Source: Shinella kummerowiae (GTDB taxonomy: Bacteria; Pseudomonadota; Alphaproteobacteria; Rhizobiales; Rhizobiaceae). From it: a stretch of 64,000 nucleotides of DNA. The notes under the pieces were generated by a model. The model saw only the letters and a program-made list of their open reading frames with translations. It made no database searches and was not told where the DNA came from. A program made the translations under genes and the position numbers. This document shows positions 1 through 64,000 of this stretch, piece after piece (position 1 is the stretch's first letter; every line of letters starts with the position of its first letter). The stretch is taken from NCBI RefSeq assembly GCF_009827055.1, contig NZ_WUMK01000004.1, positions 434,001-498,000 of the forward strand. Reading direction: 5' to 3'.

Positions 1-1155
1 GACCGCAAGCTCGAGCGCGGCGCCGACGTGCTGATCTGCACCCCCGGCCGCCTGCTCGACCATTGCGAGCGCGGCAAACTCCTGATGACGGGCGTCGAAA
101 TCCTCGTCATCGACGAAGCCGACCGCATGCTCGACATGGGCTTCATCCCGGATATCGAGCGCATCGCCAAGCTCATCCCCTTCACCCGCCAGACGCTGTT
201 CTTCTCGGCCACCATGCCGCCGGAAATCCAGAAGCTCGCGGACAAGTTCCTGCAGAACCCGGAACGCGTCGAAGTATCGACCCGCTCCTCGACCGCCACG
301 ACCGTGACGCAGCGCCTCGTCGCCACCCACGGCAAGGATTACGAGAAGCGCGCCACGCTGCGCGACCTCATTCGCGCGCAGGAAGACCTGAAGAACGCCA
401 TCATCTTCTGCAACCGCAAGGTCGATGTCGCGGATCTCTTCCGCTCGCTCGACCGCCACGGCTTCTCCGTCGGCGCGCTGCATGGCGACATGGATCAGCG
501 GTCGCGCACGACCATGCTGGCCAATTTCAAGGAAAACAAGCTCACGCTTCTCGTGGCATCCGATGTCGCTGCCCGCGGCCTCGATATCCCGGACGTCAGC
601 CATGTCTTCAATTTCGACGTCCCGATCCACGCCGAGGACTATGTCCACCGCATTGGCCGCACCGGCCGTGCCGGCCGTTCGGGCGCCGCCTTCACCCTCG
701 TCTCCAAGCGCGACGGTAAGTTCCTCGATGCCATCGAAAAGCTGATCGACAAGAAGATCGATTGGCTGAGCGGCGGCCTCGAAGACCTGCCGCAAGCCGC
801 CGAGAGCGAGGAGCGCGAACGGCCCCGCAACGGGCGCGATCGCGGTGGTCGTGACCGCGACCGTGATCGTTCCCGTGGACGCAACAAGGGCGAAGCCCGC
901 GCCACGGAAACCCGCATCGAGACCGTTGAGACCGAAGAGAAGGTGGAAGTCGTGAAAGCTGAACGCAAGGCGGAAGGGCGGCCGCAGAATCCCGCTCGCA
1001 ATCCGCGGGCTGCAAACCATGCCGCGCCGCGTCCGGCCAATGACGACAGCCGCGATCGCCGTAACCGCTATCGTCGCGATGAAGACGACGGCCCGACGCC
1101 GCTCGGCTTCGGCGACGAGGTCCCGGCCTTCATGCTGGTCGCCGGCAAGGCCTGA
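1..1155 (+). CDS. DEAD-box ATP-dependent RNA helicase (5'-truncated by window edge)
   Basis: RNA-duplex unwinding ATPase, probably of the RhlE/CsdA type acting in rRNA maturation or mRNA turnover in the cytoplasm. The frame is open from base 1, so the gene starts outside the window and the Walker A (motif I) part is missing. Visible helicase motifs in order: TPGRLLD (Ib), [13 protein letters not shown] (II, Walker B), FFSATMP (III), IIFCNRK (IV), [10 protein letters not shown] (V) and [11 protein letters not shown] (VI). After the helicase core comes a long charged tail rich in Arg, Asp and Gly ([16 protein letters not shown]), typical of the variable RNA-binding tails of rhizobial RhlE-like proteins. 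The specific subfamily is inferred; the DEAD-box assignment is certain. A Nudix gene follows after 9 bases. Confidence 0.95.
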
Positions 1156-1164
1156 TTTCTAAAA

Positions 1165-1578
1165 ATGCCTGTTCCCGGCATCGATGTGCCAGGCCTCGGT
1201 TGCGGCCTGGCCATTTTGCGTGAGGGCAAGCTTTTGCTCTACCGGCGCCGCAATGCGCCGGAAGCCGGTTGCTGGAGCATTGTCGGCGGCAAGGTCGACC
1301 ATATGGAACGGGCAATCGATTCCGCCCGCCGCGAGGCGCAGGAGGAATCGGGACTGACCATCGGCACGGTCGAGTTCCTGTGCATTTCCGAACAGATCAT
1401 CGAGGAAGAGCGCCAGCACTGGCTGTCGCTCATCTATGTGACGGAGGATTTTGCCGGGGAGGCCCGCGTCATGGAGCCGGAAAAGCTGCCGGAGTTCGGC
1501 TGGTTCCCGCTCGATGCCCTGCCCGTGCCCCTTTCGCGCTTTGCCTCGGACGCCGTCAAGGCGCTCCGCGTGCGTTAA
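1165..1578 (+). CDS. Nudix hydrolase
   Basis: Pyrophosphohydrolase acting on a nucleoside diphosphate linked to another group; the substrate cannot be told from sequence. The 137-residue protein has a complete Nudix box at residues 42-64 (G-x5-E-x7-RE-x2-EE-x-G-L), with REAQEESGL holding the metal-binding glutamates. An upstream YRRRNAPEAGCW stretch resembles the substrate-facing strand of MutT/ADP-ribose-type members. It starts 9 bases after the helicase stop, so it is probably co-transcribed with it. The ribosome binding site is weak. It converges on the TonB receptor gene, with a hairpin at the junction. Confidence 0.88.
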   Translation: MPVPGIDVPGLGCGLAILREGKLLLYRRRNAPEAGCWSIVGGKVDHMERAIDSARREAQEESGLTIGTVEFLCISEQIIEEERQHWLSLIYVTEDFAGEARVMEPEKLPEFGWFPLDALPVPLSRFASDAVKALRVR

Positions 1579-1584
1579 GCACTG

Positions 1585-1605
1585 GCGGTTCTGTCTCAGA
1601 ACCGC
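1585..1605. terminator. Convergent hairpin between the Nudix and TonB receptor genes
   Basis: Perfect 9-bp stem (GCGGTTCTG / CAGAACCGC) with a 3-base loop. It begins 7 bases after the Nudix stop and overlaps the receptor's stop codon on the other strand. There is no clear T tract on either side, so intrinsic termination is an inference from position. Confidence 0.5.
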
Positions 1606-3746
1606 GCGGTGGCGCCGAAGATGAAGGTGCGACCACGGCCGTTGTTGATGCCGGCGAGGTTGTCGGAAAGCCCGGAATTCGCCTTCATATAGGCCTTGTC
1701 GAAAACATTCTCCACGTTGAAGAAGACCTTGGCGTTTTCGTTGATCTGCCAGGAGGCGTGCACGTCGAACAGCGTGTAGGCGTCGACCTTGTAGGCATCG
1801 GGTTTCCCGAGGAATGCCTGTTTGCTTTCCCCGACATAGCGCATGCGCCCACCGACCGTCAGCGCCTCTTCGAGGAAGCGCATGCCGACGTCGACGGTTG
1901 CGAAATCGTCCGGCAACTGGCCGGTATCGCTCGTGGTGCCCGAGGAAGAGCCCTGCGGCTGATCGGTATCGGCAAGCGTCAGCGAGAAGCCAGCATAATA
2001 GCGCCCGGCATCATAGCCACCTTCGATTTCGAGGCCCTTCATCACCGTCGTGCCATCGAGATTGACCCAGCACGCGACGCTGCCGTCACCGGGCTCCCAA
2101 TTGGGGCAAAGCGTGCCCGTGGCATCGGTCCGGTAGGTGATGTAGTCGCTGATGCGGTTGTGGAAGTAGCCGACCTTGAGCCAGGCGGTATCGCCGGCCG
2201 CCAGCAGGTCGTCGCCCTTCAGATTGACACCCAGCTCCCAGCCGCGGCTCTGCTCCGGCACGAGGTTCGGGTTGTTGTTGACCGGGTCGGACGATCCGTC
2301 GAAGCTGTGGCCGCCCGGATAGAACATCTCGGCCGCCGTCGGCGGGCGCGAGGTGTGCGCGTAGGTGACATAGGGCTGCAGCCAATCGAACGGGCGCGCA
2401 GACAGGGTGATCTTCGGGTTGAGGTCACCGCCATGCCGCGAGATGGCGTCGCCGGGGCATGGATCGCCGTCGGGGTCGCACCCATTGGAGCCCGGCGCAT
2501 CGTAGCCGCTGATGCCGTCCACCTTCCAGTAATCGTAGCGCAGACCACCGGTCAGATCGAAAATGCCGCGCGTCAGCGTCGCCTCGCTGAAGGCGCCCGC
2601 CTTCTGCAGCGTTCCATCGGCATTGGCGCCGCGCTTGGCATTGCCTTCATATTCGTCGTGGCTATAGGCGACGCCATAGGAGAGCTTCAGCTCCGTCGCG
2701 CTGCCGAGGTCGAAATGCATGCGGTTGGTGATATCGAAACCCGTCGTCGTGTTGGTGCCCTTGCGGCCATCGAACGCCGCGCCATCGATGCTCGACCCGT
2801 CGAATTCCAGATCGGTGATGTTGAGATAGGCATTGGCCGAGAGGTCGATCAGGTCGTTGCCCGGCTTGTAGGTGTACTTGGCCGTATAGGTCTGGTTCTC
2901 GACCACCCAGTTGTAACCGGAACTGCCCGGCAGGAATTCGCTGCCGTACCAGATGCCGCCGAGTGACAGCTTGCGATCGGAATCCGGCTCGATGTTCACC
3001 TTGAACAGGCCCGACTTCGGATGCTCGTCGCCGGCGCTCGGATAGATGATACCGTCGCCGTTTTCGTAGGGGCTCTTCTTCGTGTCGCTGATTGCGCCGA
3101 CGACGCCGATCTCACCCTCGCCCATGTCCGTCCGGGCCGCCCCGGCCAGCAGGCGCGAATAGTCGAAGCCGTTCGTGCCGATACGCACGGTGGACATCAC
3201 GCCCACGTCCTTGCCCGGCAACAGCACGTCGTCGACATCGAGCGTGCGGAAGTTGGCAGCGCCCGCCAGCGTACCCATGCCCTCGGCGCCGGAAACCGCA
3301 CCACGCGACACATCCACGCCGACCAGCATGTTCTGCTCGACATAGAGCATGTTGTCGAACGTGCCGGCGTGACCCGAGAGGTTGCGGAAGGTCTGCGGCA
3401 CGCCGTCGATCATGCTGTTGACGCGGCCCATGCCCTGCAAGCCACGGATGTTGACGATGATGCCGGGCTGGTCTGCCGGTTCGCGCGTGAAGGTGCCGGG
3501 CATCGAGCGCAGCACCTGCGTCGCATTGCCGGAAAACTGTTCCTGGATTTTGACGCGGTCCGCCTTGGAGACGGCGGCCGGCACATCGACAACACCGTCG
3601 CCGTTGCCATCGCCTTCCACGTTGATCTGCTGGAGCAGGGTCGCGCCCGGCTCCTGCGCCTTCACCGGTGCAGCCGTCGCCAGAAGTGCAAGCGCCATGG
3701 CCGTGCCGGCGAGAAGCGTCGACGTGTGGAAACGATCATCTTTCAT
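1596..3746 (-). CDS. TonB-dependent outer-membrane receptor, heme/hemoglobin type
   Basis: Outer-membrane beta-barrel gated by TonB, probably importing heme or another iron source. The protein is 716 residues, usual for the family. It opens with a signal peptide (MKDDRFHTSTLLAGTAMALA, cleavage near VKA-QE), then a TonB-box-like segment (QQINVEGDG), a plug domain (IIVNIRGLQGMGRVNSMIDG) and a barrel ending in the terminal-Phe signature FIFGATARF. The segment SRPPTAAEMF followed by NNNPNLVPEQS resembles the FRAP/NPNL signature of heme receptors, which is why I favour heme. The start is placed at MKDD because GAGG lies 5 bases upstream; an in-frame ATG six codons earlier has no such site. The promoter carries a TGA-N9-TCA iron-responsive operator, consistent with iron control. 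Confidence 0.88.
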   Translation of the reverse strand: MKDDRFHTSTLLAGTAMALALLATAAPVKAQEPGATLLQQINVEGDGNGDGVVDVPAAVSKADRVKIQEQFSGNATQVLRSMPGTFTREPADQPGIIVNIRGLQGMGRVNSMIDGVPQTFRNLSGHAGTFDNMLYVEQNMLVGVDVSRGAVSGAEGMGTLAGAANFRTLDVDDVLLPGKDVGVMSTVRIGTNGFDYSRLLAGAARTDMGEGEIGVVGAISDTKKSPYENGDGIIYPSAGDEHPKSGLFKVNIEPDSDRKLSLGGIWYGSEFLPGSSGYNWVVENQTYTAKYTYKPGNDLIDLSANAYLNITDLEFDGSSIDGAAFDGRKGTNTTTGFDITNRMHFDLGSATELKLSYGVAYSHDEYEGNAKRGANADGTLQKAGAFSEATLTRGIFDLTGGLRYDYWKVDGISGYDAPGSNGCDPDGDPCPGDAISRHGGDLNPKITLSARPFDWLQPYVTYAHTSRPPTAAEMFYPGGHSFDGSSDPVNNNPNLVPEQSRGWELGVNLKGDDLLAAGDTAWLKVGYFHNRISDYITYRTDATGTLCPNWEPGDGSVACWVNLDGTTVMKGLEIEGGYDAGRYYAGFSLTLADTDQPQGSSSGTTSDTGQLPDDFATVDVGMRFLEEALTVGGRMRYVGESKQAFLGKPDAYKVDAYTLFDVHASWQINENAKVFFNVENVFDKAYMKANSGLSDNLAGINNGRGRTFIFGATARF

Positions 3747-3784
3747 GGGAACCTCACCGGACATCAGGTCGCGCGAGCGCGCAC

Positions 3785-3829
3785 GCGAACTGCTCGGTAA
3801 TGGACAACATGATAAACCAAGTCAAGTTT
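3785..3829 (-). promoter_or_regulatory. Iron-responsive operator (RirA-type TGA-N9-TCA) and promoter of the TonB receptor
   Basis: TGATAAACCAAGTCA at 3810-3824 fits the rhizobial IRO consensus TGA-N9-TCA bound by RirA. Read on the minus strand it overlaps a good -35 box (TTGACT, 3821-3826) and covers the start of the spacer; a weak -10 (CATTAC) lies 17 bases downstream. Binding there would block RNA polymerase, as expected for iron repression. The motif is seen directly; the regulator is inferred from family knowledge. Confidence 0.6.
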
Positions 3830-3856
3830 AATTGCGGCAATTATCCGGCCGTATCG

Positions 3857-4174
3857 CTACTGCGCGCGCAGCGCCGCCTGATAGGCCCGGCGCACCCATT
3901 GCGCCATCTCGTCCGGATCGTCGAAAGCGTCGTCGGGAATGGACCAATAGGGCATTTTCACAGGCTTGCCCTGCTTGCCCTCATAGAACCATTGCCGGCA
4001 ACCGGCCGCCTCGAAATCCGGCGCGCTTGTCTCGTCCGCCTTGAGCAGGATTTCGTCGGAGACTTCCAGCGCGAGAATCCGGCCCTGGTGATAGATGCCC
4101 TTGCCGCCGAACATGCGCTTGATCGTCACCGGCCCGAGCGCCTGGAACATTTCCTCGATCGCATCCCGGTCCAT
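3857..4174 (-). CDS. TfoX N-terminal domain protein
   Basis: Small 105-residue protein matching the TfoX N-terminal domain (start MDRDAIEEMFQALGPVTIKR, then MFGGKGIYHQGRILALEV, typical of the fold). Full TfoX proteins regulate competence in gammaproteobacteria, but stand-alone N-terminal domains in Rhizobiales have no established role. Its start lies 3 bases after the stop of the MoeA/MobA-like fusion gene, so it is the last gene of the molybdenum-enzyme maturation operon. Whether it shares that job or simply rides along cannot be told here. Confidence 0.8.
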   Translation of the reverse strand: MDRDAIEEMFQALGPVTIKRMFGGKGIYHQGRILALEVSDEILLKADETSAPDFEAAGCRQWFYEGKQGKPVKMPYWSIPDDAFDDPDEMAQWVRRAYQAALRAQ

Positions 4175-4177
4175 GCC

Positions 4178-5788
4178 CTAGCCTTTCAGAACGCCACCGG
4201 CGGCCACGACGGCCTCCGGCGTATCGACATCGACATGCGCCGCCTCGCCGATCTCCACATCCACCACGTCGAGCCCGGCGCTTTCCACGATATGCCGTGC
4301 GCCGACATCGCCTTCAAGCTGCAGGATGGCGGAAAACGTCGTGCGCGGCAGCACGACGGGATTGCCGCGCTTGCCCCCGGAAACGGCCCGCACGATGGCA
4401 TGTCCGCCCGCCGCGGCAAAGGCATCGAGCAGCCGGCGCACATCCGCCTCGGTGACATGCGGCATGTCGGCCAGCATGACCACGATGCCGTCGCAGCCCG
4501 GCGACAGGGCGGACACGCCCGCGCGCAGCGAGGTCGACATGCCCTGTGCGTGATCGGGATTGCGCAGGAGATCGACCGTCAGCCCGGCCAGTTCCGCCTC
4601 CACCTCGTCCGCGCGGTGCCCGGTCACGACGAGCACCCGCGCTGGCCTTGCCGCCAGCGCGGCCTCCACCGAACGGCGCACCAGCGCCTTGCCATCGAAG
4701 GTCGCCAGCAGCTTGTGGTCGCCCTTCATGCGGCTGGCACGCCCGGCGGCCAGAACCAGCGCCGTGACGGCAAGCGGCCGCTCGGGCGCGCGCAGCTCGC
4801 GCGGTTGCGGACGGCTTGGAATTTCCGCAAGAAGACCTCCGACGCCCATGCCCGTAATCTCCCTGGATCCCGGTTTCTCACCGGCGAAAATGCGCGCCAG
4901 AATCCAGTCGAAGCCGTTTTCCTTCGGACTGCGCGCGCAACCCGGCGCGCCGAGCACCGGCACTGCACCGACCTGCCCCAGAACCAGCAGATTGCCCGGG
5001 TCGACCGGCATGCCGACATGCACGACGGCACCGCCCGCAGCGCGGATGGCGGCTGGGATGACGTCGTTGGCATCCGTCACGGCAGACGCGCCGAACACCA
5101 CGACGAGGTCGTTTTCACCGGCTGCCTGGCGGATCGCCGCGGCAAGCGCCGCCGGCTGGTGCGGCACGCGCCGCTCGCCCGTCAACCAACTGTCGGAGGG
5201 GTGCAGGCGCTGTTCCAGCAGCCGGCGCGTCTTGTCCATGACAGAGGCCTTGAGCGCCGGCAGTTCCGTCGCAACCAGCCCGACCCGGTGCGCCACGAAG
5301 GGTTTCACCTCCAGCGTCCGGCTCGCCGCAAGCGCAGCCGCCGCCCGGCGCGCAAGGGCTTCCGGCACGGCCAGGGGAATGATCTTGATCGTCGCCACCA
5401 TGTCGCCCGCGGCAACACTGGCATGATCCGGCAGGGTGGCGATGGTGATTGCCGGATCGACCCGGTTGAAGCGATCGATCGCGGCCCGGTCGGCGACGAA
5501 GAGGCCGTTCGCGGTGGCATGGAGATTGATGCGACCGGTCGCCGGCGGTGTGAAGCTGAGATGATCGGGGACGATTGCCGCCGCAATCAAGGTCGCCGCC
5601 TCGTCCTCGCCGATATCGCCCTCCTCGAGGCGCACCGCGATGACGGTGGCGACACCCGCAGCGACGAGGGCGGCCTGATCGTCGGTGGCCACCACATGCC
5701 CCTTGCGCAGCGACAGGCCCTCGGCGCGCACGCCATGGGCCAACCGCGCGCCCTCCGCCTCAACAACCGGGATTTCGCCGAAGATCAC
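4178..5788 (-). CDS. Molybdopterin-binding / molybdenum cofactor cytidylyltransferase fusion
   Basis: A 536-residue two-domain protein. Residues 1 to about 330 resemble MoeA/MogA-type molybdopterin-binding proteins, with VVFGASAVTDANDVIP near 230-245 and VGMPVDPGNLLVLG near 258-270. From about 341 a MobA/MocA-type nucleotidyltransferase begins (LVLAAGRASRMKGDHKL, 346-360) with VVMLADMPHV as the metal site. The likely role is attaching CMP to molybdopterin to make the dinucleotide cofactor of xanthine- or CO-dehydrogenase-type enzymes. The start is GTG, overlapping the xdhC stop by 4 bases, so translation is probably coupled. Neighbouring XdhC, CoxE and MoxR genes support this pathway. Exact nucleotide specificity is inferred. 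Confidence 0.85.
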   Translation of the reverse strand: MIFGEIPVVEAEGARLAHGVRAEGLSLRKGHVVATDDQAALVAAGVATVIAVRLEEGDIGEDEAATLIAAAIVPDHLSFTPPATGRINLHATANGLFVADRAAIDRFNRVDPAITIATLPDHASVAAGDMVATIKIIPLAVPEALARRAAAALAASRTLEVKPFVAHRVGLVATELPALKASVMDKTRRLLEQRLHPSDSWLTGERRVPHQPAALAAAIRQAAGENDLVVVFGASAVTDANDVIPAAIRAAGGAVVHVGMPVDPGNLLVLGQVGAVPVLGAPGCARSPKENGFDWILARIFAGEKPGSREITGMGVGGLLAEIPSRPQPRELRAPERPLAVTALVLAAGRASRMKGDHKLLATFDGKALVRRSVEAALAARPARVLVVTGHRADEVEAELAGLTVDLLRNPDHAQGMSTSLRAGVSALSPGCDGIVVMLADMPHVTEADVRRLLDAFAAAGGHAIVRAVSGGKRGNPVVLPRTTFSAILQLEGDVGARHIVESAGLDVVDVEIGEAAHVDVDTPEAVVAAGGVLKG

Positions 5789-6483
5789 GAAACGGCTCCC
5801 AGCAAAGGCCGGCGACGCAGGTGCGCGACGATATCCGCCAGGATGGCGACGGCGATTTCGGCGGGGCTTGCGGCACCGATATCGAGGCCGATCGGTGCTG
5901 AAATCGTCGCGATCTCCGAGTCGCTGTGTCCAAGCGCCTTCAGCCGTTCGACACGCCTGGCATGGGTCTTCCGGCTGCCGAGCGCGCCGATATAGAAACA
6001 GCCGGTGGAAAGCGCCTGCGACAGCGGAAAATCGTCAATCTTCGGATCATGCGTGACCGCCACGAGCGCGGTATAGGCATCGAGCGGCCGCGCCGGCAGC
6101 ACATCCTCCGGCCAGTCGGCGACAAGGTCGACATCGGCGAAGCGCTCCTCGGTGGCAAAAGCCGTGCGTGGATCGATGATCGTGATGTCGAAGCCGGCGA
6201 CCTTCGCCATCTGCGCCAGCGCCTGGCTGATATGCACCGCGCCGATGACCACGATGCGCGCCGGCGGCAGGTGGACGTTCAGGAAGAAATTGCGATCCTC
6301 CGCCGCCACGATGGCGGATTTGCCGGACCGGAACGCGCTTTCGACCGCCGCGCCGAGCGGGCCGGCGACCGGATCACCCTCGCGGACCACCCGGTCGCGG
6401 CCGTCGCCGAGATCGGTCAGGTGGATGACCGCGCGGCGGGCGGCGCGCTCCGTGTTCAGCTTGCGCAGCAGGTAGGGATCCAT
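5785..6483 (-). CDS. XdhC C-terminal (Rossmann) domain protein
   Basis: XdhC/CoxI-family chaperone that binds molybdenum cofactor and helps sulfurate and insert it into molybdenum hydroxylases. This 232-residue protein carries the Rossmann-like XdhC C-terminal domain: RIVVIGAVHISQALAQMAKV (nucleotide-binding turn), a VAVTHDPKIDD segment and FYIGALGSRKTHARRVERL. The usual N-terminal XdhC/CoxI domain is supplied by the separate gene just upstream, with which it shares one base (TGATG). The family usually has GxGxxG in the turn; here it reads GAVHIS, so the phosphate-binding glycines are degenerate. Confidence 0.87.
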   Translation of the reverse strand: MDPYLLRKLNTERAARRAVIHLTDLGDGRDRVVREGDPVAGPLGAAVESAFRSGKSAIVAAEDRNFFLNVHLPPARIVVIGAVHISQALAQMAKVAGFDITIIDPRTAFATEERFADVDLVADWPEDVLPARPLDAYTALVAVTHDPKIDDFPLSQALSTGCFYIGALGSRKTHARRVERLKALGHSDSEIATISAPIGLDIGAASPAEIAVAILADIVAHLRRRPLLGAVS

Positions 6484-6809
6484 CAGCCGACCCGCTCCAC
6501 ATAGACCCGGATGCGCCCGCCGCAGGAGAGACCCACACGCCAGGCCGTCTCGTCGGCGACGCCGAATTCCAGCAGGCGCGGCTCGCCGTTGCCGATCACC
6601 TCCATCGCCTCGCCGATCACCGCCCCCTCGACGCAGCCGCCTGATACGGAACCGTGAAAATTGCCCTCGCCGTCGATGACAAGATGGCTGCCGACCGGGC
6701 GCGGCGCCGAGCCCCAGGTTTCGACGACGGTGGCGAGCGCCACCATGCGGCCATCGTCCATCCAGCGTTCCGCGATGGTCAGCGGGTCGTGCGCGTCGTT
6801 TGCATCCAT
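6483..6809 (-). CDS. XdhC/CoxI N-terminal domain protein (small subunit of a split XdhC)
   Basis: A 108-residue protein holding just the XdhC_CoxI N-terminal domain: TWGSAPRPVGSHLVI, then GSVSGGCVEGAVIGEA and the cysteine-containing GLSCGGRIRVYVE. These cysteines are candidates for handling the molybdenum cofactor sulfur. The start is chosen at ATG 6809 because GAGGAGGGA lies just upstream; the frame stays open further upstream but that stretch overlaps the CoxE gene. The Rossmann half is encoded by the next gene, so function probably needs both products. Confidence 0.87.
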   Translation of the reverse strand: MDANDAHDPLTIAERWMDDGRMVALATVVETWGSAPRPVGSHLVIDGEGNFHGSVSGGCVEGAVIGEAMEVIGNGEPRLLEFGVADETAWRVGLSCGGRIRVYVERVG

Positions 6810-6819
6810 TCGTCCCTCC

Positions 6820-8052
6820 TCACGCTGCCGGCAGAAAACGTCTGGGATCACCCGCACCGCGCGGCGCTTCGCCGGAAAGCGCCGCCACCAGATCCGCCAT
6901 GGCCTCCAGGTTGTGCACCGGCCGCAACTCGTCGACATGCGGCAGCATGGCCCTGACCCCGCGCGCCCGCGCTTCGAACCCCTCGAAACGCAGCAATGGA
7001 TTGAGCCAGACCAGCCGCCGGCAGGAGCGGTGTAGCCGGTCCATTTCCGCCTCAAGCAGGTCCGTGTCCTCGCGCTCCAGCCCGTCGGTGATCAAGAGCA
7101 CCACGGCGCCCTGCCCCAGCACGCGGCGCGACCAGAGCCGGTTGAACTCCTTCAGCGTCTCGCCGATGCGCGTGCCGCCGGACCAGTCGCTGACCGTCTG
7201 GCTGCAGGCTTCCACGGCGAGATCGGGATCGCGATGGCGCATCTGGCGCGTGACATTGCTGAGGCGCGTGCCGAACAGGAAGGCGTGCACGCGGCGGCGA
7301 TGCTCGCCAAGCGCATGCAGGAAATGCAGGAAGATGCGGGTGTACTGGCTCATCGAGCCGGAAATATCGGCCAGCACGACCAGCGGCGGATGGATGGTCT
7401 TCGGCTCCCGGTAGCGCGGCAGAATCAGCGTGCCGCCGGTGCGCATGGCGTGGCGCATCGTGGCGCGAGCGTCTATGGCCACCGGCCGGTTGCTGCGGCG
7501 GAAACGGCGCGTGCGCACCTCGTCGACCGGCAGGACAAGGTTTGAAATCGTGCGTTTGGCTTCAGCCAGTTCCGCCGTCGTCATCTGCGCGAAATCGGTC
7601 CTGCGCAGGATTTCGCTGCCGGAGGCGGTGAAACGCGCGTCGATTTCGACATCGGGTTCGTCGCGCAGCGGCCGTTCATCCTGCCGATCGCCGAACAGCG
7701 CATCGGACACGCGGGTTTCCCCGGCCTTGCGCTTTTCCCGTTCCTCCTGCCGCGCCACCACCGGCGACATCAGCGCGATCATTTTCCCGACAAGATCGCG
7801 CGACCGCCAGAACAGGCGAAAGGCTTCGTCGAAAACGGCATCGTCCTCGTGCCGCTTGACCAGCGTCGCATGCAGCGCGGTGTAGAATTCCTCGCGCTCG
7901 CCGATACCGATCGCCTGCACCGCCTCGATGGCATCCGTCACCGCCGCCGGCCCTATCCGCAGCCCCGCGTTGCGCAGCACGCGGGCAAAATGCACGATAT
8001 TGTCGGCGAGCCGGCCATCCTGCGCAAGGGTGCTGTCCAAAGCCGGGACCAT
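6820..8052 (-). CDS. CoxE-like von Willebrand factor A domain protein
   Basis: A 410-residue VWA protein of the CoxE family, partner of MoxR-type AAA ATPases in maturing molybdenum hydroxylases (in CO dehydrogenase, the Cu/S part of the active site). The VWA domain contains the metal-ion-dependent adhesion site DISGSMS with D229, S231 and S233, followed by WSGGTRIGETL and VVLLITDGLERED, all intact. The N-terminal half is helical and charged. It lies 3 bases downstream of the MoxR gene and 10 bases upstream of the small XdhC gene, matching the coxD-coxE-coxF order seen in cox clusters. No molybdenum enzyme structural gene is in the window. Confidence 0.88.
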   Translation of the reverse strand: MVPALDSTLAQDGRLADNIVHFARVLRNAGLRIGPAAVTDAIEAVQAIGIGEREEFYTALHATLVKRHEDDAVFDEAFRLFWRSRDLVGKMIALMSPVVARQEEREKRKAGETRVSDALFGDRQDERPLRDEPDVEIDARFTASGSEILRRTDFAQMTTAELAEAKRTISNLVLPVDEVRTRRFRRSNRPVAIDARATMRHAMRTGGTLILPRYREPKTIHPPLVVLADISGSMSQYTRIFLHFLHALGEHRRRVHAFLFGTRLSNVTRQMRHRDPDLAVEACSQTVSDWSGGTRIGETLKEFNRLWSRRVLGQGAVVLLITDGLEREDTDLLEAEMDRLHRSCRRLVWLNPLLRFEGFEARARGVRAMLPHVDELRPVHNLEAMADLVAALSGEAPRGAGDPRRFLPAA

Positions 8053-8055
8053 CCT

Positions 8056-8982
8056 TCAGCCTGCCGCCGCCAGGGCGCTCTTCACGTCATCGAGCAGCTT
8101 GCGCCCCTCGGCGCCGTCGATGCGGGCGATGTCGTCCTGATATTTCAGCAGCGTACCGAGCGTGTCCGACACCGTCTCGGGGTCGAGGGCCACCCGGTCG
8201 AGTTCGGTCAGCGCCGTCGCCCAGTCGATGGTTTCGGCGACACCCGGATTCTTGAAGAGATCGAGCGCGCGCAGCTTCTGCACATAGGCGACGACCTGGC
8301 GCGACAGCACCTCGTTGCAGCGCGGCACCTTGCGGCGGATGATTTCCAGTTCCTGTGCCGCCGCGGGATAGTCGACCCAGTGATAAAGACAGCGCCGTTT
8401 CAGCGCATCGTGCACTTCGCGCGTGCGGTTGGTCGTGATGATGACGATGGGCGGCTCGGCCGCGCGGATCGTGCCGAGTTCCGGCACCGTCACCTGGAAA
8501 TCCGACAGCACCTCCAGCAGAAAGGCTTCGAAGGCCTCGTCGGTGCGGTCCAGTTCGTCAATGAGGAAGATGGGGGCGCGGCCATCCGGCGACGACAGTG
8601 CCTGAAGCACCGGGCGGCGGATGAGATAACGCTCGGAAAAGATATCGGCCTCGATGCGGCCGCGGTCCGTGGTGCCGGAGGCTTCGGCGAGGCGGATTTC
8701 TAGCATCTGCGCCGGATAGTTCCACTCATAGACCGCCGAGGCGATATCGAGGCCCTCGTAACATTGCAGGCGGATCAGCGGGCGGTCGAGCGACGCGGCC
8801 AGCACCTTGGCGATCTCGGTCTTGCCGACGCCCGCTTCCCCCTCGAGGAAAAGCGGCCGCTTCATGCGCAGCGACAGGAAAAGCACCGTCGCCAGCGAAC
8901 GCGCGGCGAGATAGTTGCCGGCCGACAGCATCTCGGCGGTCTCGTCGATCGATTGCGGGATCTGTCCACGTTGGTAAACCAC
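8056..8982 (-). CDS. MoxR-family AAA+ ATPase (CoxD-like)
   Basis: A 308-residue AAA+ chaperone ATPase, first gene of the molybdenum-enzyme maturation operon. Walker A is GEAGVGKT at 48-55, Walker B is FLIDELDR around 139-146, sensor 1 is IVIITTNRT and a sensor 2 Arg follows in LKRRCLYHW. MoxR proteins work with VWA proteins, here encoded immediately downstream, to insert metals or remodel enzyme active sites. The closest described relative by context is CoxD of the CO dehydrogenase system. It is separated by 27 bases from the flavin reductase gene upstream. Confidence 0.9.
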   Translation of the reverse strand: MVYQRGQIPQSIDETAEMLSAGNYLAARSLATVLFLSLRMKRPLFLEGEAGVGKTEIAKVLAASLDRPLIRLQCYEGLDIASAVYEWNYPAQMLEIRLAEASGTTDRGRIEADIFSERYLIRRPVLQALSSPDGRAPIFLIDELDRTDEAFEAFLLEVLSDFQVTVPELGTIRAAEPPIVIITTNRTREVHDALKRRCLYHWVDYPAAAQELEIIRRKVPRCNEVLSRQVVAYVQKLRALDLFKNPGVAETIDWATALTELDRVALDPETVSDTLGTLLKYQDDIARIDGAEGRKLLDDVKSALAAAG

Positions 8983-9009
8983 ACCGCTCCTCCACTCCGG
9001 AGGAGGAAC

Positions 9010-9507
9010 TTATAGCGTGTGGTAGCCCCGGTCCATATAGAGAAGCGCCGGTTTGTGCGCACCGGCGGAAACGCCCATGACCTCCCCGATCAGCATCATA
9101 TGCGTCGCAATGACCTTGAATTCGACAAGCCGGCAATCGAAGGCGGCGAGCGCGTCCTTCAGCACCGGCGCACCGGTCACCAGTTCCTCCCAGTCGCCCT
9201 TGGCGAAGCGCTCTTCCGAGGTCAGGGAAGGATCGCGGCCAGAAAAGGCATTGGCAAGCTCGATCTGGTCGGCGGAAAGCGTGTTCAGCGCAAAACGGCC
9301 GCTTTTCTCGAAGATCGTGTTCCTGGGATTGGAGGCGTTGACGCAAGCGAGAACCATCGCCGGATTGTCCGACACCGAGCAGGCGGCGGTGATCGTCACG
9401 CCGCGCCGCTCGCCCTCGAAGGCCGTCGTCACGATCTGCACATGGCCTGCATAGCGGCTCATCGCATTACGGTAGAGCGATGGGTCCAGCATCAATCTGT
9501 CCAACAC
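9010..9507 (-). CDS. Flavin reductase family protein
   Basis: NAD(P)H:FMN/FAD oxidoreductase-like protein of about 165 residues with a split-barrel flavin-binding fold. Characteristic segments are YAGHVQIVTTAFEGERRGVT, the TITAACSVSDNPAMVLACVN strand pair and KSGRFALNTLSADQ. Such proteins supply reduced flavin to a monooxygenase, but none is encoded nearby. I place the start at GTG 9507 because GAAGGAGAA lies 7 bases before it; an upstream ATG at 9537 in the same frame would overlap that ribosome site and add ten residues (MYLLHEKENA). It may be read together with the downstream moxR operon, 27 bases away. Confidence 0.85.
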   Translation of the reverse strand: MLDRLMLDPSLYRNAMSRYAGHVQIVTTAFEGERRGVTITAACSVSDNPAMVLACVNASNPRNTIFEKSGRFALNTLSADQIELANAFSGRDPSLTSEERFAKGDWEELVTGAPVLKDALAAFDCRLVEFKVIATHMMLIGEVMGVSAGAHKPALLYMDRGYHTL

Positions 9508-9679
9508 GGCGTTCTCCTTCTCATGAAGGAGATACATGGCGAAAATGAAGAAAAATGTAACCCCCTAAAAGTGGAATTTTTTCATCCAGTTTTTTCATGA
9601 GGATTTTCAACCGAGATTTCCCTTTGACGCCTCTCGCACGATCCTTACAAAAGGCTCAACTGTGCGCCATGGATCCAGA

Positions 9680-10756
9680 ATGAAGATCGCGTCCCTCGCC
9701 CCGCTGTTCGGTACCCTCCTGTTTGCGGCCGCCCCGGCCGCCGCCGCGGGCCTGACCTTTGCTGTCGTTGCGCCACAGGAGGGGCCGCTCGCCATTCTCG
9801 GCCAGCAGGTTCGTGATGGCGCGCGGTTTGCGGCAGAGACGAATGGCGACACCATCGTGACCATTGCCGAAACCTGCGACGAAAGCGATGGCGAAGGCAT
9901 TGCCAAGCAGATTCTCGCCGCAGACGCCGTGGCCGCAGTCGGCTTCCTGTGCACCGAGGGACTTGCCGCCTCGCTTCCCGCGCTTGCCGAGGCAAATGTT
10001 CCGACGGTCACGCTGTCGGTCCGCTCCGGCATTCTCATGGAGGATGCGCTGAAGAAAAAATGGCCGCTCTTCCGCCTCGCGCCCGGCCCGAAGGCCGAGG
10101 CGGACAAGGCCGTCGATATCATCACGCGCGCCTGGAAATCCGAACCCTTCGCCCTCATCGACGACGGCACGATCCATGCCCGCGAGCTTGTCGAGACGGT
10201 TCGCCTGCGGCTGGAGGAAGTCGGCATGAAGGCGGCTTTCGTCGACACCTATCGTCCAACGCAGGAACAGCAGATCACCCTCGTCCGTCGTCTTGTCAAA
10301 ACGGGGGTCACCCGCGTTTTCGTCGGCGGCGACCGCACCGATATCGCGGTGATCGCCCGGGATGCGAAGAACGAGAAGACGCCGTTGACGCTGCTCGGCG
10401 GCGAGGCTCTGCTCGGCGCCGATCCGCTCGTGCCGATGACGGATGGCGTGCAAGCGATTGCGCTTCCCGATTACCAGACGCTGCCGGCGGGGCTGCCGGT
10501 CGCCAGCGGGATGCAGCAACGCGGCGGGGTTGCGGAAGGCTATGTGCTGCCAGCCCACGCCGCTGTCACGGCGCTTGCGGCCGCGGCGGCAGAGGGCGGC
10601 AACCTCGTGGAAAAACTGGCCGGCGGCAGTTTCCCAACGGCAATCGGCACGGTCGCCTTCGGCGCGGATCATGAACTCAGTGAAAACCCCTACCGTCTGC
10701 TCGTCTGGCAGGCCGGCGCCTTCGTGCCGGCGGAAACCGCGCCGGAGAGCGAATAG
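9680..10756 (+). CDS. Branched-chain amino acid-type ABC transporter periplasmic binding protein
   Basis: Predicted periplasmic ligand-binding protein (type 1 fold, LivJ-like) of 358 residues. The signal peptide is MKIASLAPLFGTLLFAAAPA with cleavage near AAA-AG. The mature part starts with LTFAVVAPQEGPLAILGQQV, the typical first strand and loop of this family, and later has VFVGGDRTDIAVIARDAK. No permease or ATPase gene is adjacent, so it is an orphan or sensor-type binding protein. The start at 9680 is preferred over an in-frame GTG at 9662 because the signal peptide then begins normally. The peptidase gene begins at the next base after its stop. Confidence 0.85.
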   Translation: MKIASLAPLFGTLLFAAAPAAAAGLTFAVVAPQEGPLAILGQQVRDGARFAAETNGDTIVTIAETCDESDGEGIAKQILAADAVAAVGFLCTEGLAASLPALAEANVPTVTLSVRSGILMEDALKKKWPLFRLAPGPKAEADKAVDIITRAWKSEPFALIDDGTIHARELVETVRLRLEEVGMKAAFVDTYRPTQEQQITLVRRLVKTGVTRVFVGGDRTDIAVIARDAKNEKTPLTLLGGEALLGADPLVPMTDGVQAIALPDYQTLPAGLPVASGMQQRGGVAEGYVLPAHAAVTALAAAAAEGGNLVEKLAGGSFPTAIGTVAFGADHELSENPYRLLVWQAGAFVPAETAPESE

Positions 10757-11755
10757 ATGAAACCGGGACCGAAGAACCGCATAACGGATGTCGCCGGCCT
10801 CAAGGTCGGCAATGCGACGGATCACGCCCTGCGCTCCGGCGTTACCGTGGTGCTCTGTGACGAGCCCGCCGTCGCCGCCGTGCAGGTACTCGGCGGCGCG
10901 CCGGGAACTCGGGAAACCGACCTTCTGGAACCGCACAATACCGTTCAGACCGTCGATGCCCTCGTGCTCTCCGGCGGTTCGGCCTTCGGGCTGGATGCTG
11001 CGTCCGGGGTACAGGCCGCCCTGCGCGGGGCGGGGCGCGGTTTTGCCGTCGGCCCCTTTCGCGTGCCGATCGTGCCGGCCGCCATCCTGTTCGATCTGAT
11101 GAACGGCGGCGACAAGGACTGGGGCCGTTATCCGCCCTATCGCGAGCTTGGTTATGCGGCGCTTGCCAACGCCGCCGAAGACTTCGAGACCGGCAGTGCC
11201 GGTGCCGGCACGGGTGCGCTCACCGCGACCTTCAAAGGCGGCCTCGGATCCGCCTCCACCACTCTGGAAACCGGCTTTACCGTTGGCGCCCTCGTGGCGG
11301 TCAATGCGCTCGGTTCGGCGACGGTCGGCGAGACGCGTCACTTTTGGGCGGCGCCCTTCGAGGAAGCGCAGGAGTTCGGCGGGCTCGGCCTGCCCTTCCC
11401 CTTCCCGGCCGACGCCCGCATACCGCGCACGAAAATGTCGCGTCGACCGACCGGCACGGAAAACACCACGATCGCCGTCATCGCCACGGATGCCGTGCTG
11501 AGCAAGGCCGAAGCAAAGCGTCTCGCCATCGCCGCGCATGACGGTTTTGCCCGTGCCCTCTGGCCCGCCCACACGCCGCTCGACGGTGATCTCGTCTTCG
11601 CGCTGGCGACAGGAAAGAGCGGCCGCGTCCCGGCACCGGAGGATTTCATCGCGCTCTGCGCCGCCGCCGCCTCCACCATGGCACGCGCCATCGCCCGCGG
11701 CGTGCATGATGCCACGCCCATGCCGGGCGACATCATGCCGAGCTGGGCGCGGTAA
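10757..11755 (+). CDS. S58 (DmpA/P1) family self-processing peptidase
   Basis: N-terminal nucleophile aminopeptidase-like protein of 332 residues, related to DmpA and beta-aminopeptidases. Members cleave themselves in two, freeing a Ser or Thr that becomes the nucleophile. Here the predicted site is N236-T237 in GTENTTIAV, so the nucleophile would be Thr rather than the Ser of DmpA. Other family stretches are [32 protein letters not shown] and [15 protein letters not shown]. It starts directly after the stop of the binding-protein gene with no spacer, suggesting one transcript. The real substrate is unknown. Confidence 0.88.
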
Positions 11756-11819
11756 ATCGCCCGTTGTTCGCTCTGCGCGGGGATGGTATGGCCACGCAAA
11801 TTTTTCCACGGAGCCTGAC

Positions 11820-12497
11820 ATGACCCTTCCCATCCGGATCGCGCCCTCCATTCTCGCCGCCGATTATGCCAAGCTCGGCCAGGAAGTGCGCGACGTCGTC
11901 GCGGCAGGCGCCGACTGGATCCATCTCGACATCATGGACGGCCATTTCGTGCCGAACATCTCCTTCGGTCCTGACGTCATCAAGTCACTGCGCCCGCATA
12001 CCGACGCCTTCTTCGACTGCCACCTGATGATTGCGCCCGCCGATCCCTATCTCGAGGCCTTCGCCAAGGCCGGCTGCGACAGCATCACCGTGCATGCCGA
12101 GGCCGGCCCCCACCTCGACCGCTCGCTGCAGGCCATCAAGGCGCTGGGAAAACGCGCCGGCGTGTCGATCAATCCGGCGACCTCGGAAAGCGTGCTCGAC
12201 TACCTGCTCGACAAGATCGACCTTATCCTCGTGATGACGGTCAATCCGGGCTTCGGCGGCCAGAAATACATTCCGGCGATGCAGGAAAAGCTTCGCCGCG
12301 TGCGTTCGCTCGTCGGCGACCGGCCGATCGACATTCAGGTCGATGGCGGCATTGCAGTCGATACGATCGCCATGCCCGCCGCTGCCGGTGCCAATGTCTT
12401 CGTCGCGGGCTCCGCCATCTTCGGTGGCGGTCACATTGACGCCTATCGCAAAACGATCGACACTCTACGCAGCAATGCGGAGGGTGCGCGGGCGTGA
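11820..12497 (+). CDS. rpe: Ribulose-phosphate 3-epimerase
   Basis: Interconverts ribulose 5-phosphate and xylulose 5-phosphate in the pentose phosphate pathway and Calvin cycle. The 225-residue TIM barrel has the metal-binding [14 protein letters not shown] (H35, D37), FDCHLM (H68), [13 protein letters not shown] and IQVDGGI, plus the phosphate-binding VAGSAIF near the C-terminus. The start is ATG 11820 with GGAG 6 bases upstream; the frame is open further upstream but overlaps the peptidase gene. It ends with a 4-base overlap (GTGA) into the DUF2259 gene. Confidence 0.96.
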
Positions 12498-13228
12498 GGA
12501 TTTTGCGAAAGGCGGCGTTCGCCCTTCTGGCGACCATGCTGGCGACGGCAGGTGCGTCAGCCGGCGACTTCTCGACCTTCCAGACCCTTGGCTTCTCGCC
12601 GGACGGCAAGGTCTACGCCTTCGAGGAATTCGGCGTCCAGGACGGCTCCGGCTTTCCCTATTCGACCATCTATTTCATCGACACACAGAAGGACGCCTAT
12701 CTTCCCGGCACGCCGATCCGTGCACGGATCGACGACGAGGAAGCGGACCTTGCAAAGGCGCGGGCGGAAAGCCGCGACAAGGCGAAAAACCTGATCGCAC
12801 AGCACAAGGTGCTCTCCAATCCAGGCCTGCTCGCGGCATTCAATCCGATGGGCGAAGCCGGTGTCGACCGCAAGCGTATCGAGTATTTCCCGCATGCGAT
12901 CGAGCCGATGGTCGGCGGAAGCTATGCGCTGGCCCTCGAAGACATCGCGCTCGACATGACGGACAAATGCCGTGATCTCACTCCCGACGGGATAAAGGGA
13001 TTCCGCCTCAAGCTCGTGAGACGCGACGGCCAGGCGGCCGACACGGTTGTGCATGAGGATACGCGCGTGCCCGAGAGCCGCAACTGTCCGCATTCCTACC
13101 AGATATCCGGCGCCGTAACCTTCAACGCGTTCGGCGCCGAGCCGGTGCATATGGCGCTCGTGCTGGTGCGTAGCTTCGGCTTCGAAGGCAGCGACGGACG
13201 CTGGATCGCCGTACCGTTCCGGCCGTGA
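12494..13228 (+). CDS. DUF2259 predicted secreted protein
   Basis: A 244-residue exported protein of unknown function matching the DUF2259 family of Rhizobiales. The signal peptide is [20 protein letters not shown] with cleavage near ASA-GD. The mature part begins [20 protein letters not shown], the usual start of this family, and has two conserved-looking cysteines ([10 protein letters not shown] and SRNCPHSYQ) that could pair in the periplasm. The GTG start overlaps the rpe stop by 4 bases with GGAGG in the rpe 3' end, so translation is coupled to rpe. It in turn overlaps the next membrane protein gene. Confidence 0.82.
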
Positions 13229-13782
13229 GCATGAATCTGGCGGCGGGGGCAACGGGCGCAAACGCCGCATTTCAGAGCAGGCCCGCGCCGGTCTTCCCCT
13301 CCCTTCCCCTTCACCTTGGCGGCTCCGTTGCCTGGGGCCTGCTGATGGCGGCTTGCGCCTTCGCCTCGCTTGCAATGCAGGGGCGTGCGCAGACATTTCA
13401 CCTCGCAATGATCCTGCTGATCTTTTTCGCAGGCGGCGTGCTTGCCTGGATCGTCGCGCTGCCGATGGCACGCCTGCTGACGCGGCGACGCAGCGCCGAG
13501 ACCCGCTTTGCCGCCCATTTTGCGTTGCTCAGCCTCGGCACCATCGCCGCCACGGCCTTTCTTTTCGCCATGGATTACCGGCTGTTCTATGCGCAATGGC
13601 ACCACCCCTTCGGCACGCGCATCTGGGCCTATCAGTTCGTCTTCACCGCCGTCGGCGCGGTCTACCAGTTCCTCGTCATGGGGCTCAGGCTTTATCTGCC
13701 GGTCGGCCTGCCCATTCTGGCGGGCGCAAGCCTGTGGCTCGCGCGGTCCATGCCGCCACACATGCCCCCACACATGCGTTGA
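13225..13782 (+). CDS. Hypothetical membrane protein
   Basis: A 185-residue protein with four likely membrane segments: around GGSVAWGLLMAACAFASLAM, then LAMILLIFFAGGVLAWIVAL, FALLSLGTIAATAFLFAM and VFTAVGAVYQFLVMGLRLYL. The segments alternate with short basic loops (RLLTRRRSAETR). No family recognised. The start is either GTG 13225, which overlaps the DUF2259 stop by 4 bases, or ATG 13231. The last residues repeat PPHM twice. It sits in the rpe-DUF2259 operon, 59 bases upstream of purB. Confidence 0.72.
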   Translation: MSMNLAAGATGANAAFQSRPAPVFPSLPLHLGGSVAWGLLMAACAFASLAMQGRAQTFHLAMILLIFFAGGVLAWIVALPMARLLTRRRSAETRFAAHFALLSLGTIAATAFLFAMDYRLFYAQWHHPFGTRIWAYQFVFTAVGAVYQFLVMGLRLYLPVGLPILAGASLWLARSMPPHMPPHMR

Positions 13783-13841
13783 GCTTGCCGGCCATCTTTG
13801 CTAAAGCGGCGGCAACGCCCACCTGAGAAAGTCTTGAGCTG

Positions 13842-15149
13842 ATGATCCCTCGCTATTCCCGACCGGACATGGTCGCCATCTGGTCGCCCGAAACGAAGTT
13901 CCGCATCTGGTTCGAGATCGAAGCCTATGCCTGCGACGCGCTGGCCGACCTCGGCGTCATTCCGAAGTCGGCAGCCGAAACCATCTGGGAAAAGGGTGGC
14001 AAGGCGGAATTCGACGTCGCCCGCATCGACGAGATCGAAGCCGTCACCAAGCATGACGTCATCGCCTTCCTGACGCACCTCGCCGAATTCGTCGGCCCCG
14101 ACAGCCGCTTCGTGCACCAGGGCATGACCTCGTCGGACGTGCTCGACACCACCTTCAACATCCAGCTCGTGCGCGCCGCCGACATCCTGCTTTCCGGCAT
14201 GGACCGCCTGCTCGCCGCGCTGAAGGCCCGCGCCTTCGAGCACAAGGACACGATCCGCATCGGCCGCAGCCACGGCATCCATGCGGAGCCGACGACGATG
14301 GGCCTGACGCTCGCCCGCTTCTATGCCGAGATGGACCGCAACCGCGCCCGCCTGGTCGCCGCCCGCGCGGAAATCGCGACGGGTGCCGTCTCCGGCGCCG
14401 TCGGCACCTTCGCCAATATCGACCCGCGCGTGGAAGAACATGTCTGCGCCAAGCTCGGCCTGGTGCCGGAGCCGGTGTCCACCCAGGTCATCCCGCGCGA
14501 TCGTCACGCCATGTTCTTCGCCACGCTCGGCGTCATCGCCTCGTCGATCGAAAACGTGGCGATCGAAATCCGCCACATGCAGCGCACGGAAGTTCTGGAA
14601 GCGGAAGAGTTCTTCTCGCCGGGCCAGAAGGGTTCGTCCGCCATGCCGCACAAGCGCAATCCGGTGCTGACGGAAAACCTGACGGGCCTTGCCCGTCTCG
14701 TGCGCATGGCCGTGACGCCCGCCATGGAAAACGTGGCTCTCTGGCACGAGCGCGACATTTCGCATTCCAGCGTCGAGCGCGGCATCGGCCCGGACACGAC
14801 GATCACGCTCGACTTCGCGCTCAACCGTCTTGCCGGCGTCATCGAGAAGCTGGTGATCTATCCGGAGAACATGCTGAAGAATCTCAACAAGTTCCGCGGC
14901 CTCGTTCATTCGCAGCGCGTTCTGCTTGCCCTTACGCAAGCCGGCGTGTCGCGCGAGGATTCCTACCGTCTCGTGCAGCGCAATGCGATGAAGGTCTGGG
15001 AAAAGGGTGCGGACTTCCTGGAAGAGCTTTTGGCCGACGCGGAAGTGCGGGCTGCCCTCTCCGAAGAGCAGATCCGCGAGAAATTCGACCTCGGCTACCA
15101 CACCAAACACGTCGACACGATCTTCCGCCGCGTTTTCGGCACCGTCTGA
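13842..15149 (+). CDS. purB: Adenylosuccinate lyase
   Basis: Catalyses two fumarate-releasing steps of purine synthesis: SAICAR to AICAR and adenylosuccinate to AMP. The 435-residue protein has the fumarase/aspartase superfamily signature GSSAMPHKRNP (264-274), the active-site TSSD (97-100) and the catalytic-histidine region GRSHGIHAEP near 141-150. Length is normal for the alphaproteobacterial form. The start ATG follows a weak GAAAG-type site. It is separate from the purC-purS-purQ-purL block about 5 kb downstream. A GC-rich hairpin follows. Confidence 0.97.
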   Translation: MIPRYSRPDMVAIWSPETKFRIWFEIEAYACDALADLGVIPKSAAETIWEKGGKAEFDVARIDEIEAVTKHDVIAFLTHLAEFVGPDSRFVHQGMTSSDVLDTTFNIQLVRAADILLSGMDRLLAALKARAFEHKDTIRIGRSHGIHAEPTTMGLTLARFYAEMDRNRARLVAARAEIATGAVSGAVGTFANIDPRVEEHVCAKLGLVPEPVSTQVIPRDRHAMFFATLGVIASSIENVAIEIRHMQRTEVLEAEEFFSPGQKGSSAMPHKRNPVLTENLTGLARLVRMAVTPAMENVALWHERDISHSSVERGIGPDTTITLDFALNRLAGVIEKLVIYPENMLKNLNKFRGLVHSQRVLLALTQAGVSREDSYRLVQRNAMKVWEKGADFLEELLADAEVRAALSEEQIREKFDLGYHTKHVDTIFRRVFGTV

Positions 15150-15205
15150 GATCGACCTTGTGAACATGCCGGCGAAGACCTTTCGTCGGCACTGGCGAAG
15201 TAACA

Positions 15206-15230
15206 GCGATGGCGCCCAAGGCGCCATCGC
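15206..15230. terminator. GC-rich hairpin after purB
   Basis: Perfect 11-bp inverted repeat (GCGATGGCGCC / GGCGCCATCGC) with a 3-base loop, 56 bases after the purB stop and before the convergent DUF2189-like gene. It lacks a T tract, so termination activity is inferred from position only. Confidence 0.5.
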
Positions 15231-15288
15231 TCCCCTCTGGCAGGCGGTTTTGCGCCCTCCTCCTGGCGCGCCCCGCCTGCGAAATCGT

Positions 15289-16092
15289 TTACGTGCGCTC
15301 GTCGACGACGAGCTTGCGGTAGAGGTGCCAGGTGGCATGGCCGAGGATCGGCATGATCACGGCAAGGCCGACGAAGAGTGGGATCGTCCCGACAATCAAC
15401 AGCGCCGCGACGATCAGGCCCCAGGCGGCAATCGGCATGGGGTTCATCAGCGTCGCGCGCAGCGACGTCTCCATTGCGACAACCGCTCCGACATCGCGAT
15501 CCAGCATCAGCGGAAAGGCGATGACGGTCGTGGCGAGCACGACCAGCGCAAAGCAGAAGCCGATCGCATTGCCCGCCAGCATGAGCAGCAGGCCGTTTTC
15601 CGAACTGAAGATGGAGGCCATGAACAACCCCAGCGACTGTGGCGGCTCCGGCCCGAACAGGTTGGTATAGAGCATTTGCGCAAAGACCAGCCACGCGACG
15701 AAAAGCACAAATAGCAGGGCGCCGACGGCGAGGATGGACGGCAGTGCCGGCGAGTGGCGAACCTCCAGCGCATGGCGCCAGGAGGTGTCCATGCCAAGCT
15801 CGCGCCGACGGCTGATCTCATAAAGGCCGAGCGCAAAGAACGGGCCGAGCAGCGCAAAACCGGCGATCAGCGGAAAGATCAGCGGCAGCAGGTTGGCGCC
15901 GGAACTCCAGGTGACGAGCACCACGCCGCAAATCGGGTAGATCAGGCTTAAAAAGACATAGTGCGATGGTTTCGCGCGAAAATCCTCGAAACCGAGCGCC
16001 AGTGCGTCCCGGACATCGGACAGCGTGATCCGCCGGATCGCCGGCCGCTCTGCCATGTCATCAGAACCTGCCATCACATGAAATGTCGTCAT
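15289..16092 (-). CDS. DUF2189-type integral membrane protein
   Basis: A 267-residue inner-membrane protein with about six hydrophobic segments and the DUF2189 layout: a soluble start (RRITLSDVRDALALGFEDFR), then HYVFLSLIYPICGVVLVTW and repeated long hydrophobic spans ending in GHATWHLYRKLV. The function of this family is unknown; some members lie near respiratory genes. The start is set at ATG 16092 because AGGAGG lies 7 bases upstream, although the frame is open further. It runs towards purB and away from the hydrolase gene. Confidence 0.82.
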   Translation of the reverse strand: MTTFHVMAGSDDMAERPAIRRITLSDVRDALALGFEDFRAKPSHYVFLSLIYPICGVVLVTWSSGANLLPLIFPLIAGFALLGPFFALGLYEISRRRELGMDTSWRHALEVRHSPALPSILAVGALLFVLFVAWLVFAQMLYTNLFGPEPPQSLGLFMASIFSSENGLLLMLAGNAIGFCFALVVLATTVIAFPLMLDRDVGAVVAMETSLRATLMNPMPIAAWGLIVAALLIVGTIPLFVGLAVIMPILGHATWHLYRKLVVDERT

Positions 16093-16260
16093 GACCATTC
16101 CTCCTGCCGGTCGGGAACCGTCACGGCCTGTAGGTGGAGGGCAATCGTCCGCCACCACGACGGGCCGTGATTGGCATTGAAGACGGCGCAGCATACACCC
16201 CGCGTGCTGATTTGTCCCACCCTCTTGACTTCAGCACTTCGTGAACGCACATGCCGGCGC

Positions 16261-16821
16261 ATGAAAGCGTCTGAAGCAGATATCCTCATCGTTCCCGGCT
16301 ACACCAATTCCGGGCCCGACCACTGGCAGAGCCGTTGGCAATCCAAGCTCGGCTCGGCGCGGCGCGTCGAGCAGGCGGAATGGGCCAAGCCCGTGCGCGA
16401 GGACTGGGTGCAGCGGCTGATCGAGGAAGTGTCGGCCGCAACGAAGCCGGTCGTGCTCGTCGCGCATTCGCTGGGCGTGGCGACGGCGATCCATGCCGCC
16501 CCCCATCTTGGCAACAAGGTCGCCGGTGCCTTCCTCGTCGCGCCGCCGGACGTCGCCAATCCGGACATCCGCCCCAAGCACCTGATGACCTTCGGTCCCT
16601 ATCCGCGTGAACCGCTTGCCTTCCCCTCCCTCGTCGTGGCGAGCCGCAACGATCCGTTCGGCACCTATGAGCATGCGGACGATATCGCGGCCGCCTGGGG
16701 TTCGCTGCTGCTCGATGCCGGTGAAGCCGGCCACATCAACACCGAGTCCGGCCATGGCCCCTGGCCGGAAGGCACGATGGTGTTCGCACAGTTCCTCAGC
16801 CGATTGAAGGCGCCGGAGTAA
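16261..16821 (+). CDS. RBBP9/YdeN-family serine hydrolase
   Basis: Small alpha/beta hydrolase of 186 residues. It has the family start ILIVPGYTNSGPDHWQSRW, the nucleophile elbow AHSLG with S70, a likely acid in ASRNDPFG and a late histidine in EAGHINTESGHG. Members are predicted esterases of unknown substrate. The start at ATG 16261 matches the family N-terminus; the frame is open 30 codons further up but that part is not like the family. The ribosome site is weak. It lies between a divergent membrane protein gene and a GGDEF-EAL gene. Confidence 0.85.
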   Translation: MKASEADILIVPGYTNSGPDHWQSRWQSKLGSARRVEQAEWAKPVREDWVQRLIEEVSAATKPVVLVAHSLGVATAIHAAPHLGNKVAGAFLVAPPDVANPDIRPKHLMTFGPYPREPLAFPSLVVASRNDPFGTYEHADDIAAAWGSLLLDAGEAGHINTESGHGPWPEGTMVFAQFLSRLKAPE

Positions 16822-16906
16822 CCTTTCGCGGATGTCCTCATTAAGAGGAATTTCATAGAAATCCTGCACGCTGCGGCTGTTGAGTTCATTGCAGGCGCCG
16901 CGTTTC

Positions 16907-19495
16907 ATGGCCAAACCGTCCGGTTCGACCTCCACTGCCGTGCGAGAAACGGAGAGAGAACCGTTTTATCGCCGGCTTTTCGCGCGTTCCGGCTTCGGTT
17001 TCGCGGCACTGGATGCGCAAGGCCGCATCATCGATGCCAATGCGACCCTGCTTTCTGCCTTCAATGTCACCGCGCTCACGCAATTGCCGCCTTTCGAGGC
17101 CTGCGTTTCCCCGAAAGACCGGTCCGTCCTCGCCTTCGCCATGCGGCGGGATGCGTTCGAGCAGGCCCCTTGGGAAATCCGGCTGAAGCGGCTGGATGGC
17201 GAGGAATTCTGGGTGCTCGCGTCCTTCATCGTGCCGCCTCACCTGCCGGACGAAGACACCACGCCCGCGCTGATCGTTCAGACGATCGACATTGATGAAC
17301 GCAAGCGCAACACGCTCGAACTGGCAGAACGCGAAAGCCGCTGGAATCACGCGCTCGAATCCGCCGGCCAGGGGGTGTGGGACCACGATTTCGCGCGTGG
17401 CGATCTGTTCTATTCCCGCCAATGGCGCGCCATCCGCGGCCTGCAGCCGAGCAACCCGATCGATGCTTCGCTGGACGCCTGGATCCAGACCGTGCATCCG
17501 GACGACCGGGCCCATGTTCTTGCCGAAATCGCCAAGCAGGAAAGCGGCGCCGCCTCCTTCAACGTCTTCAGCTATCGCGAGAAGCACAAGGATGGGCACT
17601 GGGTCTGGATCGAAAGCCGCGGTGCCGTCGTGGAATACGGCTCCGACGGTAAACCGAGCCGCATCGCCGGCACCGACACGGACGTCACCGAACGCAAGGA
17701 GGCGGAAGAGCGCCTCGCCCAGATGTCGCGCCGTCTCGAGCTGGCGCTCGGCGTCTCCCGCATCGGCGTCTTCGACGTCAATCTTCGGACCAATGACGTG
17801 CGGTGGGACGACCGCATGATCGAGATGTACGGCCTGACGGACGAGCCTGACGGGACGAGCTGGGAGCGCGCGCTGCACCCCGAAGACCACCGCAAGGCGA
17901 CGGCGAAGGTCGATGACGGCATTTTCCGCAACCAGGATTTTGCCAACGAGTTCCGCATCGTGCGTGGCGACGGTGAAATCCGCCACCTGCGCGGCCGCGC
18001 CGCCCCCTATGTCGACACCACAGGCGCGCCCCGCCTCATCGGCGCCAACTGGGACGTGACGGATGACGTTCGCCTGCAGGAAGAGCTGAAACACGCCAAG
18101 GAGCTGGCAGAAGCCCGCAATGCCGAGCTGGAAACGGCCAGGGCGCGCATCGAATATATCGCGCTGCACGACCATCTGACCGGCCTGCCGAATCGACGCT
18201 ATCTGGATGCGGCAATCGAGGCGGCGGCACAGGAGGCGCACAAGACCGGCCACCGCCTCGCCGTGCTGCACATCGACCTAGACCGATTCAAGGAAATCAA
18301 CGACACGCTCGGCCACCTCGCTGGCGACCAGATGCTGGTGCATGCCGCAAGCGTGCTGAACGAATTGAAAGGCTCCGGTGATTTCGTCGCCCGTATCGGC
18401 GGTGACGAATTCGTCTTCCTCTCCACCGGTTCGGCCCGGCGCAATCTCGCAACGCTTGCCGAAGCGATCGTGGCGGCCATGCGCAAGCCGGTCACCTTCA
18501 ACGGCCATATCTGCCGCTTCGGCGCCAGCGTCGGCATCGCCAACCAGTCCGGCAGCGCGGTCGATGCCAAGCAGCTTCTCGTCAATGCCGACCTCGCGCT
18601 CTACCGCGCCAAGAACCGCGGGCGCAGCCGCCACGAGTTCTTCACCAGCGATTTCCAGGCGCAGATCATCGTCAACAAGCAAACTGCCGACGAAATCCTG
18701 TCGGGCGTCGAGCAGCGGCGTTTCCTGCCCTATTACCAGCCGCAATTCTCCGCCCGCACGCTCGATATCGTCGGCGTCGAGACTTTGGCGCGCTGGGACC
18801 ATCCGACGCGCGGCATCCTTGCGCCCGACACCTTCCTCAAGATCGCCGAAGATCTCGACTGCGTGGCGACGATCGACCGGATCGTGCTTGAACGATCGCT
18901 TGCCGATTTCGCCGAATGGCGAAGGCTCGGGCTCGGCATCGACAAGATCTCGGCCAATGTCTCATCGAAGCGCCTGCACGATCCCGAGCTTGGCCGATCG
19001 CTCCGCACGCTCGATATTCCGCCAAAATCGCTGTCCTTCGAGCTTCTGGAATCGATCTTCCTCGACGATTGCGACCGCACGGTGCTGGAAAACCTCGCCG
19101 AGATGCGCAAGCTCGGCATCGACATCGAAATCGATGATTTCGGCACAGGCCATGCCTCGATCATCAGCCTGATGAAGCTGAGCCCGCGCCGGCTGAAGAT
19201 CGATCGCCAGCTTGTGAAGCCCGTCAGCCGCTCGCCCGGCCAGCGCAAACTCGTCGGGACCATCATCGAGATCGGCCGGTCCCTGAACATCGAGGTGGTG
19301 GCGGAAGGCGTCGAGACGCCCGCACACGTCACCATCATGCGCGACCTTGGCTGCGATATTCTACAAGGCTACGCGCTTGCCCGCCCCATGCCCGCGCATG
19401 CCATGCCGGACTTCGTCCAGCGGCAGGAATGGCGCGCGCACAGCGGCGCGGTGCGGGATCTGCAGAGCGAAGTACGCCGGGTCATCACCCGCTGA
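16907..19495 (+). CDS. PAS-GGDEF-EAL cyclic-di-GMP signalling protein
   Basis: Soluble sensor protein of about 862 residues that may both make and break cyclic-di-GMP. The N-terminus holds three PAS-like regions (from GFGFAALDAQGRIIDANATL; the second and third end in DTDVTERKEAEERL and NWDVTDDVRL). The GGDEF motif is intact at residues 498-502, but no RxxD inhibitory site precedes it. The EAL motif reads ETL (E625), while DDFGTGHAS, KIDRQLV, VVAEGVET and LQGYALARP are conserved, so phosphodiesterase activity is plausible. No membrane segment is seen. ATG 16907 is chosen as start; an in-frame TTG at 16880 is possible and neither has a clear ribosome site. Confidence 0.9.
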   Translation: MAKPSGSTSTAVRETEREPFYRRLFARSGFGFAALDAQGRIIDANATLLSAFNVTALTQLPPFEACVSPKDRSVLAFAMRRDAFEQAPWEIRLKRLDGEEFWVLASFIVPPHLPDEDTTPALIVQTIDIDERKRNTLELAERESRWNHALESAGQGVWDHDFARGDLFYSRQWRAIRGLQPSNPIDASLDAWIQTVHPDDRAHVLAEIAKQESGAASFNVFSYREKHKDGHWVWIESRGAVVEYGSDGKPSRIAGTDTDVTERKEAEERLAQMSRRLELALGVSRIGVFDVNLRTNDVRWDDRMIEMYGLTDEPDGTSWERALHPEDHRKATAKVDDGIFRNQDFANEFRIVRGDGEIRHLRGRAAPYVDTTGAPRLIGANWDVTDDVRLQEELKHAKELAEARNAELETARARIEYIALHDHLTGLPNRRYLDAAIEAAAQEAHKTGHRLAVLHIDLDRFKEINDTLGHLAGDQMLVHAASVLNELKGSGDFVARIGGDEFVFLSTGSARRNLATLAEAIVAAMRKPVTFNGHICRFGASVGIANQSGSAVDAKQLLVNADLALYRAKNRGRSRHEFFTSDFQAQIIVNKQTADEILSGVEQRRFLPYYQPQFSARTLDIVGVETLARWDHPTRGILAPDTFLKIAEDLDCVATIDRIVLERSLADFAEWRRLGLGIDKISANVSSKRLHDPELGRSLRTLDIPPKSLSFELLESIFLDDCDRTVLENLAEMRKLGIDIEIDDFGTGHASIISLMKLSPRRLKIDRQLVKPVSRSPGQRKLVGTIIEIGRSLNIEVVAEGVETPAHVTIMRDLGCDILQGYALARPMPAHAMPDFVQRQEWRAHSGAVRDLQSEVRRVITR

Positions 19496-19503
19496 AAACC
19501 AAG

Positions 19504-19532
19504 AAAGCCGCCCGGCAGGACCGGACGGCTTT
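19504..19532. terminator. Bidirectional terminator after the PAS-GGDEF-EAL gene
   Basis: Stem AAAGCCG-x-CCGG / CCGG-x-CGGCTTT with one mismatch pair and a 5-base loop, 8 bases after the GGDEF-EAL stop and 24 bases from the convergent DUF1476 stop. A and T runs at the stem ends fit termination from both sides. Confidence 0.65.
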
Positions 19533-19556
19533 CGAACGCGAGCAATCGCGCTGCGA

Positions 19557-19877
19557 TCAGTTGGCTTCGAGCTGTGCGATGGCGACGGCCAGAAGCTCGA
19601 TCATCTGCACACGAATTTCGTCTTCGCTGCGGGCAACGCCGGCGGCATCGAAATCGGCCTTGACCTTGCGCACGACATCCTCGTGGCCGACTTCTTCGAA
19701 ATCGGCGGCGACGACTTCCTTTGCGTAGGCGTCCGCGTCACCATCCGTCTTGCCGAGCAGGCCAGCGGCCCAGAGGCCAACCAGCTTGTTGCGGCGAGCC
19801 TCTGCCCTGAAGCGCAGTTCCTCGTCGAGCGCGAACTTGGCCTCGAACGCCTTTTCCCGATCCTGCATGTTGGTCAT
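19557..19877 (-). CDS. DUF1476 protein, ATP synthase zeta-type inhibitor
   Basis: A 106-residue helical protein of the DUF1476 family. Its Paracoccus member is the zeta subunit, which inhibits F1-ATPase in alphaproteobacteria. The N-terminus MTNMQDREKAFEAKFALDEE matches the family, followed by LRFRAEARRNKLVGLWAAGL and a C-terminal helix bundle. The start at MTNMQ is supported by GGGAG a few bases upstream; the longer open frame is not family-like. It is a single-gene unit divergent from purC. The inhibitor role is family knowledge, not shown by this sequence. Confidence 0.88.
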   Translation of the reverse strand: MTNMQDREKAFEAKFALDEELRFRAEARRNKLVGLWAAGLLGKTDGDADAYAKEVVAADFEEVGHEDVVRKVKADFDAAGVARSEDEIRVQMIELLAVAIAQLEAN

Positions 19878-20102
19878 CCTTGACTCCCGTAGATTCTTTT
19901 TCCCATTGGGTTTCCCCGCCCATAAATCAAAACGACGGCAAAAGTGCAATGCGAACTTTTGTCCGGCTGGCCTTCCCGGAGAGGCCGGAAATCGGGGGAT
20001 CGGGTGAGACGCCGATTGTTAAAGTGCGGCAATTCGTTTATGGAGCCGGAAACGAATGACACCTGCGCGAGCCCCCAAGCGCGCCAACAAAGAGAAAAAT
20101 CC

Positions 20103-20867
20103 ATGAACCGTCGCCGCCGTATCTACGAGGGCAAGGCCAAGATTCTCTATGAGGGTCCTGAGCCGGGCACGTTGATCCAGTTCTTCAAGGATGACGCCAC
20201 CGCCTTCAACAAGAAGAAACACGCGGTCATCGACGGCAAGGGTGTGCTGAACAACCGTATTTCTGAATACGTCTTCACGCAGCTCAACAAGATGGGCATC
20301 CCGACCCACTTCATCCGCCGCCTCAACATGCGCGAGCAGCTGATCAAGGAAGTCGAGATCATCCCGCTCGAAGTGGTCGTGCGCAACGTCGCCGCCGGTT
20401 CGCTGTCCAAGCGCCTCGGCATAGAGGAAGGCACCGTCCTTCCGCGTTCGATCATCGAATTCTATTTCAAGGCCGATGCGCTGGAAGACCCGATGGTCTC
20501 CGAAGAGCACATCACCGCCTTCGGCTGGGCAAGCCCGCAGGAACTCGACGACATCATGGCGCTCGCCATCCGCGTCAACGACTTCCTCTCCGGCCTGTTC
20601 CTCGGCGTCGGCATCCAGCTCGTCGATTTCAAGATCGAGTGCGGCCGGCTCTACGAAGGCGACATGATGCGCATCATAATCGCCGACGAGATTTCGCCGG
20701 ACAGCTGCCGCCTGTGGGACATCGCCACCCAGGAGAAGATGGACAAGGACCGCTTCCGCCGCGACATGGGCGGCCTGGTCGAAGCCTATCAGGAAGTGGC
20801 CCGCCGCCTCGGCATCATCAACGAAAACGAGCCTGTGCGCGGCACCGGCCCGGTTCTGGTGAAGTAA
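20103..20867 (+). CDS. purC: Phosphoribosylaminoimidazole-succinocarboxamide synthase
   Basis: Joins aspartate to CAIR with ATP to make SAICAR, step 8 of purine synthesis. The 254-residue length and [20 protein letters not shown] start match SAICAR synthetase; [18 protein letters not shown] and [12 protein letters not shown] are the conserved family signatures. The frame is open upstream, but ATG 20103 gives the standard N-terminus, with AGAGA-type bases before it. It heads the run purC, purS, coiled-coil protein, purQ, which is consistent with one transcript. Confidence 0.97.
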
Positions 20868-20909
20868 CCTTCACGGCCGGCTGACACTATTTGGTTTGAA
20901 GAGGAAGAC

Positions 20910-21152
20910 ATGATCAAGGCACGCGTAACGGTGACGCTCAAGAACGGTGTTCTGGACCCGCAGGGCAAGGCGATCGAAGGCGCGCTCGGCAGCCTCGGTT
21001 TCGAGGGCGTGGGCGCCATCCGCCAGGGCAAGGTTTTCGACCTCGAGCTTCAGACTGCCGACCGCGCCAAGGCCGAAGCCGACCTCAAGGCGATGTGCGA
21101 CAAGCTTCTGGCCAACACGGTAATCGAGAACTATACTATCGCCCTCGCCTGA
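20910..21152 (+). CDS. purS: Phosphoribosylformylglycinamidine synthase, PurS subunit
   Basis: The 80-residue structural subunit of the three-part FGAM synthase (PurS, PurQ, small PurL). It bridges the glutaminase and synthetase parts and helps channel ammonia. The sequence MIKARVTVTLKNGVLDPQGK and LGFEGVGAIRQGKVFDLEL is typical, and AGAGGAAGAC before the ATG is a good ribosome site. It lies 42 bases after purC and 19 before the coiled-coil gene. A separate small PurL (745 residues) in the window confirms that this organism uses the PurSQL form. Confidence 0.96.
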   Translation: MIKARVTVTLKNGVLDPQGKAIEGALGSLGFEGVGAIRQGKVFDLELQTADRAKAEADLKAMCDKLLANTVIENYTIALA

Positions 21153-21171
21153 CGGTTGAAGGGAAGCAAAA

Positions 21172-21429
21172 GTGACGGATATTTCTCAGGAACTGATGTA
21201 CGAACTCATGAAGCGTATCCAGTCGGATCTCGTCACTCTTAAGGACGGGCAGCGGGATATGCGGCAGGACATCGTAAGCCTGCGAAATCACATGCATGTC
21301 ATGCAAGGGGACATCAACAACCTGCACGGCAGCATGGCCCAGGTATTGACGCGTCTCGACCGTATCGAAAACCGCCTCGAATTGCGTGAACTCGCCGAGG
21401 CCCAGGCAAGGTTTGAACCACACCCATGA
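21172..21429 (+). CDS. Small coiled-coil protein between purS and purQ
   Basis: An 85-residue protein with a GTG start and a strong ribosome site (AAGGGAAGC). It is almost entirely heptad-like helix: [20 protein letters not shown], then [15 protein letters not shown] and [19 protein letters not shown]. This pattern suggests an oligomeric coiled coil. No enzymatic motif or signal is seen. Its stop overlaps the purQ ATG (ATGA), so purQ translation may be coupled to it. Short proteins of this type occur elsewhere in Rhizobiales as hypothetical proteins; I do not know a function. A partner or regulator of FGAM synthase is possible but purely positional. Confidence 0.75.
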
Positions 21430-22097
21430 AGTCCGCCGTCGTCCAGCTCCCCGGCCTCAACCGTGACCGCGACATGATCGCGGCGCTGACCAAGATTTCC
21501 GGTACCGCACCGGTCACCGTCTGGCAGACGGAAACGGACCTGCCGGATGTCGACCTTATCGTCATTCCGGGCGGTTTCTCCTACGGCGATTACTTGCGCT
21601 GCGGCGCGATTGCCGCCCGCATGCCGGTCATGCAGGCGATCAAGGCCAAGGCCGAAGCCGGCGTGAAGGTTCTGGGCGTGTGCAACGGCTTCCAGATCCT
21701 GCTCGAAGCAGGCCTGCTGCCGGGCGCGCTGATGCGCAATGCCTCGCTGAAATTCGTCTGCCGCGAAGTGAAGCTGGAAGTGGCGAATGCCGAAACCGAC
21801 TTCACCCGCGCCTATGAGAAGGGCCAGATCATCCGCTGCCCGGTCGCCCATCACGACGGCAACTTCTTTGCCGATGCCGAGACGCTGGCAACCATCGAAG
21901 GCAACGGCCAGGTCGTGTTCCGCTATGCTGAGGGCACCAATCCGAACGGCTCGCTGAACGACATTGCCGGCGTGATGAACGCCAAGGGCAACGTGCTCGG
22001 CCTGATGCCGCATCCGGAAAACCTGATCGAGGCTGCGCATGGCGGCTCCGATGGCCGCGGCCTGTTCGCGTCGGTGCTCGACGTAATCGCCGCTTAA
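21426..22097 (+). CDS. purQ: Phosphoribosylformylglycinamidine synthase, PurQ glutaminase subunit
   Basis: Class I glutamine amidotransferase of 223 residues that supplies ammonia to PurL. The nucleophile C86 lies in GVCNGFQ; the His/Glu pair is in [11 protein letters not shown] near the C-terminus. The start of the protein ([17 protein letters not shown]) and [17 protein letters not shown] are typical of PurQ. The ATG overlaps the preceding coiled-coil stop by 4 bases. Some 47 bases downstream begins a small lipoprotein gene. Confidence 0.96.
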
Positions 22098-22144
22098 CCG
22101 GTCGTTGTTATCAAGGGCGCGTGTCCATCCCCGAAAGGCTTTTC

Positions 22145-22537
22145 ATGCGCCCTGTCCTCTCTGCCAAGCTTGTCCTGCCGCTCGTTGCCGTCGCGGCTCT
22201 CGCTGCTTGCCAGACGAAGACGCCGCCGCCGAAGGCCAATGGCGGCGCGCTGCCGACCATGGAGCGCATTGCGCTCGGCGCCAATGCCTGCTGGTTCAAG
22301 TCGGGTGACCCGGCCTTCAAATCGTATCGCCTTGCGCCGGAGTTGAACTCCTTCACCGGCCGCCCGCGCATCCTCGTCGTGCATCGCAATTCACCGGAAT
22401 CGCGCCCGCTGCTCGTCGTGCAGGCCGAAGGCAATCCGGCCAAGCTCGCCGCCTTCGGACCCATGATGAGCGAACCCGTCAGCGCGCGTATCGCCACCGA
22501 CGTCAAGCGTTGGGCTGCCGGCGGCAAGGGCTGCTGA
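22145..22537 (+). CDS. Small predicted lipoprotein
   Basis: A 130-residue protein with a lipoprotein signal: MRPVLSAKLVLPLVAVAALA ending in the lipobox L-A-A-C with C22 as the lipidated residue. The mature part starts QTKTPPPKANGG, then PTMERIALGANACWFKSGDP, and ends with a free-looking cysteine (GGKGC). Two further cysteines could form a disulfide in the periplasm. No family recognised. ATG 22145 is preferred because GAAAGG lies upstream; GTG 22121 is an alternative. It is likely read through from the purine operon. Confidence 0.75.
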   Translation: MRPVLSAKLVLPLVAVAALAACQTKTPPPKANGGALPTMERIALGANACWFKSGDPAFKSYRLAPELNSFTGRPRILVVHRNSPESRPLLVVQAEGNPAKLAAFGPMMSEPVSARIATDVKRWAAGGKGC

Positions 22538-22548
22538 CGGCAACCGCC

Positions 22549-22764
22549 TCAATCCCAGTAGAATGATTTGCCGACTTCGCGCCGCGCGTCGCTTCGGCTG
22601 ATGCCGATATCGCAGAGCTGGTCCTCGGTCATGTCCACAAGCGCATGGCGCGTGCGGCGCTTGATGCTCCAGGCGCGGCAGGCAAGCCATGCCCGATAGA
22701 GCATTGCGCCCAGGGAACGGCGGCTTCTTACGCCATCAGCGACGAAAATTGTATCAATTGCCAT
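22549..22764 (-). CDS. DUF1127 small protein
   Basis: A 71-residue protein ending in the DUF1127 motif (LVDMTEDQLCDIGISRSDA), an arginine-rich helical domain common in alphaproteobacteria, where some members bind RNA and affect phosphate or carbon metabolism. The Arg-rich centre (WSIKRRTRHAL) fits RNA binding. AGGAGAAGG lies directly before the ATG. It is transcribed divergently from the MocR-type regulator, a common arrangement for DUF1127 genes, and may be that regulator's target. Confidence 0.85.
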   Translation of the reverse strand: MAIDTIFVADGVRSRRSLGAMLYRAWLACRAWSIKRRTRHALVDMTEDQLCDIGISRSDARREVGKSFYWD

Positions 22765-22821
22765 AGAACCTTCTCCTGAAATGCCACCGGGAGCGTGACA
22801 ATCGGTGCATTCAGGAAATAA

Positions 22822-22848
22822 TTGACTCTACGAACGGTGCAATATAAG
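22822..22848 (+). promoter_or_regulatory. Promoter of the MocR-type regulator
   Basis: TTGACT and TATAAG separated by 15 bases (or ATTGAC with 16), ending 10 bases before the ATG. Transcription would start about 4 bases before the start codon, and no Shine-Dalgarno site is visible, so the mRNA is likely leaderless. The surrounding ATTG/CAAT half-sites could serve a regulator shared with the divergent DUF1127 gene. Confidence 0.5.
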
Positions 22849-22858
22849 AATTGCCACC

Positions 22859-24277
22859 ATGACAAATTGGCTCCCCGACCTTCAGGCCTCAGACGGCCCG
22901 CTCTATGTCCGCATCGCCGACCAGATCGAGCGTGCCATCAACACGGGCGCGCTCGCCTCCGGAGCCAAGCTGCCGCCGCAGCGCAACCTCGCCTATGATA
23001 TCGGCGTGACCATCGGCACCGTCAGCCGCGCCTACAGCATGGTGCGCGAACGCGGCCTCGTCAGCGGCGAGGTCGGCCGCGGAACCTATGTGCTTGGAAC
23101 ACCGGAAAATGACAATCCCGCCGGCGTCGACCCGATCAGCGCACGATTGGTCGGCACCCGCGCCGCGAATGCGCCACCCGGCAAACTGCGCTTCGATACG
23201 ACGGCGGCGACGGATATCGGGCAATCGGCAGGCGTTACCGACATTCTGGCGGCGATCTGCCAGGAGCAGCCGAACGAAATCGCCAGCTACACACGCAATT
23301 TTCCGCGCCATTGGCTGGAAGCGGGCCAGCGCTGGCTGGGAAGCGGTGACTGGCAGCCGGGCATCGACAGCATCGTGCCCACGCTCGGCGCGCATGCCGC
23401 GATCATCGCCGCCGTTTCGGTCATCACTTCGCCCGGCGACCGTATCGTCTTCGAGCATGTCACCTATTCGCAGATCAGCCGCGGCACCGCCCTGCTCGGC
23501 CGCCAGACGGCGCTGGTCGAATCGGATGCCTACGGGGTGATTCCGGAAGATTTCGAGCGGGTCTGCGTGCAACAGCATCCCAAGGCCGCCTTCCTGATGA
23601 GCACCGCGCAGAACCCGACGCTCGCCATCATGCCCGAGGATCGCCGCCGGGCGATTGTCGCCATCGCCAAGCGGCACAATGTCTGGCTGATAGAGGACAA
23701 TCTCTACGGCGCCACCGTGGACAGCGGCATTCCGCTGCTTGCGGAAATCGCACCGGACCGGACCTTCCTTGTCGGCGGCCTGTCGAAGAGTGTTGCGGCC
23801 GGCGTTCGTGGCGGCTGGGTCGCCTGCCCACCCCATCTGGCGCAACGTGTGCGCATCGCCCACAAGATGGTGAGCGGCGGCCTGCCGTTCCTGCTTGCGG
23901 AACTTGCCGCCCGCCTTGTGCTCTCGGGCAAGGCGGACGCCATTCGCAATGCCGTTGCGGACGAGGTGCAGGCGCGCGAAGCGATTGCGCGGGACATTTT
24001 TGCCGGGCTGGATTTCGTCTCGCACCCGCGTGTGCCGTTCCTCTGGCTGAAACTGCCCGATCCCTGGCTGTCCGGCACGTTCCGGCAGGCCGCCTTCGCG
24101 GAAGACATCCTCATCGACGACGAGGACGAGTTCAAGGCGGGCCGCTCGGAGAAGACCTTCCACCGTGTCCGCATCGGCTTTTCGCCGCCTGTCGACCGTG
24201 CGGATGTCGTGGCCGGCCTGGCGCGGCTGCGCCGTCTTATCGAACACGGCCCGACAGGCTATGACAGCCCGGCCTGA
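22859..24277 (+). CDS. MocR-type GntR regulator with aminotransferase domain
   Basis: A 472-residue regulator: an N-terminal GntR winged helix (PLYVRIADQIERAINTGALA, then GVTIGTVSRAYSMVRERGLV) fused to a fold-type I aminotransferase domain. The PLP lysine is K310 in VGGLSKSVAAGVRGGW, with the conserved IEDNLYG (D280) binding the pyridine nitrogen. MocR proteins sense PLP or an amino compound and control neighbouring genes. The ATG at 22859 sits right after a promoter without a ribosome site, pointing to leaderless translation. The adjacent divergent DUF1127 gene is the natural candidate target. The effector is unknown. Confidence 0.88.
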   Translation: MTNWLPDLQASDGPLYVRIADQIERAINTGALASGAKLPPQRNLAYDIGVTIGTVSRAYSMVRERGLVSGEVGRGTYVLGTPENDNPAGVDPISARLVGTRAANAPPGKLRFDTTAATDIGQSAGVTDILAAICQEQPNEIASYTRNFPRHWLEAGQRWLGSGDWQPGIDSIVPTLGAHAAIIAAVSVITSPGDRIVFEHVTYSQISRGTALLGRQTALVESDAYGVIPEDFERVCVQQHPKAAFLMSTAQNPTLAIMPEDRRRAIVAIAKRHNVWLIEDNLYGATVDSGIPLLAEIAPDRTFLVGGLSKSVAAGVRGGWVACPPHLAQRVRIAHKMVSGGLPFLLAELAARLVLSGKADAIRNAVADEVQAREAIARDIFAGLDFVSHPRVPFLWLKLPDPWLSGTFRQAAFAEDILIDDEDEFKAGRSEKTFHRVRIGFSPPVDRADVVAGLARLRRLIEHGPTGYDSPA

Positions 24278-24380
24278 CGGCCTCGTTCTGCTGTGGTTGC
24301 CGGTCATTTTCCTGTCGCGCTGCACGGCAGCATAGGTTAAAGAGACCCCAATCCTGCCCTCCACGACAAGACGAGCGACG

Positions 24381-26618
24381 ATGACCATTTCGAACACCCG
24401 CCCGATCACCCCGGAGCTGATTGCTGCCCATGGGCTCAAGCCGGATGAATACGATCGCATCCTCTCGCTGATCGGCCGCGAGCCGACCTATACCGAACTC
24501 GGCATCTTTTCCGCCATGTGGAATGAGCACTGCTCGTACAAATCCTCGAAGCGCTGGCTGCGCACGCTGCCGACCAAGGGTCCGCGCGTCATCCAGGGCC
24601 CGGGCGAAAATGCCGGCGTGGTGGATATCGACGACGGCGACTGCGTGGTCTTCAAGATGGAGAGCCACAACCATCCGTCCTATATCGAGCCCTACCAGGG
24701 TGCGGCAACCGGCGTCGGCGGCATCCTGCGCGACGTCTTCACCATGGGCGCGCGCCCGGTCGCGGCGATGAACGCGCTGCGTTTCGGCGAACCGAGCCAC
24801 CCGAAGACCCGCCACCTCGTCTCCGGCGTCGTCGCCGGCGTGGGCGGCTACGGCAATTCCTTCGGCGTACCGACGGTCGGCGGCGAAGTCGAGTTCGACC
24901 CGCGCTACAATGGCAACATCCTCGTCAACGCCTTTGCAGCCGGCCTTGCCAAGTCCAACGCGATCTTCCTGTCGGAAGCCAAGGGCGTCGGCCTGCCGGT
25001 CGTCTATCTCGGCGCCAAGACCGGTCGTGACGGTGTGGGCGGCGCGACCATGGCGTCGGCCGAATTCGACGAATCGATCGAAGAGAAGCGTCCCACCGTC
25101 CAGGTCGGCGACCCCTTCACCGAAAAGTGCCTGCTGGAAGCCTGCCTTGAACTGATGCAGACCGGCGCCGTCATCGCCATCCAGGACATGGGGGCTGCCG
25201 GCCTCACCTGCTCCGCCGTCGAAATGGGCGCCAAGGGCGACCTCGGCATCGAGCTGAACCTCGATCTCGTGCCGGTGCGCGAAGAGCAGATGACCGCCTA
25301 CGAAATGATGCTGTCGGAAAGCCAGGAGCGCATGCTCATGGTTCTCGAGCCCGCCAAGGAAGAGGTCGCCAAGGCGATCTTCATCAAGTGGGGCCTCGCC
25401 TTCGCCATCGTCGGCTACACGACGGACGATCTGCGTTTCCGCATCCTGCACCAGGGCGAGGAAGTCGCCAACCTGCCGATCAAGGACCTGGGCGACCAGG
25501 CGCCGGAATATGACCGCCCGTGGCGCGAGCCCGGCACGCCCTCGCCGCTGCCGGCCAATCTGGTCGCCGAGCCGTCCGATTATGCGAAGGCACTCTTGGA
25601 TCTCGTCGGTTCGCCGAACCAGTCGAGCCGCCGCTGGGTCTACGAACAGTATGACACGCTGATCCAGGGCAACTCGCTGCAGATCCCGGGCGGCGACGCC
25701 GGCGTCGTGCGCGTCGAAGGCCATGCCACCAAGGCGCTCGCCTTCTCCTCCGACGTCACCCCGCGTTACGTCGAGGCCGATCCCTTCGAAGGCGGCAAGC
25801 AGGCTGTGGCCGAATGCTGGCGCAACATCACCGCGACCGGCGCCGAGCCGCTCGCCTCCACCGACAACCTGAACTTCGGCAACCCGGAAAAGCCGGAAAT
25901 CATGGGCCAGTTCGTCAAGGCGATCCAGGGCATCGGTGAAGCCTGCCGTGCGCTCGATTTCCCGATCGTCTCCGGCAACGTCTCGCTCTACAACGAGACG
26001 AACGGCATCGCCATCCTGCCGACGCCCACCATTGCCGGCGTTGGCCTGCTGCCCGACTGGTCCGTCATGGCCAAGATCGGCGGCGCGAACGATGGCGACC
26101 AGCTGATCCTGATCGGCGTCGATGGCAGCCATCTCGGCCAGTCCGTCTACCTGCGCGACGTGCTCGGCCTCATCGATGGCCCGGCACCGGAAGTCGACCT
26201 GCATGCGGAACGCCGCAACGGCGATTTCGTCCGCTCGGCCATCCGGAACGGCCAGGTCACGGCCTGCCACGACATTTCCTCGGGCGGCCTTGCGGTCGCG
26301 CTCGCCGAAATGGCCATGTCCTCCGGGAAGGGCGCGACGGTCGACCTGTCGGGTTCGAACGGCCCGGCCCATGCGCTGCTCTTCGGCGAGGACCAGGCCC
26401 GCTACGTGCTCGCCGTTCCGGCCGATCTCGCCAATTTCGTTTCGGCCAACGCGGAAGGTGCCGGCGTGCCGTTCCGCCGCCTTGGCGCCGTCGGGGGTGA
26501 CAATCTCGTCGTGGGTGACCTTCTTTCGGTCTCTATTGAACAATTGCGCAACACCCATGAATCGTGGTTCCCTGACTTCATGGACGGCAACGGCAACGCC
26601 GCTGCCGCCGCGGAATAA
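24381..26618 (+). CDS. purL: Phosphoribosylformylglycinamidine synthase, PurL synthetase subunit
   Basis: The 745-residue small-type PurL, which makes FGAM from FGAR, ATP and ammonia and requires PurS and PurQ. Characteristic stretches are [20 protein letters not shown] with the catalytic His, [36 protein letters not shown] and [20 protein letters not shown]. Length excludes the large single-chain form. It is followed after 19 bases by bolA. A long open frame on the opposite strand is a GC-rich shadow. Confidence 0.97.
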
Positions 26619-26637
26619 CGATAAGGGAGCAGTCCAC

Positions 26638-26871
26638 ATGCCTATGTCACCCGGCGACATCGAAGACCTGATCAAATCCGGCATTCCCGGAGCAAAGGTG
26701 GTCATCCGCGATCTTGCCGGCGATGGCGACCACTATGCCGCCGAGGTCGTCGCGGAAGCCTTCCGCGGCAAGACCCGCGTGCAGCAGCACCAGATGGTCT
26801 ACGATGCGCTGAAGGGCAATATGGGGGGCGTCCTGCACGCCCTCGCCCTCCAGACCTCCATCCCGGAGTGA
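26638..26871 (+). CDS. BolA-family protein
   Basis: A 77-residue BolA-like protein. BolA proteins pair with CGFS glutaredoxins to form a [2Fe-2S] heterodimer used in iron sensing and cluster delivery. The family core is VVIRDLAGDGDHYAAEVVAE followed by the FRGKTRVQQHQMVYDALKG helix with the conserved histidine H51. The start at ATG 26638 has AAGGGAG 9 bases upstream; the open frame extends up into purL but is not BolA-like. grxD lies 435 bases downstream with one small gene between, matching the usual alphaproteobacterial purL-bolA-grxD order. Confidence 0.93.
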   Translation: MPMSPGDIEDLIKSGIPGAKVVIRDLAGDGDHYAAEVVAEAFRGKTRVQQHQMVYDALKGNMGGVLHALALQTSIPE

Positions 26872-26879
26872 CCTGAGCC

Positions 26880-27143
26880 ATGGCCGGCCTCCTCGACGAA
26901 CTCGTCTCCGGCGTGGTCGATGCAGCCCTGAAAGAGGTGCTGAAGAAGACCGGCGTGCGCAAGACAACGACGAAGCGCACGCGCCGCAGGACGACGACCC
27001 GCAAGAAAGCGTCCGGCGGCATCCTCGGTGATATCCTTGAAGCAGCGCTGAAGCCGGCGGCAAAGAAGCCGGCGCGGCGCCCGCGCAAGCAGGTCAGCCG
27101 TCGCCGCACGGCCGCAAGTCGCTCGCGCCAGCGCAGCCGCTAA
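26880..27143 (+). CDS. Small basic protein between bolA and grxD
   Basis: An 87-residue, very basic protein with no recognised domain. A helical start (MAGLLDELVSGVVDAALKEV) is followed by Thr/Arg/Lys runs (KRTRRRTTTRKK), a second helix (GILGDILEAALKPAA) and an Arg-rich tail. It resembles nucleic-acid-binding low-complexity proteins but that is not evidence of function. It starts 8 bases after bolA with a weak ribosome site. Being on the same strand and between conserved partners supports a real gene, though a spurious call is possible. Confidence 0.55.
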   Translation: MAGLLDELVSGVVDAALKEVLKKTGVRKTTTKRTRRRTTTRKKASGGILGDILEAALKPAAKKPARRPRKQVSRRRTAASRSRQRSR

Positions 27144-27306
27144 GCCGCCACAGCGGCGCGGCGATCGCGCAACAGCCCCTGAAATCCTAAGGCAACCCCT
27201 TGCGTTTTTTCCGAGGGCCTTCTGGCAATTCTCAGCCGGGGTTGTTATCTAGGGCGAACGGTTCATCGCATCGGCCCTTGACGCCGATTTGCTAGGGAAT
27301 ACTGCA

Positions 27307-27642
27307 ATGAGTGGCATCCACGATTTCATCGCCAACGAAGTGAAGACCAACGACGTCGTCCTGTTCCTCAAGGGCACGCCGGAATTCCCGCAGTGTGGGT
27401 TCTCCGGTCAGGTCGTTCAGATCCTCGACTATGTGGGTGTGGACTACAAGGGCATCAACGTGCTCGCCGACGCCGACATCCGCCAGGGCATCAAGGACTA
27501 TTCCAACTGGCCGACCATCCCGCAGCTTTATGTGAAGGGTGAGTTCGTCGGCGGTTGCGACATCGTGCGCGAGATGTTCCAGTCGGGCGAATTGCAGTCG
27601 CACCTTCAGGAACAGGGCATTTCGATCAAAGGCGCTGCCTGA
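27307..27642 (+). CDS. grxD: Monothiol glutaredoxin (Grx4/GrxD family)
   Basis: A 111-residue CGFS-type glutaredoxin that binds a [2Fe-2S] cluster with glutathione and hands it on, often paired with BolA. The active site is PQCGFSGQ with C30, preceded by [12 protein letters not shown] and followed by the GSH-binding [19 protein letters not shown]. The start at ATG 27307 fits the family; an upstream in-frame TTG at 27289 adds six residues. A strong hairpin terminator follows. Confidence 0.96.
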
Positions 27643-27674
27643 CGCTTTACGGTCTTCCGACCTCTAGCTTTTCA

Positions 27675-27700
27675 AAGGCGCCGCACCCCAGCGGCGCCTT
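27675..27700 (+). terminator. Terminator after grxD
   Basis: Perfect 10-bp stem (AAGGCGCCGC / GCGGCGCCTT) with a 6-base loop (ACCCCA), 32 bases after the grxD stop and 25 before the exporter start. The T-containing tail ATCTCTTT follows. It probably ends the purL-bolA-grxD transcript. Confidence 0.7.
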
Positions 27701-27725
27701 ATCTCTTTCATGGATTATAGTGATT

Positions 27726-28973
27726 ATGTCTGGACTTTCCCCTGAAGCTGCCCAGCGCCTCAAAGGCATGGGCAAGATAGAATTCATTGCGCTCATGGCC
27801 CTGTTGATGGCGCTCAATGCGCTCGCCATCGACATCATGCTGCCCGGCCTCCAGGAAATCGGCGCCAGCCTCGGCGTCGAGAACGAGAACCACCGGCAAT
27901 ACGTCATCTCCGCCTATCTGATCGGCTTCGCCTTCGCGCAGCTGCTCTACGGCCCGGTCTCCGACCGGTTCGGCCGGCGTGCGCCAATGTTCGTCGGACT
28001 GGGCATCTATGTCATCTCCTCGCTTGCCGCCATCCTCGTTCCGAGCTTTGCCGGGCTGCTCGTGCTGCGCTTCGTCCAGGGCATCGGCTCGGCGGCGATG
28101 CGCGTCATCACCGTCTCCATCGTCCGCGACATTTTTGGCGGGCGCGCGATGGCGGAAGTGATGTCGCTCATCATGATGGTCTTCATGGTCGTTCCCGTCA
28201 TGGCGCCCGGCGTCGGTCAGGTTGTCATGCTGTTCGGCGAATGGCATCTCATCTTCGTCTTCATGGCGGTGATGGCCGGCATCATCTGGGCCTGGATGTA
28301 CGTCCGCCTGCCGGAAACGCTGCATCCCGAAGACGTGCGGCCCTTCACGGTGCGCTCGGTTCTCGGAGGCTTCCGCATCGTCCTCACCGACCGCGTGGCG
28401 CTGTGCTACACGCTGGCGAGCACCTTCATCTTCGGCGCGCTGTTCGGCTTCATCAACTCCGCGCAGCAGATCTATGTCGGCATTTACGGGCTCGGCGTCT
28501 GGTTCCCCGTGGCCTTCGCCGCCGTCGCGGCCTTCATGGCGCTGTCGTCCTTCGTCAATGCGAAGCTCGTCGGCCAGTTCGGCATGCGGCGGCTGTCGCA
28601 TGGGGCGCTGCTCGGCTTCCTTGCGGTCAACACGCTGTGGCTGCTGCTGACGCTCTTCTGGCCGGGGCATGTGCCTTTCGCGATCTTCATCGTGCTGTTT
28701 GCGCTGTCGATGTTCCAGTTCGGCTGGATCGGCTCGAACTTCAACTCGCTTGCCATGGAGCCGCTCGGCCACGTCGCCGGCACGGCCTCCTCGGTGCTCG
28801 GCTTCATGGGCACCGCCGGCGGCACGATCATCGGCGCGATCATCGGCCAGTCGTTCAACGGCACGGCCCTGCCGCTGGTCATGGGCTTCTTCTCGCTCTC
28901 GATCATCGGCCTGATCTTCGTTTTGATCGCCGAACGCGGAAAGCTGTTCCAGCCGCACAACAAGGCGGTCTGA
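27726..28973 (+). CDS. MFS transporter, Bcr/CflA-type multidrug exporter
   Basis: A 415-residue inner-membrane protein with 12 predicted membrane segments. It begins with IEFIALMALLMALNALAIDI followed by the Bcr/CflA family feature LPGLQEIGASLGV. The MFS signature is LLYGPVSDRFGRRAPMFVGL between segments 2 and 3, and RFVQGIGSAAMRVITVSIVR is the segment-4 drug:proton antiporter-like motif. It probably expels drugs or small metabolites using the proton gradient; the substrate is unknown. The start is ATG 27726, preceded by the grxD terminator, so it likely has its own promoter or relies on read-through. Confidence 0.88.
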   Translation: MSGLSPEAAQRLKGMGKIEFIALMALLMALNALAIDIMLPGLQEIGASLGVENENHRQYVISAYLIGFAFAQLLYGPVSDRFGRRAPMFVGLGIYVISSLAAILVPSFAGLLVLRFVQGIGSAAMRVITVSIVRDIFGGRAMAEVMSLIMMVFMVVPVMAPGVGQVVMLFGEWHLIFVFMAVMAGIIWAWMYVRLPETLHPEDVRPFTVRSVLGGFRIVLTDRVALCYTLASTFIFGALFGFINSAQQIYVGIYGLGVWFPVAFAAVAAFMALSSFVNAKLVGQFGMRRLSHGALLGFLAVNTLWLLLTLFWPGHVPFAIFIVLFALSMFQFGWIGSNFNSLAMEPLGHVAGTASSVLGFMGTAGGTIIGAIIGQSFNGTALPLVMGFFSLSIIGLIFVLIAERGKLFQPHNKAV

Positions 28974-29030
28974 TGGTCGGCCCGAGGAAGCAAGCCCTCC
29001 TCAAACCTACGGCTTGAGAAACCCGCCGTA

Positions 29031-29136
29031 CCTCTCCTCCGTCATCCTCGGGCTTGACCCGAGGATCCATGCCACAAGTGAGGGCGTGCGTTGGGGGTGG
29101 ATCCTCGGGTCAAGCCCGAGGACGACGGAGGAGAGG
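29031..29136. repeat. Long palindromic intergenic repeat
   Basis: Two 39-bp arms (29031-29069 and 29098-29136) are inverted copies with a single mismatch, separated by a 28-base centre. Each arm holds its own smaller hairpin CCTCGGG-CTTGA-CCCGAGG. The core words (CTCGGGCTTGACCCGAGGAT) are, from memory, frequent in Rhizobiales and other alphaproteobacterial intergenic regions. No coding sequence is present. It lies between the MFS gene and a terminator. Confidence 0.8.
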
Positions 29137-29147
29137 TTAGTAGACAA

Positions 29148-29181
29148 AAAAGACCCGGTTGCGGATGCAGCCGGGTCTTTT
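29148..29181. terminator. Bidirectional terminator between MFS and inositol monophosphatase genes
   Basis: Perfect 11-bp stem (AAAAGACCCGG / CCGGGTCTTTT) with a 12-base loop. A and T runs at both ends suit the two converging genes. Confidence 0.8.
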
Positions 29182-29198
29182 GCTTTGTGGATAAAACC

Positions 29199-30020
29199 TC
29201 AGTCGACGAAGACTTCGCGGCGCAGCATGTCCCAGCTATCCTTGTCCGGCGCGACCAGCAGGCCACCCTCGACATGGTGCGGCTTGTAGGCCGAGCCGTC
29301 GAAGCGGGCGGCGTAGGCGCCGGCTTCCTGCGCGATCAGCGTGCCGGCGAGGTGATCCCACGGCATCAGCTTGTTGTACATCAGGTAATGCAGATGACCG
29401 CCGGCCAGGGTGCGGTACTCGTGCGCCGCGCACCGATAGTTCGAGACGAAGGCGACCTGCGCCAGGTTCGCCAGGATGCGCGCGCGGCGCTCGCGATCGA
29501 GGAAGCTGGTGGAGGCCATGCCGGTCATCGCTTCCAGCGGGGCGGCACCGCGCGCCTTGAGCCGGACGGCCGGGCGGTGATCGCCGGTCTGCCAGGCGCC
29601 GCCGCCCTTTTCCGCCATCACGAAATCATCGCCCATCGGGTCGTAGATGATGCCGCCCACGGTCTCGCCACCGGAGACAATGGCCGCCATGACGCCGAAC
29701 AGCGGCACGCCGGCGGCAAAATTGAAGGTGCCGTCGATCGGATCGACGACGATGGCCGTTTCGGCATCGCCAAGCTTCGACAGCAGGGCCGGATCGGCGG
29801 CGACCGATTCCTCGCCGACGAACAGCACGCCCGGGAACTGCGCGGCCACTTCGCGCTTGATGAAACGTTCCGCCGCCTCGTCGGCAACCGTCACGAGGTC
29901 GTTGGCGTCCGCCTTGGTCTGGACGTCGCCTTTTGCGAGCGCGCGAAAGCGCGGGCGGATTTCGACCTCGGCCGCCTGTGCAAGCACGAGCGCCAGGGCA
30001 TTGATGTCAATCGTCGTCAT
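29199..30020 (-). CDS. Inositol monophosphatase family protein
   Basis: A 273-residue Mg-dependent phosphatase of the IMPase/SuhB superfamily. Motif 1 is VDPIDGTFN (D93, D96), the upstream acid pair is GEES (E70, E71), and the third metal site is [11 protein letters not shown]. The active site is complete. Substrates in this family include inositol phosphate, histidinol phosphate and sugar bisphosphates; this cannot be decided here. The coding region overlaps the 3' end of ttcA by 14 bases, so the two are likely co-translated. Confidence 0.88.
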
Positions 30021-30876
30021 GGGGCCTTACCGTTTCGAGGGAAGAGAAATCGAAAAGCTTCGGGTCGAGAAGATGGGACGGATTGGTATGGCCGAGCGCG
30101 CGCAGCATGGCGTCCTTGCGGCCCGGCATGCGCGTTTCGATATCGGCCAGCATCGCCTTCATCGCGTTGCGCTGGAGGCCGTCCTGCGAGCCACAGAGGT
30201 CGCAGGGGATGATCGGGAACTGCATGGCAATCGCGAACTTCGCCAGATCGTCCTCGGCCGCATAGGCGAGCGGCCGCAGCACCATCAGGTCGCCTTCGTC
30301 GTTCAGGAGCTTCGGCGGCATGGCGGCCAGTCGCCCGCCATGGAAGAAGTTCATGAAGAAGGTTTCGAGAATGTCTTCCCGGTGATGACCGAGCACCAGC
30401 GCATCGCAGCCCTCCTCCCGGGCGATGCGATAGAGATTGCCGCGCCTGAGACGCGAGCAGAGCGAACAATAGGTCGCCCCCGCCGGCACCTTCTCCTTCA
30501 CGATGGAATAGGTGTCGCGGTATTCGATGCGGTGTTTGACGCCGATCGATTTCAGATATTCGGGCAGGATATGTTTTGGAAAATTCGGCTGGCCCTGGTC
30601 GAGATTGCAGGCAACCAGCTCGACCGGCAGCAGGCCGCGCCATTGCAGGTCCATCAGAAGCGCAAGCAGGCCGTAGCTGTCCTTGCCGCCGGAGACGCCG
30701 ACGAGCCAGCGCTTCTGGCCCTTCAGCATGGAAAAATCGTCCATCGCCTGCCGCACCTGCCGGAGCAGGCGCTTGCGCAGCTTGTTGAACGACACGCTGG
30801 AAGGCGCATCCGCGAAGAGCGGATGGCGGCCATCGTCCGGAGTGTCGTCGTCGGTTTCCGCGAATGCCAAGGTCAT
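30007..30876 (-). CDS. ttcA: tRNA 2-thiocytidine biosynthesis protein TtcA
   Basis: ATP-dependent enzyme that adds sulfur to cytidine 32 of tRNAs. The 289-residue protein has the PP-loop SGGKDS (62-67) for AMP transfer, and cysteine pairs CSLC (C137, C140) and CDLC (C225, C228) that carry the iron-sulfur cluster typical of TtcA. The [20 protein letters not shown] stretch is also characteristic. It is 31 bases downstream of glutaminase on the same strand and overlaps the IMPase gene. Confidence 0.93.
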
Positions 30877-30907
30877 GGGCCTGCAATGCCCCGAACCGGC
30901 GGCACAA

Positions 30908-31834
30908 TCAAGCCCCGAAGACCGACCAGCCGGTGCGCGCCGCCAGCATTTCCAGCGCCAGCGAGCCGATCAGCGAATTGCCATTGTCGTTGAGGCCGGG
31001 CGACCAGACGGCAACGGACGCCTTTCCGGGCGCAACGGCCAGAATCCCGCCGCCGACGCCGCTCTTGCCGGGCAGGCCGACGCGATAGGCGAAATCGCCG
31101 GAACCATCATAGTGCCCGCAGGTCAGCATCAATGCGTTGATACGCCGCGCCCGAAGATGCGAGACGACGCGGTGGCCGGTCAGCGGGTTGGTGCCGCTGT
31201 TGGCGAGAAACAGCCCCGCCTTGGCAAGCTGCCGGCAGCTCATGGCGAGCGCGCATTGGTGGAAATAGACGCCAAGCACCAGTTCGGCCGCGTGATCGAG
31301 TTTTCCGAAGGAGCGCATGAAATTGGCGAGCGCGAAATTGCGAAAACCCGTCGCCTGCTCGGAGCGCGCCACCGACTGGTCGATGATGATGTCGTCTTCA
31401 TCCGCCAGATAGCGCAGGAACCGCACGATCTCGCCGATCGCCTCCTTCGGCGTATGGCCGGCCAGCACGAGGTCGGTGATGGCGATGGCGCCGGCATTGA
31501 TGAAAGGATTGCGCGGGATCCCGCCCTCCTGCTCCAGCTGGACGATGGAGTTGAACGCAGAACCGGACGGCTCGCGGCCAACGCGCTTCCAGATCGATTC
31601 GCCGTGCTTGCCGAGCGCCAGCGTCAGCGTGAAAACCTTGGAAATGCTCTGGATGGAGAACGGTTCTTCCGCATCGCCGACGAGATGCACGTCGCCATCG
31701 ACCGTCACCACGGCCATGCCGAATTTTTCGGGATCCACATGGGCGAGTTGGGGAATGTAGTTCGCCACCTTGCCCTCGCCGCGCCGCGGCGACAGCGTGG
31801 CGTGGATGTCTTCGATGATGCCCTGCAGATCCAT
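30908..31834 (-). CDS. glsA: Glutaminase
   Basis: Hydrolyses glutamine to glutamate and ammonia; serine-dependent beta-lactamase-like fold, 308 residues. The catalytic S-x-x-K is QSISKVF (S63, K66), followed by a tyrosine and Asn-containing region [16 protein letters not shown] and a late [20 protein letters not shown] stretch, all typical of GlsA/YbaS. The gene lies downstream of rpsD, separated by a strong terminator, and upstream of ttcA. Related proteins help acid tolerance in gammaproteobacteria; role here not shown. Confidence 0.92.
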
Positions 31835-31853
31835 CCGTCATTTTCCCCAAAGA

Positions 31854-31881
31854 AAAAGCCGCCAATTTCTTGGCGGCTTTT
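31854..31881 (-). terminator. Terminator after rpsD
   Basis: Perfect 12-bp stem (AAAAGCCGCCAA / TTGGCGGCTTTT) with a 4-base loop, 28 bases after the rpsD stop and 19 bases before glsA on the minus strand, ending in a T tract. Confidence 0.85.
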
Positions 31882-31909
31882 CCAGATTGCGCAAGGTGTC
31901 GACCGCGAA

Positions 31910-32527
31910 TTAACGCGAGTAGAATTCGACGACCAGGTGCGGTTCCATGACGACGGCATACGGCACGTCGGAGAGAACCGGGATGCGAACGAAGGTGGCG
32001 ACCATCTTGTTGTGATCGACTTCGATGTAGTCCGGAACGTCGCGCTCAGCGAGGCCAACGGATTCAAGAACCGTGACGAGCTGCTTGGACTTTTCCTTGA
32101 CTTCGATGACGTCGCCCGGCTTGCAACGGTAGGAACCGATGTTGACGCGCACACCGTTGACCTTGACGTGGCCGTGGTTGACGAACTGACGGGCAGCGAA
32201 GACCGTCGGAACGAACTTGGCGCGGTAGACGATCGCGTCCAGACGCGATTCGAGCAGGCCGATCAGGTTTTCTGGGGTGTCGCCCTTGCGGCGCTCGGCT
32301 TCAGCGAAGATCGCGCGGAACTGCTTCTCGCGGATATCGCCATAGTAGCCCTTCAGCTTCTGCTTGGCGCGGAGCTGAACACCGAAGTCCGAAAGCTTGG
32401 ACTTGCGGCGCTGGCCGTGCTGGCCCGGGCCGTATTCGCGGCGGTTGACCGGGGACTTCGGACGGCCCCAGATGTTTTCGCCCATACGGCGGTCGATTTT
32501 GTACTTGGATGCAGCGCGCTTGCTCAT
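31910..32527 (-). CDS. rpsD: 30S ribosomal protein S4
   Basis: Primary 16S rRNA-binding protein that starts 30S assembly, 205 residues, the standard length. Start [20 protein letters not shown]; the S4 RNA-binding domain includes [20 protein letters not shown] and [14 protein letters not shown]. The start at ATG 32527 has GAGG 7 bases upstream; the frame is open 50 more codons but not S4-like. It stands alone, as in Rhizobiaceae, and is served by a strong promoter with a leader of about 160 bases. Confidence 0.97.
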
Positions 32528-32698
32528 CGCATTTCCTCTAAGTCTTGTTATGGCCTGCCCGTTGCCGGACCGGCTCAAGGAAACACGCCCTCCTCTGAAC
32601 CTTTTCGAGGCTCCGACAGGCTTCTCACGATCGCGACCGGAGAATCCACGGGACATGTCAAATGAAACACCGGACATTTCTGCCCGGCGTTGGCGGGG

Positions 32699-32727
32699 TC
32701 ATTAGGCGAGTTTTACAAAACTGTCAA
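32699..32727 (-). promoter_or_regulatory. Strong sigma-70 promoter upstream of rpsD
   Basis: On the minus strand TTGACA and TAATGA are separated by exactly 17 bases. The -35 is perfect and the -10 matches the consensus at 4 of 6. Transcription would begin near 32690, leaving a leader of about 160 bases before the rpsD ATG that could hold an S4-responsive structure. Confidence 0.65.
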
Positions 32728-32750
32728 CGAACAAAGCCCGGAAAATCGGC

Positions 32751-34262
32751 CTATTCCGCCGCATCGCGGTGGGAATCGGCAAGATCCGGCCCGTTGGCAT
32801 CGCCCGGCAGCGTCTCGCAGCCGAGATCCGGGAAGGCGACGATGCGGTGGCCGGCGAGATCGCTATGCACCACGACCAGCCCCTGCTCCTCGAAATAGCC
32901 GAGCAAGCGGCGCGCCCGGCGGGCCGAATGCGTGCCATAGGCGCGCGCGATGCGCGCGTCCGATGGGCAGGCCAGCCCGCGCACCGCGGCTTGCGCGACC
33001 AACAGGAACACGCCCTGCAAATCCTCGGTGACGTTGCGCGACAGCTCGAGCGCCCTGCCCCAGATCTCTGTCGCCGCCGTCTCGGCATCGACGCCGGAGC
33101 GTGCCACCGCCATCTTGCGGCGGAAGGCCGGCAGCGACAGCGGTGCACCCGGCACGCGGCGGATGCGGCAGCGCACGAGGAAGTCCTGGAACAGTTCCGC
33201 ATCGGCGCGGAAGGCGGCTTCCGGGTTGCTGAGGATTTCGGCGAGCGCCTGATCAAGCAGGCCTTCGCGCTCCTCGGCGGAAATTTCCGGCGCGGGCGCC
33301 TTTGTTTCCGTCTGCACCGGTTCGGGGCGTGCGCGCGACAGTTCGGCAAGGATATCCGTCGTCGGACGCGGCGCGGGCGGCGCGCGGCGCACCAGCGGAC
33401 GGGTAAACTCTTCGGGATCGGGCGTGAAGATCAGGTCTTCGACATCCTGCGGCGCATCCGGCAGCGGCATCAGCTTGGGACTGGTCGAGCGGGCGGAGGT
33501 TTCCACCGCGCCGATGGTCACCGGCAACGGTCGGCGCGACAGCGCGGGCCCCAGCGCCACGAAGGAACCGCGCGGCAGGTCGCGGAACATTTCCGCCTGC
33601 CGACGATCGAGGCCGAGCAGATCGGCGGCGCGCGCCATGTCGATATCGAGAAAGGTGCGGCCCATCAGGAAGTTCGAGGCCTCGGCCGCAACGTTCTTGG
33701 CGAGCTTGGCAAGGCGCTGCGTGGCGATGACGCCGGCAAGGCCGCGTTTACGGCCACGGCACATCAGGTTGGTCATCGCGCCGAGCGAGAGTTTTCGCGC
33801 CTCTTCCGAGACCTCGCCGCTGACCGCAGGCGCAAAGAGCTGCGCCTCGTCGACGACGACGAGCACCGGATACCAGTAGTCACGGTCGGCATCGAACATG
33901 GCGTTGAGAAAAATGCCGGCCGCGCGCATCTGCTCGTCGGCCTCAAGGCCTTCCAGCGAGAGTACACAGGACACACGGTGCTGGCGGATGCGGGTCGCGA
34001 TGCCGACCAGTTCCGCTTCCGTGCGCTGTCCATCGACCACGACATGGCCGAAGCGATCGGACAGCGTGACGAAATCACCCTCGGGATCGATGATGACCTG
34101 CTGCACCCAGGGCGCCGACTGTTCGAGCAGGCGGCGCAGAAGATGCGACTTGCCCGAGCCCGAATTGCCCTGCACCAGCAGGCGCGTCGCCAAGAGTTCC
34201 TCGATATCGAGCTTGGCCGGTGCGCCGCCCTGCACCGTTCCCATGTCGATGCCGACCTTCAT
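32751..34262 (-). CDS. HerA/DUF87-type ATP-binding protein
   Basis: A 503-residue P-loop ATPase resembling the HerA-FtsK superfamily. Walker A is GNSGSGKS (32-39) and Walker B is VLVVVDEAQLF near 132-142; a sensor-like VIATQRLAKL and an arginine in SRRPLPVTIG follow. The C-terminal 150 residues are a separate helical region without a recognised domain, joined by a proline-rich linker (RRAPPAPRPTT). HerA proteins act as hexameric DNA pumps in repair or defence; here no nuclease (NurA) is adjacent and the role is unknown. Start is ATG 34262. It is the gene directly upstream of the rpsD promoter. Confidence 0.83.
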   Translation of the reverse strand: MKVGIDMGTVQGGAPAKLDIEELLATRLLVQGNSGSGKSHLLRRLLEQSAPWVQQVIIDPEGDFVTLSDRFGHVVVDGQRTEAELVGIATRIRQHRVSCVLSLEGLEADEQMRAAGIFLNAMFDADRDYWYPVLVVVDEAQLFAPAVSGEVSEEARKLSLGAMTNLMCRGRKRGLAGVIATQRLAKLAKNVAAEASNFLMGRTFLDIDMARAADLLGLDRRQAEMFRDLPRGSFVALGPALSRRPLPVTIGAVETSARSTSPKLMPLPDAPQDVEDLIFTPDPEEFTRPLVRRAPPAPRPTTDILAELSRARPEPVQTETKAPAPEISAEEREGLLDQALAEILSNPEAAFRADAELFQDFLVRCRIRRVPGAPLSLPAFRRKMAVARSGVDAETAATEIWGRALELSRNVTEDLQGVFLLVAQAAVRGLACPSDARIARAYGTHSARRARRLLGYFEEQGLVVVHSDLAGHRIVAFPDLGCETLPGDANGPDLADSHRDAAE

Positions 34263-34380
34263 GCCGTTCCTCGTTGCTGTAATTCATGATTCGCCCGACC
34301 GCCACCGGGCAACCGGAGAGCCCTAACACGAAATGAACGCCCGTCACGACCCGCTTTGGAAAAACCCACAGGGTTCTCGC

Positions 34381-34668
34381 TCAGGCGGCCTTGTCATCCA
34401 GTGGCTGAATTACGGGCTGATCGCGCTGCATGGCCGCTGCCAGATCGAAATTGGACTGCATGGAGAGCCAAGCACGCGCCGTGCCGACGCCAGCCCGCTC
34501 CAGTCGCAGGGCCAAATCCGGGCTGACGGCCGCACGGCCGTTGAGCACACGGGAAAGCGCCACCCGCGACATGCCGAGGCGACCGGCAGCATCCGTCACC
34601 GAAAGGCCTAGCGGCTGAAGCACATCTTCACGGAGCAGTGCGCCGGGATGCGGTGGAATTTTCATCAT
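34381..34668 (-). CDS. higA: HigA-type antitoxin with XRE helix-turn-helix
   Basis: A 95-residue antitoxin that neutralises HigB and represses the operon. The family start KIPPHPGALLREDVLQPLGL is followed by the helix-turn-helix (LSVTDAAGRLGMSRVALSRV) and a C-terminal segment RAWLSMQSNFDLAAAMQ. Double ATG at the start; the upstream one (34668) is chosen because GAGAGG lies 9 bases before it. It begins 13 bases after the toxin stop, so the order is toxin first, as usual for higBA. Confidence 0.88.
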   Translation of the reverse strand: MMKIPPHPGALLREDVLQPLGLSVTDAAGRLGMSRVALSRVLNGRAAVSPDLALRLERAGVGTARAWLSMQSNFDLAAAMQRDQPVIQPLDDKAA

Positions 34669-34681
34669 AACCACGGTCCTC

Positions 34682-34960
34682 TCAATGATAGTCTTGGTAA
34701 TCGACCAATTCGACGTCGGCTCCAACGAAGCGGAAGGTCACCCGCCAGTTTCCGTTCACCCAGATCGACCAATGCCCCTTCTTATCGCCTTTGAGAGGAT
34801 GGAGCTTGAAACCGGGCAGGTTCACATCCGCAGGATCGCTTGTGACATCGAGCAGGCCGAGGATACGACCAAGCTTCGCGGCATGTGCAGCCTGAATCCC
34901 TTTCGTCGAGCCCGTGCGATACAGGAGTTCCAATCCCTTGTGTCGGAAGCTGACGATCAT
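34682..34960 (-). CDS. higB: HigB/RelE-superfamily mRNA interferase toxin
   Basis: A 92-residue toxin that cleaves mRNA in the ribosome in the known HigB family. Start MIVSFRHKGLELLYRTGSTK; the family core DVTSDPADVNLPGFKLHPLK, then WSIWVNGNWRVTFRFVGADV with the catalytic-site strand, and the C-terminal VDYQDYH. It ends in the expected aromatic/His residues and looks intact. No Shine-Dalgarno site is visible before the ATG, and the operator abuts it, so the mRNA may be nearly leaderless. Confidence 0.87.
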   Translation of the reverse strand: MIVSFRHKGLELLYRTGSTKGIQAAHAAKLGRILGLLDVTSDPADVNLPGFKLHPLKGDKKGHWSIWVNGNWRVTFRFVGADVELVDYQDYH

Positions 34961-34967
34961 GACGCAC

Positions 34968-34993
34968 TGTATCGCGTACCGATACGCGATACA
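34968..34993 (-). promoter_or_regulatory. Palindromic operator and promoter of higBA
   Basis: Perfect 11-bp inverted repeat TGTATCGCGTA-CCGA-TACGCGATACA just upstream of higB. On the minus strand the left arm gives a TTGTAT -35-like box and the right arm GATACA as -10, with 15 bases between. HigA binding here would shut off its own operon. Sequence is direct; repressor identity is inferred. Confidence 0.75.
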
Positions 34994-34998
34994 AGCCG

Positions 34999-35808
34999 TC
35001 AGACGACGCGCAGGCCAAACCCTTGCATCAGGCGGCGTGTCGAAAAATCCGGGGCGCCCGAGGTGAAGACGGCGATGTCCTCGCCGGGGGCAAGCGTTTC
35101 GAGCGGCGGCACCAGGCGGCGGGCCTGGCGGGCAATGGCTTCGGCGGGGTCGAGCCAGTCGACCGGCCATGGGGCGAGCTTGCGAAACAGGTTCGCCATG
35201 AAGGGATAATGCGTGCAGGCGAGTACGACGATATCGGTCTTGCGGCCGTTCTCATCGGTGAAACAGGGAATGATTTCCGCGCGCACCACCTCATCCGACA
35301 GGGATTCGCCGCGGATATAGGCCTCGGCCATGGGCGCCAGGCGCTCCGAGCCGACGAGCCGCACGTCGCACTGGCTGGCGAAGGACTGGATAAGATCGCG
35401 CGTATAGGCGCGCTTGACCGTGCCGGGCGTTGCCAGCACCGAAACGAGGCCGGAGCGGGTGCGCTCGGCGGCGGGTTTGATAGCGGGCACGGTGCCGACG
35501 AAGGGCATATGCGGAAAGGCGGCGCGCAGATCGGCGCCGACCAGCGTGAAGGCCGTGTTGCAGGCGATGACGCAGACTTCCGGATCGTGCTCGGCCAGCA
35601 GTTTCCCGAAGAGTTCGATCACGTGCGCCTTCAGCGCCGGCTCCTCCCAGGGGCCATAGGGAAAACCGGCATCATCCGCGACATAGATGAAATGCCGCTC
35701 CGGCATCAGCACGCGCGCTTCGCGCAGCACGGTGAGCCCACCGATGCCGCTGTCGAACATCAGGATGGGCTTTGCGGCATGCTCTGCAGATGGTCTAGTC
35801 GTCGTCAC
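34999..35808 (-). CDS. murI: Glutamate racemase
   Basis: Makes D-glutamate for peptidoglycan. A 269-residue protein with the two catalytic cysteines in VIACNTAFT and [10 protein letters not shown], and the family start [20 protein letters not shown]. The start is placed at GTG 35808, which overlaps the methyltransferase 3' end by 14 bases and has AAGGTG before it; the longer open frame upstream is an unlike proline-rich stretch. The stop lies just 6 bases from the higBA operator, so the toxin module sits immediately downstream. Confidence 0.93.
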
Positions 35809-36628
35809 GGGGCACCTTGGGCCGGCGGTTGCGGGTGCGGTTGGGGTTCGCGGCCCCGCGTGGCGATTCCCGCGTGAAACGATCAAGGCAGGAAATGATG
35901 CCGCGCAGGACCTGGATCTCCGTACCGGTGAAGGAAGGACGCGTCAGAATGGCACGCAGGTTCTCCACCAGTTTTGGCTTTTTTTCGGCAGGCCGGAAAT
36001 AGCCGCGCGCATCGAGCGTTTCTTCCACATGGTCGAAGAGGCCCTGCAGCTCTTCCTTCTTGGCCGGGCGCTGCGGCAGCGCGTCGAACGGCGTGTCCTC
36101 GACCGATGTCAGGCCGCTCTTCATCCACTCGTAGCTCATCAGCAGCACGGCCTGGGCGAGGTTCAACGAGGCGAAGGCGGGATTGACCGGGAAGGTCACC
36201 AATTCGTCGGCAAGGGCGATTTCCTCGTTGGTGAGGCCGGTGCGTTCACGACCGAAGAGAATGCCGGTCTTCTCGCCCGCCCGGAAGCGGCCGCGCAGAT
36301 CGTCGGCGGCAACGACCGGCGAGCGGACTTCCTTGTAGCCGTAGCGGTCGCGCGCGGTCGTCGCATAGACGAATTCGAGGTCGGCGACGGCCTCCTCCAG
36401 CGAGGCATAGACCTTTGCTGCCTCGATGACATGATCCGCCTTGCTGGCGGCCGAAATCGCCTTCTCACTCGGCCAACCGTCACGCGGATTGACCAGGCGC
36501 AGTTCCGCCAGGCCGAAATTGGCCATGGCGCGCGCCACCATGCCGATATTCTCGCCGAGTTGCGGATGAACGAGGATGATCGCCGGTCCTTCGGCGATCA
36601 GCGTGCGTTCGCTGTTCGTGCCTGCCAT
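35795..36628 (-). CDS. TrmJ-like tRNA/rRNA 2'-O-methyltransferase (SPOUT)
   Basis: A 277-residue SpoU-class methyltransferase. The three SAM-binding knot motifs are present: [35 protein letters not shown] and [14 protein letters not shown]. Known TrmJ enzymes methylate position 32 of tRNA. The C-terminal tail is basic ([14 protein letters not shown]), fitting RNA binding. The start is ATG 36628; an in-frame TTG two codons earlier is also possible. It overlaps murI by 14 bases. Confidence 0.9.
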
Positions 36629-36695
36629 GCCCAAAATTCCCTAGAAAGATGAGGCCTACTGGCACAAATGGCCGAAAATGAAAAGCGGCAGCCGC

Positions 36696-37271
36696 CTATT
36701 CCGGCGATTCCGCAGCACTTCCGTTGCCGCCATTGGCGCCACCCTCTGCAATCTCGACCAGTTCCTTCTTCAGCGACGCGGCGTCCTCGAAGCTCGGCCG
36801 CTCGATATCGTCGATGACCGCGCGGCCATCCTCCTCGATCAACTTGAAAACCAGCTTTTCCGGCTGCCAGTCGGAGGCGCGCTCGCCGAAACAATGGCTG
36901 TTGTCGAAGGTCACGGTGATGTCTTCGGCGCCCGCGGCCGGCTGGCCTTCGGTTGTCGTCACGTCCTTCAGCGCGCAGCCGTCCTGGCCGCCGATGATCG
37001 GATCGTAGTCGAAGGGCGAACCGCCATCCTCATAGGCCGGGTACTTCGCGGCCTCACGGTATTTCGCCACGAAATCCTTGCTGTAGAGGCGCTTTAGAAA
37101 ATCCTCGCTGAAATAGTCGGTATAGGGCGGCGGCGTGTCGGTGTCGGTGCCCATGTCCTGCCAGTTGGTGGTGGCGGCAGACAGGATTTCCGCGACCGGC
37201 GCCTTGAAATCGGCAGCCTGGACCGAAACCGGCAGCAGAAGGGAAAGCGCAACGAGACCGAAACGCGACAT
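36696..37271 (-). CDS. Predicted secreted protein
   Basis: A 191-residue exported protein with signal peptide MSRFGLVALSLLLPVSVQA and an acidic mature part starting ADFKAPVAEILSAATTNW. Two cysteines (QDGCALKDV and NSHCFGERA) may form a disulfide. The C-terminal end is low-complexity (GGANGGNGSAAESPE). The shape resembles DUF3828-type proteins, but I cannot confirm that. Start ATG 37271 has GGAG 6 bases upstream. It is 67 bases upstream of trmJ-like gene, same strand. Confidence 0.7.
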   Translation of the reverse strand: MSRFGLVALSLLLPVSVQAADFKAPVAEILSAATTNWQDMGTDTDTPPPYTDYFSEDFLKRLYSKDFVAKYREAAKYPAYEDGGSPFDYDPIIGGQDGCALKDVTTTEGQPAAGAEDITVTFDNSHCFGERASDWQPEKLVFKLIEEDGRAVIDDIERPSFEDAASLKKELVEIAEGGANGGNGSAAESPE

Positions 37272-37486
37272 GGCATTCTCCATTGGATGACGACAGGTCC
37301 GGATGGCCCTGCGAGCGGACCTTCCTGAAACGGAATTTTGGCGAAACTTATTCTTTCGTCTCATGAAAATAAACCGCCTCCGCCCATGCTTGGCTTTGCC
37401 TTCCCGGCCTTGAGTGCTATAGGGCCAAACGGTTCTTTCAAGTCCACGATCCGGGGCATTCTGCCCCTACAAGCACGAGGCTCCCC

Positions 37487-38701
37487 ATGGCAAAGATCAA
37501 GGTCGCCAACCCCGTCGTCGAACTCGACGGCGATGAGATGACGCGCATCATCTGGCAGTTCATCAAGGACAAGCTGATCCATCCCTACCTGGACGTGGAC
37601 CTCGAATATTACGACCTCGGCATGGAAAACCGCGACGCCACCGACGACCAGGTGACGATCGACGCGGCCAATGCCATCAAGAAGCACGGCGTCGGCGTCA
37701 AGTGCGCCACCATCACGCCGGATGAAGCCCGCGTCGAGGAATTCAGCCTGAAGAAGATGTGGAAGTCGCCGAACGGCACGATCCGCAACATCCTCGGCGG
37801 CGTCATCTTCCGCGAACCGATCATCTGCAAGAACGTGCCGCGCCTCGTGCCGGGCTGGACCAAGCCGATCATCGTCGGCCGCCACGCCTTCGGCGACCAG
37901 TACCGCGCCACCGATTTCAAGTTCCCCGGCAAGGGCAAGCTGACGATGAAGTTCGTCGGCGAAGACGGCAAGGAAATCGAATACGACGTGTTCGACGCCC
38001 CGTCCGCCGGTGTCGCCATGGGCATGTACAACCTCGACGATTCGATCACCGAATTCGCCCGCGCCTCGTTCAACTACGGCCTTCAGCGCAAGGTGCCGGT
38101 CTACCTGTCCACCAAGAACACCATCCTCAAGGTCTATGACGGCCGCTTCAAGGACATCTTCCAGCAGGTCTTCGACGCCGAATTCGCCGACAAGTTCAAG
38201 GAAGCCAAGATCTGGTACGAACACCGCCTGATCGACGACATGGTCGCTTCGGCGCTCAAGTGGTCCGGCGGTTACGTTTGGGCGTGCAAGAACTATGACG
38301 GTGACGTGCAGTCCGACATCGTCGCGCAGGGTTTCGGCTCACTCGGCCTGATGACCTCGGTTCTGATGACGCCGGATGGCAAGACGGTCGAAGCCGAAGC
38401 CGCGCACGGCACGGTGACGCGCCACTACCGCCAGCACCAGAAGGGCGAGGAAACCTCGACCAACTCGATCGCCTCGATCTTCGCCTGGACGCGTGGCCTC
38501 GCCCACCGCGCCAAGCTCGACGGCAATGCGGAACTCGCCAAGTTCTCCGACACGCTGGAACGCGTCTGCGTCGAAACCGTCGAATCCGGCTTCATGACGA
38601 AGGACCTGGCACTCCTCATCGGTCCCGACCAGCCGTGGCTCTCCACCACCGGCTTCCTCGACAAGATCGACGAGAACCTCAAGAAGGCCATGGCGGCCTG
38701 A
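37487..38701 (+). CDS. icd: Isocitrate dehydrogenase (NADP)
   Basis: TCA-cycle enzyme converting isocitrate to 2-oxoglutarate with NADPH formation. The 404-residue protein belongs to the eukaryote-like homodimeric type ([20 protein letters not shown] at the start, [16 protein letters not shown], and [20 protein letters not shown] near the C-terminus). The start ATG is preceded by an intergenic region of 215 bases. A strong terminator follows. Confidence 0.97.
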
Positions 38702-38717
38702 GCCACACAACCCTTGG

Positions 38718-38743
38718 AAAGCCCGGCCTTCGCGCCGGGCTTT
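38718..38743 (+). terminator. Terminator after icd
   Basis: Perfect 10-bp stem (AAAGCCCGGC / GCCGGGCTTT) with a 6-base loop and a T tract, 16 bases after the icd stop. Confidence 0.85.
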
Positions 38744-38814
38744 TTCATAGGCGCGCCCTTGCGGCGTTGGCGGCCTGCCTTATCTTCCCTCCCGCCACAT
38801 GCAGGGAGGACAGC

Positions 38815-39450
38815 ATGGCCGAAGACCTCGTATTCTACGCCAACCCGATGTCGCGTGCGCGCATCGCCCGCTGGATGCTGGAGGAAGTCGGTGCGCCCTA
38901 CCGCACGGAATGGCTGACCTTCGACGGGACGATGAAATCGTCGGACTTTCTCGCCATCAACCCGATGGGCAAGGTGCCGACGATCCGGCACGGCAAGACG
39001 GTCGTCACCGAAGCCGCCGCGATCTGCGCCTATCTCGCCGATGCCTTCCCGGACGCGGGCCTTGCACCGCCGACCGACAAGCGCGGAGACCACTATCGCT
39101 GGATGTTCTTTGCAGCCGGGCCGCTGGAAATGGCGGTCTCGATCAAGGCCTTCAGTCTCAATGTGCCGAAGGAGCGCGAGCGCAGCATCGGCTGCGGAAG
39201 CTACGAATCGGTGATGGACGCCCTCTCCTTCGCCGTCACGCAGCATCCCTACATCACCGGCGAGACCTTCACCGCCGCCGACGTCTATGTCGGCGCGCAT
39301 ATCAGCTGGGGCCTGCAATTCGGCACGCTGGAAGCCCGGCCGGAATTTCAGGCCTACTGGGATCGCCTCAAGGAGCGCCCGGCCAGCAAACGCGCGACCG
39401 CCATCGACGACGAGGAAATGCACCGCCAGCTTGCGGCGGCGAAGGGCTAG
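38815..39450 (+). CDS. Glutathione S-transferase
   Basis: A 211-residue thioredoxin-fold/helical GST. The N-terminal domain starts EDLVFYANPMSRARIARWML, with the glutathione-binding VPTIRHGKTVVTEAAAIC including the cis-Pro and the E-[TS] motif. The C-terminal domain has GETFTAADVYVGAHISWGLQ. It probably conjugates glutathione to electrophiles or acts as a peroxidase. GGGAGGA lies 6 bases before the ATG. A palindromic repeat follows its stop. Confidence 0.9.
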   Translation: MAEDLVFYANPMSRARIARWMLEEVGAPYRTEWLTFDGTMKSSDFLAINPMGKVPTIRHGKTVVTEAAAICAYLADAFPDAGLAPPTDKRGDHYRWMFFAAGPLEMAVSIKAFSLNVPKERERSIGCGSYESVMDALSFAVTQHPYITGETFTAADVYVGAHISWGLQFGTLEARPEFQAYWDRLKERPASKRATAIDDEEMHRQLAAAKG

Positions 39451-39478
39451 AGTTTCTCCCGCTTTCGCTTCGTCTCGG

Positions 39479-39606
39479 CACACCCCCTCATCCGGCCCTT
39501 CGGGCCACCTTCTCCCCACGGGGGAGAAGGGAACCGGGACGTCAGCGATCTTCCCCTTCTCCCCCGTGGGGAGAAGGTGCCGGCAGGCGGATGAGGGGGG
39601 GTGTCG
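39479..39606. repeat. RIME-like palindromic intergenic element
   Basis: An imperfect long inverted repeat. The outer arms (CCCCTCATCCG / CGGATGAGGGGG) and inner arms (CACCTTCTCCCCACGGGGGA with its reverse complement near 39550-39580) match the rhizobial intergenic mosaic element pattern I know from Rhizobium genomes. It occupies nearly all of the space between the GST and AraC/GyrI genes, with no coding capacity of its own. Confidence 0.75.
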
Positions 39607-39629
39607 ACAAGCGGCCCTGAATGCCTACC

Positions 39630-40490
39630 TCACCCCACTGGCTGGAGCGGCAGGAAAATCTCCGTCAGCAACTCATTGGGCGGGACTTCGCGCGGGTTGT
39701 TCAGGTAGGCCTCGAACATCACCTCGTCGCGGATCGAGCGGCCGGAGGCCGGCAGCCAGGTGGCATAGAGCCAGCGATAGGCCGCGCCCATGTCGGCATA
39801 GGGGCCCTTGTGGCGCAGCACGGCATAGTCGCCGCCCGCCAGCGTGCGCCGCACGAGCGGCGGCTCGGCCGGCACATCCCCGCTTGCCGTCACGCAGGCA
39901 AAGGAGCGGAGTTTTTCCTCCGGCACGAGATCGGGATCGTCGAGAAAGACGCCGACCATACGCATGTCCGGGCGAAAAATGTTGCGGGAGAACAGCGCGC
40001 CGTAGAGCGCCTCGAAGGCCTTGCCGATGCCCATATAGGAACCGGCATGCGGGATGCCGAGCAGCGTCTGCTCGGACATGGTGCGGATGGTGATGTCGTA
40101 CATATGCGGCGACTCCTTGCCGTTTTCGGGTTCGAAGGCGCGATGCGGCCCCTCCTTGCGGTAGCGCGCCGGCGGCATGCCGTAGGCGGCCGCGAAGGTG
40201 CGCGTGAAGGATTGCAGGTTGGGATAGCCCCATCGCGCGGCGATGTCCCGGACGGAGGTGTTGCTGCGCACCAGATCACCCGCCGCGCGGTGCAGACGCA
40301 GCCGGCGCACGGTCGCCGCCAGCGTTTCGTTGTGCACGGCCCGGTAGACGCGGTGCCAGTGATGGGCGGAAAGGCAGGCGATGTCCGACAGCCGGTCAAG
40401 GTCGAGATCCTCTTCCAGATGTTCGTAGATATAGGCGGAGACGCGCAGCAGGCGCTTCTCGTACGTGGCCCAGATCTCGTTTGCGCTCAT
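39630..40490 (-). CDS. AraC-family regulator with GyrI-like effector domain
   Basis: A 286-residue regulator. The N-terminal AraC DNA-binding domain has the two helix-turn-helix units (DLDRLSDIACLSAHHWHRVY and VRDIAARWGYPNLQSFTRTF). From about residue 129 a GyrI-like ligand-binding domain follows (MYDITIRTMSEQTLLGIPHA, then FLDDPDLVPEEKLRSFACVT). This is the SoxS/Rob-type layout in which the C-terminal domain senses a small hydrophobic compound. Start ATG 40490 with AAGGAAG upstream. Target genes unknown. Confidence 0.87.
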   Translation of the reverse strand: MSANEIWATYEKRLLRVSAYIYEHLEEDLDLDRLSDIACLSAHHWHRVYRAVHNETLAATVRRLRLHRAAGDLVRSNTSVRDIAARWGYPNLQSFTRTFAAAYGMPPARYRKEGPHRAFEPENGKESPHMYDITIRTMSEQTLLGIPHAGSYMGIGKAFEALYGALFSRNIFRPDMRMVGVFLDDPDLVPEEKLRSFACVTASGDVPAEPPLVRRTLAGGDYAVLRHKGPYADMGAAYRWLYATWLPASGRSIRDEVMFEAYLNNPREVPPNELLTEIFLPLQPVG

Positions 40491-40639
40491 GCCGCTTCCT
40501 TTCTCGTCGGGACGCATTCAACCAAGCATGAGGCGATTTCACAAATCCTGCGCTTCTGCCGCGCCCGGCAATTTTCACGTCGTTGCGAAGACGGGTGGCC
40601 TGAAATGAGAGGGAGATCGACGCAGCGGCGCTGAGATGA

Positions 40640-41872
40640 TTATCCGGCTACGGATATGCCGGTGGCCGGGTTGGACGACAGGCGCATGCGCTCGGCGACA
40701 TCGGCGAGCCCCGTAGACGGCGCCCAACGCATCACGCAGTTGCGGCCGGCCTCCTTGGCAGCATAGAGCGCCTTGTCCGCCGCCGACTGCAGGCGGTCGA
40801 AATCCGAGCCGAAGGTGGCGACATCCGCAAGGCCGATGCTGACGGAAACGCTGATCTCGTGCCCTTCGCGGGAAATCGACAGGGCGGCAACCGCGCGCCG
40901 CAACCGCTCGGCAAAATCCGCCGCGTGGTCGATATCGTGCCGCGGGGCGAACAGCGCGAACTCCTCGCCGCCGAAACGGCAGAACAGCATGCCGTCCTCC
41001 AGCGACGACGAGATTTGCTCGGAAAAGCGCTTGAGCACCACATCGCCGGCGACATGGCCATGGGTGTCATTGATCGCCTTGAAGCGATCGAGATCGAAGA
41101 TCATCAACGTGCCCTGCCCGCCGCCGGCAAGGTGCGCCTGTACATCCTCCAGGAACGAGCCGCGATTGGCGATGCCTGTCAGGGTGTCGGTGCGCGAGGC
41201 CTGGCGATAGAGGGCTTCGCCGCGCTCCTTGATCAGCACCAGCATGGCGACGGCAGCAAGGATCGTGTGGGCGAAGAGTTCCAGCGAGAAGAGCGCAAAC
41301 CAGGTCGAATAGGCCGTGCCATGGCCGAGTTCGACCGGTGCGAGAACGGCCATGGGGATGCGCAGCGAATAGATGGTGCCGTGCGACAGGAAGAAGATGG
41401 CGGCAATCGAGCGGGTCGGCAGACGCTCCAGCCGACGACCCGCCCAGATATCCAGGCCGATCCAGATGGAATAGGCAGCGATGATCACAGACGACAGGAT
41501 GACGCGATTGTTGATGTCATTGGCCACCGGCGGCAGCAGCAGGTAGGCCGCGCTCCACAGAACCGGGCCCGCCAGCACCACCGACAGATAGAGCGGGCGA
41601 CGATCGAAGACGCGAAAGCCCGCCCACATGAACGCATAGCCGAAGGCCGCCAGCGCATTGCCGAGACCGACGGTGATAAGCGGAAAGCCGATGGGGCGTA
41701 GCGCGAAAAGCAGCGTGCAGAGGGAGCCCACCCACATGGACAGGCACCAATAGCCCGCTGCGGCGTGACGGCGATCGGTAAGCCAGACCTGAAGCATGAA
41801 AATCCCGACGACCGTCGTCGCCAGAAACGTGCAGATCATCAAGGTCGATATGCTGATGAAGTCTTCAATCAA
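40640..41872 (-). CDS. Membrane-bound GGDEF diguanylate cyclase
   Basis: A protein of about 410 residues with six or more N-terminal membrane segments (from LMICTFLATTVVGIFMLQVW to LELFAHTILAAVAMLVLI) and a C-terminal GGDEF domain with GGEEF at 301-305 and the substrate loop FDLDRFKAINDTHGH. It probably makes cyclic-di-GMP in response to a membrane signal. The start is uncertain: TTG 41872 is favoured by GGAG 9 bases upstream and keeps the first membrane helix, ATG 41839 is the alternative. The open frame extends up through the alaS terminator but that part is not real. Confidence 0.82.
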   Translation of the reverse strand: MIEDFISISTLMICTFLATTVVGIFMLQVWLTDRRHAAAGYWCLSMWVGSLCTLLFALRPIGFPLITVGLGNALAAFGYAFMWAGFRVFDRRPLYLSVVLAGPVLWSAAYLLLPPVANDINNRVILSSVIIAAYSIWIGLDIWAGRRLERLPTRSIAAIFFLSHGTIYSLRIPMAVLAPVELGHGTAYSTWFALFSLELFAHTILAAVAMLVLIKERGEALYRQASRTDTLTGIANRGSFLEDVQAHLAGGGQGTLMIFDLDRFKAINDTHGHVAGDVVLKRFSEQISSSLEDGMLFCRFGGEEFALFAPRHDIDHAADFAERLRRAVAALSISREGHEISVSVSIGLADVATFGSDFDRLQSAADKALYAAKEAGRNCVMRWAPSTGLADVAERMRLSSNPATGISVAG

Positions 41873-41931
41873 AACACAGAACTCCGCGCGCGAGGATGCT
41901 AGGCGCAAACGCTGAAGACTTCGCAAACAAA

Positions 41932-41953
41932 ACGGCGGGCCTGAGCCCGCCGT
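41932..41953 (-). terminator. Terminator after alaS
   Basis: Perfect 9-bp stem (ACGGCGGGC / GCCCGCCGT) with a 4-base loop, followed on the minus strand by TTTTGTTTG. It lies 28 bases beyond the alaS stop. Confidence 0.8.
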
Positions 41954-41981
41954 CGTATCTTCCATTCGTGAGTGCCGGAGG

Positions 41982-44642
<2,661 letters not shown>

Positions 44643-44893
44643 ATCGCGTCCTTCATCTCTGCACCGTCTGCACCTGTCGACGGTGCATTACCCACCCAAT
44701 TTGATTACAGCAGATGCGAAACCGCCCCGCCGGCCGGAGTGCCCGCCCGGAGGCCATTGGAAAGACCATCCATCCGCGAATTCCGTCGAACTGCACGCGG
44801 CCGCCGCCTATCTTGCGGAAAGGTCGAATACCTTGGGGCGCGCGCGAGAACTCAAGGCTTTTATCGCCCGCCTCGGCACCTGTCCAGACACCA

Positions 44894-44929
44894 AAAAACC
44901 GGCCTTTCACGAAGAAGAGGCCGGTTTTT
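44894..44929 (-). terminator. Terminator after recA (distal hairpin)
   Basis: Perfect 12-bp stem (AAAAACCGGCCT / AGGCCGGTTTTT) with a 12-base loop and a T tract on the minus strand, 66 bases after the recA stop. Confidence 0.8.
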
Positions 44930-44946
44930 CAGGAATTTCGTATTTT

Positions 44947-44973
44947 GGTTTGCGCCTGTCCTCGGCGCAAACC
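44947..44973 (-). terminator. Hairpin after recA (proximal)
   Basis: Perfect 10-bp stem (GGTTTGCGCC / GGCGCAAACC) with a 7-base loop, 22 bases after the recA stop and upstream of the T-tailed hairpin. Its tail (AAAATACG on the minus strand) lacks Ts, so it may stabilise the mRNA end rather than terminate. The rest of this 352-base gap to alaS shows no gene. Confidence 0.55.
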
Positions 44974-44994
44974 GATGCCCGCTTTAGCCGGCGA

Positions 44995-46077
<1,083 letters not shown>

Positions 46078-46136
46078 TTGGTCCACCTTTAGGTTATTGA
46101 AGCAAGACAGGCAATGAAGCCGCCAATGAATGCTAT

Positions 46137-46151
46137 GTACACATTTTGTTC
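46137..46151 (-). promoter_or_regulatory. Candidate SOS (LexA) box upstream of recA
   Basis: GTAC-ACATTTT-GTTC matches the alphaproteobacterial LexA box GTTC-N7-GTTC with one mismatch. A second one-mismatch site, GTTC-TTTTTTT-GTTT, lies at 46205-46219. Either could control recA; the closer one is favoured. One-mismatch sites occur by chance, so confidence is limited. Confidence 0.4.
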
Positions 46152-46307
46152 TCTTTTTGCAAGCGACGTTCAACAATTTGAATATATTTGCAAATCGACG
46201 GTGTGTTCTTTTTTTGTTTCAAGTGGATACGCTCCCTGCGTGAACACGCCCGAACCCGGCGGGGCAGCACAGGTCGCGTGCCGAATCGGCGGGCGAAAAG
46301 GAAGATG

Positions 46308-47255
46308 ATGACTGGCAAGACGATACTGGTGATGGGTGGGGCGCATGTGGACAGACGCGGACGCATCGCCGGTGAAACGGCGCCAGGCGCGAGCAACCCG
46401 GGCGCCTGGTTCGTCGAGGCGGGCGGCGGCGCGTTCAACGCGGCGCGCAACCTGTCGCGGCTCGGCCACCGGGTGCGGCTGATTTCGCCCCGCGGCGGCG
46501 ATGCGGACGGCGATATCGTGGCCGCGGCGGCGCACGCCGCGGGCGTCGAGGATACGCCCTTCATCTTCCTCGACCGGGCGACGCCCAGCTACACGGCGAT
46601 CATCGAGCGGGACGGCAATCTCGTCATCGCGCTGGCGGACATGGACCTCTACCGGCTGTTTTCGCCGCGCCGCCTGCAACAACGCGCGGTGCGCGAGGCG
46701 GTAGCGGATGCCGGGCTCATCCTCACCGACGCGAACCTGCCGGCCGAAACGCTGGCGGCGATGACGGAGGCTGCGAAGGCCGCCGGCGTGCCGATCGCCG
46801 GCATCGCGATTTCGCCGGCCAAGGTTGTGCGGTTCCGCGAGAGCCTTGCTGCCCTCGCCTTCCTGTTCATGAACGAGGCGGAAGCCCGCACCTTGACGGG
46901 TGCAGCACCGGATAACCCTGCCGACTGGCCGAAGGCGCTGCGCGCGACGGGCCTTGCCGCGGGCGTGGTAACGCGCGGCGGCAGGGGTGTCATCGCGTTT
47001 GACAACAGACAGGCCGCCCTCGTCGTGCCGCCGGCCATACCGGCGCTCGGCGATGTCACGGGGGCCGGCGATTCGCTCGCCTCCGGGTTTCTCAGCGCCT
47101 GGCTTGCCGGCTCGTCCCTCGGCGAAGCGCTGCGCCGCGGGGCGGCGGCAGCGGCGATCACCGTACGCTCCCCCCTCGCCGCCGCTGAAGAATTGTCGCA
47201 GGCCGCCCTTGCGGATGCACTTTCGCTTGTACCCGAGCCCGAAGGAATGGCATGA
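46308..47255 (+). CDS. psuK: PfkB-family carbohydrate kinase, probable pseudouridine kinase
   Basis: Phosphorylates a sugar or nucleoside; next to psuG it is probably pseudouridine kinase, making pseudouridine 5'-phosphate. The 315-residue ribokinase-like protein has GGGAFNAARNLSRLG (substrate lid region) and the catalytic GDVTGAGDSLASGF with D255. An N-terminal VMGGAHVDRRG is typical of the YeiC branch. The ATG at 46308 has AAGGA 5 bases upstream; another ATG at 46305 is possible. Transcribed away from recA, 46 bases upstream of psuG. Confidence 0.86.
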   Translation: MTGKTILVMGGAHVDRRGRIAGETAPGASNPGAWFVEAGGGAFNAARNLSRLGHRVRLISPRGGDADGDIVAAAAHAAGVEDTPFIFLDRATPSYTAIIERDGNLVIALADMDLYRLFSPRRLQQRAVREAVADAGLILTDANLPAETLAAMTEAAKAAGVPIAGIAISPAKVVRFRESLAALAFLFMNEAEARTLTGAAPDNPADWPKALRATGLAAGVVTRGGRGVIAFDNRQAALVVPPAIPALGDVTGAGDSLASGFLSAWLAGSSLGEALRRGAAAAAITVRSPLAAAEELSQAALADALSLVPEPEGMA

Positions 47256-47301
47256 GATTCTTTTGCCCGAATTTTCGCCCAAGACCTTGCAAGGACACAG
47301 C

Positions 47302-48228
47302 ATGACCAGACCCGTATCCCCCCTCCTTCCGGTGCAGTTTTCGACCGAAGTCGCCGCCGCCAGGGACCGTGGTGCGCCGATCGTCGCGCTCGAATCGACG
47401 ATCATCACGCATGGCATGCCCTATCCGGGCAATCTCAACATGGCGCGCAGCGTCGAGCGCATCATCCGTGAGGAAGGCGCCATCCCGGCGACCATCGCCG
47501 TCATCGACGGCGTGCTGCATATCGGCCTCGAGGACAAGGAGCTTGAAACGCTAGCACAGACGCAGGGCGCGATGAAGCTGTCGCGCGCCGACCTCGCCTT
47601 TGCGATCGCCGAGCGGCGCACCGGCGCCACGACCGTGGCCGCGACGATGATCGGCGCGGCGCGCGCCGGCATCAAGGTCTTCGCGACGGGCGGCATCGGC
47701 GGCGTGCACCGCAAGGCGGAAGAGACGTTCGACATTTCCGCCGACCTCGACGAATTGTCGCGCACCGGCGTCATCGTCGTCTGCGCCGGCGCCAAGGCGA
47801 TCCTCGACATCCCGAAGACGCTGGAAGTGCTGGAAACGCGCGGCGTGCCGGTGGTGACCTATGACAGCCCCGTCTTCCCGGCCTTCTGGTCGCGCGATTC
47901 GGGCATCAAGAGCCCGCTGACGCTGAACAGCCCGGCGGCGATCGCCAATTTCCAGAAGGTGCGCGACCAGCTCGGCATCGACGGCGGCATGCTGATCGCC
48001 AATCCGGTGCCGGAGGCCGACGAGATCGAACGCGAGGAGATGGAGATCTACATCGCCCGCGCGCTCGACAATGCCGAGCGCGACGAGATCGCCGGCAAGG
48101 CCGTCACGCCTTATCTGCTCGACAGCCTGTTCCACCTGACGGATGGCCGCAGCCTGAAGACGAACATCGCGCTCGTGGAAAACAACGCGCGCCTCGCGGC
48201 GGAAATCGCCGTCGCGCTGGTGGACTGA
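47302..48228 (+). CDS. psuG: Pseudouridine-5'-phosphate glycosidase
   Basis: Breaks pseudouridine 5'-phosphate into ribose 5-phosphate and uracil, the second step of pseudouridine salvage after PsuK. The 308-residue protein carries the family landmarks APIVALESTIITHGMPYPGN, TGGIGGVHRKAEETFDISAD and VCAGAKAILDIPKTLE, and SPVFPAFWSRDSGIKSP. The catalytic Lys is expected among these conserved stretches. Start ATG 47302 with AAGGAC upstream. A hairpin follows before the convergent ABC permease gene. Confidence 0.94.
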   Translation: MTRPVSPLLPVQFSTEVAAARDRGAPIVALESTIITHGMPYPGNLNMARSVERIIREEGAIPATIAVIDGVLHIGLEDKELETLAQTQGAMKLSRADLAFAIAERRTGATTVAATMIGAARAGIKVFATGGIGGVHRKAEETFDISADLDELSRTGVIVVCAGAKAILDIPKTLEVLETRGVPVVTYDSPVFPAFWSRDSGIKSPLTLNSPAAIANFQKVRDQLGIDGGMLIANPVPEADEIEREEMEIYIARALDNAERDEIAGKAVTPYLLDSLFHLTDGRSLKTNIALVENNARLAAEIAVALVD

Positions 48229-48237
48229 GGTTGCCGA

Positions 48238-48259
48238 GCGGCCGGTTTACACCGGCCGC
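48238..48259. terminator. Hairpin between psuG and the ABC permease gene
   Basis: Perfect 9-bp stem (GCGGCCGGT / ACCGGCCGC) with a 4-base loop between convergent genes, 9 bases after the psuG stop. No T tract. Confidence 0.5.
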
Positions 48260-48271
48260 ATCCTCTCCGGC

Positions 48272-49033
48272 TCAATTCTTCAGCTTGTACCCCGTCTTGA
48301 AGATCCACGCCGTGATCGACAGGCACACCACCAGGAAGCCCAGCACCGTCACGAGACTGACGATGGGGTTCACGTCGGCGATCTCGTAGAAACTCCATCG
48401 GAAGCCGGAGACGAGGTAGAGCACCGGGTTGAAGTGGCTGACGGCCTGCCAGAAGGGCGGCAGCATGTCGATCGAGTAGAAGCTGCCGCCGAGGAAGACG
48501 AGTGGCGGCACGATGAGCATGGGGAACAGGTTGAGCTGTTCAAAATCCTTCGCCCAGATGCCGATCATGAAGCCGAACAGGCTGAAGGTCACCGCCGTCA
48601 GCACGAAGAACAGCACCATCATGACGGGATGCTTGATCGTTATGTCGACGAAGAACGAGGCCGTGATGAGGATGATCGTGCCGACGATCAGCCCCTTCGT
48701 CGCCGCCGCCCCGACATAGCCGATGACGATCTCCAGCATCGAGATGGGCGAGGACAGGATCTCGTAGATCGTGCCCATGAACTTCGGAAAATAGATGCCG
48801 AAGGAGCCGTTGCTGATGCACTGGTTGAGCAGCGTCAGCATGATGAGGCCGGGCGCGATGAAGGCGCCGTAGGACACGCCCTCCACCTCCTGCATGCGCG
48901 AGCCGATGGCCGCGCCGAAGACGATGAAATAGAGCGACGTGGTGATGACCGGCGAGACGACGCTCTGCAGCAGCGTGCGGCGCGTGCGTGCCATCTCGAA
49001 CGCGTAAATGGACTTGATCGCCTCGACGTTCAT
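48272..49033 (-). CDS. ABC-2 type transporter permease (YadH-like)
   Basis: A 253-residue inner-membrane permease with six predicted helices (from [20 protein letters not shown] to [20 protein letters not shown]) and the ABC-2 hallmark [20 protein letters not shown]. It pairs with the ATPase gene directly upstream, whose 3' end overlaps its start by 4 bases. Length and partner size match the YadG/YadH exporter of gammaproteobacteria. Substrate unknown. Confidence 0.88.
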
Positions 49034-49956
49034 TTGCCCTCTCCCACCAATTCCACGAAAATGTCTTCCAGCGAACTCTGCTCGGTGGAGATGTCCTTGA
49101 CCCGAAGCCCCGCCTGCGACAGGGCGGCGAGCAACGAGGATATGCCGGTGCGCTCGCCGGATGCGTTGAATTCATAGACGAGCCGCGCGCCCTCCTCCGA
49201 CAGCGTCAGCCCGAAGGGCGACAACGTGTCGGGGATCGCCGCCAGCGGCTCGGCAAGCTCCACGGTCATTTGCTTGCGGCCGAGCTTGGCCATCAGCGCC
49301 TGCTTTTCCTCGACCAGCAGGATCTCGCCGTGGTTGATGACGCCGATGCGGTCGGCGATCTCCTCGGCTTCCTCGATATAGTGGGTCGTCAGGATGATGG
49401 TGACGCCGTTGGCGCGCAGCCGCTCGACAAGCTGCCACATGTCCTTGCGCAGGCTGACGTCGACGCCCGCCGTCGGCTCGTCGAGGAACAGCACCTTCGG
49501 CTCGTAGGACAGCGCCTTGGCGATGAGCACGCGCCGCCGCATGCCGCCTGAAAGGTGGCGCAGCATCGTGTCCTTCTTGTCGTAGAGCGAGAGGTCCTTG
49601 AGGATGCGCTCGATCAGCGCCGGGTCGGGCTTGCAGCCATGCAGGCCGCGCGAGAAGGAGACCGTGTTCCAAACCGTCTCGAAGGCATCGAGCGTCAGCT
49701 CCTGCGGCACGAGGCCGATGATCGAGCGCGTCCGGCGGAAGTCTTGCTGAATGTCATGCCCGCCGACCGTCACCGTGCCGCTGGTCGGCGTGACGATGCC
49801 GCAGATGATAGAGATCATCGTCGTCTTGCCGGCGCCGTTCGGCCCGAGCAGCGCGAGGATTTCGCCCTCTTCAATATCGAGATCGACGCCCTTCAGCGCC
49901 TTGAACCCGGTTGCGTAGCTCTTGGTGAGATTGCGAATGGAGACGATGGGCGCCAT
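49030..49956 (-). CDS. ABC transporter ATP-binding protein (YadG-like)
   Basis: A 308-residue ATPase that powers the adjacent permease. Walker A is GPNGAGKT (38-45), the signature [15 protein letters not shown], Walker [13 protein letters not shown], and a switch His in [13 protein letters not shown]-terminal extension of about 70 residues ([20 protein letters not shown]) is like that of NodI/YadG-type exporters. It is the first gene of a two-gene operon and lies 93 bases from a TauE-type gene on the same strand. Confidence 0.9.
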
Positions 49957-50049
49957 GGGATGGTCCGAAATGAGGAAATTTCATGCGGAAGGACACCCTA
50001 TATGGCGTGTCCCTTGTCAATTTTCACCCGGGCGGGAGAAAAAATTCGC

Positions 50050-50871
50050 TCACCCGTAGATGCTGTAGAGAAAACGCAGCGAAACGAGGATGAGGAAGAC
50101 GCCGAAGCCGAGTTCGAGCTGCCGTTTGCTCATCGAATGGGCGAGCTGCACGCCCCACGGGGTGACGACGAGCGCGATGGGCACGATGAGCGCGACGGCG
50201 ATCCAGTTGATGAAGCCGGTGGAGCCGAGTGGCAGGCCCGGCTCGCCCCAGCCGGCCCAGATATAGCCGAAGATACCGGGAATGGAGATGAGCACGCCAA
50301 CGCCGGAAGAGGTCGCCACCGCCTGGTGGATCGGCCGACCGAACGAGGTCATATAGGTGTTGTTGAGCACGCCGCCGCCAATGCCCATGAGGCCGGAAAG
50401 CGTGCCGATGACGACGCCAGCGATCTGGTTGCCGATGCCTTTCGGCAGTTCGTTGCCGATCCGCCAGCTATCCCGGTTGAACAGCATGCGCAGCGCGACC
50501 AGCAATGCGATGCCGACGAAGACGAGGCGCAGCCCAACGCTGGAAATGAAGGCGGCGATCACCGAGGCGAGGATGGCGCCGAGCGGCAGGGCGATGATCC
50601 AACTCTTCAGCAGGTCGGTATCCACTGCGCTGCGTTTTCGGTGCGCCGTGAAGGAGCGGACCGACGTCGGCACGATGATGGCGATCGAGGTGCCGATGGA
50701 CAGATGCATGCGCACGGCCTCCGGCACGTCGAGATAACCGAACACCTGATAGAACACCGGCACGAGGATCGCCCCACCGCCAATGCCGAAGATGCCGGCG
50801 AGCAGGCCCGACACAACACCCGCGGCAACGAGTGCGAGGGCAAACAGGAACAGGTCGGCAATGGGCGGCAT
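50050..50871 (-). CDS. TauE/SafE-family sulfite/organosulfonate exporter-like permease
   Basis: A 273-residue inner-membrane protein with about eight helices. The family repeat is seen in AGVVSGLLAGIFGIGGGAIL and again in IGTLSGLMGIGGGVLNNTYM, the two matching halves of a TauE/SafE duplication. These permeases export sulfite, sulfoacetate or other anions. No taurine or sulfite genes lie nearby, so the substrate is not assigned. The start codon is preceded by no strong ribosome site. Confidence 0.88.
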   Translation of the reverse strand: MPPIADLFLFALALVAAGVVSGLLAGIFGIGGGAILVPVFYQVFGYLDVPEAVRMHLSIGTSIAIIVPTSVRSFTAHRKRSAVDTDLLKSWIIALPLGAILASVIAAFISSVGLRLVFVGIALLVALRMLFNRDSWRIGNELPKGIGNQIAGVVIGTLSGLMGIGGGVLNNTYMTSFGRPIHQAVATSSGVGVLISIPGIFGYIWAGWGEPGLPLGSTGFINWIAVALIVPIALVVTPWGVQLAHSMSKRQLELGFGVFLILVSLRFLYSIYG

Positions 50872-51244
50872 GGGCGGCTCCTGGACAGGGCCATCGGGAC
50901 GGCGGCGACTCGCGAAAATTTCGCATCTGCGAGACGCCAGATGTCATCAAACCGTGATCCATTTCAACCAGTGTCTGCGCGAGGCCGACGGGAACGGTTT
51001 GCACCCCGCTCCACCCATCGCTCCCCCCTGCGCCCTGCAGCGGCCTTGCTCCCAACCCTGAGGGAGCCCATTGGCGGCCCCATCCGCCCGCTTCCCCCGC
51101 GGAAGCCCGCATGCATCTTCGCCGGTCCGCGCCGGCGCGGGTGACGGAATGTGACGTTCCAGGCAGCAGCACCCCTACATGCGCTGCCACCCCATTTTCG
51201 ACCGGCTCCCCGCCGGTCTTTTTTTGTCCAGTCGAAAGCGCGCC
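50872..51244. other. Gene-free 373-base region with orphan terminator, possible small RNA
   Basis: No convincing protein gene lies here. The plus strand has a hairpin GCTCCC-N8-GGGAGC at 51048-51067, a promoter-like GTGACG-N18-CTACAT at 51151-51180, and an intrinsic terminator at 51200-51225. On the minus strand the region would be the leader of the TauE gene. I searched by eye for SRP, RNase P and tmRNA signatures and found none. A plus-strand non-coding RNA ending near 51225 is a hypothesis. Confidence 0.4.
51200..51225 (+). terminator. Orphan intrinsic terminator
   Basis: Perfect 7-bp stem (GACCGGC / GCCGGTC) with a 5-base loop followed by seven Ts. It reads in the plus direction but the nearest upstream coding sequence is on the minus strand, so it ends no known gene. 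Confidence 0.75.
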
Positions 51245-51898
51245 CTACTTGCCGGCGGAAGCGGCCTCGAAAACCGCAAGCTGATCGGCGAAGGCCTGTT
51301 TGTAGGCCGGCCGCGCTTCGCCACGGGCGATATAGGCGACGAGGTTCGGATAATCTTGCAGCAGGCCCGACGATTCTAGCCGGCGCAGCACATGCACCAT
51401 CATCAGGTCCCCGGCGCTGAAAGCGCCGTCGAGCCATTCGGCATCGCCGAGGTGGCGGGAAAGCCGATCCAGTTGTGCGCACACGCGGCCATCGAGCATC
51501 GGCAGCCGCTCGGCATACCAGGGCTTGTCACGTTCCATCAGATAGGCGGCCGAACGCTCGACGATCGGCGGCTCCACCGTGCCGACTGCGGCAAACATCC
51601 ACATGATCGCCCGCGCCCGCGCACCTACCTCGTTCGGTAGCAGGCCCGCATGCTGTTCGGCGATGTGAAGCACGATCGCCCCCGATTCGAACAGCACGAG
51701 ATCGCCGTCTTCATAGGTCGGGATCTGCCCGAACGGGTGGAGCGAAAGATGCGCCTGCTTCTTCATCGCCGCAAAGGACAGGAGGTGGACGTCGTAGGGC
51801 TGGCCGACCTCTTCGAGTGCCCAGCGGACGCGCATGTCACGCGCCAATCCCCGCCCGCGGTCGGGCGATTGTTCAAATGCGGTTATGGTGACGGTCAT
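51245..51898 (-). CDS. Glutathione S-transferase family protein
   Basis: A 217-residue GST. The thioredoxin-like N-terminus (SPDRGRGLARDMRVRWALEE) precedes FGQIPTYEDGDLVLFESGAI, the cis-Pro and E-S glutathione site, and the C-terminal helical domain has FSAGDLMMVHVLRRLES. It has no close resemblance to the first GST in this window. It probably handles electrophiles or acts in redox buffering. The gene is monocistronic. Confidence 0.88.
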   Translation of the reverse strand: MTVTITAFEQSPDRGRGLARDMRVRWALEEVGQPYDVHLLSFAAMKKQAHLSLHPFGQIPTYEDGDLVLFESGAIVLHIAEQHAGLLPNEVGARARAIMWMFAAVGTVEPPIVERSAAYLMERDKPWYAERLPMLDGRVCAQLDRLSRHLGDAEWLDGAFSAGDLMMVHVLRRLESSGLLQDYPNLVAYIARGEARPAYKQAFADQLAVFEAASAGK

Positions 51899-51995
51899 CT
51901 TGGTTCTCCCTGGCTCTTCGTCTGGAAGACGGTTCGCCCTGCCCTAAACCGACATTGTCACCCGAAATAGCCGCGCCCTTCAGGCGAACGGGATT

Positions 51996-53225
51996 CTACA
52001 GGCTGCAATGCCGGTAGCCGGACTTGCGGGCGCGCAGGTCGAAGTGGAAGTGATCCTTGTGATACCGGTCGCTACCCGGGCCGAGCACGGTGGAAAAATA
52101 CTTGCAGCTGTCGCTGCGTACCGATTTCAGCAGGCCCTTTTCGCGGAAGGCGAAGAAACCCTTCTTCTCGATGGCGATGGCCTTGCCGCTCTTCAGCACG
52201 ATCTTGCCCACATCGATGGCGTTGCCCTTGGCATGTTCGGACATGGCGGCGCCGCGCTGCGAATTCATGGTGCGGCAGGAATAGGACGACATCTGGTGAA
52301 TGGCCGAGACGCCGGAAAGATAGCGCGTGCGCGTCGAGGGTACGAGCTCCTGCTTCACCCAGCGGGCGAAGGCCTCGGTGATCTGGCAGTTGACCTGTGC
52401 GGCCGGCTTGATCTGGATGCCGCCGGAAAGGCCCGACAGTTCGACCGGCCAGGCAATGCCGCACGAGCGCCCTTTGGAAATGCGCGGCACGTCGCGGAAT
52501 TTCACGCCGAGCTTCTGGAGCCGCTGCCGGCAGGCCTTTTCCGAGGCCGGCATGCCGCCCATGGTTTCCGGAAGCTGCATCGGGTTGTTGAGCCGCGGCA
52601 GGAAGGCGACCTGTTCCTCGTCGACGGCCTTGCGGCGGCGGGTCGTGGCCTTGTCCGGCACCTGGAGATAATCGTTGTTTTCCGCCGCCGTGCCGAGTTC
52701 CACCCCGGCCTCCGACATGGGGATCGTATCCGGCTGGCCGATCTGCTGCGGCGTATCCGTGCCGATGCCGTCGACGACGACCTGCGTGGCGTTGCCTTCG
52801 GCGATCTCGTTGGCCTGCGTTTCCGCGAGCCCCTCGACCCGTCCGACGCCGAGCCCCTCGTCCATGTTCACGCCGCCCTCCGGCACCGTGAGTACGCCGG
52901 ACGGGGCCTGTGAAATCTCCATCGCCTCGTCGCTGTCGATCATCGGCAGGCGCTTGTTTTCCGTCACCGGCGTCATCATGGCCGTATCGGCCGTCGCCAC
53001 ACGGCCGGCGGGCTCCTCCACCGGATAGGCGGTGAGATCGCCGCCCGTATCGCCCATATCGTCGACCTGCCGCTCGGAAACCTCCGCCACCGGCCGGATA
53101 GCGCTGACACCGGCGCCATCGATGTCGTCGGGCGGGGTCAGGCCGCCGGAACAGGCGGCAAGAATCGCCGGGACGAGAAGCAGCCCGAGCGGCCTGCGAA
53201 GACGGGAAACGAACGCAATACCCAT
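51996..53225 (-). CDS. Extensin-like lipoprotein
   Basis: A predicted 409-residue envelope lipoprotein ending in an extensin-like C-terminal domain, a fold related to zinc peptidases of peptidoglycan (M15 type). The signal ends in the lipobox LAAC with C25. A long acidic, Asn/Thr-rich linker of about 200 residues follows. The C-terminal domain has KACRQRLQKLGVKFRDVPRI, the metal motifs EHAKGNAIDVG and YHKDHFHFDL. It probably acts at peptidoglycan or the periplasm. Start ATG 53225 with GGAAG upstream; the longer open frame is not lipoprotein-like. Confidence 0.82.
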   Translation of the reverse strand: MGIAFVSRLRRPLGLLLVPAILAACSGGLTPPDDIDGAGVSAIRPVAEVSERQVDDMGDTGGDLTAYPVEEPAGRVATADTAMMTPVTENKRLPMIDSDEAMEISQAPSGVLTVPEGGVNMDEGLGVGRVEGLAETQANEIAEGNATQVVVDGIGTDTPQQIGQPDTIPMSEAGVELGTAAENNDYLQVPDKATTRRRKAVDEEQVAFLPRLNNPMQLPETMGGMPASEKACRQRLQKLGVKFRDVPRISKGRSCGIAWPVELSGLSGGIQIKPAAQVNCQITEAFARWVKQELVPSTRTRYLSGVSAIHQMSSYSCRTMNSQRGAAMSEHAKGNAIDVGKIVLKSGKAIAIEKKGFFAFREKGLLKSVRSDSCKYFSTVLGPGSDRYHKDHFHFDLRARKSGYRHCSL

Positions 53226-53442
53226 TGTCACTTCCGCCTGGCACCGCTTCGCACCATCGCGAAGTCCCGGTTGCACACACCTTTGTCCGGTGATGGTGCA
53301 GGCCGCTTTTGTCCGCAATCGGACGGCGAAGGCCTGAAACCGGACCTGCAGGGCGAGGTGCCTGCATTTCCAGAAGATTTTCCCGCAACAGGGTAAAGGA
53401 AACGTTCCCACCGGCCCCCGGATTCACAGGGGCAACGAAAAA

Positions 53443-53467
53443 CCCCGGCGCTGGTCGAGCGCCGGGG
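53443..53467 (-). terminator. Terminator after the chemoreceptor gene
   Basis: Perfect 10-bp stem (CCCCGGCGCT / AGCGCCGGGG) with a 5-base loop, followed on the minus strand by TTTTTCGTT. It is 30 bases beyond the chemoreceptor stop. Confidence 0.8.
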
Positions 53468-53496
53468 CAAGGAAGTCCGGAGATCGTCTTCTTGGA

Positions 53497-55317
53497 TTAT
53501 GCAGCGCGGCGGCGATGATCCGCCGCCCCGGCCGGGTTCAGCCGGAAGTTCCCGAGCAGCATTTTCAACTGCTCGCTTTCCTGGGTCAGCGTCTGGCCGG
53601 CGGCGTTGGTTTCCTCCACCATCGCGGCGTTCTGCTGGGTCATCTGGTCCATCTGGTTGACCGCCGTGTTGACCTCGGCAAGGCCGGTGGCCTGCTCGCG
53701 GGCAGAGGTGGCAATCGACGTCACCTGCTCGTTGACCTTGTTGACCAGCACCTCGATCTCGGTCAGCGCGTCGCCCGTCGAGCGCACCAGCGCCACGCCG
53801 GTGCCAACTTCCGCGGCCGAATTGCTGATGAGGCCCTTGATTTCCTTCGCTGCATTGGCGGAGCGTTGCGCGAGTTCGCGCACCTCCTGCGCCACGACGG
53901 CGAAACCGCGACCCGCCTCGCCTGCCCGCGCCGCCTCGACGCCGGCATTCAGCGCCAGGAGGTTGGTCTGGAAAGCGATCTCGTCGATCACGCCGATGAT
54001 CTGGCTGATGCGGCTGGAGGCATCCTCGATGCGGCTCATCGCGGCGACGGCATCGCGCACGATCCTGCTGGAGCGGCCGGTCGACTGCTTGGTCTCGGCC
54101 ACCATGCGGCTTGCCTCGGCGGCCCGCTCGGAGGCGCTGCGCACTGTCGCGGTGATCTCGTCGAGGGCGGCGGCGGTTTCCTCCAGCGAGGCCGCCTGCT
54201 GCTCCGTCCGGTGCGAAAGGTTATTCGCCGCTTCGGCGATGCCGCCGGCGCTGCCATGCACGATCTCGGTCGAGTGGGCGATGGCGTTGATCACGCTGGA
54301 CAGCGCATCGACGGCCCGGTTGAAGTCGTCGCGCAGCTTGGCATATTCCGGCGCGATCGCGCCGATGGAAACAGTGAGGTCGCCATTGGCAAGCCGCTCC
54401 AGCGCGCCGCCGACGACATGCATGGCATCCGTCTGGCCCTGGCTCACCTGCCGCTGCCGGCGCTCGCTCTCGCTGCGCTCCTCATCGAGGCGGATCTGCT
54501 GTTCGCCCTCGCGGACACGCAGTTGTGCACGCTCTGCCACGGACTGGCGCAGGATCGAAACCACCTTGGCCATTTCGCCGATCTCGTCCTTGCGGTCGGT
54601 TTCCGGCACGTCGCTCGAAACATCCTCCTCGGCGATGGCCTGCATCGCGGTCTTGAGGCGCCGGATCGGGCCCGTCACGCTCTTCACGATCGCATAGGCG
54701 ACGAGAATGATGGCGAGGCCGCCGACGGCGAGGATCATCGCCGTTTCGATGGCATTGCTGCGGAACATCGCGGCGAGGTCGTCGGCATAGACGCCCGTGC
54801 CGACGATCCAGCCCCAGGGGGCAAAGCCGGCAACATGCGAATATTTCAGCACCGGCTCCTCGAAGCCCGGCTTCGGCCAGTAGTAGTCGACGAAGTCCTG
54901 GCCGGTCGGGCTTGCCTTCACCGCCTTCACGAATTCGGTGAAGATGTGTTTGCCGGTGGGATCGGCCATGCCGGACTGGTCGGTGCCGTCGAGCGCCGGC
55001 TTGATCGGGTGCATGACGATCACGGCATTCATGTCGTTGATCCAGAAGTAGCCGCTGTCCTCGTAGCGCAGCGCCCGCACAGCGTCCTTCGCCCGCGTCT
55101 GCGCCTCGTCGCGCGTCAGCGTGCCGGCAGTTTCAAGTTCGTGATAATGCTTGAACAAGGTCAGCATGCTCTGGTCCATCGCAGCAAGTTTTGCCTTGCG
55201 CTCGACGACCATGGCGTCCTGATAATGGTAGAGGCTATAGACGAGGGCCGCCGCGAAGATGGTCAGGGCCAGACCGACAAGCAATGAAAGTCGCGTGGAA
55301 ATTCTGAAATTCTTCAC
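53497..55317 (-). CDS. Methyl-accepting chemotaxis protein with sCache-type sensor domain
   Basis: A 606-residue membrane chemoreceptor. TM1 is about residues 10-31 and TM2 about 191-211; the 150-residue periplasmic part between them is sCache-like ([20 protein letters not shown], then [20 protein letters not shown]), a fold that binds small acids. A HAMP domain follows, then the signalling hairpin with the highly conserved [20 protein letters not shown]. The GTG start is chosen for GAGGAG upstream. Ligand unknown. Confidence 0.92.
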
Positions 55318-55520
55318 CGGGCTCTCCTCGACACCACCGGGCGCAGTGCGCCTTGTCGGCGAAGGTCCCGGAAACCTTTTAAAATCGTCTAAAATTGCAA
55401 CTATCAATTTTAGAGTCTGAGCATGCTCGAAAATGGCGCGTCCGGATTCGCGGCTGCGCATCCGCCCTCTTTCTCCGTCGCCCGCATTGGGCTAGACCGA
55501 AGGGAAACGGAGAGGACCGC

Positions 55521-55901
55521 ATGACCAGCACGCCCAACGGACAGCTCACCCTTCGCACGCTCGCCATGCCGGGCGACGCCAATGCCGCGGGCGATATTTT
55601 CGGCGGCTGGGTCATGGCGCAGATGGACCTTGCATCCGGCATCCGCGCGGCGGAGCGCGCCCAGGGCCGCGTGGTCACGGCCGCCGTCAAGGAAATGGCC
55701 TTCGACCTGCCGGTGAAGATCGGCGACACGCTCAGCATCTACACGGATATCGCCCGCGTCGGCCGCACCTCGATCACGCTGTCCGTCGAGGCCTGGGCGC
55801 AGCGCTACCTCACCACGACGCTCGAAAAGGTGACGGGGGCGACCTTCGTCATGGTGGCGCTCGACAAGGACGGCCATCCGACCCCTGTCCCCGTCGAATA
55901 A
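55521..55901 (+). CDS. YciA-like acyl-CoA thioesterase
   Basis: A 126-residue hotdog-fold thioesterase that hydrolyses acyl-CoA. The catalytic signature is AMPGDANAAGDIFGGWVMAQ followed by MDLASGIRAAERAQGRVVTA, with the active-site Asp in the NAAGDIFGGW region. It begins with an ATG behind GGAGAGGA, 17 bases before a membrane protein gene on the same strand. It is divergent from the chemoreceptor. Confidence 0.9.
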   Translation: MTSTPNGQLTLRTLAMPGDANAAGDIFGGWVMAQMDLASGIRAAERAQGRVVTAAVKEMAFDLPVKIGDTLSIYTDIARVGRTSITLSVEAWAQRYLTTTLEKVTGATFVMVALDKDGHPTPVPVE

Positions 55902-55918
55902 GGCGACAGGAAGCGCCC

Positions 55919-56509
55919 ATGGAACACACGACCCCGGATCCCGCCATTTTCGGCCATGTGCGCATCGTCATCGGCATGGTGGTCAGCCTCACCGTCGCGC
56001 GTCTCTTGACCGGCGTCGCGCTGTTCATCCAGCATCCCGGCAAGGTGAAGGCCTATCCCGTGCATCTTGCCTGGGCTGCCTTCCTTCTCCTGTTTCTGCT
56101 GCATTTCTGGTGGTGGGAGTTCCGTCTCCAGGCACTGACGACGATCGGCTTCGGCGTCTACCTGTTCCTGATCAGCTATTGCTGCCTGTTCTTCCTGCTC
56201 GCCGTCTTCCTGTTTCCGACGACGCTCGACGACTATGCCGGCTACGAGGACTATTTCTACTCCCGGCGAAAATGGTTCTTCGGCGCGTTCGCCCTCGTCT
56301 TCACCGTCGATCTGCTGGACACGGCGCTGAAGGGACAAGCCTATTTCGGCTCCTTCGGCTACGAATACCCGATCCGCAACGTCATCTTCATCCTGCTTTG
56401 CCTCACGGCGGCCTGGACGGCGAGCCGCCGTTTCCACACCGCCTTCGTCAGCCTCGGCATCCTCTACCAGCTAAGCTGGATTTTCCGCGCCTTCGACATG
56501 CTGGAGTGA
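55919..56509 (+). CDS. Hypothetical membrane protein
   Basis: A 196-residue protein with five or six hydrophobic segments, notably VHLAWAAFLLLFLLHFWWWE and FLISYCCLFFLLAVFLFPTT, separated by charged loops. The N-terminal start MEHTTPDPAIFGHVRIVIGM and the aromatic-rich DDYAGYEDYFYSRRKWFFGA are conspicuous. No family recognised. It lies 17 bases after the thioesterase gene and is probably co-transcribed. The decayed DUF1501 gene converges on it with no spacer. Confidence 0.75.
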   Translation: MEHTTPDPAIFGHVRIVIGMVVSLTVARLLTGVALFIQHPGKVKAYPVHLAWAAFLLLFLLHFWWWEFRLQALTTIGFGVYLFLISYCCLFFLLAVFLFPTTLDDYAGYEDYFYSRRKWFFGAFALVFTVDLLDTALKGQAYFGSFGYEYPIRNVIFILLCLTAAWTASRRFHTAFVSLGILYQLSWIFRAFDMLE

Positions 56510-57160
56510 TCATCCGCGCAGGAAGGCCGGCCGCTTGTCGACGACGAGGCCGGGGAAAACGGATGCCTCGAGGTCGCGTGTGGAAATGCCGAACTGCTGG
56601 CGCAGCATGGCCGCCGCGATCTGGCGCAGATCCATCGTCGGCCGCAGATCGCGGTCCTCGAGCAGCTCGCCATCGGCCAGCGACGGCCAGTCGCGATAGA
56701 CCTTGCCCCCGGCAACCGCACCGCCAGCCAAAATAGCGACGCCACCCGTGCCATGGTCCGTACCCGCCGAACCGTTCTCACGCGCCGTCCGTCCGAATTC
56801 CGTGATCGCCAGGATCGCGGTCTTGCGCCAGATTTCGGGAGAGAGGTTCGCCTTGAGCGCGGTGATCGCCGCAGCAAGATCCTTGGTCGGCCGCTGGAAG
56901 ACTCGCGCCTGGCTGAGATGCGTATCCCAGCCGTTGATGGAGAAGCTGGCAATGCGATGGTCCGCCGACAGCATGCCTGCAGTAAATTTCGCCACAGCTT
57001 CGACACCTGGCCTCGGCTTTCCCTTCTTACCGTGGATCGTGTCGGACAACAGGTCCGTGTCCGTGGCCTCCTGCATCGCTGCGGAAAAGCCGCTCGAAGA
57101 AGCCGTTCTGTGAGACAACCGCCTGCTCGACCTTACGGTGCCGGTCGCGGTAAAGGGCAT
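56510..57160 (-). pseudogene. DUF1501 gene remnant (C-terminal half only)
   Basis: An open frame of 216 codons whose last 190 residues match the C-terminal half of DUF1501 proteins: QEATDTDLLSDTIHGKKGKP, SFSINGWDTHLSQARVFQRP, and ILAITEFGRTARENGSAGTD. The usual N-terminal half with its twin-arginine signal is absent; the upstream codons instead coincide, in another frame, with a DUF1800 fragment. The join lies near 57080-57100. An internal deletion joining two once-adjacent genes explains this. It is probably non-functional, though the frame has no internal stop. Confidence 0.75.
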
Positions 57161-57431
57161 TTTTAAGCGCCGTGCTGTAGGGATTGATGCTGCTCTCGCC
57201 GATCATTGCCAGCGTACCGGCCTCACGCGCCTTCCTCGTGTCGGCCTCCACGGTGCGGTAAATGGCAAAGCGCCTGCGGCGTTCAGCAATGCCCTCGAAG
57301 GGAAAGAGACTGGTCTCCCCAACCCCGCGCTCCACCTGAAGGATCAGCGCATCCACGCTGTCCGGCGGTGTTTCGCCTGGCCGTCTGCCGTAGCCGAAGC
57401 GTATGGCCGCCATGGTGGCAAAGCTCGACAT
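57027..57431 (-). pseudogene. DUF1800 gene remnant (N-terminal part only)
   Basis: The N-terminal 115 residues of a DUF1800 protein, starting MSSFATMAAIRFGYGRRPGE and reaching VEQAVVSQNGFFERL, where the family normally goes on for more than 300 residues. Thereafter the frame reads unrelated sequence (RSDAGGHGHG) because the DUF1501 sequence is in another frame. DUF1800 and DUF1501 genes usually lie next to each other in that order. It ends outside any functional protein, so it is scored as broken. Confidence 0.75.
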
Positions 57432-57498
57432 CACACAAGTCCCATCTGATCCATGCGCAATGCTTGCGTCCGATTGCGACTATTTTGGGAGACGCGGC

Positions 57499-57852
57499 CT
57501 ATCCCTTGAACACGAAAGCGGCACCGGCGGCGATCAGCATGAAGCCGATGGCGTGGTTCCAGGTCAGGCTTTCCTTCAGCCAGAACACGGAGAAACCGGC
57601 GAAGACGAGGAGGGTCACGACCTCCTGGATGGTCTTAAGCTGTGCGGCGGAATAGACCTCGTGGCCGATGCGGTTTGCCGGCACCGCCAGGCAATATTCG
57701 AAGAAGGCGATGCCCCAACTCGCCAGAATGGCGATGAAAAGCGGGGCCGACTTGAACTTGAGGTGGCCGTACCAGGCGAAGGTCATGAAGACGTTGGAGA
57801 GGCAGAGCAGCACGATCGGCCAGATGGCCGCGGGGGTGAGGCTGAAAGGCAT
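57499..57852 (-). CDS. DUF486 family small membrane protein
   Basis: A 117-residue protein with four membrane helices, matching the DUF486 family of small drug/metabolite-transporter-like proteins (start LTPAAIWPIVLLCLSNVFMT, then FKSAPLFIAILASWGIAFFE and WNHAIGFMLIAAGAAFVFKG). Function unknown. The start at ATG 57852 is favoured by AGGAAC upstream and by family length; the frame stays open far upstream in an unlikely composition. Confidence 0.87.
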   Translation of the reverse strand: MPFSLTPAAIWPIVLLCLSNVFMTFAWYGHLKFKSAPLFIAILASWGIAFFEYCLAVPANRIGHEVYSAAQLKTIQEVVTLLVFAGFSVFWLKESLTWNHAIGFMLIAAGAAFVFKG

Positions 57853-58024
57853 CGGCGGTTCCTGATTCCCGAGGAGATGGACCAAGGGCATAGCCGACGG
57901 GCCGATACCGTCAAGATCGGTGAGCCGCTGATTCTCGCGATCCCCCGTTAAGACAATCTTATGCCTCCCGCCACACCATCCCCGCGAGCCGTCCAGACGG
58001 CAAACCGACGGGGCTGGACTTAGA

Positions 58025-60022
58025 ATGACGGATGCGAGCCGGCTGATGCCGGCGGATGAACCGACAAGACGCCAGATCCTTTCAGCACAGGCGCTGTCCG
58101 TGCTGGACGGCATCGTTCTGTCGCTGTCCGCCAACTGCTTCCTTGCCGTGACGACCGCGGCGATCCTCTGGCTCGACGGTCCCGACATCCGCATCCTTCT
58201 CTGGCTGGCCGCCGTGCTTGCCGTCAATCTCTCGCGCTATCTCGGCGTGCGCGTCGTCCGGCGTCTGAACTGTGCGGTGGAGCGGCCGCGGCGTGCGCTC
58301 GGCGTTCTGTCGCTCGGCGCGCTCGGCGGCGGCGTCGCGTGGAGCCTCGTGCCCTTCGTCGGTGCCACCCAGGGCGGCGGCCAACTCAATCCCTACCTCA
58401 TCTTCATCATCGGCGGAATTTGCGCCGGCTCGCTGATGCAGAGCACCGCCTATGCCCGCACGGCCTTGCTGTTCGCCGGCCCGCCACTCGTCACCGCCGT
58501 CATCTCGCTCGTGAACACCGGCACGACGGATGCGCTGGTCATCGCCGCCGACGCCGTGCTGCTCGCCGTCATGATGGTGCGCGCCGGCCAGCTCAGCGAG
58601 GCCGGCTTCATCCGCAGCCAGATCGACCGGCTGAAGGCCGTGGCGCTGGCCGCATCGCTGTCGGATGCCAATGCGGAAATCCGCCAGTCTTATCACCAGC
58701 TCGCATCGCTGGCGAACCGCGACCCGCTGACCGGCCTTGGCAATCGCGCCCTGTTCAACCAGCGGCTGCGCGGCCTGCTCGCCGACGAATTCCCCAGCGG
58801 AACGCTGGCGCTGCTCGTCATCGACCTCGATCGTTTCAAGGCGATCAACGACACGATGGGCCATGGCGCCGGCGATGCCGTGCTCGTCGAAATCGCCAGC
58901 CGCCTTCTCGGCCTCACCGGCCCGATGGATACGGTGGTGCGCCTCGGCGGCGACGAGTTCGCCGTCATCGTCGAGGGCGAACAGGCGGAAGGGCGCGGGC
59001 GCGAGATCGGCGAGGGCATCGTGCGGCTTGCCGGCGATCCCATCGCGATCGGCGAGCGCCCCGTCACGGTCGGCGCCAGCGCCGGGCTGGCTCTCCACCC
59101 GCAACATGGGGACACGGCGGACGATCTTTTCGCCAGCGCCGATATCGCGCTTTATGCGGCGAAGGAGGGCGGCCGCCGGCGGCTCGGCCTGTTCAACCCC
59201 GTGCTGAAAGCCCGCATCGAGCGGCAGCGCCTCATCGAAGCGACGCTCGCCGAGGCGATCGAAAACCATCAGCTGGTGGTGGTCTTCCAGCCGCAGGTGG
59301 AGCTAGCCACCGGCCGCGTCACCGGGTTCGAGGCCCTGCTGCGCTGGACCCATCCCGATCTCGGCCCGGTCAATCCGCCGGATATCGTGCGCGCCGCGCA
59401 GGCCCTGCACATCGCCACCGAACTGACCGGCTATGTCGCCACCCGCGCCGCCGAGCTGCTGCGCACCCTGCCCCGCCTCGGCCTGCCGGCGGCCTGCGTC
59501 GCCGTCAACGTCTCGCCCCGCGAATTTTCCGGCCACACACTGTCGCGCCTGCTGAGCGGCATCGCCGCCGCACACGAGGTTTCCCCGGCGCTGATGGAAA
59601 TCGAGATCACCGAAGAGGCGACGCTGGACAGCCAGGCTGCCGGTGCCGAGCTGGCCCGGCTCGAGGCGGCAGGTTTTCGCTTGGCCGTCGATGATTTCGG
59701 CATGGGTCATTCGTCGCTGGCCTATCTCGTCAGCCTGCATATCGACCGGCTGAAGATCGATCGCAGCTTCGTCACCGGCATCGCCAGAAGCCGCGAGAAC
59801 CAGGCCCTCATCGCCGCCCTCGTCGGCATTGGCCATGCGCTTTCCATCGATATCGTCGTGGAAGGCGTCGAGGACGAGGAAGAGGCCGAAGTGCTCAGGA
59901 TGCTCGGTTGCCGCCATGCCCAGGGCTATCACTTCGCCCGTCCCATGCCGGCCGCCGAAATCCCGCGCTGGCTCGACCAGCATGCTGCGCGGATCAGCCA
60001 GAACGCGGCCGGCGCGCCGTAG
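58025..60022 (+). CDS. Membrane GGDEF-EAL cyclic-di-GMP protein
   Basis: A 665-residue protein: about five N-terminal membrane helices (SLGALGGGVAWSLVPFVGAT, LIFIIGGICAGSLMQSTAYA), then GGDEF at 308-312 (intact RLGGDEF) and an EAL domain with FEALLRW (E436). Two conserved EAL motifs deviate: DDFGMGHSSL has Met for the usual Thr and EGVEDEEE has Asp for Thr. It may be a cyclase with a weak phosphodiesterase. It is the second of two dual-domain proteins in the window and lies near a quinone reductase-LysR pair, with no obvious link. Confidence 0.9.
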   Translation: MTDASRLMPADEPTRRQILSAQALSVLDGIVLSLSANCFLAVTTAAILWLDGPDIRILLWLAAVLAVNLSRYLGVRVVRRLNCAVERPRRALGVLSLGALGGGVAWSLVPFVGATQGGGQLNPYLIFIIGGICAGSLMQSTAYARTALLFAGPPLVTAVISLVNTGTTDALVIAADAVLLAVMMVRAGQLSEAGFIRSQIDRLKAVALAASLSDANAEIRQSYHQLASLANRDPLTGLGNRALFNQRLRGLLADEFPSGTLALLVIDLDRFKAINDTMGHGAGDAVLVEIASRLLGLTGPMDTVVRLGGDEFAVIVEGEQAEGRGREIGEGIVRLAGDPIAIGERPVTVGASAGLALHPQHGDTADDLFASADIALYAAKEGGRRRLGLFNPVLKARIERQRLIEATLAEAIENHQLVVVFQPQVELATGRVTGFEALLRWTHPDLGPVNPPDIVRAAQALHIATELTGYVATRAAELLRTLPRLGLPAACVAVNVSPREFSGHTLSRLLSGIAAAHEVSPALMEIEITEEATLDSQAAGAELARLEAAGFRLAVDDFGMGHSSLAYLVSLHIDRLKIDRSFVTGIARSRENQALIAALVGIGHALSIDIVVEGVEDEEEAEVLRMLGCRHAQGYHFARPMPAAEIPRWLDQHAARISQNAAGAP

Positions 60023-60092
60023 TCACCGCGCCGTCCGCAGATACCAGAACGGCGCGGTTTTGACGTGATTGCAAGATCAGCCGCGCCATGGC

Positions 60093-60680
60093 TCACCCCC
60101 AGGCTTCCACGAGGAAGCGCCGGAAATCCTCCTGCGGTTCGGTCGCCGTGCGCCAGTCCGCGAGACGCTGTGCATAGGTCTTCGCCGCGCCATGCAGGGC
60201 AATGTCGTCCAGCCTGTTGGCCTGGAAGAGCACGAAAGGCGGCTGCCACGGCAGGCCGCAGCGATGCGCGGTCGCTTCCAGCGGGCGCAGCAGTTCGGCC
60301 ATGGTGAACTTGTTGGCGCCGTCGGCGGCGTAGGCTTCCGGCACATTGCCGGCCGTTGTGGCGACGAGCAACGGCGTGCCCTCCAGCAACCGGCCTTCCG
60401 TTTCGTAGTGGACGTAGTACATGCGCGTCAGCACCGCATCCTGCCAGGCCTTCAAAAGCGGCGGCGTGGAATACCACTGGATCGGGAACTGCAACACGAT
60501 GCGGTCGGCCGACAGCAGCCTCGCCACCTCCTGCTCCGCATCGATCTTGCCGTCCGGATAGAGCGCATACATGTCGATGACCTCGACATCGGGCAGGCGA
60601 AGGGCGGTGCCGGCAAGCGCGGCATTGGCGCGCGAGCCGCTGAGATCGGGGTGAAAAAGAAGGATCAAGGTCTTGCTCAT
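60093..60680 (-). CDS. NAD(P)H dehydrogenase (quinone), flavodoxin-like fold
   Basis: A 195-residue FMN-dependent quinone reductase of the KefF/MdaB/NQO1 type. The FMN phosphate loop region is LFHPDLSGSRANAALAG and the quinone-side stretch FPIQWYSTPPLLKAWQDAVL is conserved. It reduces quinones or other electrophiles by two electrons. A ribosome site (AGGAGATG) precedes the ATG. It is transcribed divergently from a LysR regulator, which is its likely controller. Confidence 0.9.
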   Translation of the reverse strand: MSKTLILLFHPDLSGSRANAALAGTALRLPDVEVIDMYALYPDGKIDAEQEVARLLSADRIVLQFPIQWYSTPPLLKAWQDAVLTRMYYVHYETEGRLLEGTPLLVATTAGNVPEAYAADGANKFTMAELLRPLEATAHRCGLPWQPPFVLFQANRLDDIALHGAAKTYAQRLADWRTATEPQEDFRRFLVEAWG

Positions 60681-60726
60681 GGCGTCATCTCCTGTGTTGA
60701 CGCCCCGAGAATGCCTTGCCCCTCAA

Positions 60727-60746
60727 AATCATTCCAATGGATGATT
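60727..60746. promoter_or_regulatory. Candidate LysR operator between quinone reductase and lysR-type genes
   Basis: Imperfect palindrome AATCAT-TCCAATGG-ATGATT, with near-palindromic inner bases (TCCA/TGGA). It lies in the 88-base divergent intergenic region, 22 bases before the LysR start. LysR proteins typically bind such dyads with a T-N11-A core. Confidence 0.5.
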
Positions 60747-60768
60747 TGTATATGCTATTATCGATACG

Positions 60769-61671
60769 ATGAATTTAAGATCGATCGACCTCAACCTGCT
60801 CGTCATCCTCGACGCCCTGCTCGACGAGGCGCATGTCTCGCGCGCCGCCGCCAAACTGAACCTGTCGCAGCCGGCCACCTCCAGCGCGCTGGACCGCTGC
60901 CGCCATCTCTTCGCCGATCCCTTGCTGGAGCGCGGCAAGGGCGGCATGCGGCTGACACCGAAGGCGGAAACCTTGCGCGACCCGTTGAAAAACCTGCTCG
61001 TCGGCATCGCCGCCGTGGTCGATGCCCCGGAGGAGCCACTCTCCGACATCCGCCAGACCGTGCGCATCGTCACCGCCGATCATCCCGGCATTCTCATCGC
61101 CGGCCCGCTGCACCACGCCCTTGCCCGCTCCGCACCCGGCATCGATCTGGTCATCCAGCCGTGGCATGGCGCCCCCGCCGTGCTCGAATCTCTCGCCCGT
61201 GGCGCCAGCGACATCGCGCTCTCGGTCTTCCCCACCATCGATGAGACCGCGTTCCACTGCGAAACCCTGCTGCAAGAGCACTATGTCATCGCCATGCGGA
61301 AGACCCACCCGGCTGCCGCCGGCTTCACCCTCGATCGTTGGCTGGCCTATCCGCACATCCTCGTCTCCGGTCGGGGCGACACGCGCACGCCCCTCGACGA
61401 CCAGCTTGCCGCCCTCCAAAAATCCCGCCGCGTCGGCATCGTCGTGCCGAGCTTCCTGATGGTGCCGTCGCTGCTGGAGGACAGCGACCTCATCGCCATG
61501 ATGCCGAGCCACTGCCTGCCGCCGGATGCCGCCGAGCGTTTCCACATCGTCCTGCCCCCCATCCCCGTCGCCGGCTTCCCGCTCCACCTCGCCTGGCACC
61601 GCCGCCGCGACAAGGACCGGGCGGTGCAGCATGTAGCGGGGGAATTGCGGGGGATGCTTTCAGGCAGATGA
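60769..61671 (+). CDS. LysR-family transcriptional regulator
   Basis: A 300-residue regulator with an N-terminal winged helix (RSIDLNLLVILDALLDEAHV, then SRAAAKLNLSQPATSSALDR) and a C-terminal substrate-binding domain (QTVRIVTADHPGILIAGPLH). Its arrangement, divergent from a quinone reductase gene with a dyad between, suggests it activates that gene on sensing an electrophile or quinone. The ATG has no good ribosome site and follows a TATTAT -10-like box by 7 bases, so the mRNA may be leaderless. Confidence 0.88.
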   Translation: MNLRSIDLNLLVILDALLDEAHVSRAAAKLNLSQPATSSALDRCRHLFADPLLERGKGGMRLTPKAETLRDPLKNLLVGIAAVVDAPEEPLSDIRQTVRIVTADHPGILIAGPLHHALARSAPGIDLVIQPWHGAPAVLESLARGASDIALSVFPTIDETAFHCETLLQEHYVIAMRKTHPAAAGFTLDRWLAYPHILVSGRGDTRTPLDDQLAALQKSRRVGIVVPSFLMVPSLLEDSDLIAMMPSHCLPPDAAERFHIVLPPIPVAGFPLHLAWHRRRDKDRAVQHVAGELRGMLSGR

Positions 61672-61813
61672 TCGCGCATCGATTGCAATATACCAACGCA
61701 CGGCAAATCACGCAAAACTAGAAAATTGTAACCATTGATTGATTTATGAATATGTGATTAAGTTCGTCGAGATATCTTTGTCATCTGCGCTGAATTGAAA
61801 GCGGAGAGCAGAA

Positions 61814-62056
61814 ATGTTTCGCTTCCTCTTCCTTTTGCTGACGACCGGCAACATTCTCGGCAGCGTGGCCGCACATGCCCAGCCCCAGTGTCCAGTAGAT
61901 GTCGAGATACGAGAAAGCCTCGACCCGAATTGCACGCCTACAGGCAGACGGATCAAGGTCTATTGCGAGGGAAGATTGCTGACGTCCCTCTGCAAAGCCC
62001 AGAGAAAAACCAATCCAAACACGACACGAGGCTACGACTCTGGAGACGCTCCATGA
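61814..62056 (+). CDS. Small secreted four-cysteine protein
   Basis: An 80-residue protein with a signal peptide MFRFLFLLLTTGNILGSVAA and probable cleavage at AHA-QP, leaving about 57 residues. The mature part has four cysteines (C26, C40, C51, C60), enough for two disulfides, and the basic stretch TPTGRRIKVYCEGR. GGAGAG lies 6 bases before the ATG. It overlaps the next gene by ATGA, which couples their translation. I recognise no family. Its 142-base upstream gap is AT-rich, unlike the rest of the window. Confidence 0.75.
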   Translation: MFRFLFLLLTTGNILGSVAAHAQPQCPVDVEIRESLDPNCTPTGRRIKVYCEGRLLTSLCKAQRKTNPNTTRGYDSGDAP

Positions 62057-64000
62057 TGACGCCCCTGTTGTTTCGAAAACGTACCGGAACGTCTCTGCAG
62101 GCTGCACGCACCTTTATGGCGAAGAGCCTCCGCCTCATAAGCGACGGCTTCGGCTTTCTGCTGGGAAGCAGGAAACTCTATGCCTTGCTTGCCGTCGTCG
62201 CGCTCTACTATGCGGTCACAAACCGGGAAAATCTGGCCAACGTCCTCGATGACTACACACAGTTCAGGACAAGCGGAAAAATCTACATCGACAGTCCCGA
62301 AGTCTACACCCGCGAAAGGCTAGTCAATGACCGCTATGAACAGGCCGTGTGGCTGCGCGATGAAATGGCGCGCCTCGACGCTGGCAGCTATCTAAGCACG
62401 CGCATCTCGGACAGCACGAGACGAACCACCGATCTTACCCTGCGCGCAAAAGAGGGTGACAAAACAGCCGGTGAGAGTGCCGGCGACACCAATGGTAGCA
62501 ACGGAACGGGTGCGGCAGGCGCGGCTCTTCCTCAACTCGAAAAGATGCCATTCGACCTCGAACACGAGATCAAGGCGGCGACGCGTGACAAGATCCGCCA
62601 AAGCATCATTGAAAACATGCTCGACGACCGACACGATCTGATCGGCAACACGCTCGTGGCGCTTAAGTTCGACACGACGGTCATTCCCAACAGGTCCGTC
62701 GAGCGTCGCGCATTCGTGGAGGTTTCACTCGACACCGGCAACATCGCCTTCAAGTACGATGATGTCATGAATGAGTTTCCCAGCGAAAAAAATCCGATCC
62801 TCGCGGACTGCAAGGCTCGCAACCAGGACCAGCGGGTGCGATGGGAGGTCGTCCTCTATCTGTGCGGAAAATATTACGACATCCTCTCCGACCAAAGAAC
62901 AAGTCTCGGAAAAATCAACGACCTCTACACGCGATGGCTGAAGAGTATTGAAAATCGTTTGAACGCGTCTCCCAAGCGCTGCGACTCCGATCCCCAGACG
63001 AAAGAAGAGACCAGACGGGCCGTCGAGGACGGACTCGGAGCCCGAATGATCGATGTTCTAGATACGGCGGCAGACGGACAGACACAGGCAGACGCAAGGC
63101 TTTACCGGGTTATTGTCGAGCCACCATGGAGAGACATTGTCGAAATACTTGGATCATGCACGAAAGGCGCGCTGACCTTTCAAGTCGGTAGCCTGACCGA
63201 GAGTTTCATCATTTTCGACGACGACATCAAAAATCTGGACGCCTGCAATGTCGCCAGCAAACCACGGGAATGCGGTGACTACACGAGCATCTACGCGGCC
63301 TACACCTCCAATTTGCTGGCGCGCTACAAGAACCGCAGCACGGGCCAGACGGGGCATTCCGATGCGGCTTCGGGTACCTCGTTACCCCCATCCATGCAGG
63401 CGGTTTTCGACCTCATAACCAACGGCGTCATCATTGCGAAAACAGAAGAAGCGGGTGGGCAATCAAGTTTGATCATCAAGGCGGCAGCCGGGGAGCAGGA
63501 TAACTCCATCGCCAGGAATTTCACAGCGCAGATAAAATACAAAATATCCAGCGATGGGTGGTCAAGGCTCGGGGAACTATCAAACTACGCCAACACCGCC
63601 ACTGCCGGAAAGCAGGACGCAACGAAATACACCATCGTAAGATATGACAGCGGGGAATGCGCCAACTTGCGCAAAAACTGCCTTCTATACGGTTTTCCAT
63701 CGGGCTTTTTCAATTTCATCGGCCAGGTGTCCCGGATGGACAGCTTCGCCTATTCCCTGATGCCGACAAATCGTTCCAGTGCGATCTATGCTGCCCGATC
63801 TCTCGCTGATCGTGTCAGTTTCGGCATGGCACCAGCAGGCGACGAAGCGGCGGCGATTTCCTCCGAGGCGTTTCGCAGCGCATTGCGCGAAGGGTTTTCC
63901 AGCGAAACGGAAGGCATTGGCTACGGCATCGGTGAAAAAGACGCCAACCGGATAACGTTCGGATGGGTCATGAATGTCAGCGCCGTCGGTGGCGCTCGTC
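62053..64000 (+). CDS. Large membrane-anchored protein of unknown family (3'-truncated by window edge)
   Basis: A frame open from ATG 62053 to the end of the window, 649 complete codons so far, with no stop. A single membrane helix near residues 42-55 (LYALLAVVALYYAV) follows a short basic N-terminus, so the rest probably lies in the periplasm. A Gly/Ser/Asn-rich linker occurs near residues 137-160 (AGESAGDTNGSNGTGAAG). Several cysteines (SCTKGA, DACNVASK, ECGDYT, ECANLRKNC) suggest a disulfide-rich exterior. Codons such as ATA, AGA, CTA and TTA are unusual for this window and the GC content is visibly lower, consistent with acquisition by transfer. I recognise no domain. Start is coupled to the upstream small gene. 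Confidence 0.8.
   Translation, partial: MMTPLLFRKRTGTSLQAARTFMAKSLRLISDGFGFLLGSRKLYALLAVVALYYAVTNRENLANVLDDYTQFRTSGKIYIDSPEVYTRERLVNDRYEQAVWLRDEMARLDAGSYLSTRISDSTRRTTDLTLRAKEGDKTAGESAGDTNGSNGTGAAGAALPQLEKMPFDLEHEIKAATRDKIRQSIIENMLDDRHDLIGNTLVALKFDTTVIPNRSVERRAFVEVSLDTGNIAFKYDDVMNEFPSEKNPILADCKARNQDQRVRWEVVLYLCGKYYDILSDQRTSLGKINDLYTRWLKSIENRLNASPKRCDSDPQTKEETRRAVEDGLGARMIDVLDTAADGQTQADARLYRVIVEPPWRDIVEILGSCTKGALTFQVGSLTESFIIFDDDIKNLDACNVASKPRECGDYTSIYAAYTSNLLARYKNRSTGQTGHSDAASGTSLPPSMQAVFDLITNGVIIAKTEEAGGQSSLIIKAAAGEQDNSIARNFTAQIKYKISSDGWSRLGELSNYANTATAGKQDATKYTIVRYDSGECANLRKNCLLYGFPSGFFNFIGQVSRMDSFAYSLMPTNRSSAIYAARSLADRVSFGMAPAGDEAAAISSEAFRSALREGFSSETEGIGYGIGEKDANRITFGWVMNVSAVGGAR

Follow-up and report, generated by a model that had tools for sequence, protein, structure and literature searches.

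The 3′ end of the window (the entire 64,000-nt stretch analysed here, G000:C33:434001-498000) raises the question of what a small exported cysteine protein and the long gene coupled to it do at the cell envelope, and how they came to lie at this site. The earlier note had described an AT-rich leader, an 80-residue exported protein with four cysteines and an ATGA-coupled gene open to the window end for at least 649 codons, all of which we recovered. Reading past position 64000, as that note had recommended, on a stretch that reaches beyond the window end (L002), revealed the stop codon of the long gene and a third gene, small2, giving the following arrangement:

61672..61813, no strand: leader between the LysR gene and the cassette, 142 bp, AT-rich (39 % GC), presumed promoter region
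61814..62056, + strand: small1, 80 aa, signal-peptide-like start (by eye), four Cys
62053..64000, + strand, cut by the window end, stop at 64503: long gene (L002:1054-3504), 816 aa
64556-64771, + strand, wholly beyond the window: small2 (L002:3557-3772), 71 aa, exported, C-terminal four-Cys core
3′ of small2, opposite strand: gene for a DUF3137 protein (Pfam 26.5 bits, cut-off 26.1)
3′ of small2: uvrB, assigned by eye and from its conserved position

Composition and genomic site of the cassette

The start of the long gene overlaps the end of small1 by ATGA and its frame stays open to position 64000 (649 codons); at 816 aa, its product falls short of the 'giant' protein that had been envisaged. 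small2 follows on the same strand after a gap of 52 bp. No sigma-70-type consensus was found in the leader (61672..61813). The low-GC codon choice noted earlier was confirmed, with GC3 values of 0.67 (long gene), 0.62 (small1) and 0.69 (small2), whereas the 42 other called window ORFs of at least 150 aa average 0.81 (sd 0.06). This mechanically assembled set includes some probable false ORFs; the long gene lies more than 2 sd under its mean.

In the window genome (G000) and in G017, a genome of the same genus, the cassette sits between LysR and DUF3137. That of R. alarense, a member of the same family (Rhizobiaceae), occupies the same broad interval (GGDEF-EAL to DUF3137/uvrB) in the same orientation, with other genes between. 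The LysR orthologue was found in 13 genus genomes, 11 of which lack the cassette. Eight of these 11 present an empty site, LysR being followed directly by DUF3137 (five genomes) or uvrB (three), while the other three have neither DUF3137 nor uvrB within about 1.5 kb of LysR. Taken with the presence of the long protein in two of 21 genus genomes and the low GC3, these empty sites support the horizontal gain that the earlier note had proposed; Rhizobiaceae-wide conservation with normal codon use, which it had named as telling against its view, was not seen. Between G000 and G017, the flanking genes are 97 % (uvrB) and 92 % (GGDEF-EAL) identical, whereas the cassette proteins share 25-39 % identity; the two same-genus cassettes were therefore not simply inherited together with their flanks. 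The long proteins of these two genomes nonetheless group together in the tree described below.

Beyond the window, 4-5 kb downstream of the cassette (L002:8066-10079 region), lies a low-GC gene encoding an AbiLi/RloA-like ATPase (AAA_21; PADLOC AbiLi 1.2e-88). The RloB-like gene after it is interrupted by a stop codon, and both of its open pieces match RloB.

Architecture and spread of the long protein

The long protein has a short N-terminus and one hydrophobic transmembrane helix at residues ~40-56, as had been described. This is followed by a predicted periplasmic alpha/beta region (~72-700), modelled as helices plus a beta-sandwich, and by a C-terminal domain (~711-801) that appears to be of the IPT/TIG type in the model, showing the Ig-like TIG fold of ~85-90 residues. 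From its sequence, it is best read as an envelope-located, inner-membrane-anchored periplasmic protein, in keeping with the envelope location and the coupling to a small exported Cys protein that had been suggested. Structures listed as similar are largely non-enzymatic beta-sandwiches plus a few glycosidase chains.

The claim that the protein belongs to no known family stood in part. Searches of Pfam, NCBIfam, PADLOC and PDB sequences returned nothing, the sole PHROG match was to a group of unknown function (E value 0.14), and none of the 17 aligned long proteins, which come from Alpha- and Gammaproteobacteria, matched a named family above its cut-off; there was thus no clear match to a well-known family. 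The C-terminal IPT/TIG fold, in contrast, is recognisable in the model. The Pfam TIG profile (PF01833) itself did not score above its curated cut-off in any of the 17, one member reaching E 0.025 and the window protein giving no match.

Genome searches, which begin with a loose first look and can therefore miss members, found the long protein in 4 of 61 relatives (window genome counted), 3 of 397 genomes of the order, 3 of 385 class genomes (one a weak match, 1.5e-4, that was left unused) and 1 of 349 genomes of the phylum sample, namely the window genome itself. A pattern scan of genome contigs gave 16 long-protein loci. We aligned 17 sequences (window, R. alarense, G017, Taklimakanibacter and 13 others), leaving out L020 (near-identical to L019), the G059 fragment and the G618 protein, which is divergent. 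The aligned members share 24 to 55 % identity with the window protein, and 53 columns do not vary; many of these fall in the stretches SPxxYTRxRLxNxR, R...R....EN.LDDRHD...N.....KFD, S.PA, G.RLWR and WTS. The invariant charged and polar residues are R87, R89, N92, R94, R178, R182, E187, N188, the D191-D195 block, N199, K205 and D207. In a tree of 18 members (the 17 plus G618), for which a long-branch warning was returned and in which G618 sits on a very long branch, the window protein groups with that of R. alarense (100/100) and with G017 (99/98). The window and R. alarense long genes differ at 0.56 of third codon positions against 0.34 of first and 0.28 of second positions, suggesting that the gene is under selection.

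Two nearly alike loci, L019 and L020, are titled Treponema denticola and Chthoniobacter flavus, respectively, and the L019 long protein groups with Thiohalocapsa in the tree; both are probably mislabelled metagenome bins.

Small peptides that accompany the long protein

Which of the two small genes is the more constant companion can be read from the 17 loci. A small protein with three to eight Cys is encoded directly upstream of the long gene in nine of them (by eye from the ORF list), the two genes overlapping by up to about 72 bp or lying up to 8 bp apart. These small1-type proteins are poorly conserved (11-37 % identity to window small1), and in three Thiohalocapsa loci the gene upstream of the long gene is not small1. 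The small2 motif, scanned for in all ORFs of at least 30 aa, gave 16 matches in the 17 loci, all of them no more than 320 bp from the long gene. The 271,327 bp of these loci yielded none farther away, and 149,339 bp from elsewhere contained none. As the motif was drawn up after the first examples had been seen, and its tail widened to admit L030 (first spotted by eye), we also give the count for the unwidened form, 15 of 17. The locus without a match in its 18 kb, L023 (Methylococcaceae), has small1 only. small2 is thus the steadier partner of the long protein (16/17, against 9/17 for small1). Its placement varies: relative to the long gene, it lies downstream on the same strand in five loci, downstream on the opposite strand in ten and upstream on the same strand in one. 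Conservation is concentrated in the final ~35 aa, which contain the four Cys; the N-terminus is signal-like, and several small2 proteins keep a possible membrane anchor (by eye).

Among the best candidates, up to 25 per genome, the small2 core was matched at E <= 0.01 in at least 14 of 297 order genomes and at E <= 1e-5 in at least three, namely the window genome and G283, both of which have the long protein, and G077. Weaker matches in G280 and G118 were rejected as Cys stretches of other ORFs. Small2-like C..C..CxC stretches also occur in other ORFs at L045:1222-1764 (duplicated) and L043:706-1635, with no long protein in view, and perhaps represent a wider, unnamed disulfide micro-domain.

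In two genomes from different orders, G059 (L010) and G618 (L065), a long-protein homologue lies downstream of a radical SAM/SPASM enzyme of the GrrM/OscB type (TIGR04261: 353 and 480 bits, respectively; cut-off 310). In G059, the homologue directly follows GrrM; it is cut short by the end of the contig and matches weakly over a short stretch (E 1e-8 to 3e-13), and a small2 gene farther on is possible. In G618, GrrM and the long gene are separated by one gene of 251 aa (L065:6613-7368) that matches no Pfam or NCBIfam family; this gene overlaps both GrrM (by 4 bp) and the long gene at its called start. The G618 stretch contains no small2-like ORF. G618 has a GrrA-like gene before GrrM (NCBIfam E 6.5e-5, 23.5 bits, under the cut-off of 31). 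The corresponding G059 gene overlaps GrrM and encodes a 65-aa peptide that begins like a signal peptide, has FDNFNNWYNY as its tail and returned no NCBIfam GrrA match. OscB is described as crosslinking Trp or Phe to the residue two positions further along, Asn or Asp in the case of Trp and Asn in that of Phe (sections consulted of PMC11002830). By eye, the G618 peptide carries six such W-x-N/D or F-x-N motifs and the G059 peptide three; window small2 has a single F-C-N, short of the several motifs expected of a precursor.

GrrM was found in four of 385 class genomes. Of five GrrM loci, G059 included, two have the long protein and three lack it in the stretch viewed (that of G710 ends 1.4 kb past GrrM). 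The enzyme is absent from all 17 aligned loci, and the window genome gave no match at E <= 1e-80. Altogether, 18 of 19 long-protein loci adjoin either small2 (16) or a GrrA-like gene plus GrrM (2).

A candidate peptide receptor and its alternatives

What weighs most in this analysis is that linkage has persisted through rearrangement and that a single protein family is accompanied by two kinds of small exported peptide; together these findings argue for a ligand-partner relation in the periplasm. We put at about one in two the probability that the cassette is a self-contained module of the envelope in which the long protein, tethered to the membrane, serves as receptor or scaffold for a constrained micro-peptide. 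small2, and small1 where present, would be exported by Sec and fixed in shape in the periplasm by two disulfides; the long protein would bind them through its invariant core (the SPxxYTRxRLxNxR and R...R....EN.LDDRHD...N.....KFD stretches) and would hold or present the constrained peptide. Disulfides and radical-SAM cyclophanes may then be two routes to such a ligand. The partnership of small2 with the long protein is suggested by genetic linkage, from which we infer binding and role; the placing of the binding site is a guess, because the structure models reach medium quality (pLDDT 65 and 71). Telling against this reading are locus L023, the three GrrM loci that lack the long protein, the absence of GrrM from the 17 aligned loci, the fragmentary G059 homologue, the sub-threshold (G618) or missing (G059) GrrA matches and the three Thiohalocapsa loci with a different upstream gene.

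The C-terminal TIG domain and beta-sandwich core resemble adhesion and glycan-binding proteins, and these features, along with one membrane anchor and two small exported Cys proteins per cassette, would also suit a structural surface complex or adhesin, with the long protein as an Ig-like-domain envelope scaffold and the Cys-rich peptides as structural subunits or caps rather than ligands. We regard this as unlikely, though the likeliest of the alternatives: no sortase, secretin, pilus or outer-membrane gene recurs in the neighbourhoods read (by eye), and the replacement of small2 by a GrrA-GrrM pair suits a ligand better than a structural subunit. The dense invariant charged and polar residues could instead mark a periplasmic enzyme acting on the small peptide, such as a protease or cross-linker; this has little probability in our view, given that no catalytic family was found by sequence, that the listed structures are mostly non-enzymatic beta-sandwiches with a few glycosidase chains and that the invariant residues could equally form a structural interface.

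Patchy presence, low GC3, small exported peptides and fast divergence (25-39 % between same-genus cassettes, against 92-97 % for the flanks) are features that a peptide antimicrobial would share, small2 (or GrrA) being released against competitors and the long protein protecting its maker. That no exporter or protease gene is a constant neighbour (by eye), that small2 has kept its Cys core instead of diversifying it and that several small2 proteins may stay anchored (by eye) make it improbable, as does the size of the long protein, which far exceeds that of typical immunity proteins. The toxin/immunity-type module suggested by the earlier note likewise found no evidence. An anti-phage or other defence module seems very improbable: the cassette is standalone cargo at variable sites, with empty sites in relatives and the AbiLi/RloA-like gene 4-5 kb downstream, but PADLOC returned no family for any of the three window proteins and no defence gene recurs in the 17 neighbourhoods (by eye). 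Hemolysin-type beta-sandwich proteins are also among the closest known systems; the amphipathic beta-hairpin stem of beta-pore formers of this type was looked for and not found, the hairpin region having a lower mean beta moment than the remainder of the protein in 14 of 17 members and a higher one in three. None of the toxin/immunity, defence and pore-forming readings of the cassette gained support.

Returning to the receptor or scaffold reading, the nearest known systems each cover part of the cassette. IPT/TIG proteins (plexin/MET receptors, EBF and a Bacteroides surface glycan-binding protein) resemble the C-terminal ~90 residues by the TIG fold of the model, and differ from the remainder of the long protein and from the operon. 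Triceptide (Grr/Osc, TIGR04260/TIGR04261) RiPP cassettes are similar in that the G059 and G618 homologues follow a GrrA-like precursor and GrrM, and in that the partner of the long protein would be a small, exported, constrained peptide; unlike them, the usual peptide beside the long protein has four Cys and no maturase gene alongside. The sections consulted of PMC11002830 make no mention of a long protein of this kind. We tentatively propose, at somewhat less than even odds, an undescribed class of peptide partners in which one inner-membrane-anchored periplasmic family is paired, according to lineage, with disulfide-bonded four-Cys peptides or with radical-SAM cyclophane triceptides, making it a candidate receptor or scaffold for GrrA-type triceptides. 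The chemistry of the Grr/Osc cassettes is known, while the portions consulted of the triceptide literature searched state no role for them; if the proposal is true, the long protein would be a testable partner for triceptides and the four-Cys peptide an easily produced model ligand. The long proteins also add a family unnamed in the four profile libraries used.

Separately, a locus in G153 (L072:570-5387) encodes a protein of 1082 aa in which a P-loop-like motif lies close to the N-terminus, followed directly by a GrrA-like peptide with an FPNFPNF-rich tail and GrrM.
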